DNA of 64,000 nucleotides from Mytilus galloprovincialis (taxonomy: Eukaryota > Mollusca > Bivalvia > Mytilida > Mytilidae): the NCBI RefSeq assembly GCF_965363235.1, contig NC_134850.1, forward strand, positions 34,693,102 to 34,757,101, written 5' to 3'. Below are positions 1 to 64,000 of the stretch, piece after piece. How positions within the stretch are numbered: the first letter of the stretch is position 1; each line of letters starts with the position of its first letter. The notes beneath the pieces are model-generated. The model made no database searches and had not been told where the DNA came from. It was given only the letters and a program-made list of their open reading frames with translations. Position numbers and translations under genes: made by a program.

Positions 1-19
1 TCAAATATTTTAGCCACGA

Positions 20-63
20 GCATCACTGAAGATACATGTATTGTCGAAATGCGCATCTGGTGC
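20..63 (+). ncRNA. Type I hammerhead ribozyme motif (U7A variant)
   Basis: All parts of a minimal hammerhead are present in order: stem I 5' strand GCATCA (20-25), core CTGAAGA (26-32), stem II (33-45), GAAA (46-49), stem III ATG-CG-CAT (49-56), cleavage nucleotide C57, and stem I 3' strand TGGTGC (58-63). Stem I pairs over six positions (one G.U). The outermost stem II pair is lost here (U33/C45), followed by A-U, C-G, A-U. Core position 7 is A, the position known to tolerate change. It shares its 44-nt layout with the motifs at 27.5-29.0 kb. The surrounding 1-95 looks like one end of a dispersed repeat cut by the window edge. Confidence 0.72.
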
Positions 64-95
64 AAGAAAATTGGTACCGTTAATTTTATTATACA

Positions 96-1036
96 CAGAA
101 ACGAACTATGACTTGATACAGGACATTTTAAGAAAAATGGTAGGTTAAACATGGTTATGTGGCACATGAAACACTTGTTGAATTAATATAAAATGAACTT
201 TGTGATCAGTTACTTTATTTAAAAATCGTTTCAGTAAACGTATAAATCTTTTTATTGTAAGGAAATATTCAAAAGGTATAACACAAAACCGTAAGTAAAC
301 GTAGTTTAAAGGGGGTGTCTATACAAACTGAAAATCTAACTTTAGACTTTATCAACCATCAGCACATAAAATGAAACTGTTGTATTCATGCCTTGGTTTT
401 CTGAAGAAAATGATGGGTTCAACCTTGTTTCAAAGCTGCCTTATAGCTTGACATCCCACTTGTTCGACAATTGTTTATATTTCCCTTTCATTGACAAAAT
501 TGGTGAACAATCCAAAACAGACATTATATGTTTAATAAGGATATAGCAGCCAAAGCTGCGTAGACTTGAACTTTTACTTTCCCGCAGTACATACTCATCC
601 AACATTGATTAGATGTTTTCCCCCTATGTCATTAGTATTCTGAAACAGGAATTACTTATCTGTGTTAATCAGGTCAAGAAACTCGACTAATAAATTGTCC
701 TTGTACTCGAATTGTCCATTAATATGATTATATCATTATTGTGGTTTTTGTTCGGACATTACGGCGGTTTGCATAAGAGCTAGACGATACACAGAATTAG
801 ATAATAGTTACAAAATTGTATCTAGAACTCAAGCAAGATTTTTGTGGGTTTTTTTTTTAAATAAGAATGATGCATTTGATTTTTGACGATTTCATGTGAC
901 ATTTACCAATTATATTTCAAAATAAATATTGAAAAAGAATTGCATAAAAATACAACATGGTATATTCATTGTCAAAATTTTAGAAAATTAATTGCAGCAT
1001 ATACGTCGTAACTACAATCCCCTCCCCTTTCATTAA
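96..1036. other. Unassigned non-coding stretch
   Basis: AT-rich sequence with no convincing exon, no long ORF and no repeat family that recurs elsewhere in this window. Confidence 0.5.
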
Positions 1037-1324
1037 TGTGACCTACTGAATTAGACTATTTACCGGATTTGATATGTCATAAGCACCACAATGGGTGCCA
1101 CATGTGGAACAGGATCTGCTTACCCTTCCGGAGCACCTGAGATCACCACTAGTTTTTGGTGGGGTTAGTGTTGTTTATTCTTTAGTTTTCTTTGTTGTGT
1201 CGTGTGTACTATTGTTTGTCTTTTTGTCCTTTTCATTTTTAGCCGTGACGTTGTCAGTTTATTTTCCATTTATGAGTTTGACTGCCCCTCTGGTATCTTT
1301 CGTCTCTCTTTTAAAAATTGGTTA
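1037..1324 (+). repeat. Dispersed repeat family S, long copy
   Basis: Carries the 'ccttccggagcacctgag' segment followed by a T-rich stretch ending near 'ctggtatctttcgtc'. The same order recurs at 24.3, 34.7, 53.4, 53.8 and 59.1 kb. The 76-codon ORF inside is a T-rich by-product (F, V, L, S only). Confidence 0.8.
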
Positions 1325-1822
1325 AACCGATTTTCCAGATAATGCTACAAAACAGTTGACCCTGATATGTGTCAATCCTCAGTTGTTGAAGTATAAAAAA
1401 AAAAGAGGAGAACGAACGAAAGATATGGTGTTACAATAAGAAAAGTTATAAACGATAAAGAATAAAATAATAATCTAACCAATAATTTGCAATATAAAGT
1501 ATCTTAAGGTCTGTGCAAAATTGGTGGCCACATTTCTATTATTAATACATAATTAAATGAAAATATCGAACACAGAATCTATAAACATAAAACTAGGAAA
1601 CACAACCGCTTGATATTTAGGAACGGTGCGTATTTATGATTTTGAATTCCATTTTTAATTCATCTAGAAACATACTTTGCAAATCGGCGCATATTTGGTA
1701 TACTGTAAACGCACTCATTTTCGCCATTTTCAATTTTTCTTGTTTAACAACATAAAGTAAATTTAAATATCGAGAAAGTAACGTCTACGAAGTGCACTAG
1801 AAAGTCCTAATTGTTAACAAAG

Positions 1823-2107
1823 GTACCAGGATAATAATGTAATACTATGCGTTTCGTCTACATAAGACTCATCAATTACGCTCAGATCAAAATAGTTATA
1901 AAGCCAAACAATAACAAAGTTGAAGAGGACCCAAAATTCAAAAAAGTTGTGCCAAATTAAGCTAAGGTTTTCTATTCCTGGGATAAGAAAAATACTTCTT
2001 TTTTTTTCTCGAAAAATTCAAAGTTTTGTTACAGGAAATTTATAAAAAAAAAAAGAAGACTATATAATTGATATTCAGGTCAACACCGAAGGGCTGACTA
2101 CTGGTGA
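1823..2107 (-). repeat. Decayed hammerhead-bearing (retrozyme-like) unit
   Basis: A diverged single copy of the 357-bp unit of 27.5 kb, alignable from 'aggtaccaggat' to 'gggctgactactgg'. On the minus strand the hammerhead stem II (GTCTTATGTAGAC) and GAAA survive. The core reads TTGATGA (C3 changed) and the stem III/cleavage segment is lost, so self-cleavage is not expected. The UUCG-type hairpin near 2080-2099 keeps most of its pairs. Confidence 0.8.
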
Positions 2108-2184
2108 ACACGAAAATAAGTTAACAGTATTGAAAACTCATTTTTTTCTATTGAAAATCTTTGATTATTTGTGTTTCGGGTTTG

Positions 2185-2385
2185 CTTTTTGCTTGACGTA
2201 TCAATTGAGGGATATATACACAGTATGCAGGTGCTGCTGGAATGTTGATGCTTAGAAATGGAAAGTTCACAATTGGAAAGCTGAACTCATCTATTTTGTC
2301 GTAAAGTTTTGTTTTCAATCGACCCTCATTGTCAATTTCTACATGTAAGTCAAGATATGAGGCAGACTCGACTGTATCTGAAAAG
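2185..2385 (-). pseudogene. Reverse transcriptase relic, 3' part of the domain
   Basis: The minus strand reads an open stretch with SASYLDLHVEIDNEGRLKTK, then KLYDKIDEFSFPIVNFPF, NIPAAPAY and QLIRQ. These match, from memory, the reverse transcriptase of retroelements abundant in bivalve genomes (Penelope-like is plausible but not proven). Only about 65 residues remain. It abuts a transposase relic at its 5' side (2400-2885), so one element probably inserted in or beside the other. Confidence 0.7.
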
Positions 2386-2399
2386 TGCTATTCGGAGAC

Positions 2400-2885
2400 G
2401 GGGTCGGCTTTCAGATGGATCTGTGCTATTTCTGATACATCGTCAACGTTCGTCCTAAATATTTTCGATTGCGATAAACTGGAAACATTGTTAGACATGG
2501 CAACACACCAATGTGATTATTCTCCAAAAAGTTCATCGTTGTTCTGCTAAAAATCGTGGTTAAAACGATGTCTTCGTAGAAACAGGAGAACGACTTGAGC
2601 CAGAACTTCGTCCCTATTCCTTGATGCATTTAGGTTACCATCAATAATTGTGAGATCGGCTGTGCGTTTCTATATCATAATTCCGCCACCGACAACCGAT
2701 CTGTTTCCTGTACGCACGCATCAAAAAATTGTTCATTGCGCCTCTGATAAATCTGGCTGTGCCGTCGTTAGATTTCAAGTTCAATTTCGATTCATCGGTA
2801 AAACGTACCTGTCTCCATGTTAGCCTATTTCCTCGAATCCGTACCCAAGTCCATTTAACTCGCGCCATCCTATGACAAACGTTTC
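2400..2885 (-). pseudogene. Tc1/mariner-type DDE transposase relic
   Basis: Minus-strand fragments in different frames match the middle and end of a Tc1-like transposase. TWRQVRFTDESKLNL (around 2775-2820) is the block containing the second catalytic-core Asp ('SDES' motif). DFLENNHIGVLP-like sequence (FLENNHIGVLPCLTM, around 2470-2520) corresponds to the conserved segment before the final catalytic residue. Stops and frameshifts separate the two blocks; the N-terminal DNA-binding part is absent. No terminal inverted repeats were found. Confidence 0.65.
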
Positions 2886-3827
2886 CATTTTGCCTAAGTA
2901 TTCAAGACAACTGTTTAACTCGAACAAAGTAAGAATAATATGTCCTGGTATAATGACATACAGATTTCAACCCTAGTAAACTACAAGATTTAAACTCCTA
3001 CTTTGTTGTTAGTCTAATGCTACAAAATTATAACTATACAATTCAGCTGCTGGAACAACTTTGATTTATCGATGAATGCAGTTAGGTAAAATGTATGAAA
3101 ATGGCTTCATGTCGATTCTTGTACAATATATCAAAAACCATTTTCATATACAAAATTTGTAATCAGTAAATAAAAGCAACAGTAGTATACTTCTGTTCGA
3201 AATTCATAAATCGATTAAAAAAACACAAATCCGGGTTAAAAACTAAAACTGAGGGAAATACATCAAATATAAGAGGAGAACAACGACACAACAGAATCAC
3301 AACACTAAAATGCAAACACACGCAGAAAAGAACTATAATATACATTGTAACAATGACAATTTTCCTGACTTGGTACAGGACATTTTAAAAAAAAATGGTG
3401 GGTGCGACCTGGTTTTGTGGCTAGCCAAACCTCACACTTTTATGGCAATGTTAAATTCAACACTAAAATGACACTATTAGATGACAGGAATACTGTACAA
3501 ATGCAATAATATTCAGGACGAAGAAATACGTAAATAAACAATACAATGTTCTGGTACATTTTGACAACGAAGCAATAGAAACACTAAATTGAACAAAAAA
3601 ACGAACGACATGCAACACACACAAACTATACGATAGCAATAAGTAATCATATGATTTTTAATCGAAAAGAAATCATGATTTTTCTGGGTTTGCATTGTAT
3701 ACGTTTATTTTTTTCTATTGAAAAGTTACTTATTATTTTGCAAAATATAACGATTACAGCTGATTACCACCTTGCCTGCTCATACAACAATGATTCATCT
3801 GATGTAGGGGCTATGGGGTGTGTTTAA
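2886..3827. other. Unassigned non-coding stretch
   Basis: AT-rich; contains 'tggtacaggacatttt' phrases (about 3370) that echo tails of the bivalve retroelement family seen elsewhere, but too degraded to assign. No exon recognised. Confidence 0.4.
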
Positions 3828-3831
3828 TTAA

Positions 3832-4529
3832 AGGGGCACTAGCTACGAGATATATAAAAAACTAAAGTAAGTTTTTTTTTTTTTTTTTTAATCAATACAA
3901 TGCAATAATGAAAGTGAAATAGTGAAATAATAATTCGCTTTTAGCATCCAAAATGTTTCAATTTTGTCAAATTAAGCGAAGAAACATTGATAATTACTCA
4001 TTCACTTGCAAGTAAATTAGTCGACCTCATTAAATCCGTATTCATGTGAACTTCAATTTAACCCCTTGCTAGAGATTGACAACGCATGCATTGTACGTGT
4101 ACTGGTTATTTAAAGGTAAAGAATGTCAACAATGAAAGTGAAAGTACGGTAAATCATTTGATTACTGATTCGATCCATATAAAATCACTCTTATACGGTT
4201 AAAAACAATGAGAAACATGTATTTTTAATCTATATAATAAACTCAAACAGACCTAAAAAAAATCCTATTGCACGTGTTGGTTTAATTTATTCATATCTTT
4301 TTTTATGTTTACATCGCTTATATGGTCATCTGAGATCAAATCGATAGTTAATTAGATGGCGTCTGGACTAAAATACACACGAAACGAATCTTCATATTAT
4401 CTACCCAATGCTCTGTAAACTGTTTATTTTAGACTTTTGGTAGTTAGGATAAATGTTTTACATTATTGTAAATCAAATATGAGAATTTGAGTAAAATCGG
4501 TGACCACGAGTTTGACAGCTAGTGCCCCT
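3832..4529. mobile_element. TTAA-flanked MITE, 698 bp
   Basis: Bounded by TTAA at 3828-3831 and 4530-4533, with terminal inverted repeats AGGGGCACTAGCT at the left and its complement at the right. TTAA target duplications are typical of piggyBac-type transposition. There is no transposase ORF, so this is non-autonomous. A second copy in opposite internal orientation lies at 40525-42219. Confidence 0.82.
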
Positions 4530-4533
4530 TTAA

Positions 4534-4914
4534 ATTGTTTGATTTTAAATTACTTTAACAAAGATGTTACCGAAAAGAGAGATGAAATATTTCAGTTTCC
4601 TTTACAAATAGGTAAAAAACAAATCAAAATTAGGTTTCTAAAAAAAAATGTTCCTGCACCATGTGTACATTCTTGACAAAGATACAAAACTAACAAAAGA
4701 CTAATTGGCCCGTATAACGAAAGATGCAGATCCCCTTTACCTCTCCAAAAATTTCCATAAGACTAACTAGAAAAATTTACATTAGAAACTATCGTACATC
4801 GACGAAACAACACATTGAATTATTTGTGCGACCTTCGTTTTAAGCGACACAAAACATAATTATTAATACACAGCATATTAATAGACAACATTAATGTTCT
4901 TATAAAAGCATTTT
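4534..4914. other. Unassigned non-coding stretch
   Basis: No ORF, exon or recurring repeat recognised. Confidence 0.4.
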
Positions 4915-5590
4915 TAAGCTTGTGCTCCTACATCGTATATGCCCGCTTTGTTAATTACTAGTAGATCTCGGAGTATTATCAGCACTATTTTTGTCCGATA
5001 GGATAGTTTGTTTTCTCCAAAGCACTGATTCTGACATGCTGTTCATTCACATTGATCGAGTCTGTAGGGTTACTGGTCGTTTAACAAGTTTTGTCAAGCT
5101 GGATTTTTGTATACTAAACCTCCACCAATTACTGCTTGAAAATTTCCTGAACTTAATTGGAGGCATTTTAATGAGTGATTATACACTACTGTTAATAGCG
5201 GGTGGTGTTTAATCCGTTGTAATATCATACATGAATTTAAACCAAGGTATGTTGTTAATCATTATTTAATTAATATTATATACAATTTTAAAGATTTCGA
5301 AAAAAAAACAAATCGTGAAATAACAACACTTGTTTGTCTCGCACAGTTTAAAAATTATGATATTTGTTATTTCCATTTTTTCCATTGTTTATATTTCTTC
5401 TCAGCTAATGACGAAATTCTCAGAACAAACACGTGCTTAGTTTGATTTTTGTTTTTAACAAACATATAAAAACGAATATAGGTCAAAATATCATGACACC
5501 ATTAATAGTTTGTTTTCACAGAAAAGTTGATTACCATCACAGTTTGATCTCCAAAAATAGAATTTGAAGTCAAGATATATGTTATACCTT
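4915..5590. repeat. Diverged direct duplication, copy 1
   Basis: Shares long runs with 6160-6830, for example 'catgctgttcattcacattg', 'attactgcttgaaaatttcc' and 'aggtcaaaatat'. The 73-codon ORF at 4991-5212 is frameshifted in copy 2 by a 2-bp difference, so this is a duplicated non-coding or relic block. Confidence 0.75.
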
Positions 5591-6159
5591 TATTATTTCA
5601 GATTTCATTTTTGAAATGCTTTATTAAGATTTTGTTTACGCAATTCAATTTTCTGATGTGTGAAGTGATTATTTGAATAAATTTCGTCTATACCTGACCA
5701 GCCTAAAAAAAAAGCCGATTGTCCATTTTTTTTTTTTTTTTTTTTTATTATTATTTAAAACACCACCAATAGCCTCTACACCAAATATATGGTAGTTTCC
5801 TGAGCAGGACTGGGGGTAATGGTATTCAATTTTCGTAATCATGCAGTTGTAATCTATTACATTATGCTTTTTACAAAATATAACCGTATACAATGCCAAC
5901 TCAGAATTATGATTACCTTCAGATTACAATCATATGAGTAATTACTGATTACATTTTTGTATGTGATAATTGTTTATTATATGATAGCATCTGATTCATC
6001 TGGCTAGCGATTAACCAATTTTTCTACAAAGTACCCAGTTGCATTTATCGATAACCTGAGGTTCTTCCAAGTGATGGCCGTAAAGTAGATATTTCGGGTA
6101 TTTTGCTAACAAGGGAACAATCTGAATTTCATAACCCTAGCACATATTATTTGTGTTAA

Positions 6160-6830
6160 TACTAGCATTTCTAAGCTTGCTCCTACATGAAAAAAAACTT
6201 AATATATCGTATATGCCCGCTTTGTTTATTACTAGTAGTTCTCGGAGTATTATCACCACTATTTTTGTCCGATATGATAGTATTTTCTCCACAGCACTGA
6301 TTCTGACATGCTATTCATTCACATTGATCGAGTCTGTAGGGTTACTGATCGTTTAACAAGTTTTGTCGAGCTGGATTTTTGTATACTAAACCTCCACTAA
6401 TTACTGCTTGAAAATTTCCTGCACTTAATTGGAAGCATTTTAGTGGATGATTATATACTACTATTAGTGGCGGATGATTTTTTACATGTTGTTGTATACA
6501 TGCATTCGAAAGCAGGTAAGCTCATAATTTTGATTTAAATTATTATTATAAGAATAATAAATTTCGAAAAAAATAAAAACAAAATCCAGAAATAACAAAA
6601 TTTGTTAATCTTTCAAAGTTTTCAAAGTTTTGTCTTCTGTTTTTTACATTTTTCTCTCGCCTAAGACGCAATGCGCAGAACGAACACGTTCTGTGTCTGG
6701 TTTCTGTGTTCAACATCTATATAAAATTAAAATTAGGTCAAAATATTATGACACTGTTAACAGCTTTTTTAACAGAAAAGGTGATCACATTCACAGTTTA
6801 TCTCTAAAATAAATCTAAAGTCAACATAAA
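6160..6830. repeat. Diverged direct duplication, copy 2
   Basis: Partner of 4915-5590, in the same orientation and about 1.24 kb downstream, with scattered substitutions and small indels. No coding frame is shared by both copies. Confidence 0.75.
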
Positions 6831-7009
6831 GGTGTAATACTACTATTGCCCTATAAGCCTTTGTTAAATTTGCACTTTTAAAAACAAAAACAAAAATAGT
6901 TTTTTTTTATACCACAGACTAAATGCACATTATATTTGATTTCATATATAAAATAATCATCACTGGAAGTTGACCAATAATATTTTCAATCATTTTCCCC
7001 CTGTACACA

Positions 7010-7125
7010 TGCTTTAGTAACTATGATGTAACCTTAAGTTTCTACATATATGCTTCAGTAACCAAGATGTAACCTAAGTTTAAATGTATATGCTTTAGTA
7101 ACAATGATGTAACCTAAGTTTCTAA
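7010..7125. repeat. Short tandem repeat, three ~40-bp copies
   Basis: Three imperfect copies each beginning 'tgctt(t/c)agtaac' and containing 'gatgtaacc(t)taagtt'. Confidence 0.85.
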
Positions 7126-8283
7126 AATTTTCTATAGAAACATTAAATAAAAAAAAAACGAAACAAAAACAGTGGTGTTTTGAAACACGTAAGGTATATG
7201 GGAATATCTATTTTCGACCCTTTTTGTATGTAACCGGACGTGACGCATTATGCAATCAGATGTGACGAACTATGCCACTTGATGTGACGTAATACATGTA
7301 TGATTTGGTGGTGTTACACCTAAGTGTTGCAGTTTTTCTTTTGTACTGCTTTAATCGTTTTTCTCACGAAAGTAAGTCCGTCTAATGTGTGTATAGCAAT
7401 TATTCAAATGGGTGTTTTATCCGTACTCAGCAAGCCAAATAATTTTACATGATATATACATATCTAGAGCGTTTAATTTTATTTCTTAGTGTAAAAATCA
7501 CGTGATTATAGAAATATATAGCATCCTGTGCCACTAAATAAAATCAGGACAAATGTATCAAAACTCATTATCCAACGACCCCTTTAATTTTATTGTTTTT
7601 TATACTTATTTTTTTTTTGGGGGGGGCGGGGGTTTGGGGATATCCGCTTCTGAGAGGTTTTTGATCATGTATTATATAATTATTATAAACACAAAAAATA
7701 AGAAGGTTTCGTGGTAGCGTGTTTTTTAAATGGTCTAAGATATACTCGGAAGTTAAATCGTTGGGAATACATTGTACTGTAATTCAAACTACTAAAACGA
7801 TTGGTAAAATCAAGAGAAGTAGATTTTAAAACACAGAATTTTACAATAATGTTTGTTATTAAGATAACAAGTAAAGAACTTGTCTTCTTAGCATTCCTTT
7901 ATGACTTAATATAGCAATTGATACATATCTAAATTATACCGTTGTTGTTCATTCAATTCGTTTGTTTCCGCTTAAACGAACAATTGTTATCTGTTTCGAG
8001 CTTATGAATAATAGTTTAAAGCCAAACTTACTATCATGTTATTTACGTCTTTCTACATGAAATTTTAAACAAGTTTGTTTTGGGGCAATTGTAAACAACG
8101 GTGTTCTCTTTTACTGTATATGGCAATGCTGTACTAAATTGAAGCCATCCGAATATCAGAGTGTAAGAGGGGCATGATTTCATATCCACGGTAAGTAATT
8201 GAGTTTGCCATCAGTAATTGAGAGCATTCCGATATATATTTTTTGTACGATCTAGTGTAAAGTAAAATCACAAAAACACTGAA
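7126..8283. other. Unassigned non-coding stretch
   Basis: Includes a T/G homopolymer tract near 7610-7640 and a short cluster of 'gtgacg' words at 7240-7290. No exon or family recognised. Confidence 0.4.
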
Positions 8284-8405
8284 CTCCGAGGAAAATTTAA
8301 TCGGAAAGTCCGTAATCAAATGGCAAAATCAAATGACAAACCATATCAAAAACGAATGTACGTAAACTGTCATATTGCTGACTTGGTACAGGAATTTTCA
8401 AATGT
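8284..8405 (-). repeat. Retroelement 3' tail fragment (family R)
   Basis: The reverse complement carries 'gattttgccatttgattacg' and 'attttcctcggagttc', the 3' tail seen after reverse-transcriptase relics at 30.2, 31.5, 33.5 and 57.7 kb. Here the tail is alone. Confidence 0.75.
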
Positions 8406-11045
8406 AGAAAATGTTCGATTGAACATGATTTTATATCGCAAGACCTCTCGCACCAAATCCTATTATATTTATAACGATGCGTGAACAAAACAGGCATAAT
8501 AGGTAAAATATGGGTACAGCAATCCTCACCGTTTTACAATCTTAATCGGAACAAAAACAAACAAATATTTAACAAAGAAGCACAAAAAAGAGGGTATTTG
8601 AATTATTGTTCCCGGGTTTGTTTTTTTTTTTCTTTGTTCCACGTACACTTTGAAAAACCACTGATTCAAACTTTAATGAAAGGGGCGTTTAATAATTTTT
8701 CGTCGTGTCTATTTCAACTACCTATAGTTTAAAATGCGTCATTCTTTTATTTTACTGTTTTTCCTAGTTTGATGTCGATGGTAAATCTTGTTAATCATTC
8801 ACATTTGTTTTTTTCGACTCGATTTAGACCTTGACCAATTGTATTTACAACTTTCTATTTATTCAGACCACATATTGACCTCCAGATATCTCTTGTGTTA
8901 CTCATGTCGGTCGGATGTAGTCTCATTGTGCAATGATGTACTCTTAAAATCGCTGTATCTTTCTAACCACGTCTGCGTTGAAAAGTTCAAACTATAATTG
9001 ACAAAGTCAGAATCATGTTGCAACAACAACAATTGTATTTACAAACAAAAATAATAACGTAGTAACTATTGTTGTAGATCGAATTAAAGACAATTAACGA
9101 TAACGCTGTATTCTGAATATATTAGTGATGACGTTAATTTGGTCAAAAATACGTTTAGATGACATCTCTAATGGTTAACATTGAATCAATGATAATAGTG
9201 AAGATATGTTCAACTACCATACGACAGGCCATTGTCATTTAGTGCTGGTTAATCCGATAATAATTACGTTTAGAAAACATTTTTTATTGTCAACTTCGTG
9301 CAAGAAGTATACTCCTTATAAGTTGTTTCCTGTTTTCATATTAAACGGTCGGTATCTGCCATTTAGAGTGCAAACCCGGAATAGTGCTATTAAGGTGCGA
9401 TGATCAGACCTGATATGGTTTTTTTTAATTTAATTTACATCAATGTATGTCAATATTCTAGCTCCTAAGATCATTTTACCCACTAGTTTATGTAAAGTAT
9501 ATTGAATAGTTAATCTGTTTAAACTTTTTCGTTCGGTTTAAATCATGTTTTTTGCTATTATAGATGCTATATGTCATATGTAATATATCATATGTTATAC
9601 ATGTAATACTAAATACGATTGTTATTGTATTCTTTAAATCATCTACATGAATATACTTTGAAAGATCAAACTTAACTATATGAATGGTTAAATATGCGTT
9701 GGTAAATGTTCATTGGCAAATATTGATTGGACATTTAAGGCATAGATTTTTAATGATTCGTGAATCGGGTGAATGTTTGGAAATTTAAACTGCAATCCAT
9801 TAAAGACTATAGTTACAAGAATTGTTCTACAACAAATTTCCGTTAAAGTACACAACGCCGCTGAAACCCACAAAATGATTTCCGTTGAAGTCTTAAAAAA
9901 CATCGTTAAAGTCCACAACAAGTTCCGCTAAAGCTCCATATTTTTTATATAATTTTTTTTTTTTCTTAAATTTTTCGTTTGCCAGGTTATGATTAATAGA
10001 TATGAGGCAGTAGTACATGTAGTTTACCTATGTTCAAATTTCATTCCATTGAGCAGACACACATCTACGTTAAACCGAAAACTGGTGGAACCACGACTCT
10101 AAAAAGACCAAGGCCGGACGTGTTGACAGGATTTGATTGCATAAGAACATTATAAACTTGTTTCATACAAAACTCTATTATCCATCGGTGATATTCGTGT
10201 TTCACAGAAAAAATATGTTATAATAAGTAATGTAGAACTGTTTGCATAGTGACGAGTATTTATTAGACATATATACCATAGTGTTATGTTGTGAACTGAT
10301 AGTCATTATGTACCATAATTGCGATGACAAAGCCTTTCAATACACAGCTTTACAGATAACTTTGTCAACAGCTTTAGTTTATGGCTGCATATACACACAC
10401 CATACCAATACTATACAATGGTTCATCCTATTCTGTAAAAATTCTTGCAATACATGTATGTGTAATGCGAAAATTTTCCTCTAGTCTTGCAAGAAATGTT
10501 TTCATGCACCTAAAAAGAACCTGGATTTTTCTTGTAGGTCACTTTTTGTTCGTACTTTTTTGGCCTTTTTAACAATTTTTGTTCTAGCGTCACTGCTGGA
10601 TCTTTTGTCTGGTGTACACTTTTAAGGCTGCTATTTATGTTGAGTTTGTTGATCATAATTGTAAACATGGAATAGCTTTGAAAGTTATTTATAAATCCCT
10701 GGCTTTAAATTTTGGATTTTAGCGTTTTTAATGCAGTATCATAATACAGAAAAGTGATTCTGACGCACGATTTTTATTAAGTGTTATTTTCGTTTAAAAA
10801 CAACAACTCGTTTTAATTAGATTAATGTTATTGTAATGAATTATGTGATAATTATTACTATTTACAAATCGGCTTTATTTATCATGGAATAATGAGTCAT
10901 TATGGAATAATTTCTTTTTCTTTGTAAAATAATCTTGTATCTAAAAGAATCGTTTAAGAACAACAACAAAAAACACAAGCGATTTTCAAGTAGAAAACTA
11001 AGAAAAATCTTGTTTAAAAGAGAGGTGAAAAATCGATACGAGAGG
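8406..11045. other. Unassigned non-coding stretch
   Basis: 2.6 kb with no convincing gene. Around 9825-9935 'ttccgttaaagt'-like words recur four times at about 30-bp spacing, a weak tandem pattern. The short ORFs here have no exon signals or recognisable domains. Confidence 0.4.
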
Positions 11046-11213
11046 CAGTGGCGGATCCAGGGGGGGGCGGGGTTCCGGGGGTGCGCACCCCCCTTTATTT
11101 TTGCCGATCAATGCATTTGTATCGGGACATATGTTTTGCACCCCCCTGCACCCCCTCCCCCCCTTTGCCCTGGGTTAGCACCCCCCTTTCGAAAATTCCT
11201 GCATCCGCCCCTG
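11046..11213. mobile_element. Short TIR element with 'cagtggcggat' ends, 168 bp
   Basis: The left end CAGTGGCGGATCCAGG is matched by the complement of the right end, CAGGGGCGGATGCAGG. The interior is C/G-rich. Such ends occur in small non-autonomous hAT-type elements of many animals. An 'agagg' sequence lies on both flanks; an 8-bp hAT duplication is not clear. ORFs here translate the C/G-rich interior and are not genes. Confidence 0.65.
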
Positions 11214-12461
11214 AGAGGGACATTCAAACTCATAGATAAAAAAAAACAACTAACAAAGCCATGACAAAAAAGAAAAAGACCAACATTGAACCGTCATGTT
11301 CTTGTTGTGCATTTACCTTGAACCTAATTGTATCATAGTTTGTATTGGTCACTAAATAGGACCAGCTATATTCGTCAATAAATAGGACCAGACTAAGCTT
11401 ATCTAAAATAAAACAATATGATATGCTCTTTAATATAACAAGATATCATGATTCATTTCACGATCTCTTTTCGAAATCGATTTAATGCGTGAGTAATGTG
11501 TCCGGATTATAGATTATGGTTTATTATCTCAAAAGGCGATAATATGAAATACTCGTTAGTATGATCTACATAAAATTGACCTTTCCTGTTGGCCATCTGT
11601 CCTTCCGTGCAAGTTAACCGGTTAGGCAAAAGTGTACGATTTGACAACACTATATAAAAGAAATAGCCTTAAACAAAAGAAAACAGAAATTAAGGATTGA
11701 TAGTAACCCCATTTCATTTATCATCGTTAAATCGTCGCGTGCAGTTTTATTTGTTCATACATCCGGCGCTCCCATTGCGCAGCTCAAAATCGCATCCTCA
11801 TGGTTGACAGACTAGTTTAAGTGTAGGTGAACTAATTAGAACACTTGACCTGTGCATGATTGGGCTCCCGAAAATTAGAGGAAATATTTCAATTCCAATG
11901 CGACGTGGTATTGTCAAGAATTTCAATAACGGCCGGGAACCAGACTACAATTGTACTAACCACGTATAATTTGATGTACATCAAATTGTCGGATTGCACA
12001 AGGTCATGTTTTTCTCTGACTGTTTGTGACGTCTGTAGCGCTTATGGATGTTGAGTAGGTACTGGTTGTTAATTAAGGCTTAGATGGTTGATTTTTTTTC
12101 AGTTTCTTATTAACTCTGAACAAGCTTCCGGTAACTGCGAGTACTCCTAGATATGTACTTAGTGTCTTTCTGATGTTGGGATGTACAAGTACCCGTCCAC
12201 GTCAACTCTGTGTTTTTGTTAGATGTATTTCTATGTGTACCCATATGATGATTTAAGCCAATGCAATTTTGTTGCTGGTCCTAATTATTGTTTTTTCAAT
12301 TTTCGTTTCTTGTTTTGTATGGTTTGATCTTTTGTAGTGTCGTTGCACCAATATCCCAGGTTGGAGAAGAAATGACGCAAACACACTTCTGTTACACCAC
12401 TGTCTCAGGTTAAGGAAAGTTTTGGGCACCCGCCAACATGTTTAGCACCACTACATTATGT
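11214..12461. other. Unassigned non-coding stretch
   Basis: No exon recognised. Near 11341-11395 'aataggaccag' occurs twice. The 64-codon ORF at 11860 has no supporting signal. Confidence 0.4.
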
Positions 12462-12741
12462 ATGTGTCTGTCCAAAGTCAGGAGCCTGTAATTAAGTGGT
12501 TGTCGTTTGTTTCTGTGTTGCATATTTGTTTTTCGTTCATGATTTTGTAGATAAAGTAGGCCGTAGGTTTTTCTCGTTTTAATTGTTTTACAATTGTCAT
12601 TTCGGAACCTTTGATAGCTGATTATGTGGTATGGCCTTTGCTCGTTGTTGTTGGCCGTCTCGTGACCCATAGTTGTTAATTTCTGTGTCATTTGGTCTCT
12701 TGTGGAGAGTTGTCATGCCAATTACACTACATCTTCTTTTT
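12462..12741 (-). repeat. Dispersed repeat family P, long copy
   Basis: Reverse copy of the family that reads 'agaagatgtggtatgattgc', 'caatgagacaactctcc' and 'ggcctaatttatg'. It keeps the distal 'aagtcaggagcctgtaatt' part, making it one of the longest copies here. The 93-codon minus ORF at 12410-12691 is repeat sequence. Confidence 0.85.
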
Positions 12742-13251
12742 TCATATAAACTACCCCTATCACAAAATCTTAATTTACCCTTACACTAGCCCTTAATCTA
12801 ACATAAAACAAAACCAAATAATAACTCTAAACAAAACGTAACCCTAAAGTACATTTAAATGAATTCTTGATGATGGCAAGTAAAGGACGCTTGCAAATGA
12901 TTTGTAAGACGATAACTGACTTTAATACATTGTCTGGTTGATACTTGACTTGATGCAGTTATGAAATTTATTGGTTAAGGAAATATTACACTGTTTACGT
13001 CAATGTTAATCCGCGAAAGAGTAATTCACTTAGCTCAGTCAATAAAATCTGTTCATTTGATAATTATACAGCTGTGGATATCTGGTCAATCAAGAATATA
13101 AGAAAAGTAACCTTTTCAGCAATTGAGGTAACACAATTTTCAGTTCAGTATAGTTTACTTACTTTTCAAATTTGTATTTTTACTAATTAGTTCGAAAACA
13201 TAGTTATCCACTACTACTGTCTGTTACATTTTTTTTTTTGAAAAAAATATA

Positions 13252-13388
13252 TAGCTTGTTGTTCGGTGTGAGCCAAGGCTCCGTGTTGAAGGCCGTACTT
13301 TAACCTATAATGGTTTACTTTTTTAAATTGTTATTTGGATGGAGAGTTGTCTCATTGGCACTCACACCACATCTGCCTTTATCTATAT
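13252..13388 (-). repeat. Dispersed repeat family Q
   Basis: Related to family P but with 'agcttgttgttcggtgtgag' at one end and 'ggagagttgtctcattggca' at the other. Truncated copy. Confidence 0.82.
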
Positions 13389-13873
13389 AACAAAATATGA
13401 AACAACTCAATCAATCCAACGCAAAATAAACAACGGTCTGCATATTAATAATTAAACAATAAAAGACAAACAAATATGACAGACAGGAACCAATGATAAC
13501 CACTCCGTAGCAAGCTACTGACTTGGGACCGGCACATTATATGTTTATTTTTTTGTTAGCACTCAACCACCCACTGGTGTTGCAGCAAAACATAACAACA
13601 AAGTGAAGATTCGGTTGGAAACAGCTTGCCTGATTAAATTTGCAAGAGCACACAAACACCTAGCTTGCAAATGTAGTTTGCTCAAAATCTCCCTTTCATA
13701 TAGCTGAGGGGTCATTACAGTTGATTGGGAAATCTTCCTTTTTGAAAATTTCAGAGGTTGAAAGTTATGCAAAACGTATCAATTATTACAAATCCAACGG
13801 ATTAAGTTAAAGAAGTCACAAACAGTCTGACCGTTGGTTTTCCAATTTGAATGGATTTACACTTGTGGCCCTT

Positions 13874-13997
13874 TATAGCTTGTTGTTCGATGTGAGCAAA
13901 GGCTCTGTGTTGAATTATAATGTTTTTCGTTTAAAAATTGTGACCTGGGTGGAGATTTGTCTCATTGGCACGCATAACATTTCTTCTTATATCTATG
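13874..13997 (-). repeat. Dispersed repeat family Q
   Basis: Second truncated copy 620 bp from the previous one, in the same orientation ('agcttgttgttcgatgtgag'). Confidence 0.8.
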
Positions 13998-14239
13998 AGA
14001 AATTCACGAATTGAATTGTGCAATGCTAAATTTTAAGTACATGTACATGGAATTGACCGCCCCTTGGCCTTAATAAAAAGTACTCACGTAGTCCAGCTTA
14101 GATTATCTGTAAGCTGAAGCCACATGAAAAAAATGCCTCAACACATTATGTATTATCATTTTATATCATACCATATCAAATGTCTTACAGATCACGTACA
14201 TGTAATAATTCTCTTTGATAGGTGGGCTTCTCAAAATTG

Positions 14240-14526
14240 TGTTATAGGTAACCTCATTGCTTTTCTGTGCCCAACCTAGGAGCATAATATTTTTCGGTCT
14301 GTGCGTCCGTTCGTCCGTCCGTTCGTTCGTCTGTCCCGCTTCGGAATAAAATTTTGGGTCAAAGTTGTATTCGATGAAGTCCAATCAACTTGAAACTTAG
14401 TACATACAATGTATGTTCCATACGATATTATGATCTTTTAAATTTTAATGCCGAATTACAGTTTTTACCCAAACTGAACGATAGTGTGAGTGGGACATCC
14501 GTGCACTATGGGCACATTCTTGTTTT
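14240..14526 (+). repeat. Dispersed bivalve repeat with 'tccgtccgttcg' motif
   Basis: Ordered blocks: a TCCG/TTCG-rich run (14303-14336), 'ccaatcaacttgaaacttag', and 'gagtgggacatccgtgcac'. I recognise this arrangement as a widespread mollusc repeat. It occurs once in this window. Confidence 0.6.
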
Positions 14527-15048
14527 CTTTTTTTTAATATAATATATGAACTACAATTGCTTTGTTTATGTGTGTTACTGTTTTTTGTGTGTTGTTGTTT
14601 ATTGATATTTTACTTTTTATTTTTTTAGAGGAGGGTTTGCTTATATGTGTTTGTTATTGCAGATACTTGTCCAATGATTCGATATTATTCAAATCGTCCT
14701 TTATGTGCGCTTCTTGTGCGATTTCTTATCCTTGATTAATCCCTTCTTTGAAGACTTTAATAAAGGGAGAAGTTGATTTCGAGATTTTATATTATTTTGA
14801 AAATAAGCAAAGGTGTTAGATAAAATTAATTATTCCAAATTGGTATTATTTTAGTAGGTTTCTCTATATGAAGTGGATTTTTAATAAAAAAAAAAAAAAA
14901 AGCATATTCACCTGAGAAAGTGTTATTCACCGCGCTAAACGTAACGCGCTTTTACATGCAACGTAATGGTAAAATGTTTCATGTACAATTTGTTTTGGTA
15001 TATGTTTGTCATTAAATACATTTTCTTCTCTCGGAATATGGAATAAAG

Positions 15049-15193
15049 CAATAACTGTCTTTTGTTTCGGTAAATATGGGGTTTAATTGACTTTTGAAAA
15101 ACTGATATTCACTTCGGCCGTCGGCCTCAGTGAATATCATTTTTTCATAAGTCAATAAAACCCCATATTTACCTCATCAAAAGACAGTAATTG
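15049..15193. repeat. Near-perfect inverted repeat (fold-back), ~65-bp arms
   Basis: The left arm (15049-15116) contains 'ggtaaatatggggttta' and 'tgatattcac'. The right arm (15125-15193) is its reverse complement with a few mismatches. The centre is 'cggccgtcggcc', itself GC-rich against an AT-rich background. No flanking duplication is clear. Confidence 0.88.
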
Positions 15194-15925
15194 TATCATA
15201 TTCTTTCAAAAGAAAAAAGGAATATTTTGCGGCTAGAAAAACTGTTAAAGAGGCTTTTCTAAATGTCATAAGAAACAAGGTCTTATTTCGATTACCGCCG
15301 GGCATTATTTTCATAAGTAACATATAGTTTACCCACGTGATTTCGAGACGAAATCGTTCAAAATTTGTAAACTTGAAGATAATATATTTTCCCTCAATAA
15401 TATTATTTATCAATGAATGTCATTATTTGTCATAATAATTTTTTCCTGAAATACTGAAAAAGCTCATTCCAGTAGAATCGATCATTCTTGATAAAGAACG
15501 GACTCAACAATCCTTTAAGAACTTGCTGCCTGATGAATATTGTAATGAAGTTTCCCCTTGAGTGATTTTATATTTTCATTTAGAAGAATTTTTCCCAATA
15601 AAAGTGACAATTTCAATAAAATTGGCGATGAAAATGAAGTGACATTTGTACATGATAATTGGAAAGAGTTGAACATTGAAGAGTTTTCTAAACTAAATGA
15701 ATATTTCATTAGAAAATTGAAGAATTAGTAAGTAACCTCAATTTTGAAAGTAAATTATTTTGATTGTAGAATAAGTTGTTTTCGTTATTTCCAAGAAATG
15801 GCACAATTAAATGTGGGAAGAGCATGTACATTTAGAAATAGGTCAAGAAAAAGTCACAATGATAACGGATGTGAAATATAAAAAAGGAAGTAAAGATAAC
15901 AAAATGGCAAACACAATTCATAATA
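15194..15925. other. Unassigned non-coding stretch
   Basis: Short ORFs on the minus strand lack splice context or recognisable domains. Nothing assignable. Confidence 0.4.
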
Positions 15926-15928
15926 TAA

Positions 15929-16063
15929 AAAAGAAGATGTGGTATGATTGGCAATGAGAAAACTCTCCACAAGATACCAAATGACACCGACTTATCAACT
16001 ATAGGTCACCGTACGGCCTTCAACAATGAGCAAAGGCAAAACCGCTTAGTCAGTCATAAGTTT
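15929..16063 (+). repeat. Dispersed repeat family P
   Basis: Starts 'aagaagatgtggtatgattg', continues through the 'gtacggccttcaacaatgag' block and ends in a poly-A run at 16065-16080. Confidence 0.85.
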
Positions 16064-16423
16064 GATAAAAAAAAAAAAAAGACAACAGTGTCGTATTCAG
16101 GGGGCATAGAAGACATACTCCCCCTTTGACTAAATTTTTTTTTTACATTATTTTGTCCGGAAAATAAATATCATATACTATATGTACCCTTTTGTGGAGT
16201 AACGCACCCTTTCAAATACCTGGAACTGCCTCAGAACAACACCATGACTGTGCAAAAGGAAAAACCCTTGAAAATGACAAGCAACAAAACACTAATGAAC
16301 CCGTCAAAAATGGGATGAAGTCAGGAGTTCCAGAATGGTATTTAGTTTTGGCTCCATTTGTAAAGTTAGAAAGTGAAGAAAAGGTGTAAAATTTGTTTCT
16401 GGATGTATATTCTGTTATAGTTT

Positions 16424-16850
16424 CAATAACAATGTACTTAATTAGACTCAATGTTTCAATGACAATATACTCAATTAAACTCAATGTTTCAATGACAATG
16501 TACTCAATTAGACTCAATGTTTCAATGACAATGTACTCAATTAGACTCAATGTTTCAATGACAATGTACTCAATTAGTCTCAATGTTTCAATGACAATGT
16601 ACTCAATTTGACTCAATGTTTCAATGACAATGTACTCAATTTGACTCAATGTTTCAATGACAATATACTCAATTAGACTCAATGTTTCAATGACAATGTA
16701 CTCAATTAGTCTCAATGTTTCAATGACAATGTACTCAATTTGACTCAATGTTTCAATGACAATGTACTCAATTTGACTCAATGTTTCAATGACAATATAC
16801 TCAATTAGACTCAATGTTTCAATGACAATGTACTCAATTAGACTCAATGT
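16424..16850. repeat. Minisatellite, 13 x 33 bp with higher-order structure
   Basis: Thirteen copies of a 33-bp unit of the form 'gactcaatgtttcaatgaca' + 'atgtactcaatta'. Variants at the 'tagact / tagtct / ttgact' and 'atgtac / atatac' positions show that units 5-8 and 9-12 are the same four-unit block, a 132-bp higher-order repeat. As 33 is a multiple of 3, a frame stays open through the array on both strands (an 11-residue LIEYIVIETLS repeat on the minus strand). That explains the 211-codon minus ORF without requiring a protein. Confidence 0.95.
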
Positions 16851-17305
16851 TATATCTCTGATTAATTATTGTTGTTTGTTGAATGTTGAGGGTCATATGT
16901 TCCATGCATATTCAAGAAGAGAACGATCTAATATTAATCCATTCTTAGGTTCTGACACATTTATAACATATTCACACCTTCGGGTGACATCATCAATTTT
17001 CCTTTTCCCGTCGTTTTTAATCAAATATATACATGAGTATACTTGAAAGTGTTAACATAAAAGAAGATGTAAATCATCTGTGGTGGTCATTTTATCAGAT
17101 GGAATGAAATAGTACTGACATATTATTTTTCTGAGGACAATTTTATTTTTATTATTTTCAGTGAGAAGTTTTCAAGATATTCAAACCAGATTGAAGTTAT
17201 AGGTCTAACCATTATTTTATTCACGACAAATTTGATGGTAGCTGCGTGTATCTGTCTTTGAGAATAATTTCAAGCAGAAGGACATACCTCCTTTTTGTTT
17301 AACAG

Positions 17306-17326
17306 TGATACAATTGAAGTGGAGAA
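17306..17326 (+). promoter_or_regulatory. Likely spliced 5' UTR segment before the GPCR start
   Basis: A pyrimidine-rich tract ending 'ctttttgtttaacag' at 17305 is a good acceptor 21 bp upstream of the ATG. The receptor would then have a 5' non-coding exon upstream and an intronless coding sequence. Confidence 0.4.
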
Positions 17327-18478
17327 ATGAATTTTTTACTAACGTATAACAGCACACTGATAATGGAATTAACAACTAGTATTTTCAACACATCGCATTT
17401 CAAGCATTTATACTTTCAACACAACGAAGAACCCTTTTGGAACCCCGCTCTCCAATCGATAAGTCTAAAGTACATGGGAGTACATGGTTATCTTAGTCTA
17501 TTCGTATGCTTCTTCGGGATTCCAACCAATGTCATAAACATAACTGTGCTGACCCGGAAGCACATGCAAACACCAATCAACTTCATTCTAACGTCAATGG
17601 CCGTGTTTGACATTCTGACAATGTGTTCGTATGTCCCGTTCGCGCTTCATTTCTATTGTCAGTATCCGTCTGGGTATATATCAGAAGAGAAAAACTCGTA
17701 TGGATGGATGATGTTTTTGATCTTTCATGTCAATTTCTCGGCAACTGCTCATACTATATCGATATGGCTAGGAGTTTCAATGGCTATATTTCGATACCGC
17801 CATATTCATTCGCCCGCAAAAGGGTCGTTAACACGCATGCGCCGTCTTATCAGAGCAAGGTTAGTTGTGTTTGTGATAATTATTGCGTCTGTGATATTGA
17901 TGATTCCGAATTACATGTCAAATAAATTGGTTAGATATCAAAACACGACCATGTTTATTTTACGCGATCTCGAATTAGGGACACCTCATGTCCGAGCAGT
18001 GGTTATGATGAATCTTATGTTGTATAGTTCACTCGCAAAAATCTTTCCTTGTATTTTAATGATTATATATGGATCCATGTTGCTTAAAACAGTAAATCGC
18101 CGATTGCTTGCAGTTTCCCGCAAAGTGAAACGCGGGGTGTTTTCCAACAAACCAAGAGACACATCGAAAACAACAACTATGTTGTTGACAGTCATTGTTC
18201 TTTTCCTACTGACAGAGTTTCCTCAAGGAATATTGATTATACTCAGTGTAGTTTTAAAGGGATTTTTCGACAACGTGTACATTCCTCTCGGAGATGCGAT
18301 GGATATTTTAGCTCTTATAAACAATGCTATAAATTTTATTCTTTATTGCTCTATGAGCGGAGAATTTAGGCGGACACTTAAGAAATTATTTTGCACTTTT
18401 AAAAGACGGAAGTCTAAAAATGTTATAATTGATTTTCAGAGAGAGCGCACTCAGTCTACATGGCTCAGTTTGAAATAA
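17327..18478 (+). CDS. Class A neuropeptide GPCR, DMSR-1 / sex-peptide receptor-like
   Basis: 383 aa, one exon, with seven hydrophobic segments at about residues 53-76, 83-107, 126-155, 174-196, 223-252, 283-310 and 318-344. The predicted role is a plasma-membrane receptor for an FMRFamide/myosuppressin- or MIP-type peptide signalling through a G protein. Family signs: GIPTNVINITVL in TM1, MAVFDIL with the TM2 Asp (D95), FRY (155-157) in the DRY place, FLLTEFPQGIL in TM6, and NFILYCSMSGEFR at the end of TM7 instead of NPxxY. All are typical of the DMSR/SPR group (Srw-like). N-glycosylation sites lie at N8, N21 and N206. The C-tail is short and basic. C111 precedes TM3, but the TM4-TM5 loop has no Cys, so the usual extracellular disulphide appears absent. 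The first ATG (gagaaATGa) was chosen; M13 is an alternative. The exact ligand cannot be told from sequence. Confidence 0.93.
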   Translation: MNFLLTYNSTLIMELTTSIFNTSHFKHLYFQHNEEPFWNPALQSISLKYMGVHGYLSLFVCFFGIPTNVINITVLTRKHMQTPINFILTSMAVFDILTMCSYVPFALHFYCQYPSGYISEEKNSYGWMMFLIFHVNFSATAHTISIWLGVSMAIFRYRHIHSPAKGSLTRMRRLIRARLVVFVIIIASVILMIPNYMSNKLVRYQNTTMFILRDLELGTPHVRAVVMMNLMLYSSLAKIFPCILMIIYGSMLLKTVNRRLLAVSRKVKRGVFSNKPRDTSKTTTMLLTVIVLFLLTEFPQGILIILSVVLKGFFDNVYIPLGDAMDILALINNAINFILYCSMSGEFRRTLKKLFCTFKRRKSKNVIIDFQRERTQSTWLSLK

Positions 18479-18510
18479 CAATTAGTTATCTTGACATGTT
18501 ACAGTGACTT

Positions 18511-18516
18511 AATAAA
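18511..18516 (+). terminator. Poly(A) signal AATAAA for the GPCR
   Basis: Canonical hexamer 33 bp after the stop codon; a second AATAAA occurs near 18713. Confidence 0.6.
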
Positions 18517-19108
18517 TCAATCAAAACATTAAAATTGGAAATTTGATAATTATTACAAAATTGAGTAATGATCTCGAAAATACTTTTTATTGAAGGAGTG
18601 TTTAATGATTCTTCTGCACGGTTAAAGTGCAATAGAGAGTTTATTAAATTTATTGTGACTTGTGACCTTGTTGTTTTGTTTTTGTTTTTGTTTTTATAAT
18701 TTATTATTGCCTTAATAAATTGTACAGGCAGTATGGAAACGCCGCTGACATTTAATTATCTCAATAAAATAGAGGCGGCATATTTCAATTGGATATTCAG
18801 ACTCATAAATTGATGTTATATGAGAATTTCATTACAAAAATTACAAAAATCACAAAACAGCAAAACAGCAACTCTAACCCCTACCGAAATACGGGAGTGA
18901 TCTCAGATATTTCGGAAGGGTTAGCAGATATGCTTCACATGTTACACAACCATTGAAATTAACAATCGAAAAACTATCTGGAATGAAGAGTAAGTTACTT
19001 CCGTTTTATTTATCAACTTTTATAACTATGTCATATGTTTACAGATATTTTTTCTATTTCCTAGATTTCACCTCCACTTTCAATTTTGACATCTCATATT
19101 TGTATAAT
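18517..19108. other. GPCR 3' flank, no further gene seen
   Basis: Contains short GTTTTT and ATTACAAAA tandem words (18674-18700, 18835-18865). No exon recognised. Confidence 0.45.
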
Positions 19109-19216
19109 AAAGAAGATGTGGTCTGATTGCCAATGAGACAACTCTCCACAAGAGACCAAAATGGCACAGAAATTAACAACTATTGGTCACTGTACGGCCT
19201 TCAACAATGAGCAATG
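19109..19216 (+). repeat. Dispersed repeat family P
   Basis: Starts 'agaagatgtggtctgattgc' and runs to 'ccttcaacaatgagca', then is truncated. Confidence 0.85.
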
Positions 19217-20098
19217 TAGTTCTCCTTGTAGTTCCTGTAATAATTATTGATAATACAGGACTAACATTAATTTTAACAGAAAAATTATATTTTGAAAAAA
19301 GATTAGTTAAAATTTGGCCTTTGGCAAGAAAATTCTCTCCTACATGTATTTCAAGTTCACACACAATTTCACGGAAACTAATATCAAAACCTTTTGGAAA
19401 CACTGTTTATGTTGTAGTTTCTAAGTTGATACAAACAAATGAAATATCTTAATAATGTGTAAATGAAATAAAAAGGCAATGTGGGATACGGAATATTTAT
19501 TTGAGATGAACACTCATATCCTCCTTGAAAAGACGGTCACCGTGATACAATATTTAATAACAGCCAGCAATAGTCCAAATCTGGCACAAAATAACTATGT
19601 AAAGCCGTTAACCCTGACAGCGTTTAGTAAACTATATCTATATTAGTAAGAAATTACATACCACTTACAGATGCATTATTACCATTAAGACCAACTCAAG
19701 GACAAACGGTCTGTTTAAAATTTAATGAAAAAATAAAGTCTAATAGCTGAATGCTCAGATGAAGTGACAGACTCAACATATAATCATATTTTATAATTTG
19801 CTTTTGGAGAAGATATCGATTTGTCTTATAGTTTTTTCTTCATTCTGTCTTGCTTTCTATCTTTATTGTCAAATTAACCAATAAGAACTATCATAAATTC
19901 TAAATAAAGTTACGTCTCGGAATATTTTTAGAGAGAAAACCATATCCCCCAGCAAGTTAAATGCTTGTTCTCTAATCAATTGTGCTAACAGTACTCAATA
20001 TCAACAATTCTGTCATTGTAATAGATGTAAATTAAATGGGTTTTTTATGTTTCGGAGTTAATTATGACGTCCATTTTTACTGAACTAATTCACATTTT
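19217..20098. other. Unassigned non-coding stretch
   Basis: The 89-codon ORF starting at 19183 begins inside the family P repeat and shows no domain or splice signal. Otherwise nothing recognised. Confidence 0.4.
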
Positions 20099-20250
20099 GT
20101 TTTGGTGCCAGCTGAAGTCCGCCTCTGGGTGCGGTTTTTTTGTTGTTGTTGTGTTGAAGACCTATTGGTGGCCTTTGGCTGTTTTCGGCTTTTTGGTCGG
20201 GTTGTTGTCGTTTTGACACATTTCCGATTTCCATTTTCAATTTTGATTTA
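20099..20250 (-). repeat. Dispersed repeat family U
   Basis: Shares 'gccagctgaagtccgcctc', 'ggtcgggttgttgtc' and 'catttccattttcaatttt' with the longer copy at 49173-49462. Confidence 0.75.
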
Positions 20251-20282
20251 AATGTCATTTATAATTATTTGTTTTTAAAGAT

Positions 20283-20395
20283 ATAAGAAGATGTGGTATT
20301 CTTGCCAATGAGAAAAATTGTCCACCGGGGTCCAAAAGGTATAGAAGGTTACAACAATAGGTCACAGTACGGTCTTTAACAATGAACAGAATCGT
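20283..20395 (+). repeat. Dispersed repeat family P
   Basis: Diverged copy starting 'ataagaagatgtggtattc', only 33 bp after a family U copy. Confidence 0.78.
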
Positions 20396-20990
20396 TAGGT
20401 TGTTGTCGCAATTGAATACTTCATAATACCTTGGTATTCACAGTTTTAATTCAGAATAACAGAGTATTTCTTCGTGGTTGTATAATTCTTCTCTTGTGAA
20501 GGTGTGTGCATAATCGTGTTAAAATTAACGTAATTCTGTCAGGAACTGTTCCTACCTAGAATTGCAACTATCAATTTGTTTTCCAAACGATCTTTTAATA
20601 TTTTTCATTCAATTGTGAAACACAATGTATTGGAAAGCAGATCACAAGCTGTTGTAATCACTGGGAATATAATTTCCATCAATACGTATACAACTTTCAG
20701 AACAAATTCCAACTTGACCAAGAAAATGTATCTTTTTCAGAACAAAGTGACGTTCTCAGACAAAACAAGTGTCGTTTATTGCTTCAAATCGTGTTGTTGA
20801 AAAAATATTGAAGGAATTATGAAGAAAATGTATAGCTATATTACTAGTGCTTAGACATTTGATCAATCTCAATAAAGACTCTTTCTGTCAATAAAATTGT
20901 CTCTGGATTTTTTCCTGACTGATGTAAATGATTTCGTGACATAAATGTCCTTTAATGAATTTGTTTTTAACGGAGATTTATGTTTACATC

Positions 20991-21125
20991 AATTTAGACA
21001 AATATCTAATGAAAGAGAGAGAAGATACTGAACAATTTAGACAGCTATTGTAACGATATCTAATGAAAGAGAGAGAAAACAACAATTTAGACAGATATTT
21101 AAACGAAATAGAGAGAAGAAATTTA
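20991..21125. repeat. Imperfect tandem repeat, three copies
   Basis: The block 'caatttagacaaatatctaa' + 'tgaaagagagagaa' recurs three times at roughly 50-60 bp spacing with decay. Confidence 0.75.
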
Positions 21126-21885
21126 AACTGTAACAGTTAGTTTATACTTAAAATATATAAATATAAAACCGCTTAGTTTTTTGTTTTTGTGGTTTAGAGT
21201 GTATCGTTGCCGTGCACAGTGTGTTGACAAACAGCGTCTTCTGTATCATCGTGTTAATAAAAACAAATATTATTGATTTTTTGTTTTTCTATTTGTTGTT
21301 TTTTGTTGTGTCTATTTTATGTTTTTTTATTACTATTATTAGTATTGTTGTTTATTGCTGTTTGTTGTTATTTGTTGTTTGTTGTTATTTGCTGTTTGGT
21401 TTTTTTATTTTTTTTTATTGTCTAGACATTTTTTAGTATTTATCTCAAAGATAGTGTTATATATATATGTTGAAATGACCAAATAGTTGTAATCGATTTT
21501 GAAGTTTTTTTCCAATAAAGCCATTCATGGAAAAGACAAATGCTGCCATCATAGTAGTTTCGCTTGCAGGAATTTTTTAAAAGTAGTTTGTATATAACTC
21601 TTGTTATTTCCTAGATCGAAATCCAAAATTGCATATTTGATTTGAAATTCAATTTATGTGGGTTTTTGTTAACTCTGGATAATATACTTTTTTTTTTAAA
21701 GAAAACAATTATTGTGGAATAAATATTTTAAATCAAAGACAATCACAGATAAGTATACGTTTTCAAGGCTAAACATCACTGCACGGATAAATAATATTTT
21801 CATATTATATCTTTTAAAAACTATCGCTGTTTTATATATAATCACATAATTTTCAACGATGTGAAAAGTAACTAAAATATACCAA
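21126..21885. other. Unassigned, T/G-rich stretch
   Basis: 21270-21420 is T-rich with many 'tttgttgttt' words, giving a spurious hydrophobic 74-codon ORF. No gene recognised. Confidence 0.5.
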
Positions 21886-22045
21886 TCTCCAAGCGAAATT
21901 CAAAACGGAAAGTCTTTAATAAAATGGCAAAATTAAAAACTCTAACACATCTAACGAATGGAAAACAACCGTCATATTCTTGAATTAGAACAGGCATTTC
22001 CTTTGGGGAAAAAAAATGTGGATTAACCATGATTTGGGGAAACTA
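21886..22045 (-). repeat. Retroelement 3' tail fragment (family R)
   Basis: Reverse copy with the complement of 'gattttgccattttatta' and 'aaatgcctgttctaattc'-like sequence. Confidence 0.7.
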
Positions 22046-22187
22046 ATAATTGTCCTTCCTTTGTTTTGACATTTCACATATGTACATGTATTTTCTAACT
22101 GCTACATGTATAAACGAACTGTACTTGAGATCTGTATGCGAAGAATACAAATAAATTGCCCGTCCCTTGCCTTAACATTTTATATGT

Positions 22188-22668
22188 ATGTTGTGTACAA
22201 GTTGTAATGTTGTAAAATTATAATTTGTACAGAATTTTTGTACAAGTTATCAGTGTGTTATGACCTGCTAAACAAAAATAGATGATGCAAGCACACAGTC
22301 TTTTGCTCTGCATATTTCTGTAAATTTTTCACAACTTCATGATACAGTCTAATACTGAGCATTGATACAAAAACATTATAAGACCTCACAAAGATTTTGT
22401 ATAGATATGAATATGGTATAAGGAAAAAAATAAAATTAGAATTTAAACCATTCAGGTATCCTCATTTCCAGTTTGAAGGCAAGGAGAATAGCACTAAATG
22501 TTATGTTGACGTATATTTTTTTTTTAATTTACAACATTACAATGGTACATTTTATAAGTTAAACCTGTATCACCTATGGCAAGAAGGTAGGTGTCAAAAA
22601 ACTTATAGCTTGTACAAAAACCCTGTACAAATTATAATTTGAACAAACTTACATCTTGTACACAACAT
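22188..22668. mobile_element. TIR element, 481 bp, ~65-bp inverted ends
   Basis: The left end 'atgttgtgtacaagttgtaa' and inner 'aattataatttgtacag' are mirrored at the right end (22600-22668) with a few mismatches. No transposase is present; the 81-codon ORF inside has no recognisable domain. Target duplication is ambiguous because both flanks are TA-rich. Confidence 0.75.
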
Positions 22669-23349
22669 ATATATGTTCCTGTATTTTTCCATGCGTACAT
22701 GTATTAGCTAACGGTCCGCAAAAAGTACGTGTGTACTGAATAATGTACTATTTCAGTGGAAAAACTTAAATCTTTCCAACAATGTGAATAATCCTAATAA
22801 ATGAGATATTAGCTAGGCCTTGACATTTCATACTAGATATACTACATGTATGAACTAATTCGCTTTTTCACAATCTAAAGGACTATGGGAATTCACATTG
22901 TGCGTTTACAAAAACGAAAATAGCGTTACGTCATTGGCTGAATTGCCATTAAATTGGCCGTTTTTAATCAATTAATACGTTTAAGTGTACGCTTTTAAAC
23001 GTATTACCCAGAATGCATTACATTCTAAAACGGCACAAAAAATTAACTGTACTTCAGAAGTGCAGTAAAAGTAATGTGGTAAATGGCTCTCATTTACAAT
23101 GATGTCTAAAATAGCAAGACAGTCCATCATCTATGAAAGCGTGTTAACGTTAATTGACAGTTTTGGTATCAAGTTATTCTCCTTTTTTGTTAAGTTAAAT
23201 GCGTCTAATCGAAAGCTTTTAATCAAGTCTCTTTTTATAAAGAACTGACTATTTCGTGGAGATGATCATATTAGAAAAAAAGGAATAACATGGATGCATT
23301 AATGTAATTGCTACATTTCAGTAAGCGGTTCAAAGTATAATACAAAAAG
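22669..23349. other. Unassigned non-coding stretch
   Basis: Contains a short palindrome around 22970-23005 ('aatacgttta' ... 'taaacgtatt'). No exon or family recognised. Confidence 0.4.
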
Positions 23350-23562
23350 CAGAAGGTGTGGTATGAATGTCAATGAGATAAGTTGAACTCTTTACTTAAG
23401 ACCAAATGATGTAAAACTTTAGCAAAAGGTTAGCAACTATAGGTCATTCACTGGCCTTTCAACAATGACCAAAGCCAATGCCACATAGAAAACTATGAAA
23501 AGGTGCCGAAATTACAATTGTAAAACTATTCAAACGAGAAAACTAATAGCCTGATTTATGTT
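23350..23562 (+). repeat. Dispersed repeat family P
   Basis: Diverged copy starting 'agaaggtgtggtatgaatg', retaining the 'gaaattacaattgtaaaact' and 'taatagcctgatttatg' parts. Confidence 0.8.
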
Positions 23563-23790
23563 CTGTGTATATTTATAGTAAGAATAACGTACAAAATAGA
23601 GACAAAAGATACCAACCGTAGAAATTAAAAAACAACTCATGAATTGAAGAGAGACTGACATAAATATTATGTAAAAATACGAAAATGTAGGGAGTTACCT
23701 CTTGATCAGTTATCATGGTTATACATTGTATCTACAAGGTTAGACCCCAACAATATGCACCGTATCGGAATTGAGAGGTCGTTTAAGCCA

Positions 23791-23828
23791 TTTGTACCTA
23801 CAGCATATCTAACACGTGTAGGTACAAA
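23791..23828. repeat. Perfect 12-bp hairpin
   Basis: 'tttgtacctaca' (23791-23802) pairs exactly with 'tgtaggtacaaa' (23817-23828) across a 14-base loop. No function assigned. Confidence 0.7.
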
Positions 23829-24107
23829 ACGTATGTGTGAGCATAATTATGGAAACAACAATCATCCTATTATATTTCAGCATTTGCCAATTGCAGATTT
23901 TTTTTACTTTTAAATTTGGGTAAATCTTTTAGCGGTTCCAGTTACTTTTGGTACGTTTTCCAAATTGAATTTGAAGTAAGTGTCCTTCAGCTCTGTGCTG
24001 TGTTTCCTTTGTATGGATAGTTTATTTTAATCTCCAACCAGTGGGCGTTAAGCGAACAGTAATCAATCAATCTAAACTCTCATACCAAAAAGGAAAATAA
24101 TAGTATA

Positions 24108-24240
24108 TCGAACTCCGAGGAAAATTCGATCTGGAAAGTCTCTGATCAAATGTCAAAATCAAAGCTCAAACACATCAGATTAATAGATAACAACTGTCAT
24201 ATTCCTGACTTGTTACAGGCATTTCCTTATGTCAGAAATG
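24108..24240 (-). repeat. Retroelement 3' tail fragment (family R)
   Basis: Reverse copy; it is followed within 12 bp by a plus-oriented family S copy, so the two families are joined here. Confidence 0.75.
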
Positions 24241-24251
24241 GTGAATTTTAT

Positions 24252-24393
24252 ATGACTTTTGTTTTCTATGTTGTGTCATGTGTACTATTGTTTGTCTGTT
24301 TGTCCTTTTCATTTTTAGCCATGGAGTTGTCAGTTTATTTTCGATTTATGAGTTTGACTTTCCCTCTGGTATCTTTCGTCCCTCTTTTATAGC
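24252..24393 (+). repeat. Dispersed repeat family S, 3' part
   Basis: Contains 'gtgtactattgtttgtctg' and ends 'ctggtatctttcgtccctc'. It lacks the 'ccggagcacctgag' head. Confidence 0.8.
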
Positions 24394-25083
24394 TGGCTAA
24401 ACCTCGTCGCATAGAATTCCAAAATATAAAGAAAAAACGGATAAAATATTGAGTAAATGAATAAACAAATGTAAACAGCATGTTTATTTTTAAACCGGTT
24501 AATTGCTTCATGACAGTATTAAGATGATACCACTTAATCAGTCTAGACGTGGTCCAATAAAATAATAATTGTGAAAATTAAGTGAAATGTTTATAGAGAT
24601 GAAATTATCTATCTGCCATACTATATTTATAGAAAAAAACGTGTTTATGAGAGAATCACATTTCCTGTGTTTAACCTTAAATATAACACCTAAGAGGAAA
24701 GCTAAGATAATTGTCCATCAACAATATGATCAATATGAATGAAGCTTTTACTAAGTATGTTAAGCCAATAGCTAGTAACATATTTTGTTTAATATTTTGT
24801 CATTTGTGTTTTCTTTCGTTTTTGTATTTGCTTTATTACTGTAATTTATTTTTGATGGATTTAGGAATTAAATAACGGTGTTATACAAAAAGGGGCAGAT
24901 TGAGAAGATACTAAAGGCAAAAAGAAAGTTCAAAGGTCAAAAACAGACCCACAATTTCATGACAAGGAATAAAAAATTATGAAAGACAATCAAGTCCACA
25001 TAACCATATAATATATATGTACAAAATAAAGACTGAGCAATACAAAGTTTTGAAACTTTATTAAAGCAGATAGTGATCTCAGG
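24394..25083. other. Unassigned non-coding stretch
   Basis: AT-rich with no recognised exon or repeat. Confidence 0.4.
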
Positions 25084-25320
25084 TGATTTGATTTGATTTG
25101 ATTTTTTAAGCACCGCTTTTGAGCTTTTCCGTGGCGGCCAGTTTTTATTGGTGTAGGAAGCCGGAGTGCCCGGAGAAAACCACCGACCTTCGATAGTGAA
25201 ACAGACAATTTTTGTCAATTAAGATTCGAGTGCACCCGCAGGAGCAGGGTTCGAACTCACAACCTCAATGTTGACTGGCTAGTAATTACAGTAGTAACTA
25301 CTTAGACCATTAGGGCACCA
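25084..25320 (-). mobile_element. tRNA-derived SINE with GATTT-repeat tail
   Basis: On the minus strand the head reads 'ggtgccctaatggtctaag' (A-box-like) and 'gagttcgaaccc' (B-box). It is followed by a body containing 'cggtggttttctccgggc' and a 3' tail of (AAATC)n seen as 'gatttgatttgattt' at 25085. Pol III boxes plus a simple tail define a SINE. Confidence 0.75.
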
Positions 25321-25400
25321 AGACCTCAAAAGTGTCTTTGAGGGGAGAGGGAGAAGTGTATTTGGAGAGAAAATGGGACGTAAAGATGTTTAATATAAAT

Positions 25401-25610
25401 AAAAAAAGTTGTGTTATGATTGCCAATGAGTCAACTCGCCATAAGAGACCAAATGACACAGAAATTAACAACTATAGGTCATCGTATGGCTTTCAACAAT
25501 GGGCAAAACTAATAACTTTTAAGTTATCTATGTACATAAAAAGGAACGAAAAACAAATATGTAACACATCAACAAACGACAAACACCGAATTACAGCCTC
25601 CTCAATACAT
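25401..25610 (+). repeat. Dispersed repeat family P
   Basis: Copy with 'gtgttatgattgccaatgag', 'cgtatggctttcaacaatgg' and the distal 'gaattacagcctcc' end. Confidence 0.82.
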
Positions 25611-26282
25611 ACTAGGGTCTGGATGGAGGTTCGTAATTTTCTAAAATTTGTTAGACCATTTTCTCTATTCTTTATATAATTTTTCACATTATACTTCATT
25701 CTTTATCTTTCATCACCCAAGTATTTTATTTTCTATTCTGTTCTTGTTTACTCTTTTTACGTTATATTCTCTATTATGAAAACCCCATCAAACCGATATA
25801 AACAAATTAAAAAGAACTACTGGACTACATCAATTAGGAACAATGAGCAATTAAATCTGTAAGGTATTTGAAAAGCAATGTAAAAATGTAATTATTCTCG
25901 TTACAATAGTAATACTTGTGTACATGTTATTAAATAGGTTACAACTAGTGGTGGTATAGTGCCGCTAAAAAAACAAAAGCTTTAGTATGATACTTTGAAT
26001 AAATGACGTCTTGATCGAAAGATCAAATGGTTATTCCTTTGTCTTTAATATTTAATATTTATGTATGTCTGCCGTTAAATTAACACGATCTTTTTTCTAA
26101 AATTTTGAATTTTAATACCTTTCCCCATTTGAAATTGAAAAATCGTCTTAAAGTAATAATCCACAATTCTTTTCAACATGAAAATAGTAGTATACGGTAT
26201 TCATTTATTACTATGGGATACCATACGTCATATTTTGTTAATTGTGAACAAAAGGTAAATCATGTCATTTTTAGGGCCCTTT
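25611..26282. other. Unassigned non-coding stretch
   Basis: T-rich then AT-rich; no exon or repeat family recognised. Confidence 0.4.
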
Positions 26283-26404
26283 AAAGCTTGCTGTTCAGTG
26301 TGAGCCTATGCTCCATGATGAAGTCCGTTCTTTGACCTATAATGGTTCACTTTTAAATTGTGACTTGGAGTTGTCTCATTGGCACTAATACCACATTGTC
26401 TTAT
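26283..26404 (-). repeat. Dispersed repeat family Q
   Basis: Reverse copy beginning 'aaagcttgctgttcagtgtg' and ending 'ggcactaataccacattg'. It directly abuts a SINE. Confidence 0.8.
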
Positions 26405-26663
26405 GTGTATGTGGTCTAGCGCGCCGATTACAGTGCAGGCGATTTGGTTTCACGATATCTCAGTTGCATGGGTTCGAATCCCGGCGAGGGAAGAACAAAA
26501 TATTTGCGAAAGCAAATTTACAGATCTAACATTGTTGGGTTGATGTTAAGACGAGTTGTATATGCAGAATGTACACAGCCATGTATCACAATCACTGCTG
26601 GTGATCCGATAGATAAATCTGTTTGCAGATCGATCGAGTTGTCACTGGTTCAGACGTACTTAT
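26405..26663 (+). mobile_element. tRNA-derived SINE, copy 1
   Basis: Pol III A-box-like 'tggtctagcgcg' (26412-26423) and B-box 'ggttcgaatcc' (26471-26481), then a unique body ending 'gttcagacgtacttata'. It shares structure with the copies at 26850 and 27125. A 73-codon ORF runs through the body. Confidence 0.82.
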
Positions 26664-26849
26664 AAATATAATTATTTCTGTGACTGTATCTTACATTAAT
26701 TTGTAGGATCCTTTACTATAAACAATTTAGCTGATCTGTAAAAATAACATCGTCTTGCCTTATATATCATGTACTGTAGTACGACGCTAGATTAAAACTG
26801 GTGTTGAAAGGTAACACCCGGCCACCGAAAGCTTCATTTTTATGAAGCC

Positions 26850-27106
26850 CAGGTGGTCGTGTGGTCTAGCGCGCCGGTTACAGTGGAGGCGATTTGGTGT
26901 CACGATATCTCAGTAGCATGGGTTCGAATCCCGGCGAGGGAAGAACAAAAAAATTGCAAAAGCAAATTTACAGATCTAGTATTGTTGGGTTGATGTTTAG
27001 ACGAGTTGTATATACAGAATGTACACAGCCATTTATCACCACCAATACTGGTGATCCGATGTATAAATCTAGTGTAGAGTTGTCACTGGTTCAGACGTAT
27101 TTATAC
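26850..27106 (+). mobile_element. tRNA-derived SINE, copy 2 (left palindrome arm)
   Basis: Head 'agcccaggtggtcgtg', A-box-like 26862-26873, B-box 26931-26941, body ending at 'cagacgtatttata'. Confidence 0.82.
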
Positions 27107-27124
27107 ATATATATATATATATTT

Positions 27125-27384
27125 ATATATACGTCTGAGTCAGTGACAACTCTACAACAGATGTATCCATCGGATCGCCATCAATGATGGTGATACATGG
27201 CTGTGTACATAATGTATATACAACTCGTCTAAACATCAACCCAACAATGTTAGATCTGTAAATTTGCTTTCGCAAATTTTTGGTTCTTCCTTCGCCGGGA
27301 TTCGAACCCATGCTACTGTGATATCGTGACACCAAATCGCCTGCACTGCAGCCGTCCCGCTAGACCACACGACCACCTGGGCTC
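27125..27384 (-). mobile_element. tRNA-derived SINE, copy 3 (right palindrome arm)
   Basis: Inverted copy of 26850-27106 with scattered substitutions. B-box complement at 27298-27308; head at 27384. Confidence 0.82.
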
Positions 27385-27493
27385 TTACTAAAAAGAGCTT
27401 TCGCTGGCCGTGTGTTACCTTTCCTCGTCAGTTTTAATCTAGCGGCGTACTGCAGTACATGATATATAAGGCATGAAGATGTTTACTATAGAT

Positions 27494-27850
27494 AATAGTT
27501 ATCAAAAGTACCAGGATTATAATTTTATACGCCAGACGCGCGTTTCGTCTACATAAGACTCATCAGTGACGCTCAGATCAAAATAGTTAAAAAGCCAAAT
27601 AAATACAAAGTTGAAGAGCATTGAGGATCCAAAATTCCAAAAAAGTTGTGCCAAATATGGCTAAGGTAATCTACTCCTGGGGTAAGAAAATCCTTAGTTT
27701 TTTCGAAAAATTCAAAGTTTTGAAAACAGAAAATTTATAAAAATTACTATATAATTGTTATTCATGTCAACACCGAAGTGCTGACTACTGGGCTGGTGAT
27801 ACCCTCGGGGACGAAACGTCCACCAGCAGTGGCATCGACCCAGTGGTGTA
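27494..27850 (-). mobile_element. Retrozyme-like unit 1 (357 bp, tandem)
   Basis: First of a tandem series repeating every 357 bp (phrase 'aatagttatcaaaagtacc' at 27494, 27851 and 28208). The minus-strand RNA would carry a hammerhead (27529-27572) and an 8-bp hairpin capped by UUCG (27766-27785). A further stem, CTGGTG/CACCAG enclosing GGACG/CGTCC, lies at 27793-27826. There is no ORF. Tandem, non-coding, hammerhead-bearing units of this size are the hallmark of retrozymes, which spread through self-cleaved circular RNA. Confidence 0.85.
27529..27572 (-). ncRNA. Type I hammerhead ribozyme, copy 1
   Basis: Reading the minus strand: stem I 5' GCGTCA (27572-27567), core CTGATGA, stem II GTCT-loop-AGAC, GAAA, stem III ACG-CG-CGT, cleavage base C (27535), stem I 3' TGGCGT (27534-27529). 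Every invariant core base is present and all three stems pair. Predicted cleavage is between 27535 and 27534. Stem III is very short, as in retroelement hammerheads that work as dimers. Confidence 0.9.
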
Positions 27851-28207
27851 AATAGTTATCAAAAGTACCAGGATTATAATTTTATACGCCAGACGCGCGT
27901 TTCGTCTACATAAGACTCATCAGTGACGCTCAGATCAAAATAGTTAAAAAGCCAAATAAATACAAAGTTGAAGAGCATTGAGGATCCAAAATTCCAAAAA
28001 AGTTGTGCCAAATATGGCTAAGGTAATCTACTCCTGGGGTAAGAAAATCCTTAGTTTTTTCGAAAAATTCAAAGTTTTGAAAACAGAAAATTTATAAAAA
28101 TTACTATATAATTGTTATTCATGTCAACACCGAAGTGCTGACTACTGGGCTGGTGATACCCTCGGGGACGAAACGTCCACCAGCAGTGGCATCGACCCAG
28201 TGGTGTA
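27851..28207 (-). mobile_element. Retrozyme-like unit 2 (357 bp, tandem)
   Basis: By eye identical to unit 1 over its length. Two adjacent cleavage sites bound a 357-nt monomer RNA. Confidence 0.85.
27886..27929 (-). ncRNA. Type I hammerhead ribozyme, copy 2
   Basis: Same 44 nt as copy 1, 357 bp further on; core, stems and cleavage C intact. Confidence 0.9.
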
Positions 28208-28427
28208 AATAGTTATCAAAAGTACCAGGATTATAATTTTATACGCCAGACGCGCGTTTCGTCTACATAAGACTCATCAGTGACGCTCAGATCAAAATAG
28301 TTAAAAAGCCAAATAAATACAAAGTTGAAGAGCATTGAGGATCCAAAATTCCAAAAAAGTTGTGCCAAATATGGCTAAGGTAATCTACTCCTGGGGTAAG
28401 AAAATCCTTAGTTTTTTCGAAAAATTA
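28208..28427 (-). mobile_element. Retrozyme-like unit 3, truncated and joined to RT sequence
   Basis: Matches the first 220 bp of the unit, then switches at 'cgaaaaatt' (28427) to reverse-transcriptase-derived sequence. The last ~40 bp of the unit ('acgaaacgtccaccagcag' onwards) resumes at 28882. Confidence 0.85.
28243..28286 (-). ncRNA. Type I hammerhead ribozyme, copy 3
   Basis: Intact 44-nt motif identical to copies 1 and 2. The distance to copy 4 is 714 bp, exactly twice the monomer. Confidence 0.9.
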
Positions 28428-28881
28428 TTTTAGCTGATCTGTAACAATAACATCTTCATGCCTTATATATCATATATATTTCAGACACTTCTCAAAAACA
28501 AGAACATAAAAAAACAGGTCTTTTAATTTCCCTTTCAGATATAAAGATGATGATCTTTCCATTATCAATCCAAACGTTTCCATTAATATTTCCTCCAGAA
28601 CTATAGATTAAAGAAATAACAGACACGGCTTTATCTGCCACATTTTAGACTTATACCTCGAATTTAACAAACACGGTCATCTCACTACCAGAAAAACTAT
28701 GACATACGAGATTTTGATTTTGAAACTATCCATTTCCGCCATCTTAGTAGCAATATATCAGATTCACCTGCATATTGAATATGCATTTTCCAACTTATTC
28801 GGTATTCAAAAGCTTCGATTTGCTACTCAGATTTTGTAATACGTCAACAGTGTCTGAACAAAAAGTTGATGAACCAGGGGG
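28428..28881 (+). pseudogene. Reverse transcriptase relic inside the retrozyme array
   Basis: Plus-strand sequence with frameshifts and stops still shows the catalytic-region echo (RYKDDDLSIINPN, from a Y-x-D-D type motif, about 28538), then FLDLYLEF-like LDLYLEFN (28650) and later blocks. It is the same element type as the minus-strand relic at 2.2 kb. It is inserted within unit 3 and duplicated with it at 29142. Confidence 0.7.
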
Positions 28882-29141
28882 ACGAAACGTCCACCAGCAG
28901 TGGCATCGACCCAGTGGTGTAAATAGTTATCAAAAGTACCAGGATTATAATTTTATACGCCAGACGCGCGTTTCGTCTACATAAGACTCATCAGTGACGC
29001 TCAGATCAAAATAGTTAAAAAGCCAAATAAATACAAAGTTGAAGAGCATTGAGGATCCAAAATTCCAAAAAAGTTGTGCCAAATATGGCTAAGGTAATCT
29101 ACTCCTGGGGTAAGAAAATCCTTAGTTTTTTCGAAAAATTA
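28882..29141 (-). mobile_element. Retrozyme-like unit tail plus unit 4 (truncated)
   Basis: 28882-28921 is the missing tail of unit 3. 28922-29141 repeats the first 220 bp of the unit. The join to reverse-transcriptase sequence at 29141 is the same as at 28427, so the whole 714-bp composite was tandemly duplicated. Confidence 0.82.
28957..29000 (-). ncRNA. Type I hammerhead ribozyme, copy 4
   Basis: Intact 44-nt motif, same sequence as copies 1-3. Confidence 0.9.
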
Positions 29142-30258
29142 TTTTAGCTGATCTGTAACAATAACATCTTCATGCCTTATATATCATATATATTTCAGAC
29201 ACTTCTCAAAAACAAGAACATAAAAAAACAGGTCTTTTAATTTCCCTTTCAGATATAAAGATGATGATCTTTCCATTATCAATCCAAACGTTTCCATTAA
29301 TATTTCCTCCAGAACTATAGATTAAAGAAATAACAGACACGGCTTTATCTGCCACATTTTAGACTTATACCTCGAATTTAACAAACACGGTCATCTCACT
29401 ACCAGAAAAACTATGACATACGAGATTTTGATTTTGAAACTATCCATTTCCGCCATCTTAGTAGCAATATATCAGATTCACCTGCATATTGAATATGCAT
29501 TTTCCAACTTATTCGGTATTCAAAAGCTTCGATTTGCTACTCAGATTTTGTAATACGTCAACAGTGTCTGAACAAAAAGTTGATGAACCAGGGGTATGTC
29601 AAAGAACATCTCAACGGTTTTTTTCAAAAAAGGTTCATCGGAAGGTACTAAGACCTTGTTGATAAATATTCCGTATCAACTTCTCAAATAATACACAATT
29701 GTCTTGGAGTATAGATTCTGGGTACTGACGGCGTTTGTCATATTCATAATGTCTTATGGTTTTCTTTCTTTGTCTTTTTGAGTATTACTAACACCATTTA
29801 GCCTGTTTTTAATGATATCCATTTGACGTGTCGCTGTAATTATATATACCGTTATTGTGCTATTGTATTTTTTATATTTTTTGCTGAATGTGCTTTACAG
29901 TATGCCTTATTAATATTCTTTAAGTTATATATTTGTTTCTTTTATAGTGATTAAGATTATAACACAACGTTGACTGCTGTACCTACAATTTACCTATAAT
30001 GTCTGTTTGTTTTGGACACACATCGTTGTCAATATAATGAAATCGTACGCGACTCTCATACAAACGACAGGATTAGCTAGCTTTAAAACCACTGTTAAAT
30101 CCACAATTTCTATATACGAAAATGTCTGTACCAAGTCATGAAATATGACAGTTATCTATTTGTTTGATTGTTTGCGCGTTTGATTTTGCCATTTGATTAC
30201 GGAAAATCCGTTCTAAATTTTCTTCAGAGGTCAGTGATTTTGTCATTTTAACTCTTTT
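29142..30258 (+). pseudogene. Reverse-transcriptase retroelement relic with its 3' tail
   Basis: The first ~440 bp duplicate 28428-28876. The copy continues past the duplication into the end of the RT domain ('aaggtactaagaccttgttg') and about 600 bp of 3' sequence ending in the family R tail (30150-30258: 'gattttgccatttgattacg'). Frames are broken throughout. No endonuclease domain was recognised. Confidence 0.7.
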
Positions 30259-30361
30259 CTGGCAGTAATGCACCCAAACTATTCGAACAAAACATGTGAG
30301 GAAGTCATGTAGCTACAACAAGCCATATTGACTGTTGTGAATAATTGACTCCGACGAATCT

Positions 30362-31545
30362 CTAAATTGCTATATTTTCATAGCTTCATCTGTCGCATTT
30401 CGAGACTATAATACCTCAAATTTTTCATTAACGGTCATCGCAGTACCAGAATCTATGACACACGAGATGATTTTAGTTTTGAAATTATCAATTTCCCCCA
30501 ATTAGATAGCAGTATACCAACTTCACCTGCATTTGGGATATACTTTTACCAAATAATTCGTTATTCATGAGCTTGCAGTTGCTTTTACGTCACCAGTGTC
30601 TGAGCCAAAAGTCAATGAAATAGGGTATGTCAAAGAATGTCTCGTCCTTTTTCTAAAAAAAAATACAACGGAAAATACCAAAACCTTGTAGATGAAGTTT
30701 GCATATCAAGTTCTTAAATAATACACTACGATTTTGATGTACAGATACTAGGCACTGACGTTGTTTATCATTTAAATAACGTATTATTGCATTCTTTCGT
30801 TTGTCTTTGTCAATATTACTTTAACGGTTTATAGTTTGTTTTTGGAACTATCTATCTGATGTACTTATACAATTTGTGCGATAGTAAATTTTGTACTTTT
30901 TGTCTTTCGTGTTTACTAATGTGCATCGTTTATATGCCTTTTTGGTGTTTCTTGTTGACATATTTGGTTGGGTTTTTATTGTGTTAATTTTTGTGTAACA
31001 TTTCAACACTTGTGAAATATTGATTAAGATTATAACACAATGCTGACTGCTGTACCCCTATTTTTGACATGTTTACCTGTTATATTATGTATAATAAGAT
31101 GTGCTAATGAGGCAACTCTCCATCCATGTCATAATTTGTAAAAGTAAACCATTATAGTCAAAGTACGGGTTTCAACACGTTTTGGTTTACGTCGAACAGA
31201 AAACTTTGCGGGTCCCCAAAAATATTAGTGTAAAACCATTCAACAGAAATTATTGATCGTTTTTATATAGATTAAAACGTTGGTTAGTTTAATTGAATGG
31301 TTATGTTTTGAATATACATCGTTGTCAAAATAAGGATCTTTTTGTGAATGTCATACAAGTGAGATGTTTGCTCTGTATGCATCCAGGTCTAATCAACCAT
31401 TTTCTACATAAGAAAATGCCTTATCCAAGTCAGAAATAAGACAGTTTGTTATCAATTTGATTGATGTGTTTGCTTTTGCTTTTGTCATTTGATTAGGGAC
31501 TTTTCGTTTTGAATTTTACTTAGAGTTCGGTATTGTTTTGATATC
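30362..31545 (+). pseudogene. Second retroelement relic of the same family
   Basis: Diverged copy with the same order: 'gacacacgagatgattttag' block, 'aaaataccaaaaccttgtag', 3' region, and family R tail at 31390-31545. A family Q repeat sits inside (31088-31260) and is presumably a later insertion. Confidence 0.68.
31088..31260 (+). repeat. Dispersed repeat family Q
   Basis: 'aagatgtgctaatgaggcaa' through 'gtaaaagtaaaccattatag' to 'gtgtaaaaccattca', nested in a retroelement relic. Confidence 0.8.
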
Positions 31546-31974
31546 ACAGGTATCTTATCAGAGCGTGTATTTACTAAAAAATCAAACCATCTTTATTTTG
31601 AACACTTTATCAAATGACATTAAAAAGCTTTGATACACATAAACTAGTAAGCTTGCATTCTTATTTTTACATGAATTACTGTTATTTTTAAAAAGTATTT
31701 TATACCAGTTACAAAATCCCTTTCAAATTTGGTGTGCATGTTTGAGTTATCTTTAGTAATACACAGAACCGTACATCGAGGATGATATTTAAAAGTTTCA
31801 ATGTTATTCAACTTCGTATTTAATTTTGGATATCCAATTGTTTCAGTCAAAGCACAATGGTGAATCTTGTTTAGACAAAATACACGTCTGGTATCTAACA
31901 TTATAAATCATGTATGTTTGGTGAGTTAAATATGAACATGAACAGGTGTTGAGGAGAATAAAGGCTAACTTCTT
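31546..31974. other. Unassigned stretch between retroelement relic and ALP 3' end
   Basis: An 85-codon minus ORF (31644-31901) has no recognised domain and no splice support. It lies just beyond the alkaline phosphatase poly(A) signal. Confidence 0.35.
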
Positions 31975-31980
31975 TTTATT
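31975..31980 (-). terminator. Poly(A) signal AATAAA for alkaline phosphatase
   Basis: Canonical hexamer on the minus strand about 75 bp after the stop codon at 32056-32058. Confidence 0.65.
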
Positions 31981-32055
31981 TTAAATTCATCCATGCATTT
32001 AATACTTCTACCGAAAGCAAAGAAAAAACATAACAAAACAAAAAATAACTGTATA

Positions 32056-32378
32056 CTAGTATACTATTGGAAAGACAGTTATAAAAACTAATAACAACAA
32101 CAAAAATCTATATTGAGAATTTTGCTCCCCACTGTTAGATACATTTGTGTTAACTGGATTCTGTTTTGGTTGATTAACAATTGCTGCTGCACAATCATTC
32201 TCATTAGCATATTCGCCAACACAGGAAGCAAATGCCATGACATGCGCAATATAATGCTGCTCATGAACACCCTGAAACAAATGTGACATTGGACCACGTG
32301 CAAAGATAGCAACGTCATCTCCACCGTGTGTTTCGTAACCCATTTTTATTCCGGATTGCTGATGAAAATGTTTGTCAT
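32056..32378 (-). CDS. ALP: ALP exon 10: [11 protein letters not shown] and GPI signal
   Basis: Residues 464-570. H481 in ETHGGDDV is a zinc ligand; [15 protein letters not shown] is strongly conserved. It ends with an N/S-rich spacer, then [16 protein letters not shown] and stop TAG. Confidence 0.95.
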
Positions 32379-35300
32379 CTATAAACAGAAAAGTCACAAA
32401 ACCTTTTAATTTGCATTACGCATATCATTATGTTTACTCAAAATTAATCGCAAAATTGTGGGTATGTGTATTAGTTTTTGTTGAAATAACTTGGTGAACA
32501 AATAACGTACATAATATATTATAAAAGAATATATAAAAATAGGATGTGGTATGATTGCCAATGAGACAACTCTCCGAAAGAGATTAACATAACAACTATA
32601 GGTCATCGTACAACCTTCAACTATGAGCAAAGCCCATACAGCATAGTCGGCTATAAAAGGACCCAAATCTTGTTTTGTGTTTTGTTGTTTCTCTTAACGT
32701 CTATTTGTTTTACTTTTTTGCCACGGCATTGTCAGTTTATTTTCGGCTTATCAGTTTGAATATCCCATTGGTATTTTTGCCTCTCTTTAAATAGGTTGAA
32801 AATAATTTTTTTTTAATTTCTCAATTACTGGATTCTGTTTGTTACAGAGACGACACACGTTTTGTTACGTTGTAGTATGCAATTGTAGTGGTTTATTGTT
32901 TTGTTTTAAAACCAATCTGGTTCAATTAAGAGCACCGGAAGATACCAAACCCTTGTTGATAAAAAATCTGTATCAACTACATAAATAATGCATGATCGTC
33001 TTATGGTCTTGAAGTATAGATTATATGTACTGATCTTGTTTATCAGCATTATTTAGTGTTATGGTGTTCTTTTTATTTGTATTTGTTTGCTGTTTAGTCC
33101 GTTTTTTGTAATATACATTTGGCGGGGCTCGATATTTTCTTGGCTTTCAGTATTGCTTACGTACATTGTCTATAGAGTGTCTATATGCATTTTTTGCTGT
33201 TCTTTGTTTTACAGGTATTGATTAATGTTAATTATGTTAATAGCTGTATCAACATTATGACAATTTGACCTATTATGTCTGTTTGGGTTGCTTACACTTT
33301 GTTATCGAAATACTGGAATTATGTGCGACTGTCATAGAAGTGAATGGTTTAGCTAGCTATAAAACTTGGTTCTTACCACCATTTTCTACTCAAGGAACTG
33401 AGTACGAACTGCTGGTACCACATCCGAAATATGACAGTTGTGTCCATTCGTTTGATGTGTTTAAGCTTTTGATTTTGCCTTTTGATATAGGAATTTTTGG
33501 AATTTTGCTATTTTACTTTTTGCATAGTTAAAATTAAGTATGCAAATGGCTAGTGTGTCAAAGAGACAACAATCCAACCATAGAGCAGACAACAGCCGAA
33601 GTCCACCAATGGGTCTTCAAAGTTGGTTGAATTTGTTTGCTTTTTTTTTATTCAATCTTGTTTCAAGAAGGTACAGTGTGGTGAATTTCCGTTTACAACA
33701 AATCATCTAACATCATACACAAGTAGTTGAATTGTTTGTCTTTCAGAGGCTTACAGATTATGGCTAATATTCGATTATTTGTATGTTGTTTTATTCTGTG
33801 ACTTTTAAAACAGTTATATGATTGCTACAGACAAAATTACTTTAAGAAATACAAAATGTTTTACTATCAAAGGGTAAATCGTAAACTTTATTTTTACAGA
33901 TAATATTACCTGTATCTACACCAGTTAAATTCTTCCTTGGACGTCGTTCTATTGCACCGGGTCCATTTGCATACGCAATTGTTGTGTATGGTAAATTGTC
34001 TTTAGCCATAGAAACTTTTCCGTCATTTTTAACTAAACCTATGAATCAACATACAGGAATAAGTTATAATATTTACCTATTCAAATGACATTTTAGACAA
34101 ATAAGAGGATGTGGTATGATTGCCAATGAGACAACTCTCCCGAGACCAAAGTCTATATGTCTTATCATTATGATTTAATTATATCCTTGAAAAGATTTAG
34201 AGTAAAAGACTCGTGGATCTCCGTCAATAAAAAAAGCAATCAAGGTTAAATCGTTTTGCAATTGCAATTATCATATTAAAACAATTGTGTTGATCGTTTA
34301 TTAGATATACTGAACGGGATTATCAAGCTTTCGTGAAGTTCGAATAAGTTTCAATTCGCGAAAGACTACCATGTATTTTCCATTATGACTTCCTTGAAAG
34401 AGGGTTGCTGCTTACAAGGAAGGTACTGAACAACAAAGAATTCAGAAGTGGTGAATTTGAAATAAGACTTTGAACATTTTACGGACTCCATCACGAGTTT
34501 GTTGACCATTATAGAATATCTGTTTCAAGAATGACGATAGATATATTCCACCTGTTGTAACCAAAATCTCGTCCTCTTTTCCACAAACATGATCGACCGA
34601 ATACAGTAATCACTGGATTTGTAATTAAAAGAGCAGCACGACGGGTGCCGCACGTGGATAAGAATCTGCTTACACTTCCGGAATACCTGAAATCTCTCGC
34701 GGTTATAGGTGGAGTCAGCGTTGGGTTACTCAGTCACAAATTTTCTTTGATGTGTCTGGTGTACTGCTGGGGTATTTTTTGTAGTCTTTTGTAATGATAT
34801 TGTCAGTTTGTTTTCGAGTGTAAATATTATTTTGGTATATTTAGCTTCTCTTCTATAGTTCGTAAGGGAGAGTATTGGTTACAGATTATATAACTGAGTT
34901 GTTATGCTAGCCTAAGAACTAGTTGTGTCATAATAAAGATATAAGAAGATGCAGCATGAGTTCCAATTAGACAACTCTCCATCCAACATGTCCAAGTTTC
35001 AGTTTGTGCATTGTGCAGACTTAACTTAAAAATGCCTGTTTAAAAGTAAAACGAATGGTATCAAATATAAAGTAAGATCCGCTTACCCTTTCAATGTATC
35101 TGTATTGTTTAAGATAAAGGAAACTTGATCTTTCTATTTTTCATCGATTAATGATTTGTTATTGTCCGCTTGGCACAATACATCTTGACAATAATGTGTC
35201 TCTTTTTTATAAGGCATGTTTTAAAAGATTTCCAAAACAATACTGATAATGTCACTGTTGTATACAGATAATATAAGTATTTGACAATTTTGCAGGGCAC

Positions 35301-38300
35301 AACAACATACATGTTAGGTTTCTACGCAAAAAATTGTATAAAAAAACACAACTAGCAATTAGTCAATTAGTCATAAGATGAACAAATATTTCGAGTGGAC
35401 TGCAATAAGTCATAAGATGGATACAATTTGTTAAAAGTAAAACGTATTTCATAGTTACCTAGTATCGGATTGCCTCGGTCAGGATATCCAACAATAGTCA
35501 TCGTGTGTGCATGATCAGCTGTGACGATGATGAGAGTATCCTGATCACTTGTGAGTTTATCAGCTACAGCAACAGCATCAGCCATTGCAATAGTTTCAGA
35601 TAAAGCCAAATCCGCTTCTCCATAATGATGAGCCCAGTCTATTTTGCCTCCTAAATAATTATATAACATGTTATGCTTAGGTCATATTAACCTTTTAACA
35701 AGGCAGGAATTGATGATTAAATTAAAATTATAATCATTTATTGGTGTGTTTGAGCTTTTGATTTTGCCATTTGATTACGAATTGTCCGTTTTGAATTTTC
35801 CTCGGTATTCGGTTGTTTTCCTTAATCTCTTAACATGCTTATGTTTTTCTTCTAGCGCGGACAGACTCATAAAGAAATGGTTGCATTGTGTATTTTTACA
35901 TCAAGCTTGTCTTTCTTTTATATATTTCTACCAGGAAAACTTGTGAATAGTGGGTCTTATATATTCAATATATTAAACATAAACACTACATGTATCACTT
36001 TTTACTACTAAGTATATGCTTGTATCTTGATATATGGAACTTGACATACCTTCTACAAGAAGAAAGTAGCCTTTGTTATTGTCATGCATACGTAAAGTTT
36101 TGATAGCCTTTTCTGTCATTTCTGCTAATGTAGGTTCCGGCACAGTCTGATTAGCTTTGTCCAACTCAAACGACATGTGATCAGAGTTAAATAGGCCTAC
36201 AAACAAGTGTGGTTGAAAAAGAGTAACATTCAAGCAAACACAGATTTTTCTTCACACAGTATCTACAGTACTGTACACAAGTATATGTGATTATAACCTT
36301 CATGTTTTCAAAAATATTTTCATTAATTTTTTTCTATTATCTTACTTTTGGGTGTAAGTTATTAGCTTTTTGAAAATGTTAAATCCTAGTGCCTGTAGCA
36401 CTATTGAAATTTAGCAGGCATTACTTTAATATGTCGTACAGTTCAGTTAAGTACACAGGAACTGTATTGAAGCATTTTTTATAATAAGATATTATTTCCC
36501 AAGAAAGCAACTGTTCTGTAATATATGATTATTTCTAAATCCTTCACGGAATGTCCTATCGTTTTCTCTTAAAAATATTTTATATTGTACATTGAGAGTT
36601 CAACAGTTGATTCCTCTCATGCAACCTTGCCCTGTGGTGACGTAATGATGTTGTATTTCTGTGATATTGAAGTAGATGCATGTATTTGTTCTTTTGCAAT
36701 GATTTAAGTCGAAAAATAGGTTATAAATCTTCTGATTTTTATGACATTAGCGTTTAATATTTCTTCTGTTTTAAGTAATCGATGTCAAATTGAATGTAAA
36801 ATTCATGTGAGCAGTATCGGAAAGTGTCTATACTTAAATAAATAATATTCCTCTTAATGCTCTTTAGTTTTGCGAGAGCAGTGGATATCTAATCTAATTA
36901 GATTAAGTGTCGAACAAAACAGCAAGATCTTTCAAGGCTACGTAATATCAAATATTAGAAATGAACTCAATCTATTATAACCATCATGGACATGATAGTG
37001 TTTCCAATTTAATTTAAGTGCAAATTTCAAGAAGGTATAAAACCCTTTACTGTGTTGGTCGATGTTACTGTTAATAGAAGTTGGTTCCGACCCCTGATGG
37101 TTCTTGGGTATAATTATTGACAATTACTGTATTTGTTCTTGTAGAAAGGTGGATTTTATTTGTTGAACTTATCTGACGAATCCATTTCGTATAAATTTGG
37201 TATATATGCGATACTAAGTGCCAATCTGCATAAAAATTAAGCAACGGGTGCCACATGTGGAAAAAGATCACGCATCGTTGTAAACATAATGGAATTTGAT
37301 GCGACTGTCATACAAAAGAGAGGTTTAGTGCTATAAAACCAGGTTCAATACACCATTTTCTACATTTGAAAATGCCTGTACCAAGTCAGGAATGTGATAT
37401 TCGTTTGATGTGTTTTGTCATTTGATTTTGCTATTTGATTAGAGACTTTTCCTTTTGAATTTTCCTCAGAGTTCAGCATTTTTGTGATTTTACATTTTTC
37501 GAATCACCAGATACGCAAAGACCTATTATTTAATCAGGATGAGAATAACTTCAAACGATGATGCATCCTCGTTAGGTCCGTCAGTTTCTTTTTGTCATGT
37601 TTTGAAAGGTTTCTAAATTGTCTGATTCTTACAAAGACTATCACTTAGGCTCGAAATTGTACTTACCTAGAATATATTCAGTAGATCGAGGATCAATTTT
37701 ATTGAATTCTGTAGCATTCCATACATAGTCATAATTAACATTTCTTTGTTGTTTATCATTAATCCATTCCTAAAATGTAAATATTGTATACTATCACAAA
37801 CGTTTTAAGCTCTAAGCAAAACAACAATAGGATGGAATATTATTGTTGGTATTTTAAGTATAAGATTACAATCACATGGAGAAAAATAAAAATAAAAATA
37901 AAAAAAAACAACCCACGAGAAAGGAAAACACAAAACCATTGCCAAAACGAAAATGATAACATTGACAGTTTATTTTTGACTTGTAAATTTGAACGTCTGT
38001 AGGGTATGTTTGGCCTCTCTTTTGTAGAAAATCTGCGCGTCTGGCGAACTAAATAATAAGCTGGTATCTTTAAAAAAGGTGGTTTTACAGAGATTCCATT
38101 TTACCTTTAAGATTTTGTTTTATAGTTTGAGACGATATACCTCTGTAACTGTAGAGCTATTTTTTTTTTTTTTTTTTTTTTTAAGAAAATTTCTTCAACA
38201 AATCAGATATCTCACAAATAATAGTTTTCCTCTTTTTCTAGATCAATATGTCATTACAGCAAACTGTATTTACACAAAACTGTTACACGACTTAAACAAT

Positions 38301-41300
38301 TATAACTTGATAACAGAAATAGTGTTTATTGATAGAGGACAAAGTCTTGAGTCTTCATATATATCTTTGTTGGTTTATATTTGTGTTGATAACCTTATAT
38401 TTATACTTCCAAGTCAACAGTTTATTTGTTTACTTAATATGTATATTATTTAAAGAAATTCATTTAAAGTTAATTGATGTACAATCTTGTCTCACCTATA
38501 TGTTATACAACATCCTTTTTCTATAAAATACACCAACTCTTGTGCTGTGTGGAAGTCGTATAAAAATCCACGAGCTTGAGATATATATAATTTTTTTTTT
38601 TAAGTTATGGTTTTCCTTTTAATAAGATAGATACTGTTATGTGTGCAAAAGCATTCTCTAATTTTTAGACCAGATTTTGTACTAAACTTTTAACAATGTG
38701 TTGTTGCGCATTTACTAATGTTTTGTCATAAATGAATACCCCATATTTTTTGTTGTTCTATTACACCTACTAACTTCAATCAGATTTCTATTGTCTCGCC
38801 TTCCATCTTTGCTGTTTAGACCAATAACAGGATCAGTTTCGTTGTTTGGTAGGAAGTATCGCCGTCCTCCACCCATCAATACCTATACAGAAGCAAAAGA
38901 AAATTTGAACATGCATTGTAATCATCTACTAGTCTTACGTCAATTGTGTATCACCTATCCTTAATTCCATATCATTTCACATAAAACATTGTTTTCAATT
39001 ATTGTCATAAACTTATTTGAGTTCCGATTTTGATGAAATGTTTAATGTGGTTATTGTTACTTTATATGGTTATTATGGTGTTATTTCAGACAAAGGCTTC
39101 TTGGAAATTTAACACAATTTCAAAGACATTTAAGTTAGAGAATATACAACTATCTCTGATCCGAGTATTCGTCGCTGGGCTTCTAAAATGTTGTAAATTT
39201 CAAGAAAAAAATATCTCACAAACAGGCTTTGAAAATTTTGGTAAAATCCATGCTTCCAAAATGTAGTATGTGAACTTGAACAATTTTGTAAATAGCAGTG
39301 AAATAAAAACATTTCTGGATTATCCAAGACCTTAAATTATTTTCACAGAAATAAAGAAATGTACAATTATTTTTTTCCCAAAGCCATTCTACAACGATTT
39401 TCAGGTTTTCATACAACATTTTGGAAGCAAACTTTACAAACAACTGACATTGGCAATTTTGTTATATGTCTTATTTCACACATTTTGATTGGTCTAACTG
39501 TATGCTATTTTGTGATACCAAAGAAATCCTCCGCCCAGACCATTGGTGTCAAAAAGTATTTATTTTTAGCCAAAAAAGTCATGTACGTTTTAGAAGCCCA
39601 GCGACGTATTGATTGATACTGTATCAATTTTATCAAGGACGTATATTAGAAGGAAACTCCCGATACCGTCTGGATAAAATCCGAGAAGTGCCGCGAATCG
39701 CGAGAAAACACGAGATCTGCAGAAAGCTTCAGCGGAAACCGCCGCTTCGACATTTCTAAGAATTTGTTAGTTATACGTCCTTGATTTTATAACTAAAATA
39801 TAAGTGTTTTACATACTTCGGTGCAGGATCTCGATGATCGAGTAGTCTCATCGTTCCATCTGTAATGATTATAGCCTTCATCTCTGAAGTTGCGTGTGTG
39901 CAATACACTCTTTCAATAAACATATTAATAAACATTTGATATGTTCCATACGTTCGTTTCATATCTTTCTATTTTCTGGGTAAATTTCACTTACCTTAAT
40001 GCTAGATTTGTAATCATTGATTAACTGTTTTGCAATATCAGGACAATTTTCTTTGTTTGTTACATTTTCTAAATGCCAGTCAACCTCCCAATTCCGATAC
40101 GGTGTGTTGGCATAGGCGCCCCCTGGTGTTGCATGAGTAATTCTTGTAGTTGTAACAATACCAACAGATTTTTCTAATAAAAGACAGACAAAATTGAACT
40201 AAAGCAACATTTAAAATAATATTTTTTTTTATAAAAGATGAAATTCTAAGTGCACTCTTCAAATTCGTTTATGTCAAACTGTCAATGGTTCATGTCTGGT
40301 ACATGTATGACGAAGGATCATTGAGTTTAAATTAAATCATATGCGAGAGACATTATTTTCTTTTAAAATACATGTATTGCATGTGGCACTTCTCTGAATT
40401 TTTGCTGACATATGCATATTCAGTTCTTTCTAAGCTGTGTGCTTGTTTGGTATGTTTTCTTTGTACGTCAGTTAGTTTAGTTTGTTTTTCAGGCTTTTTT
40501 CGGTTTTATTAAGTGTGTTGTTAAAGGGGCACTAGCTGTCATGTTCTCCGATTTGATTCAAATTCCCAGAATTGATTTATTACATTGTGAAACATTTATC
40601 CAAACTATCAAAAGTCTAAAATAAACAATTAACAGGGCATGGGCATGATTATACGTAGCTTCGTTTCGTGTGTATTTTAGTCTAGACGCCATTTAAAAAT
40701 CATCCGATGACCGTATAAGCGATGTAAACATAAAGCATGCCAAGAAATCCTCGCTAAAAATTCCGGTCGACCTCCTACAGCACCCATTAGTAGTTAATAT
40801 CTGATTTCATTCAACAAATTAATTTATGAACTTCATGTACGTGTCGCTTAGAACACAGCCATATACCAAATGGTCAATATTAATCATCCATGTTATTTGC
40901 TCTACGGAGTGTTTGCAGAATTTCAACGGAGGCAATTTCTTGGCATGGGAGAAAGGTAGAAAGACCATTCACAATTTGTTTTACATTTGTTTTTCTCTTT
41001 TAATTAAATAGATATAATAATAAATCTTTCAAATGTAGAGTTCATAAGATAAAAATATTCCCTGTGGAACACCTCCTCCCCCCCCCTTTTTTTGTGCTCT
41101 CTATTTTCAACACTCGAATTAAGCTTTCCTATCTGATTAAAATTAAAACTTTGCTTTATAACCAATCTGTTTATGTACCGGACCGGCAACTTTCTTTATT
41201 TAATACGAAAATCTACAGTGCCGTTATACACATGCATGTTGTTTGCTTGGAGTATGCGCCCCAAAAAAGGAAGAAATAGCCCAACTCCAAGATACTATAT

Positions 41301-44300
41301 TCCTGCATCACGTGATTTTTACCACGTGGGGCTTACATTAGAATAAATACCGAATATGGAAAGTGAAACTACAATTCAAAACATAAAGTCCGAAGGCACA
41401 AATAAGAAAAATAAGGGTTTTTTGGCAAAGGGTGCTGGGTTAATTCCGTCTGTGTTCAAAATATACATGAAATATTTGCCACTGCCCATTTTTTGTTCTA
41501 TGGATTATAACCCTGCGTTTTCTTTCTGTTACGGAGGAAGGTAGAAAGACCATTCACAATTTGTTTTACATTTGTTTTTCTCTTTTAATTAAATAGATAT
41601 AATAATAAACCTTTCAAATGTAGAGTTCATAAGATAAAAGTATTCCCTGTAGATTTTTTGTTCTATGGATTATAACCCTGTGTTTCTTTATGTTACATGC
41701 CAAGAAAGCCTCGCTAAAAATTCCGGTCGACCTCCTACGTTATTCGGCACCCATTAGTAGTTAAATATTTGATTTCATTCAACAAATTAATTTATGACCT
41801 TCATGTACGTGTCGCTTAGAACACAGCCATATACCAAATGGTCAATATTAATCATCCATGTAATTTTCTCTTTGGGGTGTTTGCAGAATTTCAACGGAGG
41901 CAATTTCTTGGCATGATAAATGTTAATACATTAAGCGATTTTTCTAGGTCTTGTTTAAATTCATATTATAGATTAAAAAAGTAGGTTAATCATCGTTTTT
42001 ACCTGTATAAGAATATTTTTTTTGTGGATCGAATCAGTCAATCAAATGATTTATCATAAACTCTATTTCACTTTCAATGCTGACATTCTTTGCCTTTCAA
42101 TACCTTTACACATACAATTCACTTATCCATCTCTCGCTAGGGGGTTAAATTGATTTCTCATGAATACGGATTCAATGAGGTCGAATAACTTTTTTATATA
42201 TCTCGTAGCTAATGCCCCTTTAACTCATTTAAATTTCATTTTGGATGTAACGCATCTTCTGATTAACTGACTTTTTGTTTTTTAGTTCATAGACATAATT
42301 TATTCATGTGACCGTGACGTCATCAACGTTTTTTCATGATTTACTTCGGTTTATAATGGAATTTAGAATTTAAAATAAGGGAGCTACCATTTGATTTTTA
42401 TGGGGGGGGGGGGGAGGGGGGCTAGGATGAAATTTGAAAAAAAATAGGCAGGACAGGAGTTTTGAGTAAAAAAAAGGCAGGATGTGACACTTGCAAAAAA
42501 AAAGTCAGGACGACAATTGAGGTAAAAAAAAGTCAGGATAAACTATAAAAAAAAAGGCAGGACCGATTAGAGTGAAAAATGAAAAGGCAGGACAGAGATT
42601 ACAGCTAAAAAAAATGCTGGACAAAATTTTTCATCCTAGCCCTCCCCATAAAAATCAAATGGAAGCTCCCTAAGAAATAACTGTAATATTTTATCCGTCT
42701 ATTAGAAATAACAAACGCGGGTTATTCAGTGTGCACCACATTTTCAGTGATGTTATTTGTTCATAGACAGTCATTCCTCAAATATACACCAGGCTATATA
42801 TTTTGTACGTCAGACATGCGTTTCTTTCACATGACAGACTCATCATCGACACGTCAATAAAACTTTTTATTACCTTTAAACATAGTAACAGTAAAATGTT
42901 TTACCTTTCTGTATTGACCAGTCGGCAATCGATGTGACCTTTGACTTATCGGTCATTGAAGAACAATCTTTTGGCTTAACACTCCCGTCTACTCCTAAAA
43001 CCCCAGAGTTTGTCTTAATACCACAAAGAAATTGTGTTGCTGTTCCAGCCGAATCTGGTGTTTGATGGTCCTGGTTATATGTCTGCAAAAAAGTTCTACA
43101 GATTAATACAATAAAATTACAATTTATATTGTTCTTTCCCAAATGGACCATAGATTCAAGTACAAATATCTGATCACTTCCTTAAACTTTAGCTCAAAAC
43201 TCGGCTACAGCATTGCAGTATAATGTCACAGTCCGTAACATTTGATGCTTGTATTCATACTATAAGACACTCTCAACTATGACTACAACAGCAATATTAA
43301 GGATACCATTACTTATAAGATATTGATTAAATGATTTGAATATAGTGGATTTGTGGACACTTCTATTTCATATTAGCAGAAAATCGTCTTGCAAATTACA
43401 TATAAAGAGTGACATTAATAAAAATCGAGTGCCCCTTCACCAGGAACGCTAAAGTCATAACATTTGAATACCAGCTGGATGTACAGATACGCAGACACGT
43501 TATGCGTTATATGACCGAATGACCAGTTGTATGAGAAAATTAATGAAGAAAAATACAATTGCCACCATTCGCTTCGAATACAATTTACATTGTTTGATGT
43601 TGCCTTCCTACCAACCTAAGAAGTAACCTACACGAACAGTTTATTACTCAAATCGTTTAATTTTGTTTTTTTGATGTTTCCTACTCTAATGTCGTTTAAA
43701 ATAAATCCTACCTACCCAACCCTAAGTACAAAACATGGGTAGGCAAAATCAAACAAGGAATGAATTGCTTACGGGTGGCCCAATTGACTACCTGAGATTC
43801 TCAGAACGTTTCCACTATGGCTTTGCAGGAGGTTATTGAGGATTTGCGTATACAAAAAAATGGAGAATGGAAATGGGGAATGTTTCAAAAATACAACAAC
43901 CCAACCAAAAAGGAGAAATCAGCCAAAGGCCAACAATGGGTTTTCCACACACAGAAAAAACTGGACAATCGATCGAAAACACGAATGTGAATGACGACTC
44001 ATTCAATCGTTTCGATGTTCATATAAAAAAAAAAGAAGATGTGGTATGATTGTAAATGAGACAACTCTCAACAAGAGACCAATGTGACACACACATTAAC
44101 AATTATAAGTCACCGTACGACCTTCAACAATGAACAAAGCCCATGTACATTACTATAAGCTGAAAGGATGGTGTGTGTATTCAGTTACAGACATATATTT
44201 GACATTGTTGCAGTCCCTTTTCGTGTATATGGCATATTTATTTTGTCTTCGATCCGTTAATAACCAGCTAGGCAAATCTTAAAATTCAATTGAAATCAGA

Positions 44301-47300
44301 TAATATAAAGCAAATAACAAAGATAAACATTAAAATCATGCTGATTAGTATGGTCATATCACTCTTGAACTATGTATATATTTAGTCCGTGGTACCTCGA
44401 GTTTACAAGTTTCTACTGGTTAAACCAAACAACCTAGTAATTTTACTTTTTCTTCTTATTTACATAACTGTTTTACAGGTTTTGTTGGGGTTATAAAGAG
44501 GAACGTTTTTTCGTTCAAATAACATAAGATAAGGGTTACAGTTGCAGATAGCTCATTGACCTAGCTTAAAGTCCACAACATGTAGATTTTTCTGGTAAAA
44601 ATATAATAACCGTTCGAAATAAGATATATTCGAATGTATAGAATAGGAAATGAACAATACAACCTACCGATCTTGTTAGACTGAAACGTCGCACGATACT
44701 GGTGTTATTTTAGTGAAATCGCGGACAAGACACATTCAAGTCATTAATTATTAAATATTAAAAGTGATATTCTTAAGTGTTATATATCATTTTAAAGCTT
44801 TTAAATTCTAGTTTCAGAATATTGCAATTTTGTATATGTAACAGACTTTTTTCATTAAGTGAAAATCAATTAAACCTTCATTTTTTAATATTATTTCCTT
44901 GTCCCGCGTTACACTTTAAGTTTTGGGGTTTTCGGAATATTGTAAAAAGCATATAAAAAATTTCACCAAACGATATAAAAGTCTGTATAGAACAAGCACA
45001 TCATAATAGGTCGATGGTGTATTGTCGATTTTCTTCTTCGAAAAGACGGAATTTCGAGAAAAAAGGATTTCGATAATATAAATTATGTGTCCCATGCACG
45101 AAAAATTGCCGTCATTTTTCTAAATTGTCCCTAAAAGATGGAATACCAGAGCAATCACCATGTCGTAAGTAAATAATTTTTTTATTAGTATTTTGTTCAA
45201 AGCTTACACTTTCGCCTCATGTAATAATCGGGGATTTTAATAACGAATTCTTTTTATTCGAGTCAAATATCAATGTCCGACATTTTGTCCCCTTCAAACC
45301 CAATTGACGTAGGGTTAAGTTTTTCTGTTTTTTCATGATATTTATTTGATACAGTGGTATTCGCTACATAAAACAAAATATAAGGGAAAAAAGTACAAAA
45401 AGTTATCTCTATTTTGATAGTAAATTCTCATAAATTTAATCTAAAATGCGAGATATCAAATAAAACTATAATGTCCGATACAATGTCCCCACATACGATT
45501 TTAACGTTATGCAACAAAACTGATAAACAAAAGTTACGTCAAATTGTTATTATTGCGGTTTTCACAGACTTTTCAGAATGCGGGTAGTTTTTGTTGCTTG
45601 TTGAGAAAACATCAAATGTTTAGGTAAAAGCTCTATACCGATTCATGGAAGGGAGCAATATTTCCTCGCGGAACTGAAGTGTTTTCCGGAATTTATAATG
45701 ATCGACAGGCCGATCCGCTCCAATACAAAATCATAAAAAAGAAAACAGCTATTGTCCCCGCTGATTCCTTTGTATATATTTGTGCAGAACTTAATGGCAC
45801 TGTCATGCTAGATATACCGTAGTCCATTCGCCTCGACATTCTGCAGTGTATAAATAAGTGCATTAGCAGTGCGTAGTGTATTAAAAAGATCGATTGCTTT
45901 TGCAATTAAAATGTTTATTAAACAAATAGTTTCAATTCAATTTATATTCTTTTATTTTTAATTTGTTTATAAAAAGCTTAGTATATTATCTAAGAAAACA
46001 TGAATCTATAGTTCATTAATTTCGCTCATAAAATCCGTTAATTTATTTTAGAAAGCCATCTGAAAAACGTGCATTCTAACGTTTTTATTTTGGCTAACGT
46101 CTTCAAGTGTGTAACGTTAGGTGACACCAGTATCGTGCTACGTTTGTTCTATATAATTTTGGGGTTATCTTATTCCCAGCACATTTTCGTTCTGATAGAC
46201 ATTACCTCAGGCTGTTTCCACTTTTACCAAACGCTTAACTTGACTGATTGTACGATAGAGATACCAGACAAAAGAACATTTAGTTTAAACATATTTATCT
46301 ATAGTGGATTGGGAAACAAGTTTTGCAACTTGCATTGTATCAATCCCATTCCACTTTGTGGATGCAAGTGTTGCCTTGACAAAACAGACAACACCATGTA
46401 AAAAAACGAAAAACGACTAAAATTGAAATAACTGAATTAAAACAAAACATATGAAACTAAATACTGGGAAACACGAATACCCCCAAAAAACGGGGATAAT
46501 CTTATGTGCTTTCACAGCGTCCCAAAATGTAGAAATATACCATTATCATGCTGACCTTAGATAATGCAACGTGTGGAAATTTCTCCCAGCTGAGTACATT
46601 TTCTTCTCCTGTTTTGTTGTTAAGTTGGCCTTGTCTTATTCTAGCTGCTGTTATAGTGGGTATACTCATTCCATCTCCCAGAAAGAAAATAACATTTCTT
46701 GCGACTTTCTCAATTTTCTGCGATTTCAAATATTTTTGAAGTTCATCTTTTGCTTGATTTCGCCAATATACCTGGGCTGCATATATAAAAAAAAAACATG
46801 AAATAAATGAGAAAAAAATATATTGAATTATTTTCAATTGGATTTCCTCTCCGAAATTTAGCTATATGTATACTGAAAATTGCATTGTAGTTCGTCTTCC
46901 TCAATTTTTAGTGATTTAAAATGTTTGTGAAGCTCATCGTTTGCTTGATTCCGCCAATATACTTGTGCTGCATATAAAAAAAAACACATAAAATAAACGA
47001 GACAACAATATTGAATAAAATCAATGTAAGCCGTTTTGAGAATTCTCAATTGAATTTCCTCTCCGAAATTTAGCTCTTTGTGTACTGCAAATTGCATTGT
47101 AGTTCGTCTGATTATAAATGCTAATTATTACATGCTCCATCCCATGCAGTTAATGAAAGTAAAGTCAATTACATACATCCAATGTGTATTTCTGTCAAGG
47201 AATGTCATCAAATGCACATGGAGTGCAAGTGAAGAATGATTTTTAAAAGAAAGAAAAAAACGCTAACTTTTATGCGTAAGAAATCCACAGATTTATCAAT

Positions 47301-47588
47301 TTCATTTTACATCCAGTGGCAAACATTTCACAAATAAACATTGGGATTAGTCTATAAATCTAGCAGTTAACCACTGTTTGAAAAACGTAAGATGACAAAA
47401 AAAATGAAAATAAAATTTAAAAAAAACTTATTGAGTAAAGAAAACTGTTACTCACTTTCCCCGTTTCCTGAAAATTTGGAATCCGTAATCGGACCAGTTT
47501 CCTTTGATGGAAAACCTAATCCAGAATGCATTAAAGTTACAAAAAAGAAAAAAAGTCCAACAATTTTAACCGGGTTTAACATGGTCAT
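32056..47588 (-). CDS. ALP: Alkaline phosphatase, ten exons, 570 aa, GPI-anchored type
   Basis: Exons (minus order): 47456-47588, 46556-46776, 42905-43082, 39995-40173, 38775-38882, 37667-37769, 36050-36196, 35459-35650, 33910-34038, 32056-32378. Every intron is GT-AG, phases agree at all nine junctions, and the total is 1713 nt. The enzyme hydrolyses phosphate monoesters at alkaline pH outside the cell. Seen: N-terminal signal peptide (residues ~1-25), FLGDGM with D79 (metal), DSAGTAT with nucleophile S129, H191, R204 (RNW), metal ligands E356, D361, H365, D402 and H403, and ETHGG with H481. The C-terminal hydrophobic run after a Ser/Asn-rich stretch (about 541-570) fits a GPI signal. Length fits metazoan tissue-nonspecific-type enzymes. 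Introns hold many repeats and a duplicated partial exon 2. ATG 47588 was chosen; M3 (47582) is an alternative. A 5' UTR acceptor is likely at 47600/47601. Confidence 0.95.
32541..32665 (+). repeat. Dispersed repeat family P (ALP intron 9)
   Basis: 'aggatgtggtatgattgcc' to 'cagcatagtcggctataaaa'. Confidence 0.85.
32935..33540 (+). pseudogene. Retroelement 3' relic (ALP intron 9)
   Basis: 'gaagataccaaacccttgtt' corresponds to the end of the RT domain seen at 29.6 and 30.7 kb. Family R tail follows at 33280-33540. Opposite orientation to ALP. Confidence 0.65.
33541..33622 (+). repeat. Dispersed repeat family U fragment
   Basis: 'gtgtcaaagagacaacaatc' and 'gccgaagtccaccaatggg', the complement orientation of the copies at 20.1 and 49.3 kb. 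Confidence 0.7.
33910..34038 (-). CDS. ALP: ALP exon 9: YANGPG
   Basis: Residues 421-463 with [14 protein letters not shown]. Acceptor 'gattcatag', donor GTAATA. Confidence 0.9.
34106..34150 (+). repeat. Dispersed repeat family P, head only
   Basis: 'gaggatgtggtatgattgcc' plus 'aatgagacaactctcc', then truncated. ALP intron 8. Confidence 0.8.
34630..34860 (+). repeat. Dispersed repeat family S, diverged
   Basis: 'cttccggaatacctgaaatc' head with a decayed T-rich body. ALP intron 8. Confidence 0.72.
34938..35010 (+). repeat. Dispersed repeat family Q, fragment
   Basis: 'ataagaagatgcagcatgag' and 'gacaactctccatccaac'. ALP intron 8. Confidence 0.7.
35459..35650 (-). CDS. ALP: ALP exon 8: metal ligands IDWAHH and TADHAHT
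   Basis: Residues 357-420. D361 and H365 (GGKIDWAHH) and D402/H403 (TADHAHT) are zinc ligands, followed by [11 protein letters not shown]. Vertebrate enzymes have IDHGHH at the first site; the ligand positions are kept. Confidence 0.95.
35738..35832 (+). repeat. Retroelement 3' tail fragment (family R)
   Basis: 'gatttttgccatttgattac'-type tail, 'tgaattttcctcggtattcg'. ALP intron 7. Confidence 0.75.
36050..36196 (-). CDS. ALP: ALP exon 7: [11 protein letters not shown] and FLLVEG
   Basis: Residues 308-356. GLF....M and [14 protein letters not shown] match the family; E356 in FLLVEG is the Mg ligand. Donor GTATGT, ends phase 1. Confidence 0.94.
36200..37239. other. ALP intron 6, unassigned part
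   Basis: AT-rich with no recognised repeat apart from the short palindrome 'aatctaattagatt' at 36891-36904. Confidence 0.45.
37240..37500 (+). repeat. Family S head fused to family R tail
   Basis: 'gggtgccacatgtgg' (a family S word) runs into 'tgtcatacaaaagagaggtt' and the R tail 'tttgctatttgattagagac'. ALP intron 6. Confidence 0.65.
37667..37769 (-). CDS. ALP: ALP exon 6
   Basis: Residues 274-307, [18 protein letters not shown] then FNKIDP. Acceptor 'acattttag', donor GTAAGT, ends phase 1. Confidence 0.9.
38031..38075 (+). repeat. Truncated retrozyme-like unit fragment
   Basis: 'tgcgcgtctggcgaactaa' and 'aagctggtatctt' match the stem III / cleavage / stem I 3' segment of the hammerhead unit and its next ~25 bases. 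Orientation is plus. The CTGATGA half is missing, so it is not a ribozyme. Confidence 0.6.
38775..38882 (-). CDS. ALP: ALP exon 5: [10 protein letters not shown]
   Basis: Residues 238-273, beginning [18 protein letters not shown], a conserved ALP block. 108 nt, phase 0 at both ends; acceptor 'tctgtatag', donor GTTAGT. Confidence 0.92.
39170..39606. mobile_element. TIR element, 437 bp, with TATT duplication
   Basis: Ends CGTCGCTGGGCTTCTAAAA and its complement, flanked by TATT on both sides (39166-39169, 39607-39610). A second inverted pair lies inside ('catgcttccaaaatg' / 'cattttggaagcaaac'). No transposase. Located in ALP intron 4. Confidence 0.82.
39995..40173 (-). CDS. ALP: ALP exon 4: [12 protein letters not shown] and catalytic Arg
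   Basis: Residues 178-237. Contains H191 and R204 (PYRNW), the phosphate-binding arginine. Donor GTAAGT. Other frames here give shadow ORFs only. Confidence 0.94.
40525..42219. mobile_element. TTAA-flanked MITE carrying a nested insertion
   Basis: TTAA at 40521-40524 and 42220-42223, ends AGGGGCACTAGCT / complement with one change. The two flanking parts match the MITE at 3832-4529 in inverted orientation (for example 'tagacgccat' against 'atggcgtct', and 'cgtataagcgatgtaaaca'). The middle is occupied by 40736-41915. ALP intron 3. Confidence 0.85.
40736..41915. mobile_element. Nested element with ~215-bp direct terminal repeats (TRIM-like)
   Basis: Direct repeats 40736-40947 and 41696-41915 both start CATGCCAAGAAA and end TTTCTTGGCATG. 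Each repeat is thus bounded by TGCC...GGCA with an 11-bp inverted tip, as LTRs are. The ~750-bp interior has no ORF of note and holds an internal duplication ('ggtagaaagaccattcacaa' at about 40955 and 41540). The first bases after the left repeat ('tgggag') could be a primer-binding site, but no convincing polypurine tract was found. It interrupts the TTAA MITE. Confidence 0.65.
42378..42671. mobile_element. Fold-back element, ~40-bp TIRs, 294 bp
   Basis: Left 'agggagctaccatttgattt' and right complement 'agggagcttccatttgattt' continue into 'atgggg' and 'ctaggatgaaa'. The interior is a decayed tandem of 'aaaaaaggcaggac'-type words. ALP intron 3. Confidence 0.82.
42789..42862 (-). repeat. Decayed hammerhead-bearing fragment
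   Basis: The minus strand reads ATGATGA in place of CTGATGA, a mismatched stem II, then GAAACGCATGTC and TGACGT. The layout matches the intact units, but C3 and stem I pairing are lost, so activity is unlikely. It lies 43 bp beyond ALP exon 3's donor. Confidence 0.65.
42905..43082 (-). CDS. ALP: ALP exon 3: nucleophile DSAGTAT
   Basis: Residues 119-177. S129 in [14 protein letters not shown] is the phosphorylated serine. Acceptor 'ttttttgcag', donor GTAAAA, ends phase 1. Confidence 0.95.
43083..43859. other. ALP intron 2, unassigned part
   Basis: No repeat family or exon recognised. Confidence 0.45.
43860..43945 (+). repeat. Dispersed repeat family U fragment
   Basis: 'tacaacaacccaaccaaaaa' and 'gccaaaggccaacaatggg'. 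ALP intron 2. Confidence 0.65.
44028..44170 (+). repeat. Dispersed repeat family P
   Basis: 'agaagatgtggtatgattgt' to 'caacaatgaacaaagccc'. ALP intron 2. Confidence 0.85.
44691..46138. mobile_element. Putative TIR element, 1.45 kb
   Basis: GCACGATACTGGTGT at the left is matched exactly by its complement ACACCAGTATCGTGC at 46124-46138. No transposase ORF and no clear target duplication. The pairing is 15 bp only, so the element call is tentative. Within ALP intron 2. Confidence 0.55.
46556..46776 (-). CDS. ALP: ALP exon 2: VYWRNQA and FLGDGM
   Basis: Residues 45-118. Includes [10 protein letters not shown] (metal-binding D79) and FPHVALSK. Acceptor 'tatatgcag', donor GTCAGC. Its 5' half is duplicated upstream at 46908-46967. 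Confidence 0.94.
46908..46967 (-). pseudogene. Duplicated 5' half of ALP exon 2 (pseudo-exon)
   Basis: Encodes [20 protein letters not shown] after an intact acceptor ('tatatgcag'), then loses homology just before the FLGDGM block and meets a stop in the following sequence. It is part of a ~200-bp tandem duplication (about 46710-46907 and 46910-47107) that includes the upstream intron side ('cctctccgaaatttagct'). Splicing to it would abolish the enzyme. No good donor follows. Confidence 0.88.
47456..47588 (-). CDS. ALP: ALP exon 1: signal peptide
   Basis: Encodes residues 1-44 with the hydrophobic core [17 protein letters not shown]. Donor GTGAGT follows 47456; ends in phase 1. The start is 12 bp inside a segment preceded by 'ttgatcttag', a likely acceptor of a 5' UTR exon. 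Confidence 0.88.
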
Positions 47589-47600
47589 CTTTCCGAATGT

Positions 47601-47927
47601 CTAAGATCAAATAACAAATAATTATCTAGCGTAAGAGGTATTTCACAGCTTTGTAAATAAATATTATCTATCATGTCTATATAAATAATATGGTTAGAAA
47701 CGGAGAAATTTACTTACTGCTCATACCGTGCGCAAACAAAATATTGCGTTTTTTTCGACTAATCGTATGTGCGTAATAGCAGTACAAAATGTAAATTAAA
47801 ACAAAATAATTGAACATTTAAGGAATTTCAACTCTTAAATCAAGTTTACAATTGTTAAATAATCTCATTCGGTTGTCAAATAAGACTGTTACATATATTT
47901 TATGTAACCGAATAAGATAACCTAGTA
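47601..47927. other. ALP upstream region
   Basis: Probably 5' UTR intron or promoter. No TATA element or other promoter motif stands out in this AT-rich sequence. Confidence 0.35.
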
Positions 47928-48365
47928 GGAGTGCATTTCTTTCTAACACAAACGATGCAAACGGCTAAGCGCACATGTTTTGATCATTTCTTTCTAACAC
48001 AAACGACGCAAACGGCTAAGCGCGCACATGTTTTGATCATTTCTTTCAAACTTACGTTTGCTAAGTTTACATAAACTTTGACAAACTATGCACACGCTAA
48101 AAATGTGTCTGCAGTTTGTCGTTTTTCGTTTGTTAGTACAAATGCTACATCTGTTTCTAAATTCAACCTGATTAAACGAAGTATTTGTTTCTACGTTTGT
48201 AAAAATTCTGTTTACCAAGAACATGTGCATGCATTATTGAAGGTTCAAACAGGTTCAGTAAAGGCTTATTAAACGATGTATTTGTTTCTACTTTTGTAGC
48301 GTTTAGAAAACAACAACAAACGCGACACAACGATTACAAAATTTTGGTTAGAAAGAAATGCGCCC
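47928..48365. mobile_element. MITE, 438 bp, with CTAGTA target duplication
   Basis: TIRs GGAGTGCATTTCTTTCTAAC and complement GGGCGCATTTCTTTCTAACC, flanked by CTAGTA at 47922-47927 and 48366-48371. The left end contains a ~50-bp tandem duplication ('acacaaacga(t/c)gcaaacgg', 47943 and 47997). No transposase. Confidence 0.83.
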
Positions 48366-48371
48366 CTAGTA

Positions 48372-49172
48372 AAATGTATGCTCAAAAAAATAACACTTAT
48401 TATTTCGTTCGTCAGAAGCACTTTTTTGGTTAAACGCAAGCGTTGGAAAATAAATGAAAAGAATACCTATTTAGGCTTAATCTTTGGTCCCTAGAATTAC
48501 AATCTTTTATAAAATCAACAACATTATTTACATTATATTCGAATTCATGATTCTAAAAGGGTCTTTATTATACTTCATGATAAACTGCACCATTCTAGAT
48601 ATGTTGTTGTTTCGCTTCCTCGTTTTAAAAAAAAATCTTGCATAACATTTTCTATGTATTGTGTGTTTAGCGTCGCGAAGCGAATATTTCATGCAAATTC
48701 AGGACAAGAACAAATAATCCAATACCTCAAATAAAATAATTCAATTAGAGAATTTTCACTGACACTGACAAAAAAGAATTAGTGGAAAGAAGTCAATTAC
48801 AGTTTTTTAAATTAACTTTATCGTGTAGAAAGCTAGAATTCTTTTAACAAGGAGTATCTTTTTTAATAGTTTGATAGATGTTTGCTCATCGTCCAGCGGT
48901 GAATATTTCATACAGAGGTTGTCCGGGTTGAAAAATCAGGTAACTCTGGACTGTGTGTCTGCTTCTTGAAAATGAGGATATGAGACATAAATTTTGCATT
49001 ACAACAGGCCACCTACTAGAGTGACACTCTCTACACGAGGCATGGAATTGAACATCCAAATTCTGACAGAAAGTAGCTGTGTACTTGTACATCCGTACAT
49101 GATTTAATGTCAAAAATTTAATCGGACGGTTAATTCCTCTTTCATAATTTATTTACTATTGGACGCCAGACA
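48372..49172. other. Unassigned stretch
   Basis: The 75-codon minus ORF at 48886-49113 may belong to a dispersed repeat, but I cannot assign it. Confidence 0.35.
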
Positions 49173-49462
49173 TTGTTTAACCCCGCCGCATTTTTGCGCC
49201 TGTCCCAAGTCAGGAGCCTCTGGCCTTTGTTAGTCTTGTATTATTTTAATTTTAGTTTCTTGTGTACAATTTGGAAATTAGTATGGCGTACATTATCACT
49301 GAACTAGTATATATTTGTTTAGAGGCCAGTTGAAGGACGCCTCCGGGTGCGGGAATTTCTCGCTACATTGAAGACCTGTTGATGACCTTCTGCTGTTGTT
49401 TTTTTTCTATGGTCGGGTTGTTGTCTCTTTGGCACATTCCCCATTTCCATTCTCAATTTTAT
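49173..49462 (-). repeat. Dispersed repeat family U, long copy
   Basis: Longest copy here: 'cccaagtcaggagcctctgg', 'ggcgtacattatcactgaac', 'aaggacgcctccgggtgcgg', 'ggtcgggttgttgtctcttt'. A 12-bp G run follows at 49498-49511. Confidence 0.75.
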
Positions 49463-49511
49463 ATAACTTTCACCATTTGATAATCAAATAACGGTTTGGG
49501 GGGGGGGGGGG

Positions 49512-50220
49512 ATCTCCAGATTTGATAATCATATGTTAAGATGCGTCTGCGCTTTAGTATCACACATCGGAAAACATTAAAGAATTTCAAAATATGACAA
49601 ATAGTTTAAAAATACCATTTTTGAAATCTTATAAGATTCTTGTATTTTTTTCAAAGTTCTTGCAAGAAAAAAATGTCGTTGGCAAGTGTATGAAAAACCG
49701 GGAGGAACATGTTCTTGATAAATTTGCAATGGCTTATATTTAAAATAACAAGGATACTGATATAGCATTATTTTAGTCGGCTCATTCAGTTCTGTCTATG
49801 TTAATGTATAGTAAGTAGTCTCTTTAAAAGCTTGTTATTTTGAAACAGAATGATGAACATCATTTAATAGCTATATGTGCTAAAAGTTACCATGCTATTA
49901 ACTTTCTGTTTAATTTTCTAACCTTAAAATTTCAATCACATTTTGTTTCTATGCCTAATTATTTCAAAAAGCAGTTTCAAGTAGATCCTCACTATGTTAT
50001 TAACCCTAACGTATGGGAGTGACGGTATATCTGTAGACACACAACCGATCGATGTCATATTGAAGGATATTGATGAAGGTCAACAACCGCAAGAATGAAA
50101 AATCAGGTCAGAATTTACAAGAACTGATATACGATATATAATACGATATCAGTTAAGTTTCCTAATACTTACATGCTTCAAACCAAATCTCTCTCTCTAT
50201 ATATATATATATATTAAAAA
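49512..50220. other. Unassigned stretch
   Basis: Short ORFs without domains; (CT)n(AT)n microsatellite at 50191-50215. Confidence 0.4.
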
Positions 50221-50465
50221 TAATAAGAACATGTGGTATGGTTGCCAATGAGGCAACTCTCCACATCTCCACAAGAGACCAAATAACACAGAAATTAACG
50301 CCTACAGGTCACCGTACTTCAACAATGAGCAAAGCCCATATTGTATAGTCAACTATAAAAGGCCCCGAAATGACAATGTAAAACAATTCAAACGAGAGAA
50401 CTAACGGCCTAATTTATGTAGAAAAATTAACGAAAAACAAACCGATATGTCGCTAATCGAGACTT
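50221..50465 (+). repeat. Dispersed repeat family P, long copy
   Basis: 'aagaacatgtggtatggttg' through 'aacggcctaatttatgtag' to 'acgaaaaacaaaccg'. Confidence 0.87.
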
Positions 50466-50541
50466 ACTATACAATTGAATGGCTACAATTGTTCTTGTTC
50501 TAATATACCATACATTGTGTTTCATTATTTTGTAAATTTAC

Positions 50542-50730
50542 CAGGCCGTTAGTTTTCTCGTTTGAATTGTTTTATATTTGTCATTTTTTCGGCTATGTAT
50601 AGGTGACTATATGCGGTGTGGGTTTTACTCATTGTTTGAGGCAATACGGTGAGCTATAGTTTTTTATTTTCTGTTTCATTTAGTCTTTTGTGGAGAGTTG
50701 CTTCAATTTAACTGATACCACATCTTCTTC
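50542..50730 (-). repeat. Dispersed repeat family P
   Basis: 'aggccgttagttttctcgtt' to 'accacatcttcttc'. It forms an inverted pair with 50221-50465, 77 bp apart. Confidence 0.85.
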
Positions 50731-50772
50731 ATTTGCAATCTTGAGTAAACTTGACTGTGGTTAATTGGTAAA

Positions 50773-51609
50773 CATACTTGACACGTTAAAAAATTGAAAT
50801 TGTTTCAAAATGTTTGTGCTCATCTATTTATCTGACAAAAGGACGAAAAAACTTTGGAATTAACATCTACATTAGGAGAAATAGCTCTAAAAATGAAAAT
50901 AAAATTATTCATAATGGGTAACAAATGTGAAGTATATGTTCATAGATAATGATTAAGTTTAAAAGGATACCGAGGAATTCACACTTTATGATATGATTAA
51001 ATGTAATCTTTTTGTTTATAAAGTATATTCATTATTGCAAATTCTAAATGAAAATAAACTGATCATTACATGACCCAAAAATACCGGTCCCTAAAGTATA
51101 TATAAGTTTAAAGTTATAAATTTTTTCTTCGTTTTATAGATAACATGTCATTTTGACTGAATTGATTAATGTGGTACATGTCATATTGAAATCATACTTG
51201 ACTACTGGCCATGTTGAAAACTCAAAATCGATATTGTTTCAAAATGTTCATGTTTATCTATTAATCTGACAAAAGGACGAAAAAACCTTGGAAATAACAT
51301 CTGCATTAGGAGAAATGGCTCTAAAAATTAAAGTAAAATTATTCATAATGGGTAACAAATGTGAAGTATATGTTAATAGATACTGATAAAGTTTAAAAGG
51401 ATACCGAGGAATTCACACTTTATGATATTATAAAATGTAATCTTTTTGTTTATAAAGTATATTCATTATTGCAAATTCTACATGAAAATTACCTGATCAT
51501 TACATGACCCTAAAGTATATATAAGTTTAAAGTTATAAATTTCTTCTTCGTTATATAGATAAAATGTCATTTTGACTAGTGCGCAATTGATTAATGTGGT
51601 ACATGTCAT
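50773..51609. repeat. Tandem duplication, 2 x ~420 bp
   Basis: 'catacttg' at 50773 and 51193 starts two copies that share 'tctgacaaaaggacgaaaaa', 'gggtaacaaatgtgaagtat' and 'ggataccgaggaattcacac'. Both end 'gtggtacatgtcat'. Divergence is modest; no coding frame. Confidence 0.92.
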
Positions 51610-52100
51610 TGAAAGTAAGAGAAGAGAAACGCTACGTTAAGTAAAAGTAGAAAAGAAAATGAAAAAATAAGGAAGAACAAATGACAGCCCTTAACCACTG
51701 TTCGTAAAACTCTAGATTCAGCATCACGAACACCGCTAAAACAGCCGGGATGAACTTTGATGCTCAATAAACTAGTAAGCTATCCGTCCCCGTTATGGTA
51801 TCATCCGCCATTAAAAAAAATAATGAGTTCTATTCAGTCTTGATTGGACATCATAAGGTCTGCTGATTGGTAAATATATCGTGCCTAATCTTTGATCATC
51901 AATCTCATAAATCATTGGTCCTGTCAATTAGCAAACCCTATCGTTTGTAAAAGCTTTGTAGGTTTGAAGTGCATCAATATTTATAGTCAATGACAAACAT
52001 TGTTAGGGGAGGGTTGTTGCATTTGTATGTCCCTTTCCCGCTTTCAGCGGTTGTTATTAGATCATGTTTGTCATATTGGTTATATTTGTTTTATAAATTA
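51610..52100. other. Unassigned stretch
   Basis: No exon or recurring repeat recognised. Confidence 0.4.
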
Positions 52101-52200
52101 GGCCGTTAGTTTTCTCAATTGAATTGTTTTATATTTATCATATCGGGTCTTTTTGTAGAAGACTATACGTGGGTCTTTCTCAATGTTTTTGTTGTTGTCA
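52101..52200 (-). repeat. Dispersed repeat family P, fragment
   Basis: 'aggccgttagttttctcaat', 'gggtctttctcaatg'; the rest is lost. Confidence 0.7.
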
Positions 52201-52351
52201 TATTGTTACTTATTTTTAGCATTTTTATTAGATTGTAAAAGCCTTGACCATGTACACATTTTAGTATTCATCTGTACCTTCCCGTTTTCAAAATTTCAAA
52301 TGTGCTCAAGGTCTCGATCAAGTCGACGCTTTTCACGTCACACAAAACTAC

Positions 52352-52735
52352 AAGAAAGAATCATTCAATTCTTGTAAGCTTAATGTAAGTAATATACATC
52401 TAAGAGTTCAAATGATGTTTATCCTATGTGTTATTATTGATACTTTATGTAGCCAAAATATATAATTCACATATAAGCCATTTATAAGTATTGTTTGTAT
52501 TACTGATAGGCTTGGTCAAAAGTCAATTAACTCTTCGGATATGGCCAAAGTTCAATCATAACAAATATGTATAGTTGATATCTATTATCTGTAATAGACC
52601 ATGGACATGTAGCCTTTTCAATAAATTATCCTTTATCCTTAAGGTCAAAGAAGCTTGACAACAGATGTATTTTATATACTTAAAATTCACAGACAATTTG
52701 ACAAGGAATCAGATATAGATGTTCCTTAAGCTTGA
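52352..52735 (+). repeat. Long inverted repeat, left arm
   Basis: Pairs with 54640-55048. Shared words include 'cattcaattcttgtaag', 'acatctaagag', 'tttataagtattgtttgt', 'atggccaaagttcaat' and 'ggtcaaagaa(g/a)cttgac'. The arms are diverged and separated by 1.9 kb. Confidence 0.88.
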
Positions 52736-53371
52736 TATATAAATACTTGCGTTAAGAATATGAAAGTGTACATGTACTAATACATTAAACTGTAGACCGT
52801 ATAAGTTCTCATTGGAAAACTTGTAATGCATAATTCATTTTCCGTTATTGAATGACAAAAATGACAAGATACCAATATATTATGTAATGCACCAATTGAC
52901 ATTTGAATGTGTCTTCTTGGGATGAGAAATACAACTCTGACTGTTTAAGGAAATTGAATAAAAATTACTCAATTACTTGATGTGTTAGATTAAGCCAACA
53001 GCGACAAATCAATGCAGTTTGTGTGCACAAATTGCATTGTGACTTCGTCATTTTCATTTTGGTCACTTAGGCATACCACACTTAACAACAACTCTCTGGG
53101 GTCCGTAGTTGGCCTGTTAAACGGCAATTGCTTGTCACTATCCAGAAAAACCTTCATTTTCCATATATCACGTCATTTTTTTTTATGAAGTCTTACCTTG
53201 CAGAACTTATCTGTTTTTATTAAAGTTTATGTGTGAGCGTTCTGCTTTGTTTCATAAATACGAATAGCCAACGTTAATACAAGACCCTTGTCTTGGGAGG
53301 GATAAATCACATCATTCTGATTCAATGAAAATTTCTCTGAATCAGACATTATCACGATGTCATATCTCTTG
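52736..53371. other. Unassigned part of inverted-repeat loop
   Basis: No exon or repeat family recognised. Confidence 0.4.
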
Positions 53372-53527
53372 TGGAGCATGATCTGCTTACCTTTCCGGAG
53401 CACCTGAGATCACCCCTAGTTTTTGGTAGGGTTCGTGTTGTTTATTCTTTAGTTTTCTATGTTGTGTCTTGTGTACTATTGTTTGTCTGTTTGTCCTTTT
53501 CATTTTTAGCCATGGCGTTGTCAGTTG
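53372..53527 (+). repeat. Dispersed repeat family S
   Basis: Well-kept copy: 'cctttccggagcacctgaga' to 'tagccatggcgttgtcagt'. Confidence 0.85.
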
Positions 53528-53741
53528 TCTCTTTTTCTTGATCGACCAAATATTGGTAACGTTAGCAAGACGTTTTTTTTTCAACATACAACTGACATTC
53601 TCAAGGGAACAAACTGGTTTTTTCCTACAGGTTCTTCTTAGGAAGAATGAACAGAATATAACATCAATTTGATTGAAATACAGAACCTGCGTTCAAGCTT
53701 TGCTTACAAGGATCTGAAAACGCTCGATTCTACTGTTCCTC

Positions 53742-54035
53742 TCAAATGTGACCTACCGAATTAGACTTATCAACCAGATGTGTACTTACATGAGCATCAC
53801 AACATGTGCCACATGTGGTGGATGAGAAGCTTACCCATCCGGAGCACCTGAAATCACCTCCGGTTTTTGGTGGGTTACAAATTGCTTAGTCTTAATTTTC
53901 TAAGATGTGTTTTGTTTAACGTTGTTTGTCTTTTAGGTCCTTTTCTGTTTTTTTGCCATAGCATTGTCCGACTTGGTTTGTTTTTTATTTATGAGTTTGA
54001 ATATCCTTTGTGGTATCTTTCGCCTCTCTTTTATA
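53742..54035 (+). repeat. Dispersed repeat family S, long diverged copy
   Basis: 'cgaattagacttatcaacc', 'catccggagcacctgaaatc', 'tggtatctttcgcctctctt'. Followed directly by a family Q copy. Confidence 0.82.
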
Positions 54036-54047
54036 AGTTATAATATA

Positions 54048-54245
54048 GATATAAGAAGATGTGGTATGAGTGTCATTGAGATAAATCTTCATCCAAATCA
54101 CAATTTGTAAAAAGTAAACCATGATAGGTCAATGTACGGCCTTTTACCACCGAGCATTGGTTCACATCGAACAGCAAACTATGAAGGGCACCAAAATGAA
54201 CTTATTCGTGTCACAGGAAGTCTTTTATTATTGAAAAACTAACCA
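54048..54245 (+). repeat. Dispersed repeat family Q
   Basis: 'ataagaagatgtggtatgag' to 'ggttcacatcgaacagcaaa' and on to 54245. Confidence 0.85.
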
Positions 54246-54639
54246 CTGAAAGTTAAGGTTATAGGTCAAAATGTATATATACTTTCTTCAATTTATTGTC
54301 ATTAAATTCATTAACGGTGTCAATTTTACTGCACAAGATCTGCAATTCGACAATTATTAATGTCTTCTTAGTGGTGCCGACGAAAATTCTTTAAAATACA
54401 ATAGCTGATACAAACGAATTGATCAAACCAACAAAGAAAATGATGACTACTGCACATCGCAGTTGATCTAACAATCTTACAAAGGAAAAAGTCAAATATA
54501 ACTAAAATACCAAATTCTGAGGAATTTAAAAAAGAAAGAATTGTGCATTATATGTTTTAAAATGCGAACTTAAGTTATGCAGTTTAATATATTAGTACAT
54601 GTACACTTTCATAATCTTAACGGAAGTGACTTATAGTAT

Positions 54640-55048
54640 ATCCAGATGTCTACATATTTTGTCAGCGGTCTATATCTGATTCCCTTGTCACGTTGCTTGA
54701 TGTCTGTGAATTTAAAGTATAAAAAATACTTCTGTGGTCAAGTTTCTTTGACCTTCACGACGAAGAACAATTTATGAATAGGCGATATGCCCAAGGTCTA
54801 TAGATAGCAGATATCATCTACCAGTAAATATATTTGTTATAATTGAACTTTGGCCATACGCTAAAGAGCTATTTGTCACTTTTGATCGTGAATATCAATA
54901 ACACAAACAATACTTATAAATAGCTTATATATATGAATAATATATTTTGTCTACATCCAGTAGCAATAACACATATATAGGACAACATCGTTTCAATTCT
55001 TAGATGTGTATTACTTGCATTAAACTTACAAGAATTGAATCTTAGGCA
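54640..55048 (-). repeat. Long inverted repeat, right arm
   Basis: Reverse-complement partner of 52352-52735; see that entry for shared words. Confidence 0.88.
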
Positions 55049-55075
55049 AATTGTACCGCAATTACTAGTATATGC

Positions 55076-55262
55076 AACCGTACGGTCTTCGACATTGACA
55101 AAAACCGACACCGTATAGTCTGCTACAAACAGCCCCTTTATGAAAAATATAAAACAATTCATTTGATAAAATAACGGCCTAATTAAACAAAAAACAATTC
55201 GAGAAAAACAAACATATGACAACAACTGCTGAAGTACAGGCTCCTGATTTGGATAAGGACAT
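55076..55262 (+). repeat. Dispersed repeat family P, 5'-truncated
   Basis: Begins at the 'accgtacggtcttcgacatt' block and keeps 'acggcctaattaaac' and 'tacaggctcctgatttgg'. A 147-codon minus ORF overlaps this repeat and the inverted-repeat arm. Confidence 0.8.
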
Positions 55263-55577
55263 ACAGACTTGCTGAAAGACAAAAGATGTTGTGAACATTG
55301 CGTACAGATTTTTATCTCGGTTTTAATGCTGCATATATTTCTTGTATGAAATGGCAATTAGTACACAAGACAGAACTGTCATCTTTATTTTTTTATTCAA
55401 ACATACAATTGTATAAAGTATACATGTTCAAAAATTACATAGTCTGAAGTGAGGATACTACTTTGAGATTCAAAATTACAGTAATAGAGGTAACCAACTC
55501 ATTTTAATCCAAAGTTTGTTAATTGTTTTCGTTTTCTGGGTTCGGGTTCCTATATATTCTAAGCAAGATTAAGTGTG

Positions 55578-55645
55578 TATCTGCTCTTTGGTCGGGTTGT
55601 TGTCTCTTTGACATATTCCTCATGTCCGTTCTCAATTCAATTGGG
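55578..55645 (-). repeat. Dispersed repeat family U fragment
   Basis: 'tctgctctttggtcgggttg' and 'gtctctttgacatattcc'. Confidence 0.7.
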
Positions 55646-55985
55646 AATATAAGAATAGTTTATAAATTATTTCATTGCACAATTTTGTGAGCATCATGAT
55701 TGATATTAATGTGAATGTCATGTTGTCCATCACTGGTTCTTATTTGGAATAATGAATATCGAATATGCTTTATTTGAATAAGTTTCGCTTAACGCTCTTA
55801 CGATTTTTATTACTGGCATATCCTACAAAGCCAAAAATATCAAAGAACTGAGAGAAATATAAAATTAGCTATCTCTTTGACCTGAATTAACAGTGACATC
55901 GGACGTTAAACAGACATTCATTCATTTATCTGTCCAATCATCAATGACATGGAACTATGTTAATGATAGTTTGAAATGATATTAT

Positions 55986-57840
55986 TTATGATATGAAGTT
56001 AATGTTCACATATAGTAACCATGTAATAATGAATGTCATGATAAATGTACGCAATGGATTTTTATTGTGCATCAAACGCTGAGCTGAATTTCCGGTTGAT
56101 CCTCTTCTGTTTATAGGTATCCGTCTAAACACGGAAGTTGTTACAGTCGATCCAATTTTAGTATGGTCTATATTCACATTTATACTGTTGTGGTTAGGAA
56201 TCTGTATTATCTGAATTTGGGGTTTACTTCCGCAAGGCAGGGCACTTGCATCAGTGACCACTGAAACGCAAGAAATTAATTAGTTTTCTGCAAATCTTTT
56301 TAGTGCAAGTGATTTATTCTTTATAGATATATCAGTTTTATGTAGTGAATTTCCAGTATGCAATTAAACATATATATTAGGTAATGAACCAAAGCTGACT
56401 ATGCGGTATGGGCTTTGCTCATTGTTGAAGGCCGTACGGTGACCTATAGTTGTTAATGACTGTGTCATTTTGGTCTTTTGTGGATAGTTGTCTCATTGCC
56501 ATCATACCACATCTTCTTTTTTATACTATATACGGTACACAATTATTTTACCACCGACGTCATTACGTTTAACATGTTGATAAGACTGCGCAACGGCAAA
56601 TACATGAAATCTTCTTGTCATTTTTTATTGCGATTTTTCTCGAGTTCTCGAATCTAAATTTCGCTTCCATTTCTGATATTGTATACCCTGTATTATTTTG
56701 GTAATTGTAGAATCTTCGTTTATAATATACAATGTATGTCAAAATAAATTTAGTTCATATCGTAACAGTTCAACCATTGATTCTTGGGCCATAAGAGACC
56801 AGCTCTTTAAAAGAGAAACAAGTGATAATTATGATGGATTTCTTATTGAAAGCATATTTGTTGATTTTTAAGGTAGGCTTTTTCAACAAAAAGTCAGCAT
56901 TTCTATTGGAACTAACTGTGCGCCTTTCCTTCCCGAAAATACCTGTACCAATTGAAGTCAGAAATATGACAGTTTTTCTCCATTCGTTTGATGTATTTGA
57001 GCTTTTTATTTCGCTATTTGATTAGGAACTTTTCGATTTGAATTTTTCTCGGAATTCAATATTTATCTGAATTTACTATTTCCCGACCTCATTTTTTTTC
57101 CATATTAGTCTATGTTCCTTCATACACTTGTTAAAAACAAGAATATTAAAGAAGCTAGATCAATTAATTTCACATTCAGATATATTGATAATGTTCTTTC
57201 TATTTATAATCAACACTTTTAAATGTTGATTCCAGAACTAGAGATTAAACAAACAACAGACACGGCTTCCTCTGTCTCATTTTTAGACTTATACCTCGAG
57301 TTTCACATAATTTCCCACACCTTAGTATTAATAGACTAACTTCAGCTACACAGAATATATATTACCCAACGTATTCAATATACAAGAGCTTGCAGCTGCT
57401 ATACATGCATCGCTGTACCACTATTTTTTTTTATTTTTCACTGGTCCAGTATTATGTCTGTTTGTTTTATTCACCCATTGTTGTCATTTTAATGGAATTT
57501 TTTGCGAGTGTCATACAAGTGAGAGGTTTAGCAAGCAATAAAAACGGGTTCTATCTACCATTTTCTACATAGGAAAATGCATCTACCTAGTCACGAATAT
57601 GACAGTTGTTGTCCATTCGTTAATTGTGTTGGAGCTTTTTTTTAACATTTGATTATGGACTTTCGGTTTTGAATTTTTCTAGGAGTTCGGTATTTTTTTA
57701 TTTTACTTTTTACACGTGGCTATGGTCTGAAGTTTAATAACTATACTTTATATCAATTAAATATCTGCATACATACCGTTAATTCCCTGTAGTAAGAAGC
57801 AAAGTATTGCACATAGGACACATGTTCCTGGTATTGACAT
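55986..57840 (-). CDS. Small secreted or membrane-tethered protein, two exons, 112 aa
   Basis: Not recognised. Exon 1 is 57777-57840, exon 2 is 55986-56260. Exon 1 starts at an ATG directly after 'ttaatttacag', encodes MSIPGTCVLCAILCFLLQG (a convincing signal peptide) and ends in phase 1 before donor GTATGT. Exon 2 follows acceptor 'cttgcgtttcag' and continues the frame for 90 aa to a stop; the total, 339 nt, is a multiple of three. Exon 2 has one Cys in ALPCGSKP, a polar middle and two dibasic sites (VFRRIPINRRG). It ends in the hydrophobic tail TFIMTFIITWLLYVNINF, which could be a GPI signal or membrane anchor. The intron holds retroelement, family P and family R copies. No clear AATAAA follows. 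It could also be a relic exon pair; transcripts would decide. Confidence 0.55.
56390..56523 (-). repeat. Dispersed repeat family P
   Basis: 'ctatgcggtatgggctttgc' to 'ataccacatcttctttt'. Inside the intron of the small secreted-protein gene. Confidence 0.87.
56925..57080 (+). repeat. Retroelement 3' tail fragment (family R)
   Basis: 'ttcgctatttgattaggaac' and 'tttttctcggaattc'; directly upstream of another relic of the same element. Confidence 0.72.
57105..57725 (+). pseudogene. Retroelement relic: RT core, 3' region and tail
   Basis: 'cagatatattgataatgttc' encodes a YIDNVLS echo of the catalytic YIDD motif; 'agagattaaacaaacaacag' and 'ttagacttatacctcgag' follow, with an internal deletion, then the family R tail at 57470-57725. 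Opposite strand to the host gene. Confidence 0.7.
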
Positions 57841-57885
57841 CTGTAAATTAAGATGTGATTGTTTGAATTCTGGGTGGATATATAT

Positions 57886-58160
57886 AGGAAGATGTGGTAT
57901 GTGTGCCTATGAGACAACTTTCCATTCAATTAACAATTTATAAAAGTAAACCATTATAAGTCAAGGTTCACACCGAACAGCAAACTATAAACGGCCCCAC
58001 AAATTACTAGTGTAAAACCATTCAAAAGGGGAAACCAATGGTCTAATCTATATAAAAACGAGAAACACGTATGAATTACATAAACAGCTAGACGACAACC
58101 ACTGTACATCAGATTCCTGACTTAGGACACCTGCAAATGTTTGCGGCGGGATTGCACGTT
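57886..58160 (+). repeat. Dispersed repeat family Q, long copy
   Basis: 'aggaagatgtggtatgtgtg' through 'ggtctaatctatataaaaac' to 'gcaaatgtttgcggcgggat'. Lies just upstream of the small gene's first coding exon. Confidence 0.87.
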
Positions 58161-59002
58161 TTTAATGGTACCAAAACCTTCTCCCATTTAAAAAAAACAA
58201 TAGTATAACATCACAATATAAAAATACACACTATAAAATATCAATTGGAAGGCTTAATTTAATAATAAAATACTTGCTTAACTTTCAGTGTCAAAATGCA
58301 AATTTAGTACGACAAAAAATAGCAATTACTAAGTTAGTTCTCCATTACACAAATGTTTTCACAAATACATGATTTAACAAAATATGTGATTGGAGTAAAG
58401 AACTCCAAGGGTCGCTCCATTGAAAGTAATGACCGGAATCGTAACCCTGTTGAAAGAGTAGCTGACACAGATTTACGTTTTGTATCGTGTTTCCTTAATT
58501 CCAAGAGGGTGTGACCTCTTCCAACACTGGGCATAATATTCAACATCAATTAATCATTTCATCGGAAGTGACTGCTTATTTATCCGTCTCTCTAGCTTTG
58601 TACTAGGATTCGTCTGATAAGTTCACGATTCTACCTATTTGTTGAGTTTGGATAAAGTGTTTCTCTTCTGTTCTCCATTTTTTGTTTCCTTTTCCATACG
58701 AGGCTGGCTTGATACCTCATTAAGAATAAAAATAAGCTAGAATAATTCTTTATCTTGATGTTCCAATGTAAAATGTTGTGCTCTCACTTACAATTGGCGA
58801 CTATGATGAACAAATCTATTCCTTTGAACATTAAGTGAAGGGTACCTAAATCATATCTTTACCTTATACGCCTAGGCAATGGAAGTTTGCTACCTAAACT
58901 TTATGAAAATAGTAACAAACCGGTCTTCATTTTTCTTAATTATGGCATCCCCAAATGTGACTTGTCACTGGTTTTCTATTTGTCTCATAAAAACACTGCG
59001 GA
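58161..59002. other. Unassigned stretch upstream of the small secreted-protein gene
   Basis: A 71-codon minus ORF (58334-58549) has no domain or splice support. Any 5' UTR exon or promoter of the 57.8-kb gene should lie here. Confidence 0.35.
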
Positions 59003-59225
59003 TGTCACTAGTGTAGCAGGATCTGCGTACCCTTCCAAAGAACATGAGATCACAGCGGGATTTTGGTTGGGTTCGTAGTGCCCTAGTTTTCTTAGTAGTG
59101 TTTTGAAGACACTCATTTATTAACTAGTCTTTCGTCTTTTTCTCTTAGAACATGAGTTGTCTGTTTTTTCTTCGACATGTGATTTTTTATTGTCCTCTTG
59201 CTGTCTCCTGTATCTTTCTCATTAT
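59003..59225 (+). repeat. Dispersed repeat family S, diverged
   Basis: 'gcaggatctgcgtacccttc' to 'gtctcctgtatctttctca'. Confidence 0.75.
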
Positions 59226-59721
59226 TTTAAAAATATATATAAAGTTGCAAAAATTTGTACTTTTGTTAAATACACATATTACCCTTTCTGAAATCTTACC
59301 TTAATATTCCTTGGTGAAAATAGAAACTTTACGTTTCAAAATATTCACGTTTTATATTATTTCCATCAAAACCATGAGTATATTTTAAATCATATTCTGA
59401 GTAAGGGATTTAACATGTGTATTTAGGATGGTAATGATTTATCCCACGGCTTGCATTGATTTTAAAAGCAGTAATATGGTTAGCCAACTTTTATCTCCAA
59501 TTTGATAAATTATTTCATATCATTTCAACCGTTTTTTAATTTAGATATATTAGCCAAATGTTTATCTTCAATTTTGGCAATGTCTCTTGCACTATCAGCT
59601 TATAAAAATTACTCTACGCTCATGTAGAGTTTTCAAATTTTTATTAAGTCTTTCAATCATTCCTTAAAAACGACATTTACAATTTGTAAAGTTAAAATTG
59701 TGGCAGGATGAATAAGATCTT

Positions 59722-60006
59722 TCATTTCTGAACTCTAAATTGGAAAATTGTTTTTTTTAGATCAGTTTCAGTCTTGGAAATAAATCTTAAAAGTAATGCA
59801 CAAGATAAACCGCCAAGATTGGCTCCGTTAAGGCTCAATACTGACGGGTAGTACTGGCCTATGGTCAAGGTAAAGACGTCAGACTTGTGAATGTTAGAAA
59901 ATTCTTTATCAAGGCGTTGGTTTTGACTAATCATATTTTTATTTAAATGATCAATATTGTAGAAAATAAAGGTTCGGTCCTCGTGGTGTTGGACAATGCC
60001 ATTCAT
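59722..60006 (-). CDS. Unassigned 94-codon ORF
   Basis: Low-confidence. A minus ORF with no recognised domain; its second half (YYPSVLSLNGANLGGLSCAL) is the least biased part. AATAAA lies about 76 bp downstream (59641-59646), which would fit a terminal exon. Possible acceptors are inside the ORF ('ttgaccatag' before 59863). It might instead be part of an unrecognised repeat. Confidence 0.18.
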   Translation of the reverse strand: MNGIVQHHEDRTFIFYNIDHLNKNMISQNQRLDKEFSNIHKSDVFTLTIGQYYPSVLSLNGANLGGLSCALLLRFISKTETDLKKTIFQFRVQK

Positions 60007-60527
60007 TCGTCTTAATTATTTGTTTCTCATCCACATTCCAGACCACCAATTTGGTCATTTAATTATCTTTATTTGTATAAATTAAATAATGATAATGTAT
60101 CATTTGTATATATACCGATAAGGAATGTAAATTGGAATTCACGATTTAAACATGTCACACCATTTACTTCCGGATTGCAAATGTTGCCTTCCGGATAGTT
60201 CAGAATTTCAACATTTAACATTCAAGAAGTAGCTACTCCAATCCTTTTTGAGGTAAGAATGAGCAGCTGAGATAGACAGTACCTCACTTCGTTCAGTCAT
60301 ATTTCTAATAACAAAATTATACGGAAGCGTATTAGCGCCACACATATTTCTTAAACCCAAACCTTTGTTTTATCTTATTTCTTATTTAAGATTCAAAGGA
60401 AACAGCAGTTATTAATGGAGGAGGTTGTATATATATATATTAAAATTTATCATCTTTGTAGTTATTGCAAAGTAAAATGATTGAATAATTAGAAAATATC
60501 ATTGACTTATAATGAGCAGAATAATAT

Positions 60528-60662
60528 AAGAAGATGTGGTATGAGTGCCAATAAGAAAACTCTCCATCTAAGTCACAATTCATAAAAGTAAACCATTATA
60601 GTCACTAGCGTTGACTCCTACCGAACAGCAAACTATAAAGGCCCCCAAAAACGATATCTATG
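60528..60662 (+). repeat. Dispersed repeat family Q
   Basis: 'ataagaagatgtggtatgag' to 'aacagcaaactataaaggcc'; nested in the TIR element. Confidence 0.82.
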
Positions 60663-61337
60663 TTACTACTAGTATATATATATTACAAAGAAAATTGAGT
60701 AAATTGAAGAAAAAAATCACCCCTGCTAATATAGCTATAACCGAATATAAATATACTTCCAAAGTAAGCTCTCGTTTGAGAACTGTGTACAGTTGGTAAT
60801 ATTCAAACAAGCTACCCTTTGGCAAAACATGTATAGAATGCAGATGTTTTATTAATAAAATTATGTTCTCTCCATTCAAATTGCTACTCAAGCATCTTAA
60901 AAATACTTCACTATATTGAAATGAAATTCAATGACTTTCTATCAAAGAACATTAATGATATTCTGAGATTTAATAAAAACGATTTCTTGCATCAAAATTA
61001 AAAAAAAAAATGTTTCCTTATTAATAATTCATTTTAAAGCAGAAAGATCATTTTGTCTATTTGACTTGGAAGTTTCACAATTGTATGACATTTTTTCATC
61101 TTTCAATTTAAATATGACTATATACTATACTTATTTTCTTGTTAAATTATATACTTTTCTTATGCACAAATCAGTCTTAATTCATGTATAATTGCACTTC
61201 AAGTATTCCATTATTCCTATGCATATTTATTATAATGATTGGTCTTGTATGTATGTTTCTTTTTATCTACTTGTAAATCACAACCAAAATGAATGACAGA
61301 CGGACATATATATACATAACTTATGAATAATTGAAAT

Positions 61338-61490
61338 CAAGATATTTGCGTTATAACGCAAAGGTTTGCGTTATTTTGCAAAGATTTGCGCAAGGTTTTG
61401 CGTTATATCGCAAATGTTTTCGTTATAAATTAAAGGTTTGCGTCATATATCGCAAAGGTTTGCGTTACAACGTAAAGATAGGAAGAAAAA
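61338..61490. repeat. Array of palindromic 'tttgcgttataacgcaaa' subrepeats
   Basis: About seven copies of TTTGCGTTAT with variations every 15-25 bp. The first is a perfect palindrome (61345-61362). Near the right TIR, where transposons often carry subterminal protein-binding repeats. Confidence 0.82.
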
Positions 61491-61524
61491 TAAAATGTGT
61501 GGCGCTAATATGCTTCCGTAAAAT

Positions 61525-62110
61525 CATACATATTCAATCATCATTTTTTTTTTAAATCATCGATCCTGATTTGTTATGGTGAGATAAGTAGATTTGGCAA
61601 ATATCTTAATTCCATCTCTGGAAAATAATCGAATTTTGATTTGTTTCAGATGTTTTTGATCGATTTCATCATCAACCTCATACATGGGATATGTAACGTT
61701 ATCATAAGTTCTCATCCTTATTATATAATTAAAAACTTGAATGAGTAACCTGTGCTACTCATTACATTGAAATCAGTACATACTGATTGAATTCAAAGAT
61801 ATATCAATTATATTATGTATTTTCGAAAATAGCAGAACAAAGTTTAAACGTAGTACATTATATTGTACTGTCTACAAAATCTTGTCCTAATGGGATATAT
61901 TTATAGCGGACGCTGTTTAATTGTAGTTGAGGTAAAAAAAAGTGTACCTTTTAAATTAATTTTAAACTGTTTTAATTATCCCCGACACATTTCAATGTTT
62001 TCGCCAACCCAGGAGTTTATTATAGAAGTGGGAGTTCGTTTGTTTATGTGGAATGAATGACCTGAGTACACATCCACGTCACGTCATAATAAGTACTGTA
62101 GATTAAATCC
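61525..62110. other. Unassigned stretch
   Basis: No exon or recurring repeat recognised. Confidence 0.4.
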
Positions 62111-62112
62111 TA

Positions 62113-62116
62113 TTGG

Positions 62117-62147
<31 letters not shown>

Positions 62148-62275
62148 CACTGACAATCCTTGCCAATTACGATTGGAGTCGAATGCGTCTGGGACGTGCT
62201 TGGTACGAACTCATGATTTCAGTGTTGACATGCTTAGCCTAGTAACACAATCTTTGGACTACTAACACCACTAAT
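62113..62275 (-). mobile_element. SINE-like copy with (TTGA)n tail
   Basis: A 32-bp TTGA microsatellite (62116-62147) is followed by sequence whose reverse complement contains an A-box-like stretch and 'catgagttcgtacc', a decayed B-box. The layout resembles the SINE at 25084-25320. Confidence 0.55.
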
Positions 62276-62660
62276 GTTTAAGGCAAAACATGGCTTAGCT
62301 CCAGAATATATGTCCAGTCTTATTGTATCAGCTTCTGCAAACCAAAAATATAACACTTAGAGGTGGTTTTTATGTAAAACGCGATCGATCTGAGCGCAGG
62401 TGTTTGTTATATTTAGATAAGAAAATAAAGGTCAGACCGGTTCTGTTTATGTTGTGGTGTATATGCACTGGATTAAATAAGATCGATCTCGAACGATCTT
62501 GCTTGTGCAATGTAAACACGAATTGGTCTTTTGGAGATCGATTCAAATAAAGATCGATTCAATTTCGTTGCCAGTGTAAACGGGGTCTAATATGTCATTA
62601 TGGTTAGTCTGTAGTTTTGATTTTCCTTATCCAGATTTTATGAGAGGCAGGCTATAAAAA

Positions 62661-62735
62661 AGAAGATGTGGTATGATTGCCAATGAGACAACTATCCACA
62701 AAAGACCAAAATGAAACAGACATTAACAGATGGAC
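62661..62735 (+). repeat. Dispersed repeat family P, head only
   Basis: 'agaagatgtggtatgattgc' to 'gaaacagacattaacag'. Confidence 0.85.
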
Positions 62736-64000
62736 AAAAATAGTCTAGCATGCATCCCGATCGAACTATATTGCAGAATAAAGCTACCTCTTGAAGTAAT
62801 TGTTCTTGTTGTGAATATGCAGTGAATATTTGTCACAAGACATAAAGCAAGCAAATATCAACCAATCAATAAATCAACTATGTATCCGTTATAAATCCAT
62901 GTTTGCTATATTTATTTAGTACATTGGACATAAAGATATTTGTAATAAAATCAGATATTTGATAATGTCAAATAAACCAACTTCCTTAAAGTAAAAGAGT
63001 CCGTATTATACCAACATTTAATGTAAAATAACTGTATACCGCCATCTTGGATCGTAAAACAGCAGGACATATCCGGTTGCGTTTTTAGCTTAATTCTGAA
63101 AAATGTAAGACAGATAAAAAATGAATGTGTTATACTGTTCTACGATTAAAGAACTATACAGAATCTATTGATTTAATAAGACTATTTAACAAATACCAAT
63201 TATTTGCTTTTGTTTGAATCATTTGTTTTCCTTCAAATTAGCCAGTTAAGTGGAGACAAGTAAACTCAGTAAAATTTTGGAATGTTTTAAAACAAAGTAT
63301 TATGATACCATTCTTCCTTTTTTTTTATTTTCTTCAGTCATATAATAACATTCTCGTCATGCTCATATTTGATTTAAAAATTTCATCTTATAGATTTCTT
63401 CTTTTTCACAAAAATGGGTTTTCATGGATAATCCATACATATTTGGGCAATTTGAACAAATTCTGACTTTAAACATATCACGGTGACATATGTTTTAGTA
63501 CATATTTGAAGAAAAAAACACATGGTTAAATCTCCATTTAGGCAACTTTTAAGAAAATTCTATCTGAGGAAATATATGCCGAAGATCTGCCCTAAATGGA
63601 TGTTATAGTCGAGTTGTGATACTCTAGTATATTAATTGTGGCTTTCGTTGTGAGTTGCTGTCTTATTAGCGTATACAGTACATCTATTTTTTTTTTATTC
63701 TAAAGAAAAACGTGTGTAACCAAAATTAATGTCAGATTAACCGTGTACGGGTAACGTGACAAACACAATTATACACTTTACAGGTACATCTCATTATATT
63801 TTTGTTGTTGTTGTGACCACGTGTGAGATGAATCTTCAGTCATTCGGTAAGTTTTTCAAGTTATTATACATTTTATTTTTGTTTCATATAAGGCAGAAAT
63901 ATTGGGTACTATAACATCTTGGCATTTTTTTTTTACATCTACAGATTTAGTTTGCATTAACACACCTAGACAAACCTATGGAACTATAGAATGAAATTTT
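62736..64000. other. Unassigned right edge
   Basis: AT-rich; around 63640-63690 a decayed family Q-like word. No exon recognised; a gene continuing beyond the window cannot be excluded. Confidence 0.35.

Follow-up and report, generated by a model that had tools for sequence, protein, structure and literature searches.

The closest described system comes from the same mussel. In the available part of Cervera and de la Pena 2020 (PMC7229834), retrozyme circles of Mytilus galloprovincialis are described, a cloned mussel repeat self-cleaves at about 0.1 per minute, circRNA is proposed as the template and Penelope-like elements are named as the candidate driver. As far as that part of the text goes, this defining paper on animal retrozymes leaves open the route by which the RNA returns to DNA and the enzyme that takes it there. 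For the enzyme of an anole Penelope-like element, internal initiation has been shown in vitro, and according to the available part of that paper the start sites match the 30-40 bp tail of the genomic copies (PMC11167929).

This study was concerned with one array of short repeats in a 64,000-nt stretch of M. galloprovincialis DNA, here called the window, and with its relatives in the genome. The analysis supports placing the array among the metazoan non-LTR retrozymes, already published from this species. The initial annotation of the window had read it as a retrozyme array, and this reading is upheld by the type I hammerheads, by a non-coding tandem unit of 357 bp, by the thousands of copies dispersed in the genome and by ends that resemble those left by retrotransposition.

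Hammerhead ribozymes in the window

Four identical type I hammerheads had been annotated on the minus strand, with an Infernal search against the Rfam models as the proposed check. The cmscan program, run on 26800-29800, confirmed all four with minus-strand matches to RF00163 (Hammerhead_1), each at 33.0 bits (E 1.1e-5), and the copies are indeed identical. The Rfam gathering score for Hammerhead_1 is 34, and a default Rfam scan of the window is empty because the hammerheads score 1 bit below it. A regular expression for the core and stems, run on both strands of the 64-kb window, found only the same four sites. The motif consists of CUGAUGA and GAAA, with a stem I of 6 bp that includes a G-U pair, a stem II of 4 bp and a short stem III. 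Reading of the core and stems places the predicted cut after C, between 27535 and 27534, as annotated, and the spacings of 357, 357 and 714 between predicted cut sites are also correct. Unit positions are numbered u1-u357 in RNA sense (minus strand), with u357 at 27494 and u1 at 27850. The hammerheads are as follows.

27529-27572, minus strand: type I hammerhead 1 (RF00163 33.0 bits, regular expression); predicted cut between 27535 and 27534 (u316 and u317)
27886-27929, minus strand: type I hammerhead 2 (RF00163 33.0 bits, regular expression); predicted cut between 27892 and 27891
28243-28286, minus strand: type I hammerhead 3 (RF00163 33.0 bits, regular expression); predicted cut between 28249 and 28248
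28957-29000, minus strand: type I hammerhead 4 (RF00163, regular expression), in a duplicate outside the tandem array; predicted cut between 28963 and 28962

A type I hammerhead is therefore present in every unit by RF00163 (4 of 4 copies). Two hammerhead copies co-fold as a canonical double hammerhead at -29.5 kcal/mol through the palindrome ACGCGCGU. For the lone 44-nt hammerhead, the hammerhead fold was not predicted (z 0.85; -5.7 versus -9.2 for the best fold). Given the modelled double-hammerhead co-fold, cutting would be favoured in multimers and disfavoured in the finished circle. The circular fold of the unit is only weakly better than shuffles (z -1.7, 100 shuffles), and a stable circular fold was dropped as supporting evidence for this reason. 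Mean minor-allele frequency across 37 arrays is 0.0050 in the ribozyme region (u270-323) and 0.0183 in the rest of the unit. In the same arrays u1-60 and u151-180 are as low in variation as the ribozyme region, so low ribozyme variation is not by itself evidence of selection.

Layout of the array and the 714-bp duplication

The TRF program reports a period of 357 with 2.6 copies and 100% matches. The uninterrupted array spans 27494-28426 and holds two full 357-bp units and 219 bp of a third. The four annotated units are thus only partly in tandem: three hammerheads lie in one array, but the fourth lies in a 714-bp duplication that joins retrozyme to flank. The array had been described as free of open reading frames, and in our check of stop-to-stop frames of 120 aa or more none overlaps it. 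The duplication has a period of 714 and is perfect, with GGG common to both copies at the join. As the fourth hammerhead sits in a retrozyme/flank duplicate, the relation 714 = 2 x 357 is read as a coincidence. The sequence predicts that a minus-strand transcript of the locus would be cut into one chimeric piece of 714 nt and two units of 357 nt. The parts of the locus, together with an older copy elsewhere in the window, are listed here.

27494-27850, minus strand: retrozyme unit 1 (TRF, BLAST, junction reading); 27494 is the array 3' end
27494-27534, minus strand: 41-nt tail u317-357, from the predicted cut to the array 3' end
27851-28207, minus strand: retrozyme unit 2, identical to unit 1
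28208-28426, minus strand: 5'-truncated unit 3, u139-357 (BLAST, junction reading)
28164-28880, no strand: duplication copy 1, 717 identical nt; 263 bp retrozyme and 454 bp flank
28878-29594, no strand: duplication copy 2, 717 identical nt; retrozyme part 28878-29140
28426-28468: host-repeat sequence in the duplicated flank
28519-28877, plus strand: decayed reverse-transcriptase sequence in the flank, duplication copy 1 (tblastn with the L031 reverse-transcriptase fragment, E 1.9e-13)
29406-29699, plus strand: decayed reverse-transcriptase sequence in and beyond duplication copy 2 (tblastn, E 5.1e-19)
1809-2104, minus strand: old single retrozyme copy (u60-357, 79.7% identity), ribozyme changed, 3' end u357

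Several other observations were made in the window. A palindrome at 26746-27483 has two 369-nt arms, 87% complementary, with no spacer; each arm carries a tRNA-like B-box sequence by eye, ARAGORN found no tRNA in the palindrome, and microRNA matches at 27046-27183 were taken as its artefacts. The host repeat of this palindrome carries another retrozyme array at locus L061. Further decayed reverse-transcriptase pieces lie at 2184-2381, 30430-30723, 34354-34548 and 56848-57402. Several copies of one element end at the same CTCTT sequence, with 3' ends at 1310, 24386 and 54030. A minus-strand open frame of 217 codons contains a 33-bp repeat of 13 copies (16420-16851), and a 386-aa open frame at 17318-18478 (plus strand) resembles a seven-helix receptor, by eye only.

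Dispersed copies and the sample of arrays

The genome searched is a 1.385-Gb assembly of 331 contigs. The 357-bp unit gave 145 matches from the 40 candidates scored out of 2,677 first-look candidates, and the full-length matches have 93-100% identity. An exact 30-mer (u313-342) occurs in 2,366 copies genome-wide. The family is spread over contigs C1-C14 with differing flanks, and it has the form of tandem non-coding units within the range of about 150-450 bp in many dispersed copies.

Thirty-six regions around listed matches were fetched, and 41 array pieces were read in these and the window. Three of the 41 fall outside the junction set, with 3' ends at u98 (a nested insertion, L031), u44 (the break of the window duplication) and u87 (L040). 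Four of the remaining 38 have repeated flanks and were left out, which gives 34 independent arrays; since these were drawn from the matches with the best scores, they represent recent copies.

Ends of the arrays

The RNA-sense 3' end lies at u355-361 in all 34 independent arrays and at u355-357 in 28 of them. The individual counts are 7 at u355, 9 at u356, 12 at u357, 2 at u358, 1 at u359, 2 at u360 and 1 at u361, where array bases past u355 may be chance matches to the target. Ends at u355-357 are 39-41 nt beyond the predicted cut. Genome-wide, unit sequence breaks off directly after u355-357 at 260 places. An equally stringent control placed 20 nt upstream gave 0 places, with the probe region present at least 2,366 times. 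Among the 100 listed of the 260 end places there are 60 different 7-base continuations, so some of the 260 are copies of one insertion. The array piece L040:1986-2522 is the exception, and its 3' end at u87 may reflect a second start site or a deletion that came later.

The 5' ends of the 34 arrays are scattered over u4-u349; for L031 the 5' end was counted as u97, the edge of the nested insertion, and the outer 5' end is u193. The cleavage site was considered as a preferred 5' end, since 4 of the 34 arrays begin at u315-322, which looked enriched (binomial 0.007; 0.004 for the 2 at u317), but pattern counts over the whole genome give it no support, with 3 at u317, 7 at u322 and 3 at u336. As a 3' end the cleavage site was likewise rejected, with 0 of 34 arrays ending there. 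The genome pattern for a 3' end at the cut has 89 matches, a count that is unusable as such and was judged by eye on 10 listed matches; these comprise 5 variants with one base deleted, 3 with substitutions in stem I and 2 that could be junctions. A fixed 3' end, variable 5' truncation and independent sites, the features of target-primed reverse transcription, are thus all found, with L040:1986-2522 as the exception.

Flanks and empty sites

The flanks of the 34 arrays are unrelated within 300 bp, except that the arrays of the window and L061 are inserted at different points of the same host repeat. Among the sequences analysed, paralogous empty sites (70-94% identity) were found for 7 of the 34 arrays, and their junctions were read by eye. 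About 5 bp are duplicated at L032 and 3-4 bp at L057. At L036, the weakest paralogue, about 6 bp are duplicated and the 5' side carries about 9 nt of filler. The joins at L052 and L060 are blunt, L061 has lost 4-6 bp and L045 has 10 extra nt. Matches resembling target duplications (TSDs) have a mean of 4.44 nt versus 3.72 in permuted pairs, with 0 of 1000 permutations as long. Only 9 of the 34 arrays have a match of at least 6 nt (permuted mean 2.6, maximum 8), and the window's own match is 3. As for the retrozyme features of no LTRs and, where target duplications occur, a length above 4 bp, there are no common ends across the 34 flank sets, and duplications are short and variable. Judged from these sequences, the variable junctions would fit target-primed insertion better than an integrase.

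Some retrozyme copies on different contigs or at different places (L033/L038 and L045/L051/L058) have 98-100% identical flanks. From their sequence these copies are read as probable passengers of other dispersed repeats, or as segmental duplications. In addition, L050 has two identical arrays 4,670 bp apart.

Variation within and between arrays

Mean unit identity is 0.991 within arrays (23 multi-unit arrays) versus 0.972 between arrays (one unit each, 37 arrays). Differences within arrays were counted in 22 of the 23 multi-unit arrays, the second L050 array being left out. In these 22 arrays 89 differences are private and 23 are also seen in other arrays; of the latter, 17 are in the two last columns of the terminal unit and 6 are elsewhere. 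On this pattern an array looks like repeated copies of one template unit, mutated afterwards. The initial annotation had put the identity of the copies down to recent spread or active homogenisation. Later homogenisation could imitate near-clonal arrays, but it explains their identity less well than the copying of one template at insertion (89 private differences versus 6).

Search for the driving enzyme

The 357-bp unit is not itself a Penelope-like element, which would encode a reverse transcriptase with a GIY-YIG endonuclease, in that it has no frame of at least 120 aa. Elements with a GIY-YIG domain are present in the genome (147 matches from the 150 scored of 1,001 candidates, with frames up to 911 aa). 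No hammerhead was found beside one such element in the two pieces read, of 801 and 601 bp.

A second, very abundant reverse-transcriptase (RT) element gave 99-100% identity in 150 of 150 scored matches, with 60,982 first-look candidates. Its RVT_1 score is 17.7 bits, below the cut-off, and its listed open frames reach 1000 aa. Five head-to-tail pairs are spaced 3,369-3,371 bp, so the element is found in tandem, as is the retrozyme. At C13:34759973, 2.9 kb past the right-hand edge of the window, there is another copy.

Head-to-tail pairs of the abundant RT element: G000:C1:100090862, C8:61213479, C9:10311336, C9:48480311, C12:57989155

Between the 3' end of this element and that of the retrozyme 12-13 of 20 bases agree (empirical p about 0.001), an agreement that was noticed post hoc and is weaker at other lengths (p 0.05 at 15 nt, 0.02 at 40 nt). 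An exact tail common to the retrozyme and an autonomous element was rejected: the exact 22-nt tail occurs outside the retrozyme context at 3 places only, and the genome search found no abundant element that carries it. A 956-bp piece of RT element is inserted inside the retrozyme array at L031:3357-4312. This RT sequence, which splits the array, had suggested that the retrozyme is a solo pseudo-LTR of a Penelope-like element. That reading was dropped, since the stretch is a separate 956-bp insertion and its copies elsewhere end at the same base. The reverse-transcriptase fragment had no meaningful match in the PDB.

Proposed mechanism and alternatives

A linear self-cleaved monomer would end at u316, and the arrays run past u316 to u355-357 and beyond one unit; thus this monomer is not the template. 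With the linear monomer excluded, a circle and an uncut multimer are left as templates, and on a circle, which lacks a 3' end, the enzyme must start internally. We consider it probable that the family is a non-LTR retrozyme inserted by target-primed reverse transcription, with an internal start on a circle or uncut multimer and clonal arrays as the product. Minus-strand transcripts would fold hammerheads that, from their structure, are expected to cut between u316 and u317, and a host ligase, as published mussel work suggests, would close the released units into 357-nt circles. At a chromosomal nick, a reverse transcriptase would then copy the circle, or an uncut multimer, from an internal start at u355-357, some 40 nt downstream of the cut; the arrays do show the fixed end, which would mark this start. 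The enzyme would run round the template once or several times and stop anywhere, so that the resulting near-clonal array would be fixed at its 3' end and ragged at its 5' end. The window array would represent about 2.6 such laps, inserted in a palindromic host repeat that lies next to decayed reverse-transcriptase sequence, and a later 714-bp duplication would have copied part of the array with its flank.

A narrower form of this mechanism has a Penelope-like enzyme make many laps of a circle from a fixed internal start about 40 nt past the cut. Each array would then be the record of one circle, and the role of the hammerhead would be to supply a template without ends. We advance this form tentatively, at somewhat less than an even chance. 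Clonality mildly favours the circle over the multimer. The alternative template, an uncut linear multimer from an older array with circles as a by-product and the start still internal at u355-357, seems rather unlikely, although it has a precedent: in the available part of PMC11167929, unprocessed RNA is the dominant substrate of the anole Penelope-like element and ribozyme mutants have no effect on insertion in vitro, which by analogy would favour the multimer. The lack of a 5'-end excess at the cleavage site suits a multimer, and it suits a circle equally. Aged arrays, however, should transmit mixed units, and only 6 non-terminal shared variants were seen beside the 89 private ones; young, homogeneous parents would remove this objection. 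The 18 full units of the L059 array are also many for an RNA in which every unit carries a ribozyme.

Amplification at the DNA level, by unequal exchange or by reinsertion of an extrachromosomal DNA circle with the ribozyme as a passenger, would also produce tandem homogeneous arrays, and the perfect local duplication in the window and the identical pair at L050 are in line with it. Under it, neither the combination of a fixed 3' end and ragged 5' ends nor the finding of unrelated sites that hold short or single-unit copies would be expected, and it is considered improbable. That the repeat is a satellite carried within a larger transposon, for instance one of the Helentron type, is more improbable still. 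Oyster Helentron elements are reported to contain satellite arrays, in the part of that literature available, and some retrozyme copies do travel inside other repeats (L033/L038 and L045/L051/L058, by their shared flanks); yet the 34 arrays have distinct 5' flanks and, within 300 bp to the left or right, no element ends in common. Least probable of all is an assembly artefact. The perfect 714-bp duplication is a join that an assembler could make, so an artefact is conceivable for the duplication only; the family itself is on contigs C1-C14 with different flanks.

The preferred reading, internal-start reverse transcription on a circle or multimer, bears on the return of the RNA to DNA. On the template, the fixed 3' end, the ragged 5' ends and the near-clonality of the arrays offer a concrete answer, and they call for an enzyme that starts internally. 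Each array could be read as the fossil of one RNA molecule.

Comparison with known systems

The retrozyme class, and quite possibly the window's own family, is already published; the insertion anatomy is the part for which no report was found in the searched literature, with regard to the fixed 3' end, the 40-nt offset and array clonality (supplements and most subscription papers lay outside this search). The published mussel retrozyme, in the available part of PMC7229834, also consists of type I hammerhead tandem repeats, of about 350-390 bp, and like the window family it has thousands of copies, no LTR and no coding frame. The two may well be one family, a likeness drawn from description. 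The same part of that account gives no fixed 3' end, 40-nt offset or array clonality.

Plant LTR retrozymes, as far as the available text of PMC7761336 describes them, likewise carry hammerheads in repeats, produce circular RNA and are mobile as non-autonomous retroelements. They differ in having type III hammerheads, LTRs, a primer binding site, a polypurine tract and 4-bp target duplications, which that text does not report for animal repeats. The schistosome SMalpha-type repeats are short, non-coding type I hammerhead repeats, called SINE-like and mobile in the part of PMC8490949 available, and they differ from the window family in sequence and host.

Parallels in insertion anatomy are seen in hammerhead Penelope-like elements of anole (PMC11167929) and Adineta (PMC3846280), in the available parts of both papers. 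As in the window family, the copies are in tandem and the hammerhead lies upstream of the RT start, which in the window family is the proposed one. They also match in internal initiation, as proposed for the retrozyme, in a 30-40 bp tail beyond the repeat, in short or missing target duplications and in AT-rich targets. Unlike the retrozyme, these elements code for their own enzyme, and no sequence relation between the two is shown. The start also differs in position: from the numbers in the available part of PMC11167929 it lies about 85-92 nt past the cut in the anole element, and the proposed start in the retrozyme lies about 40 nt past the cut.
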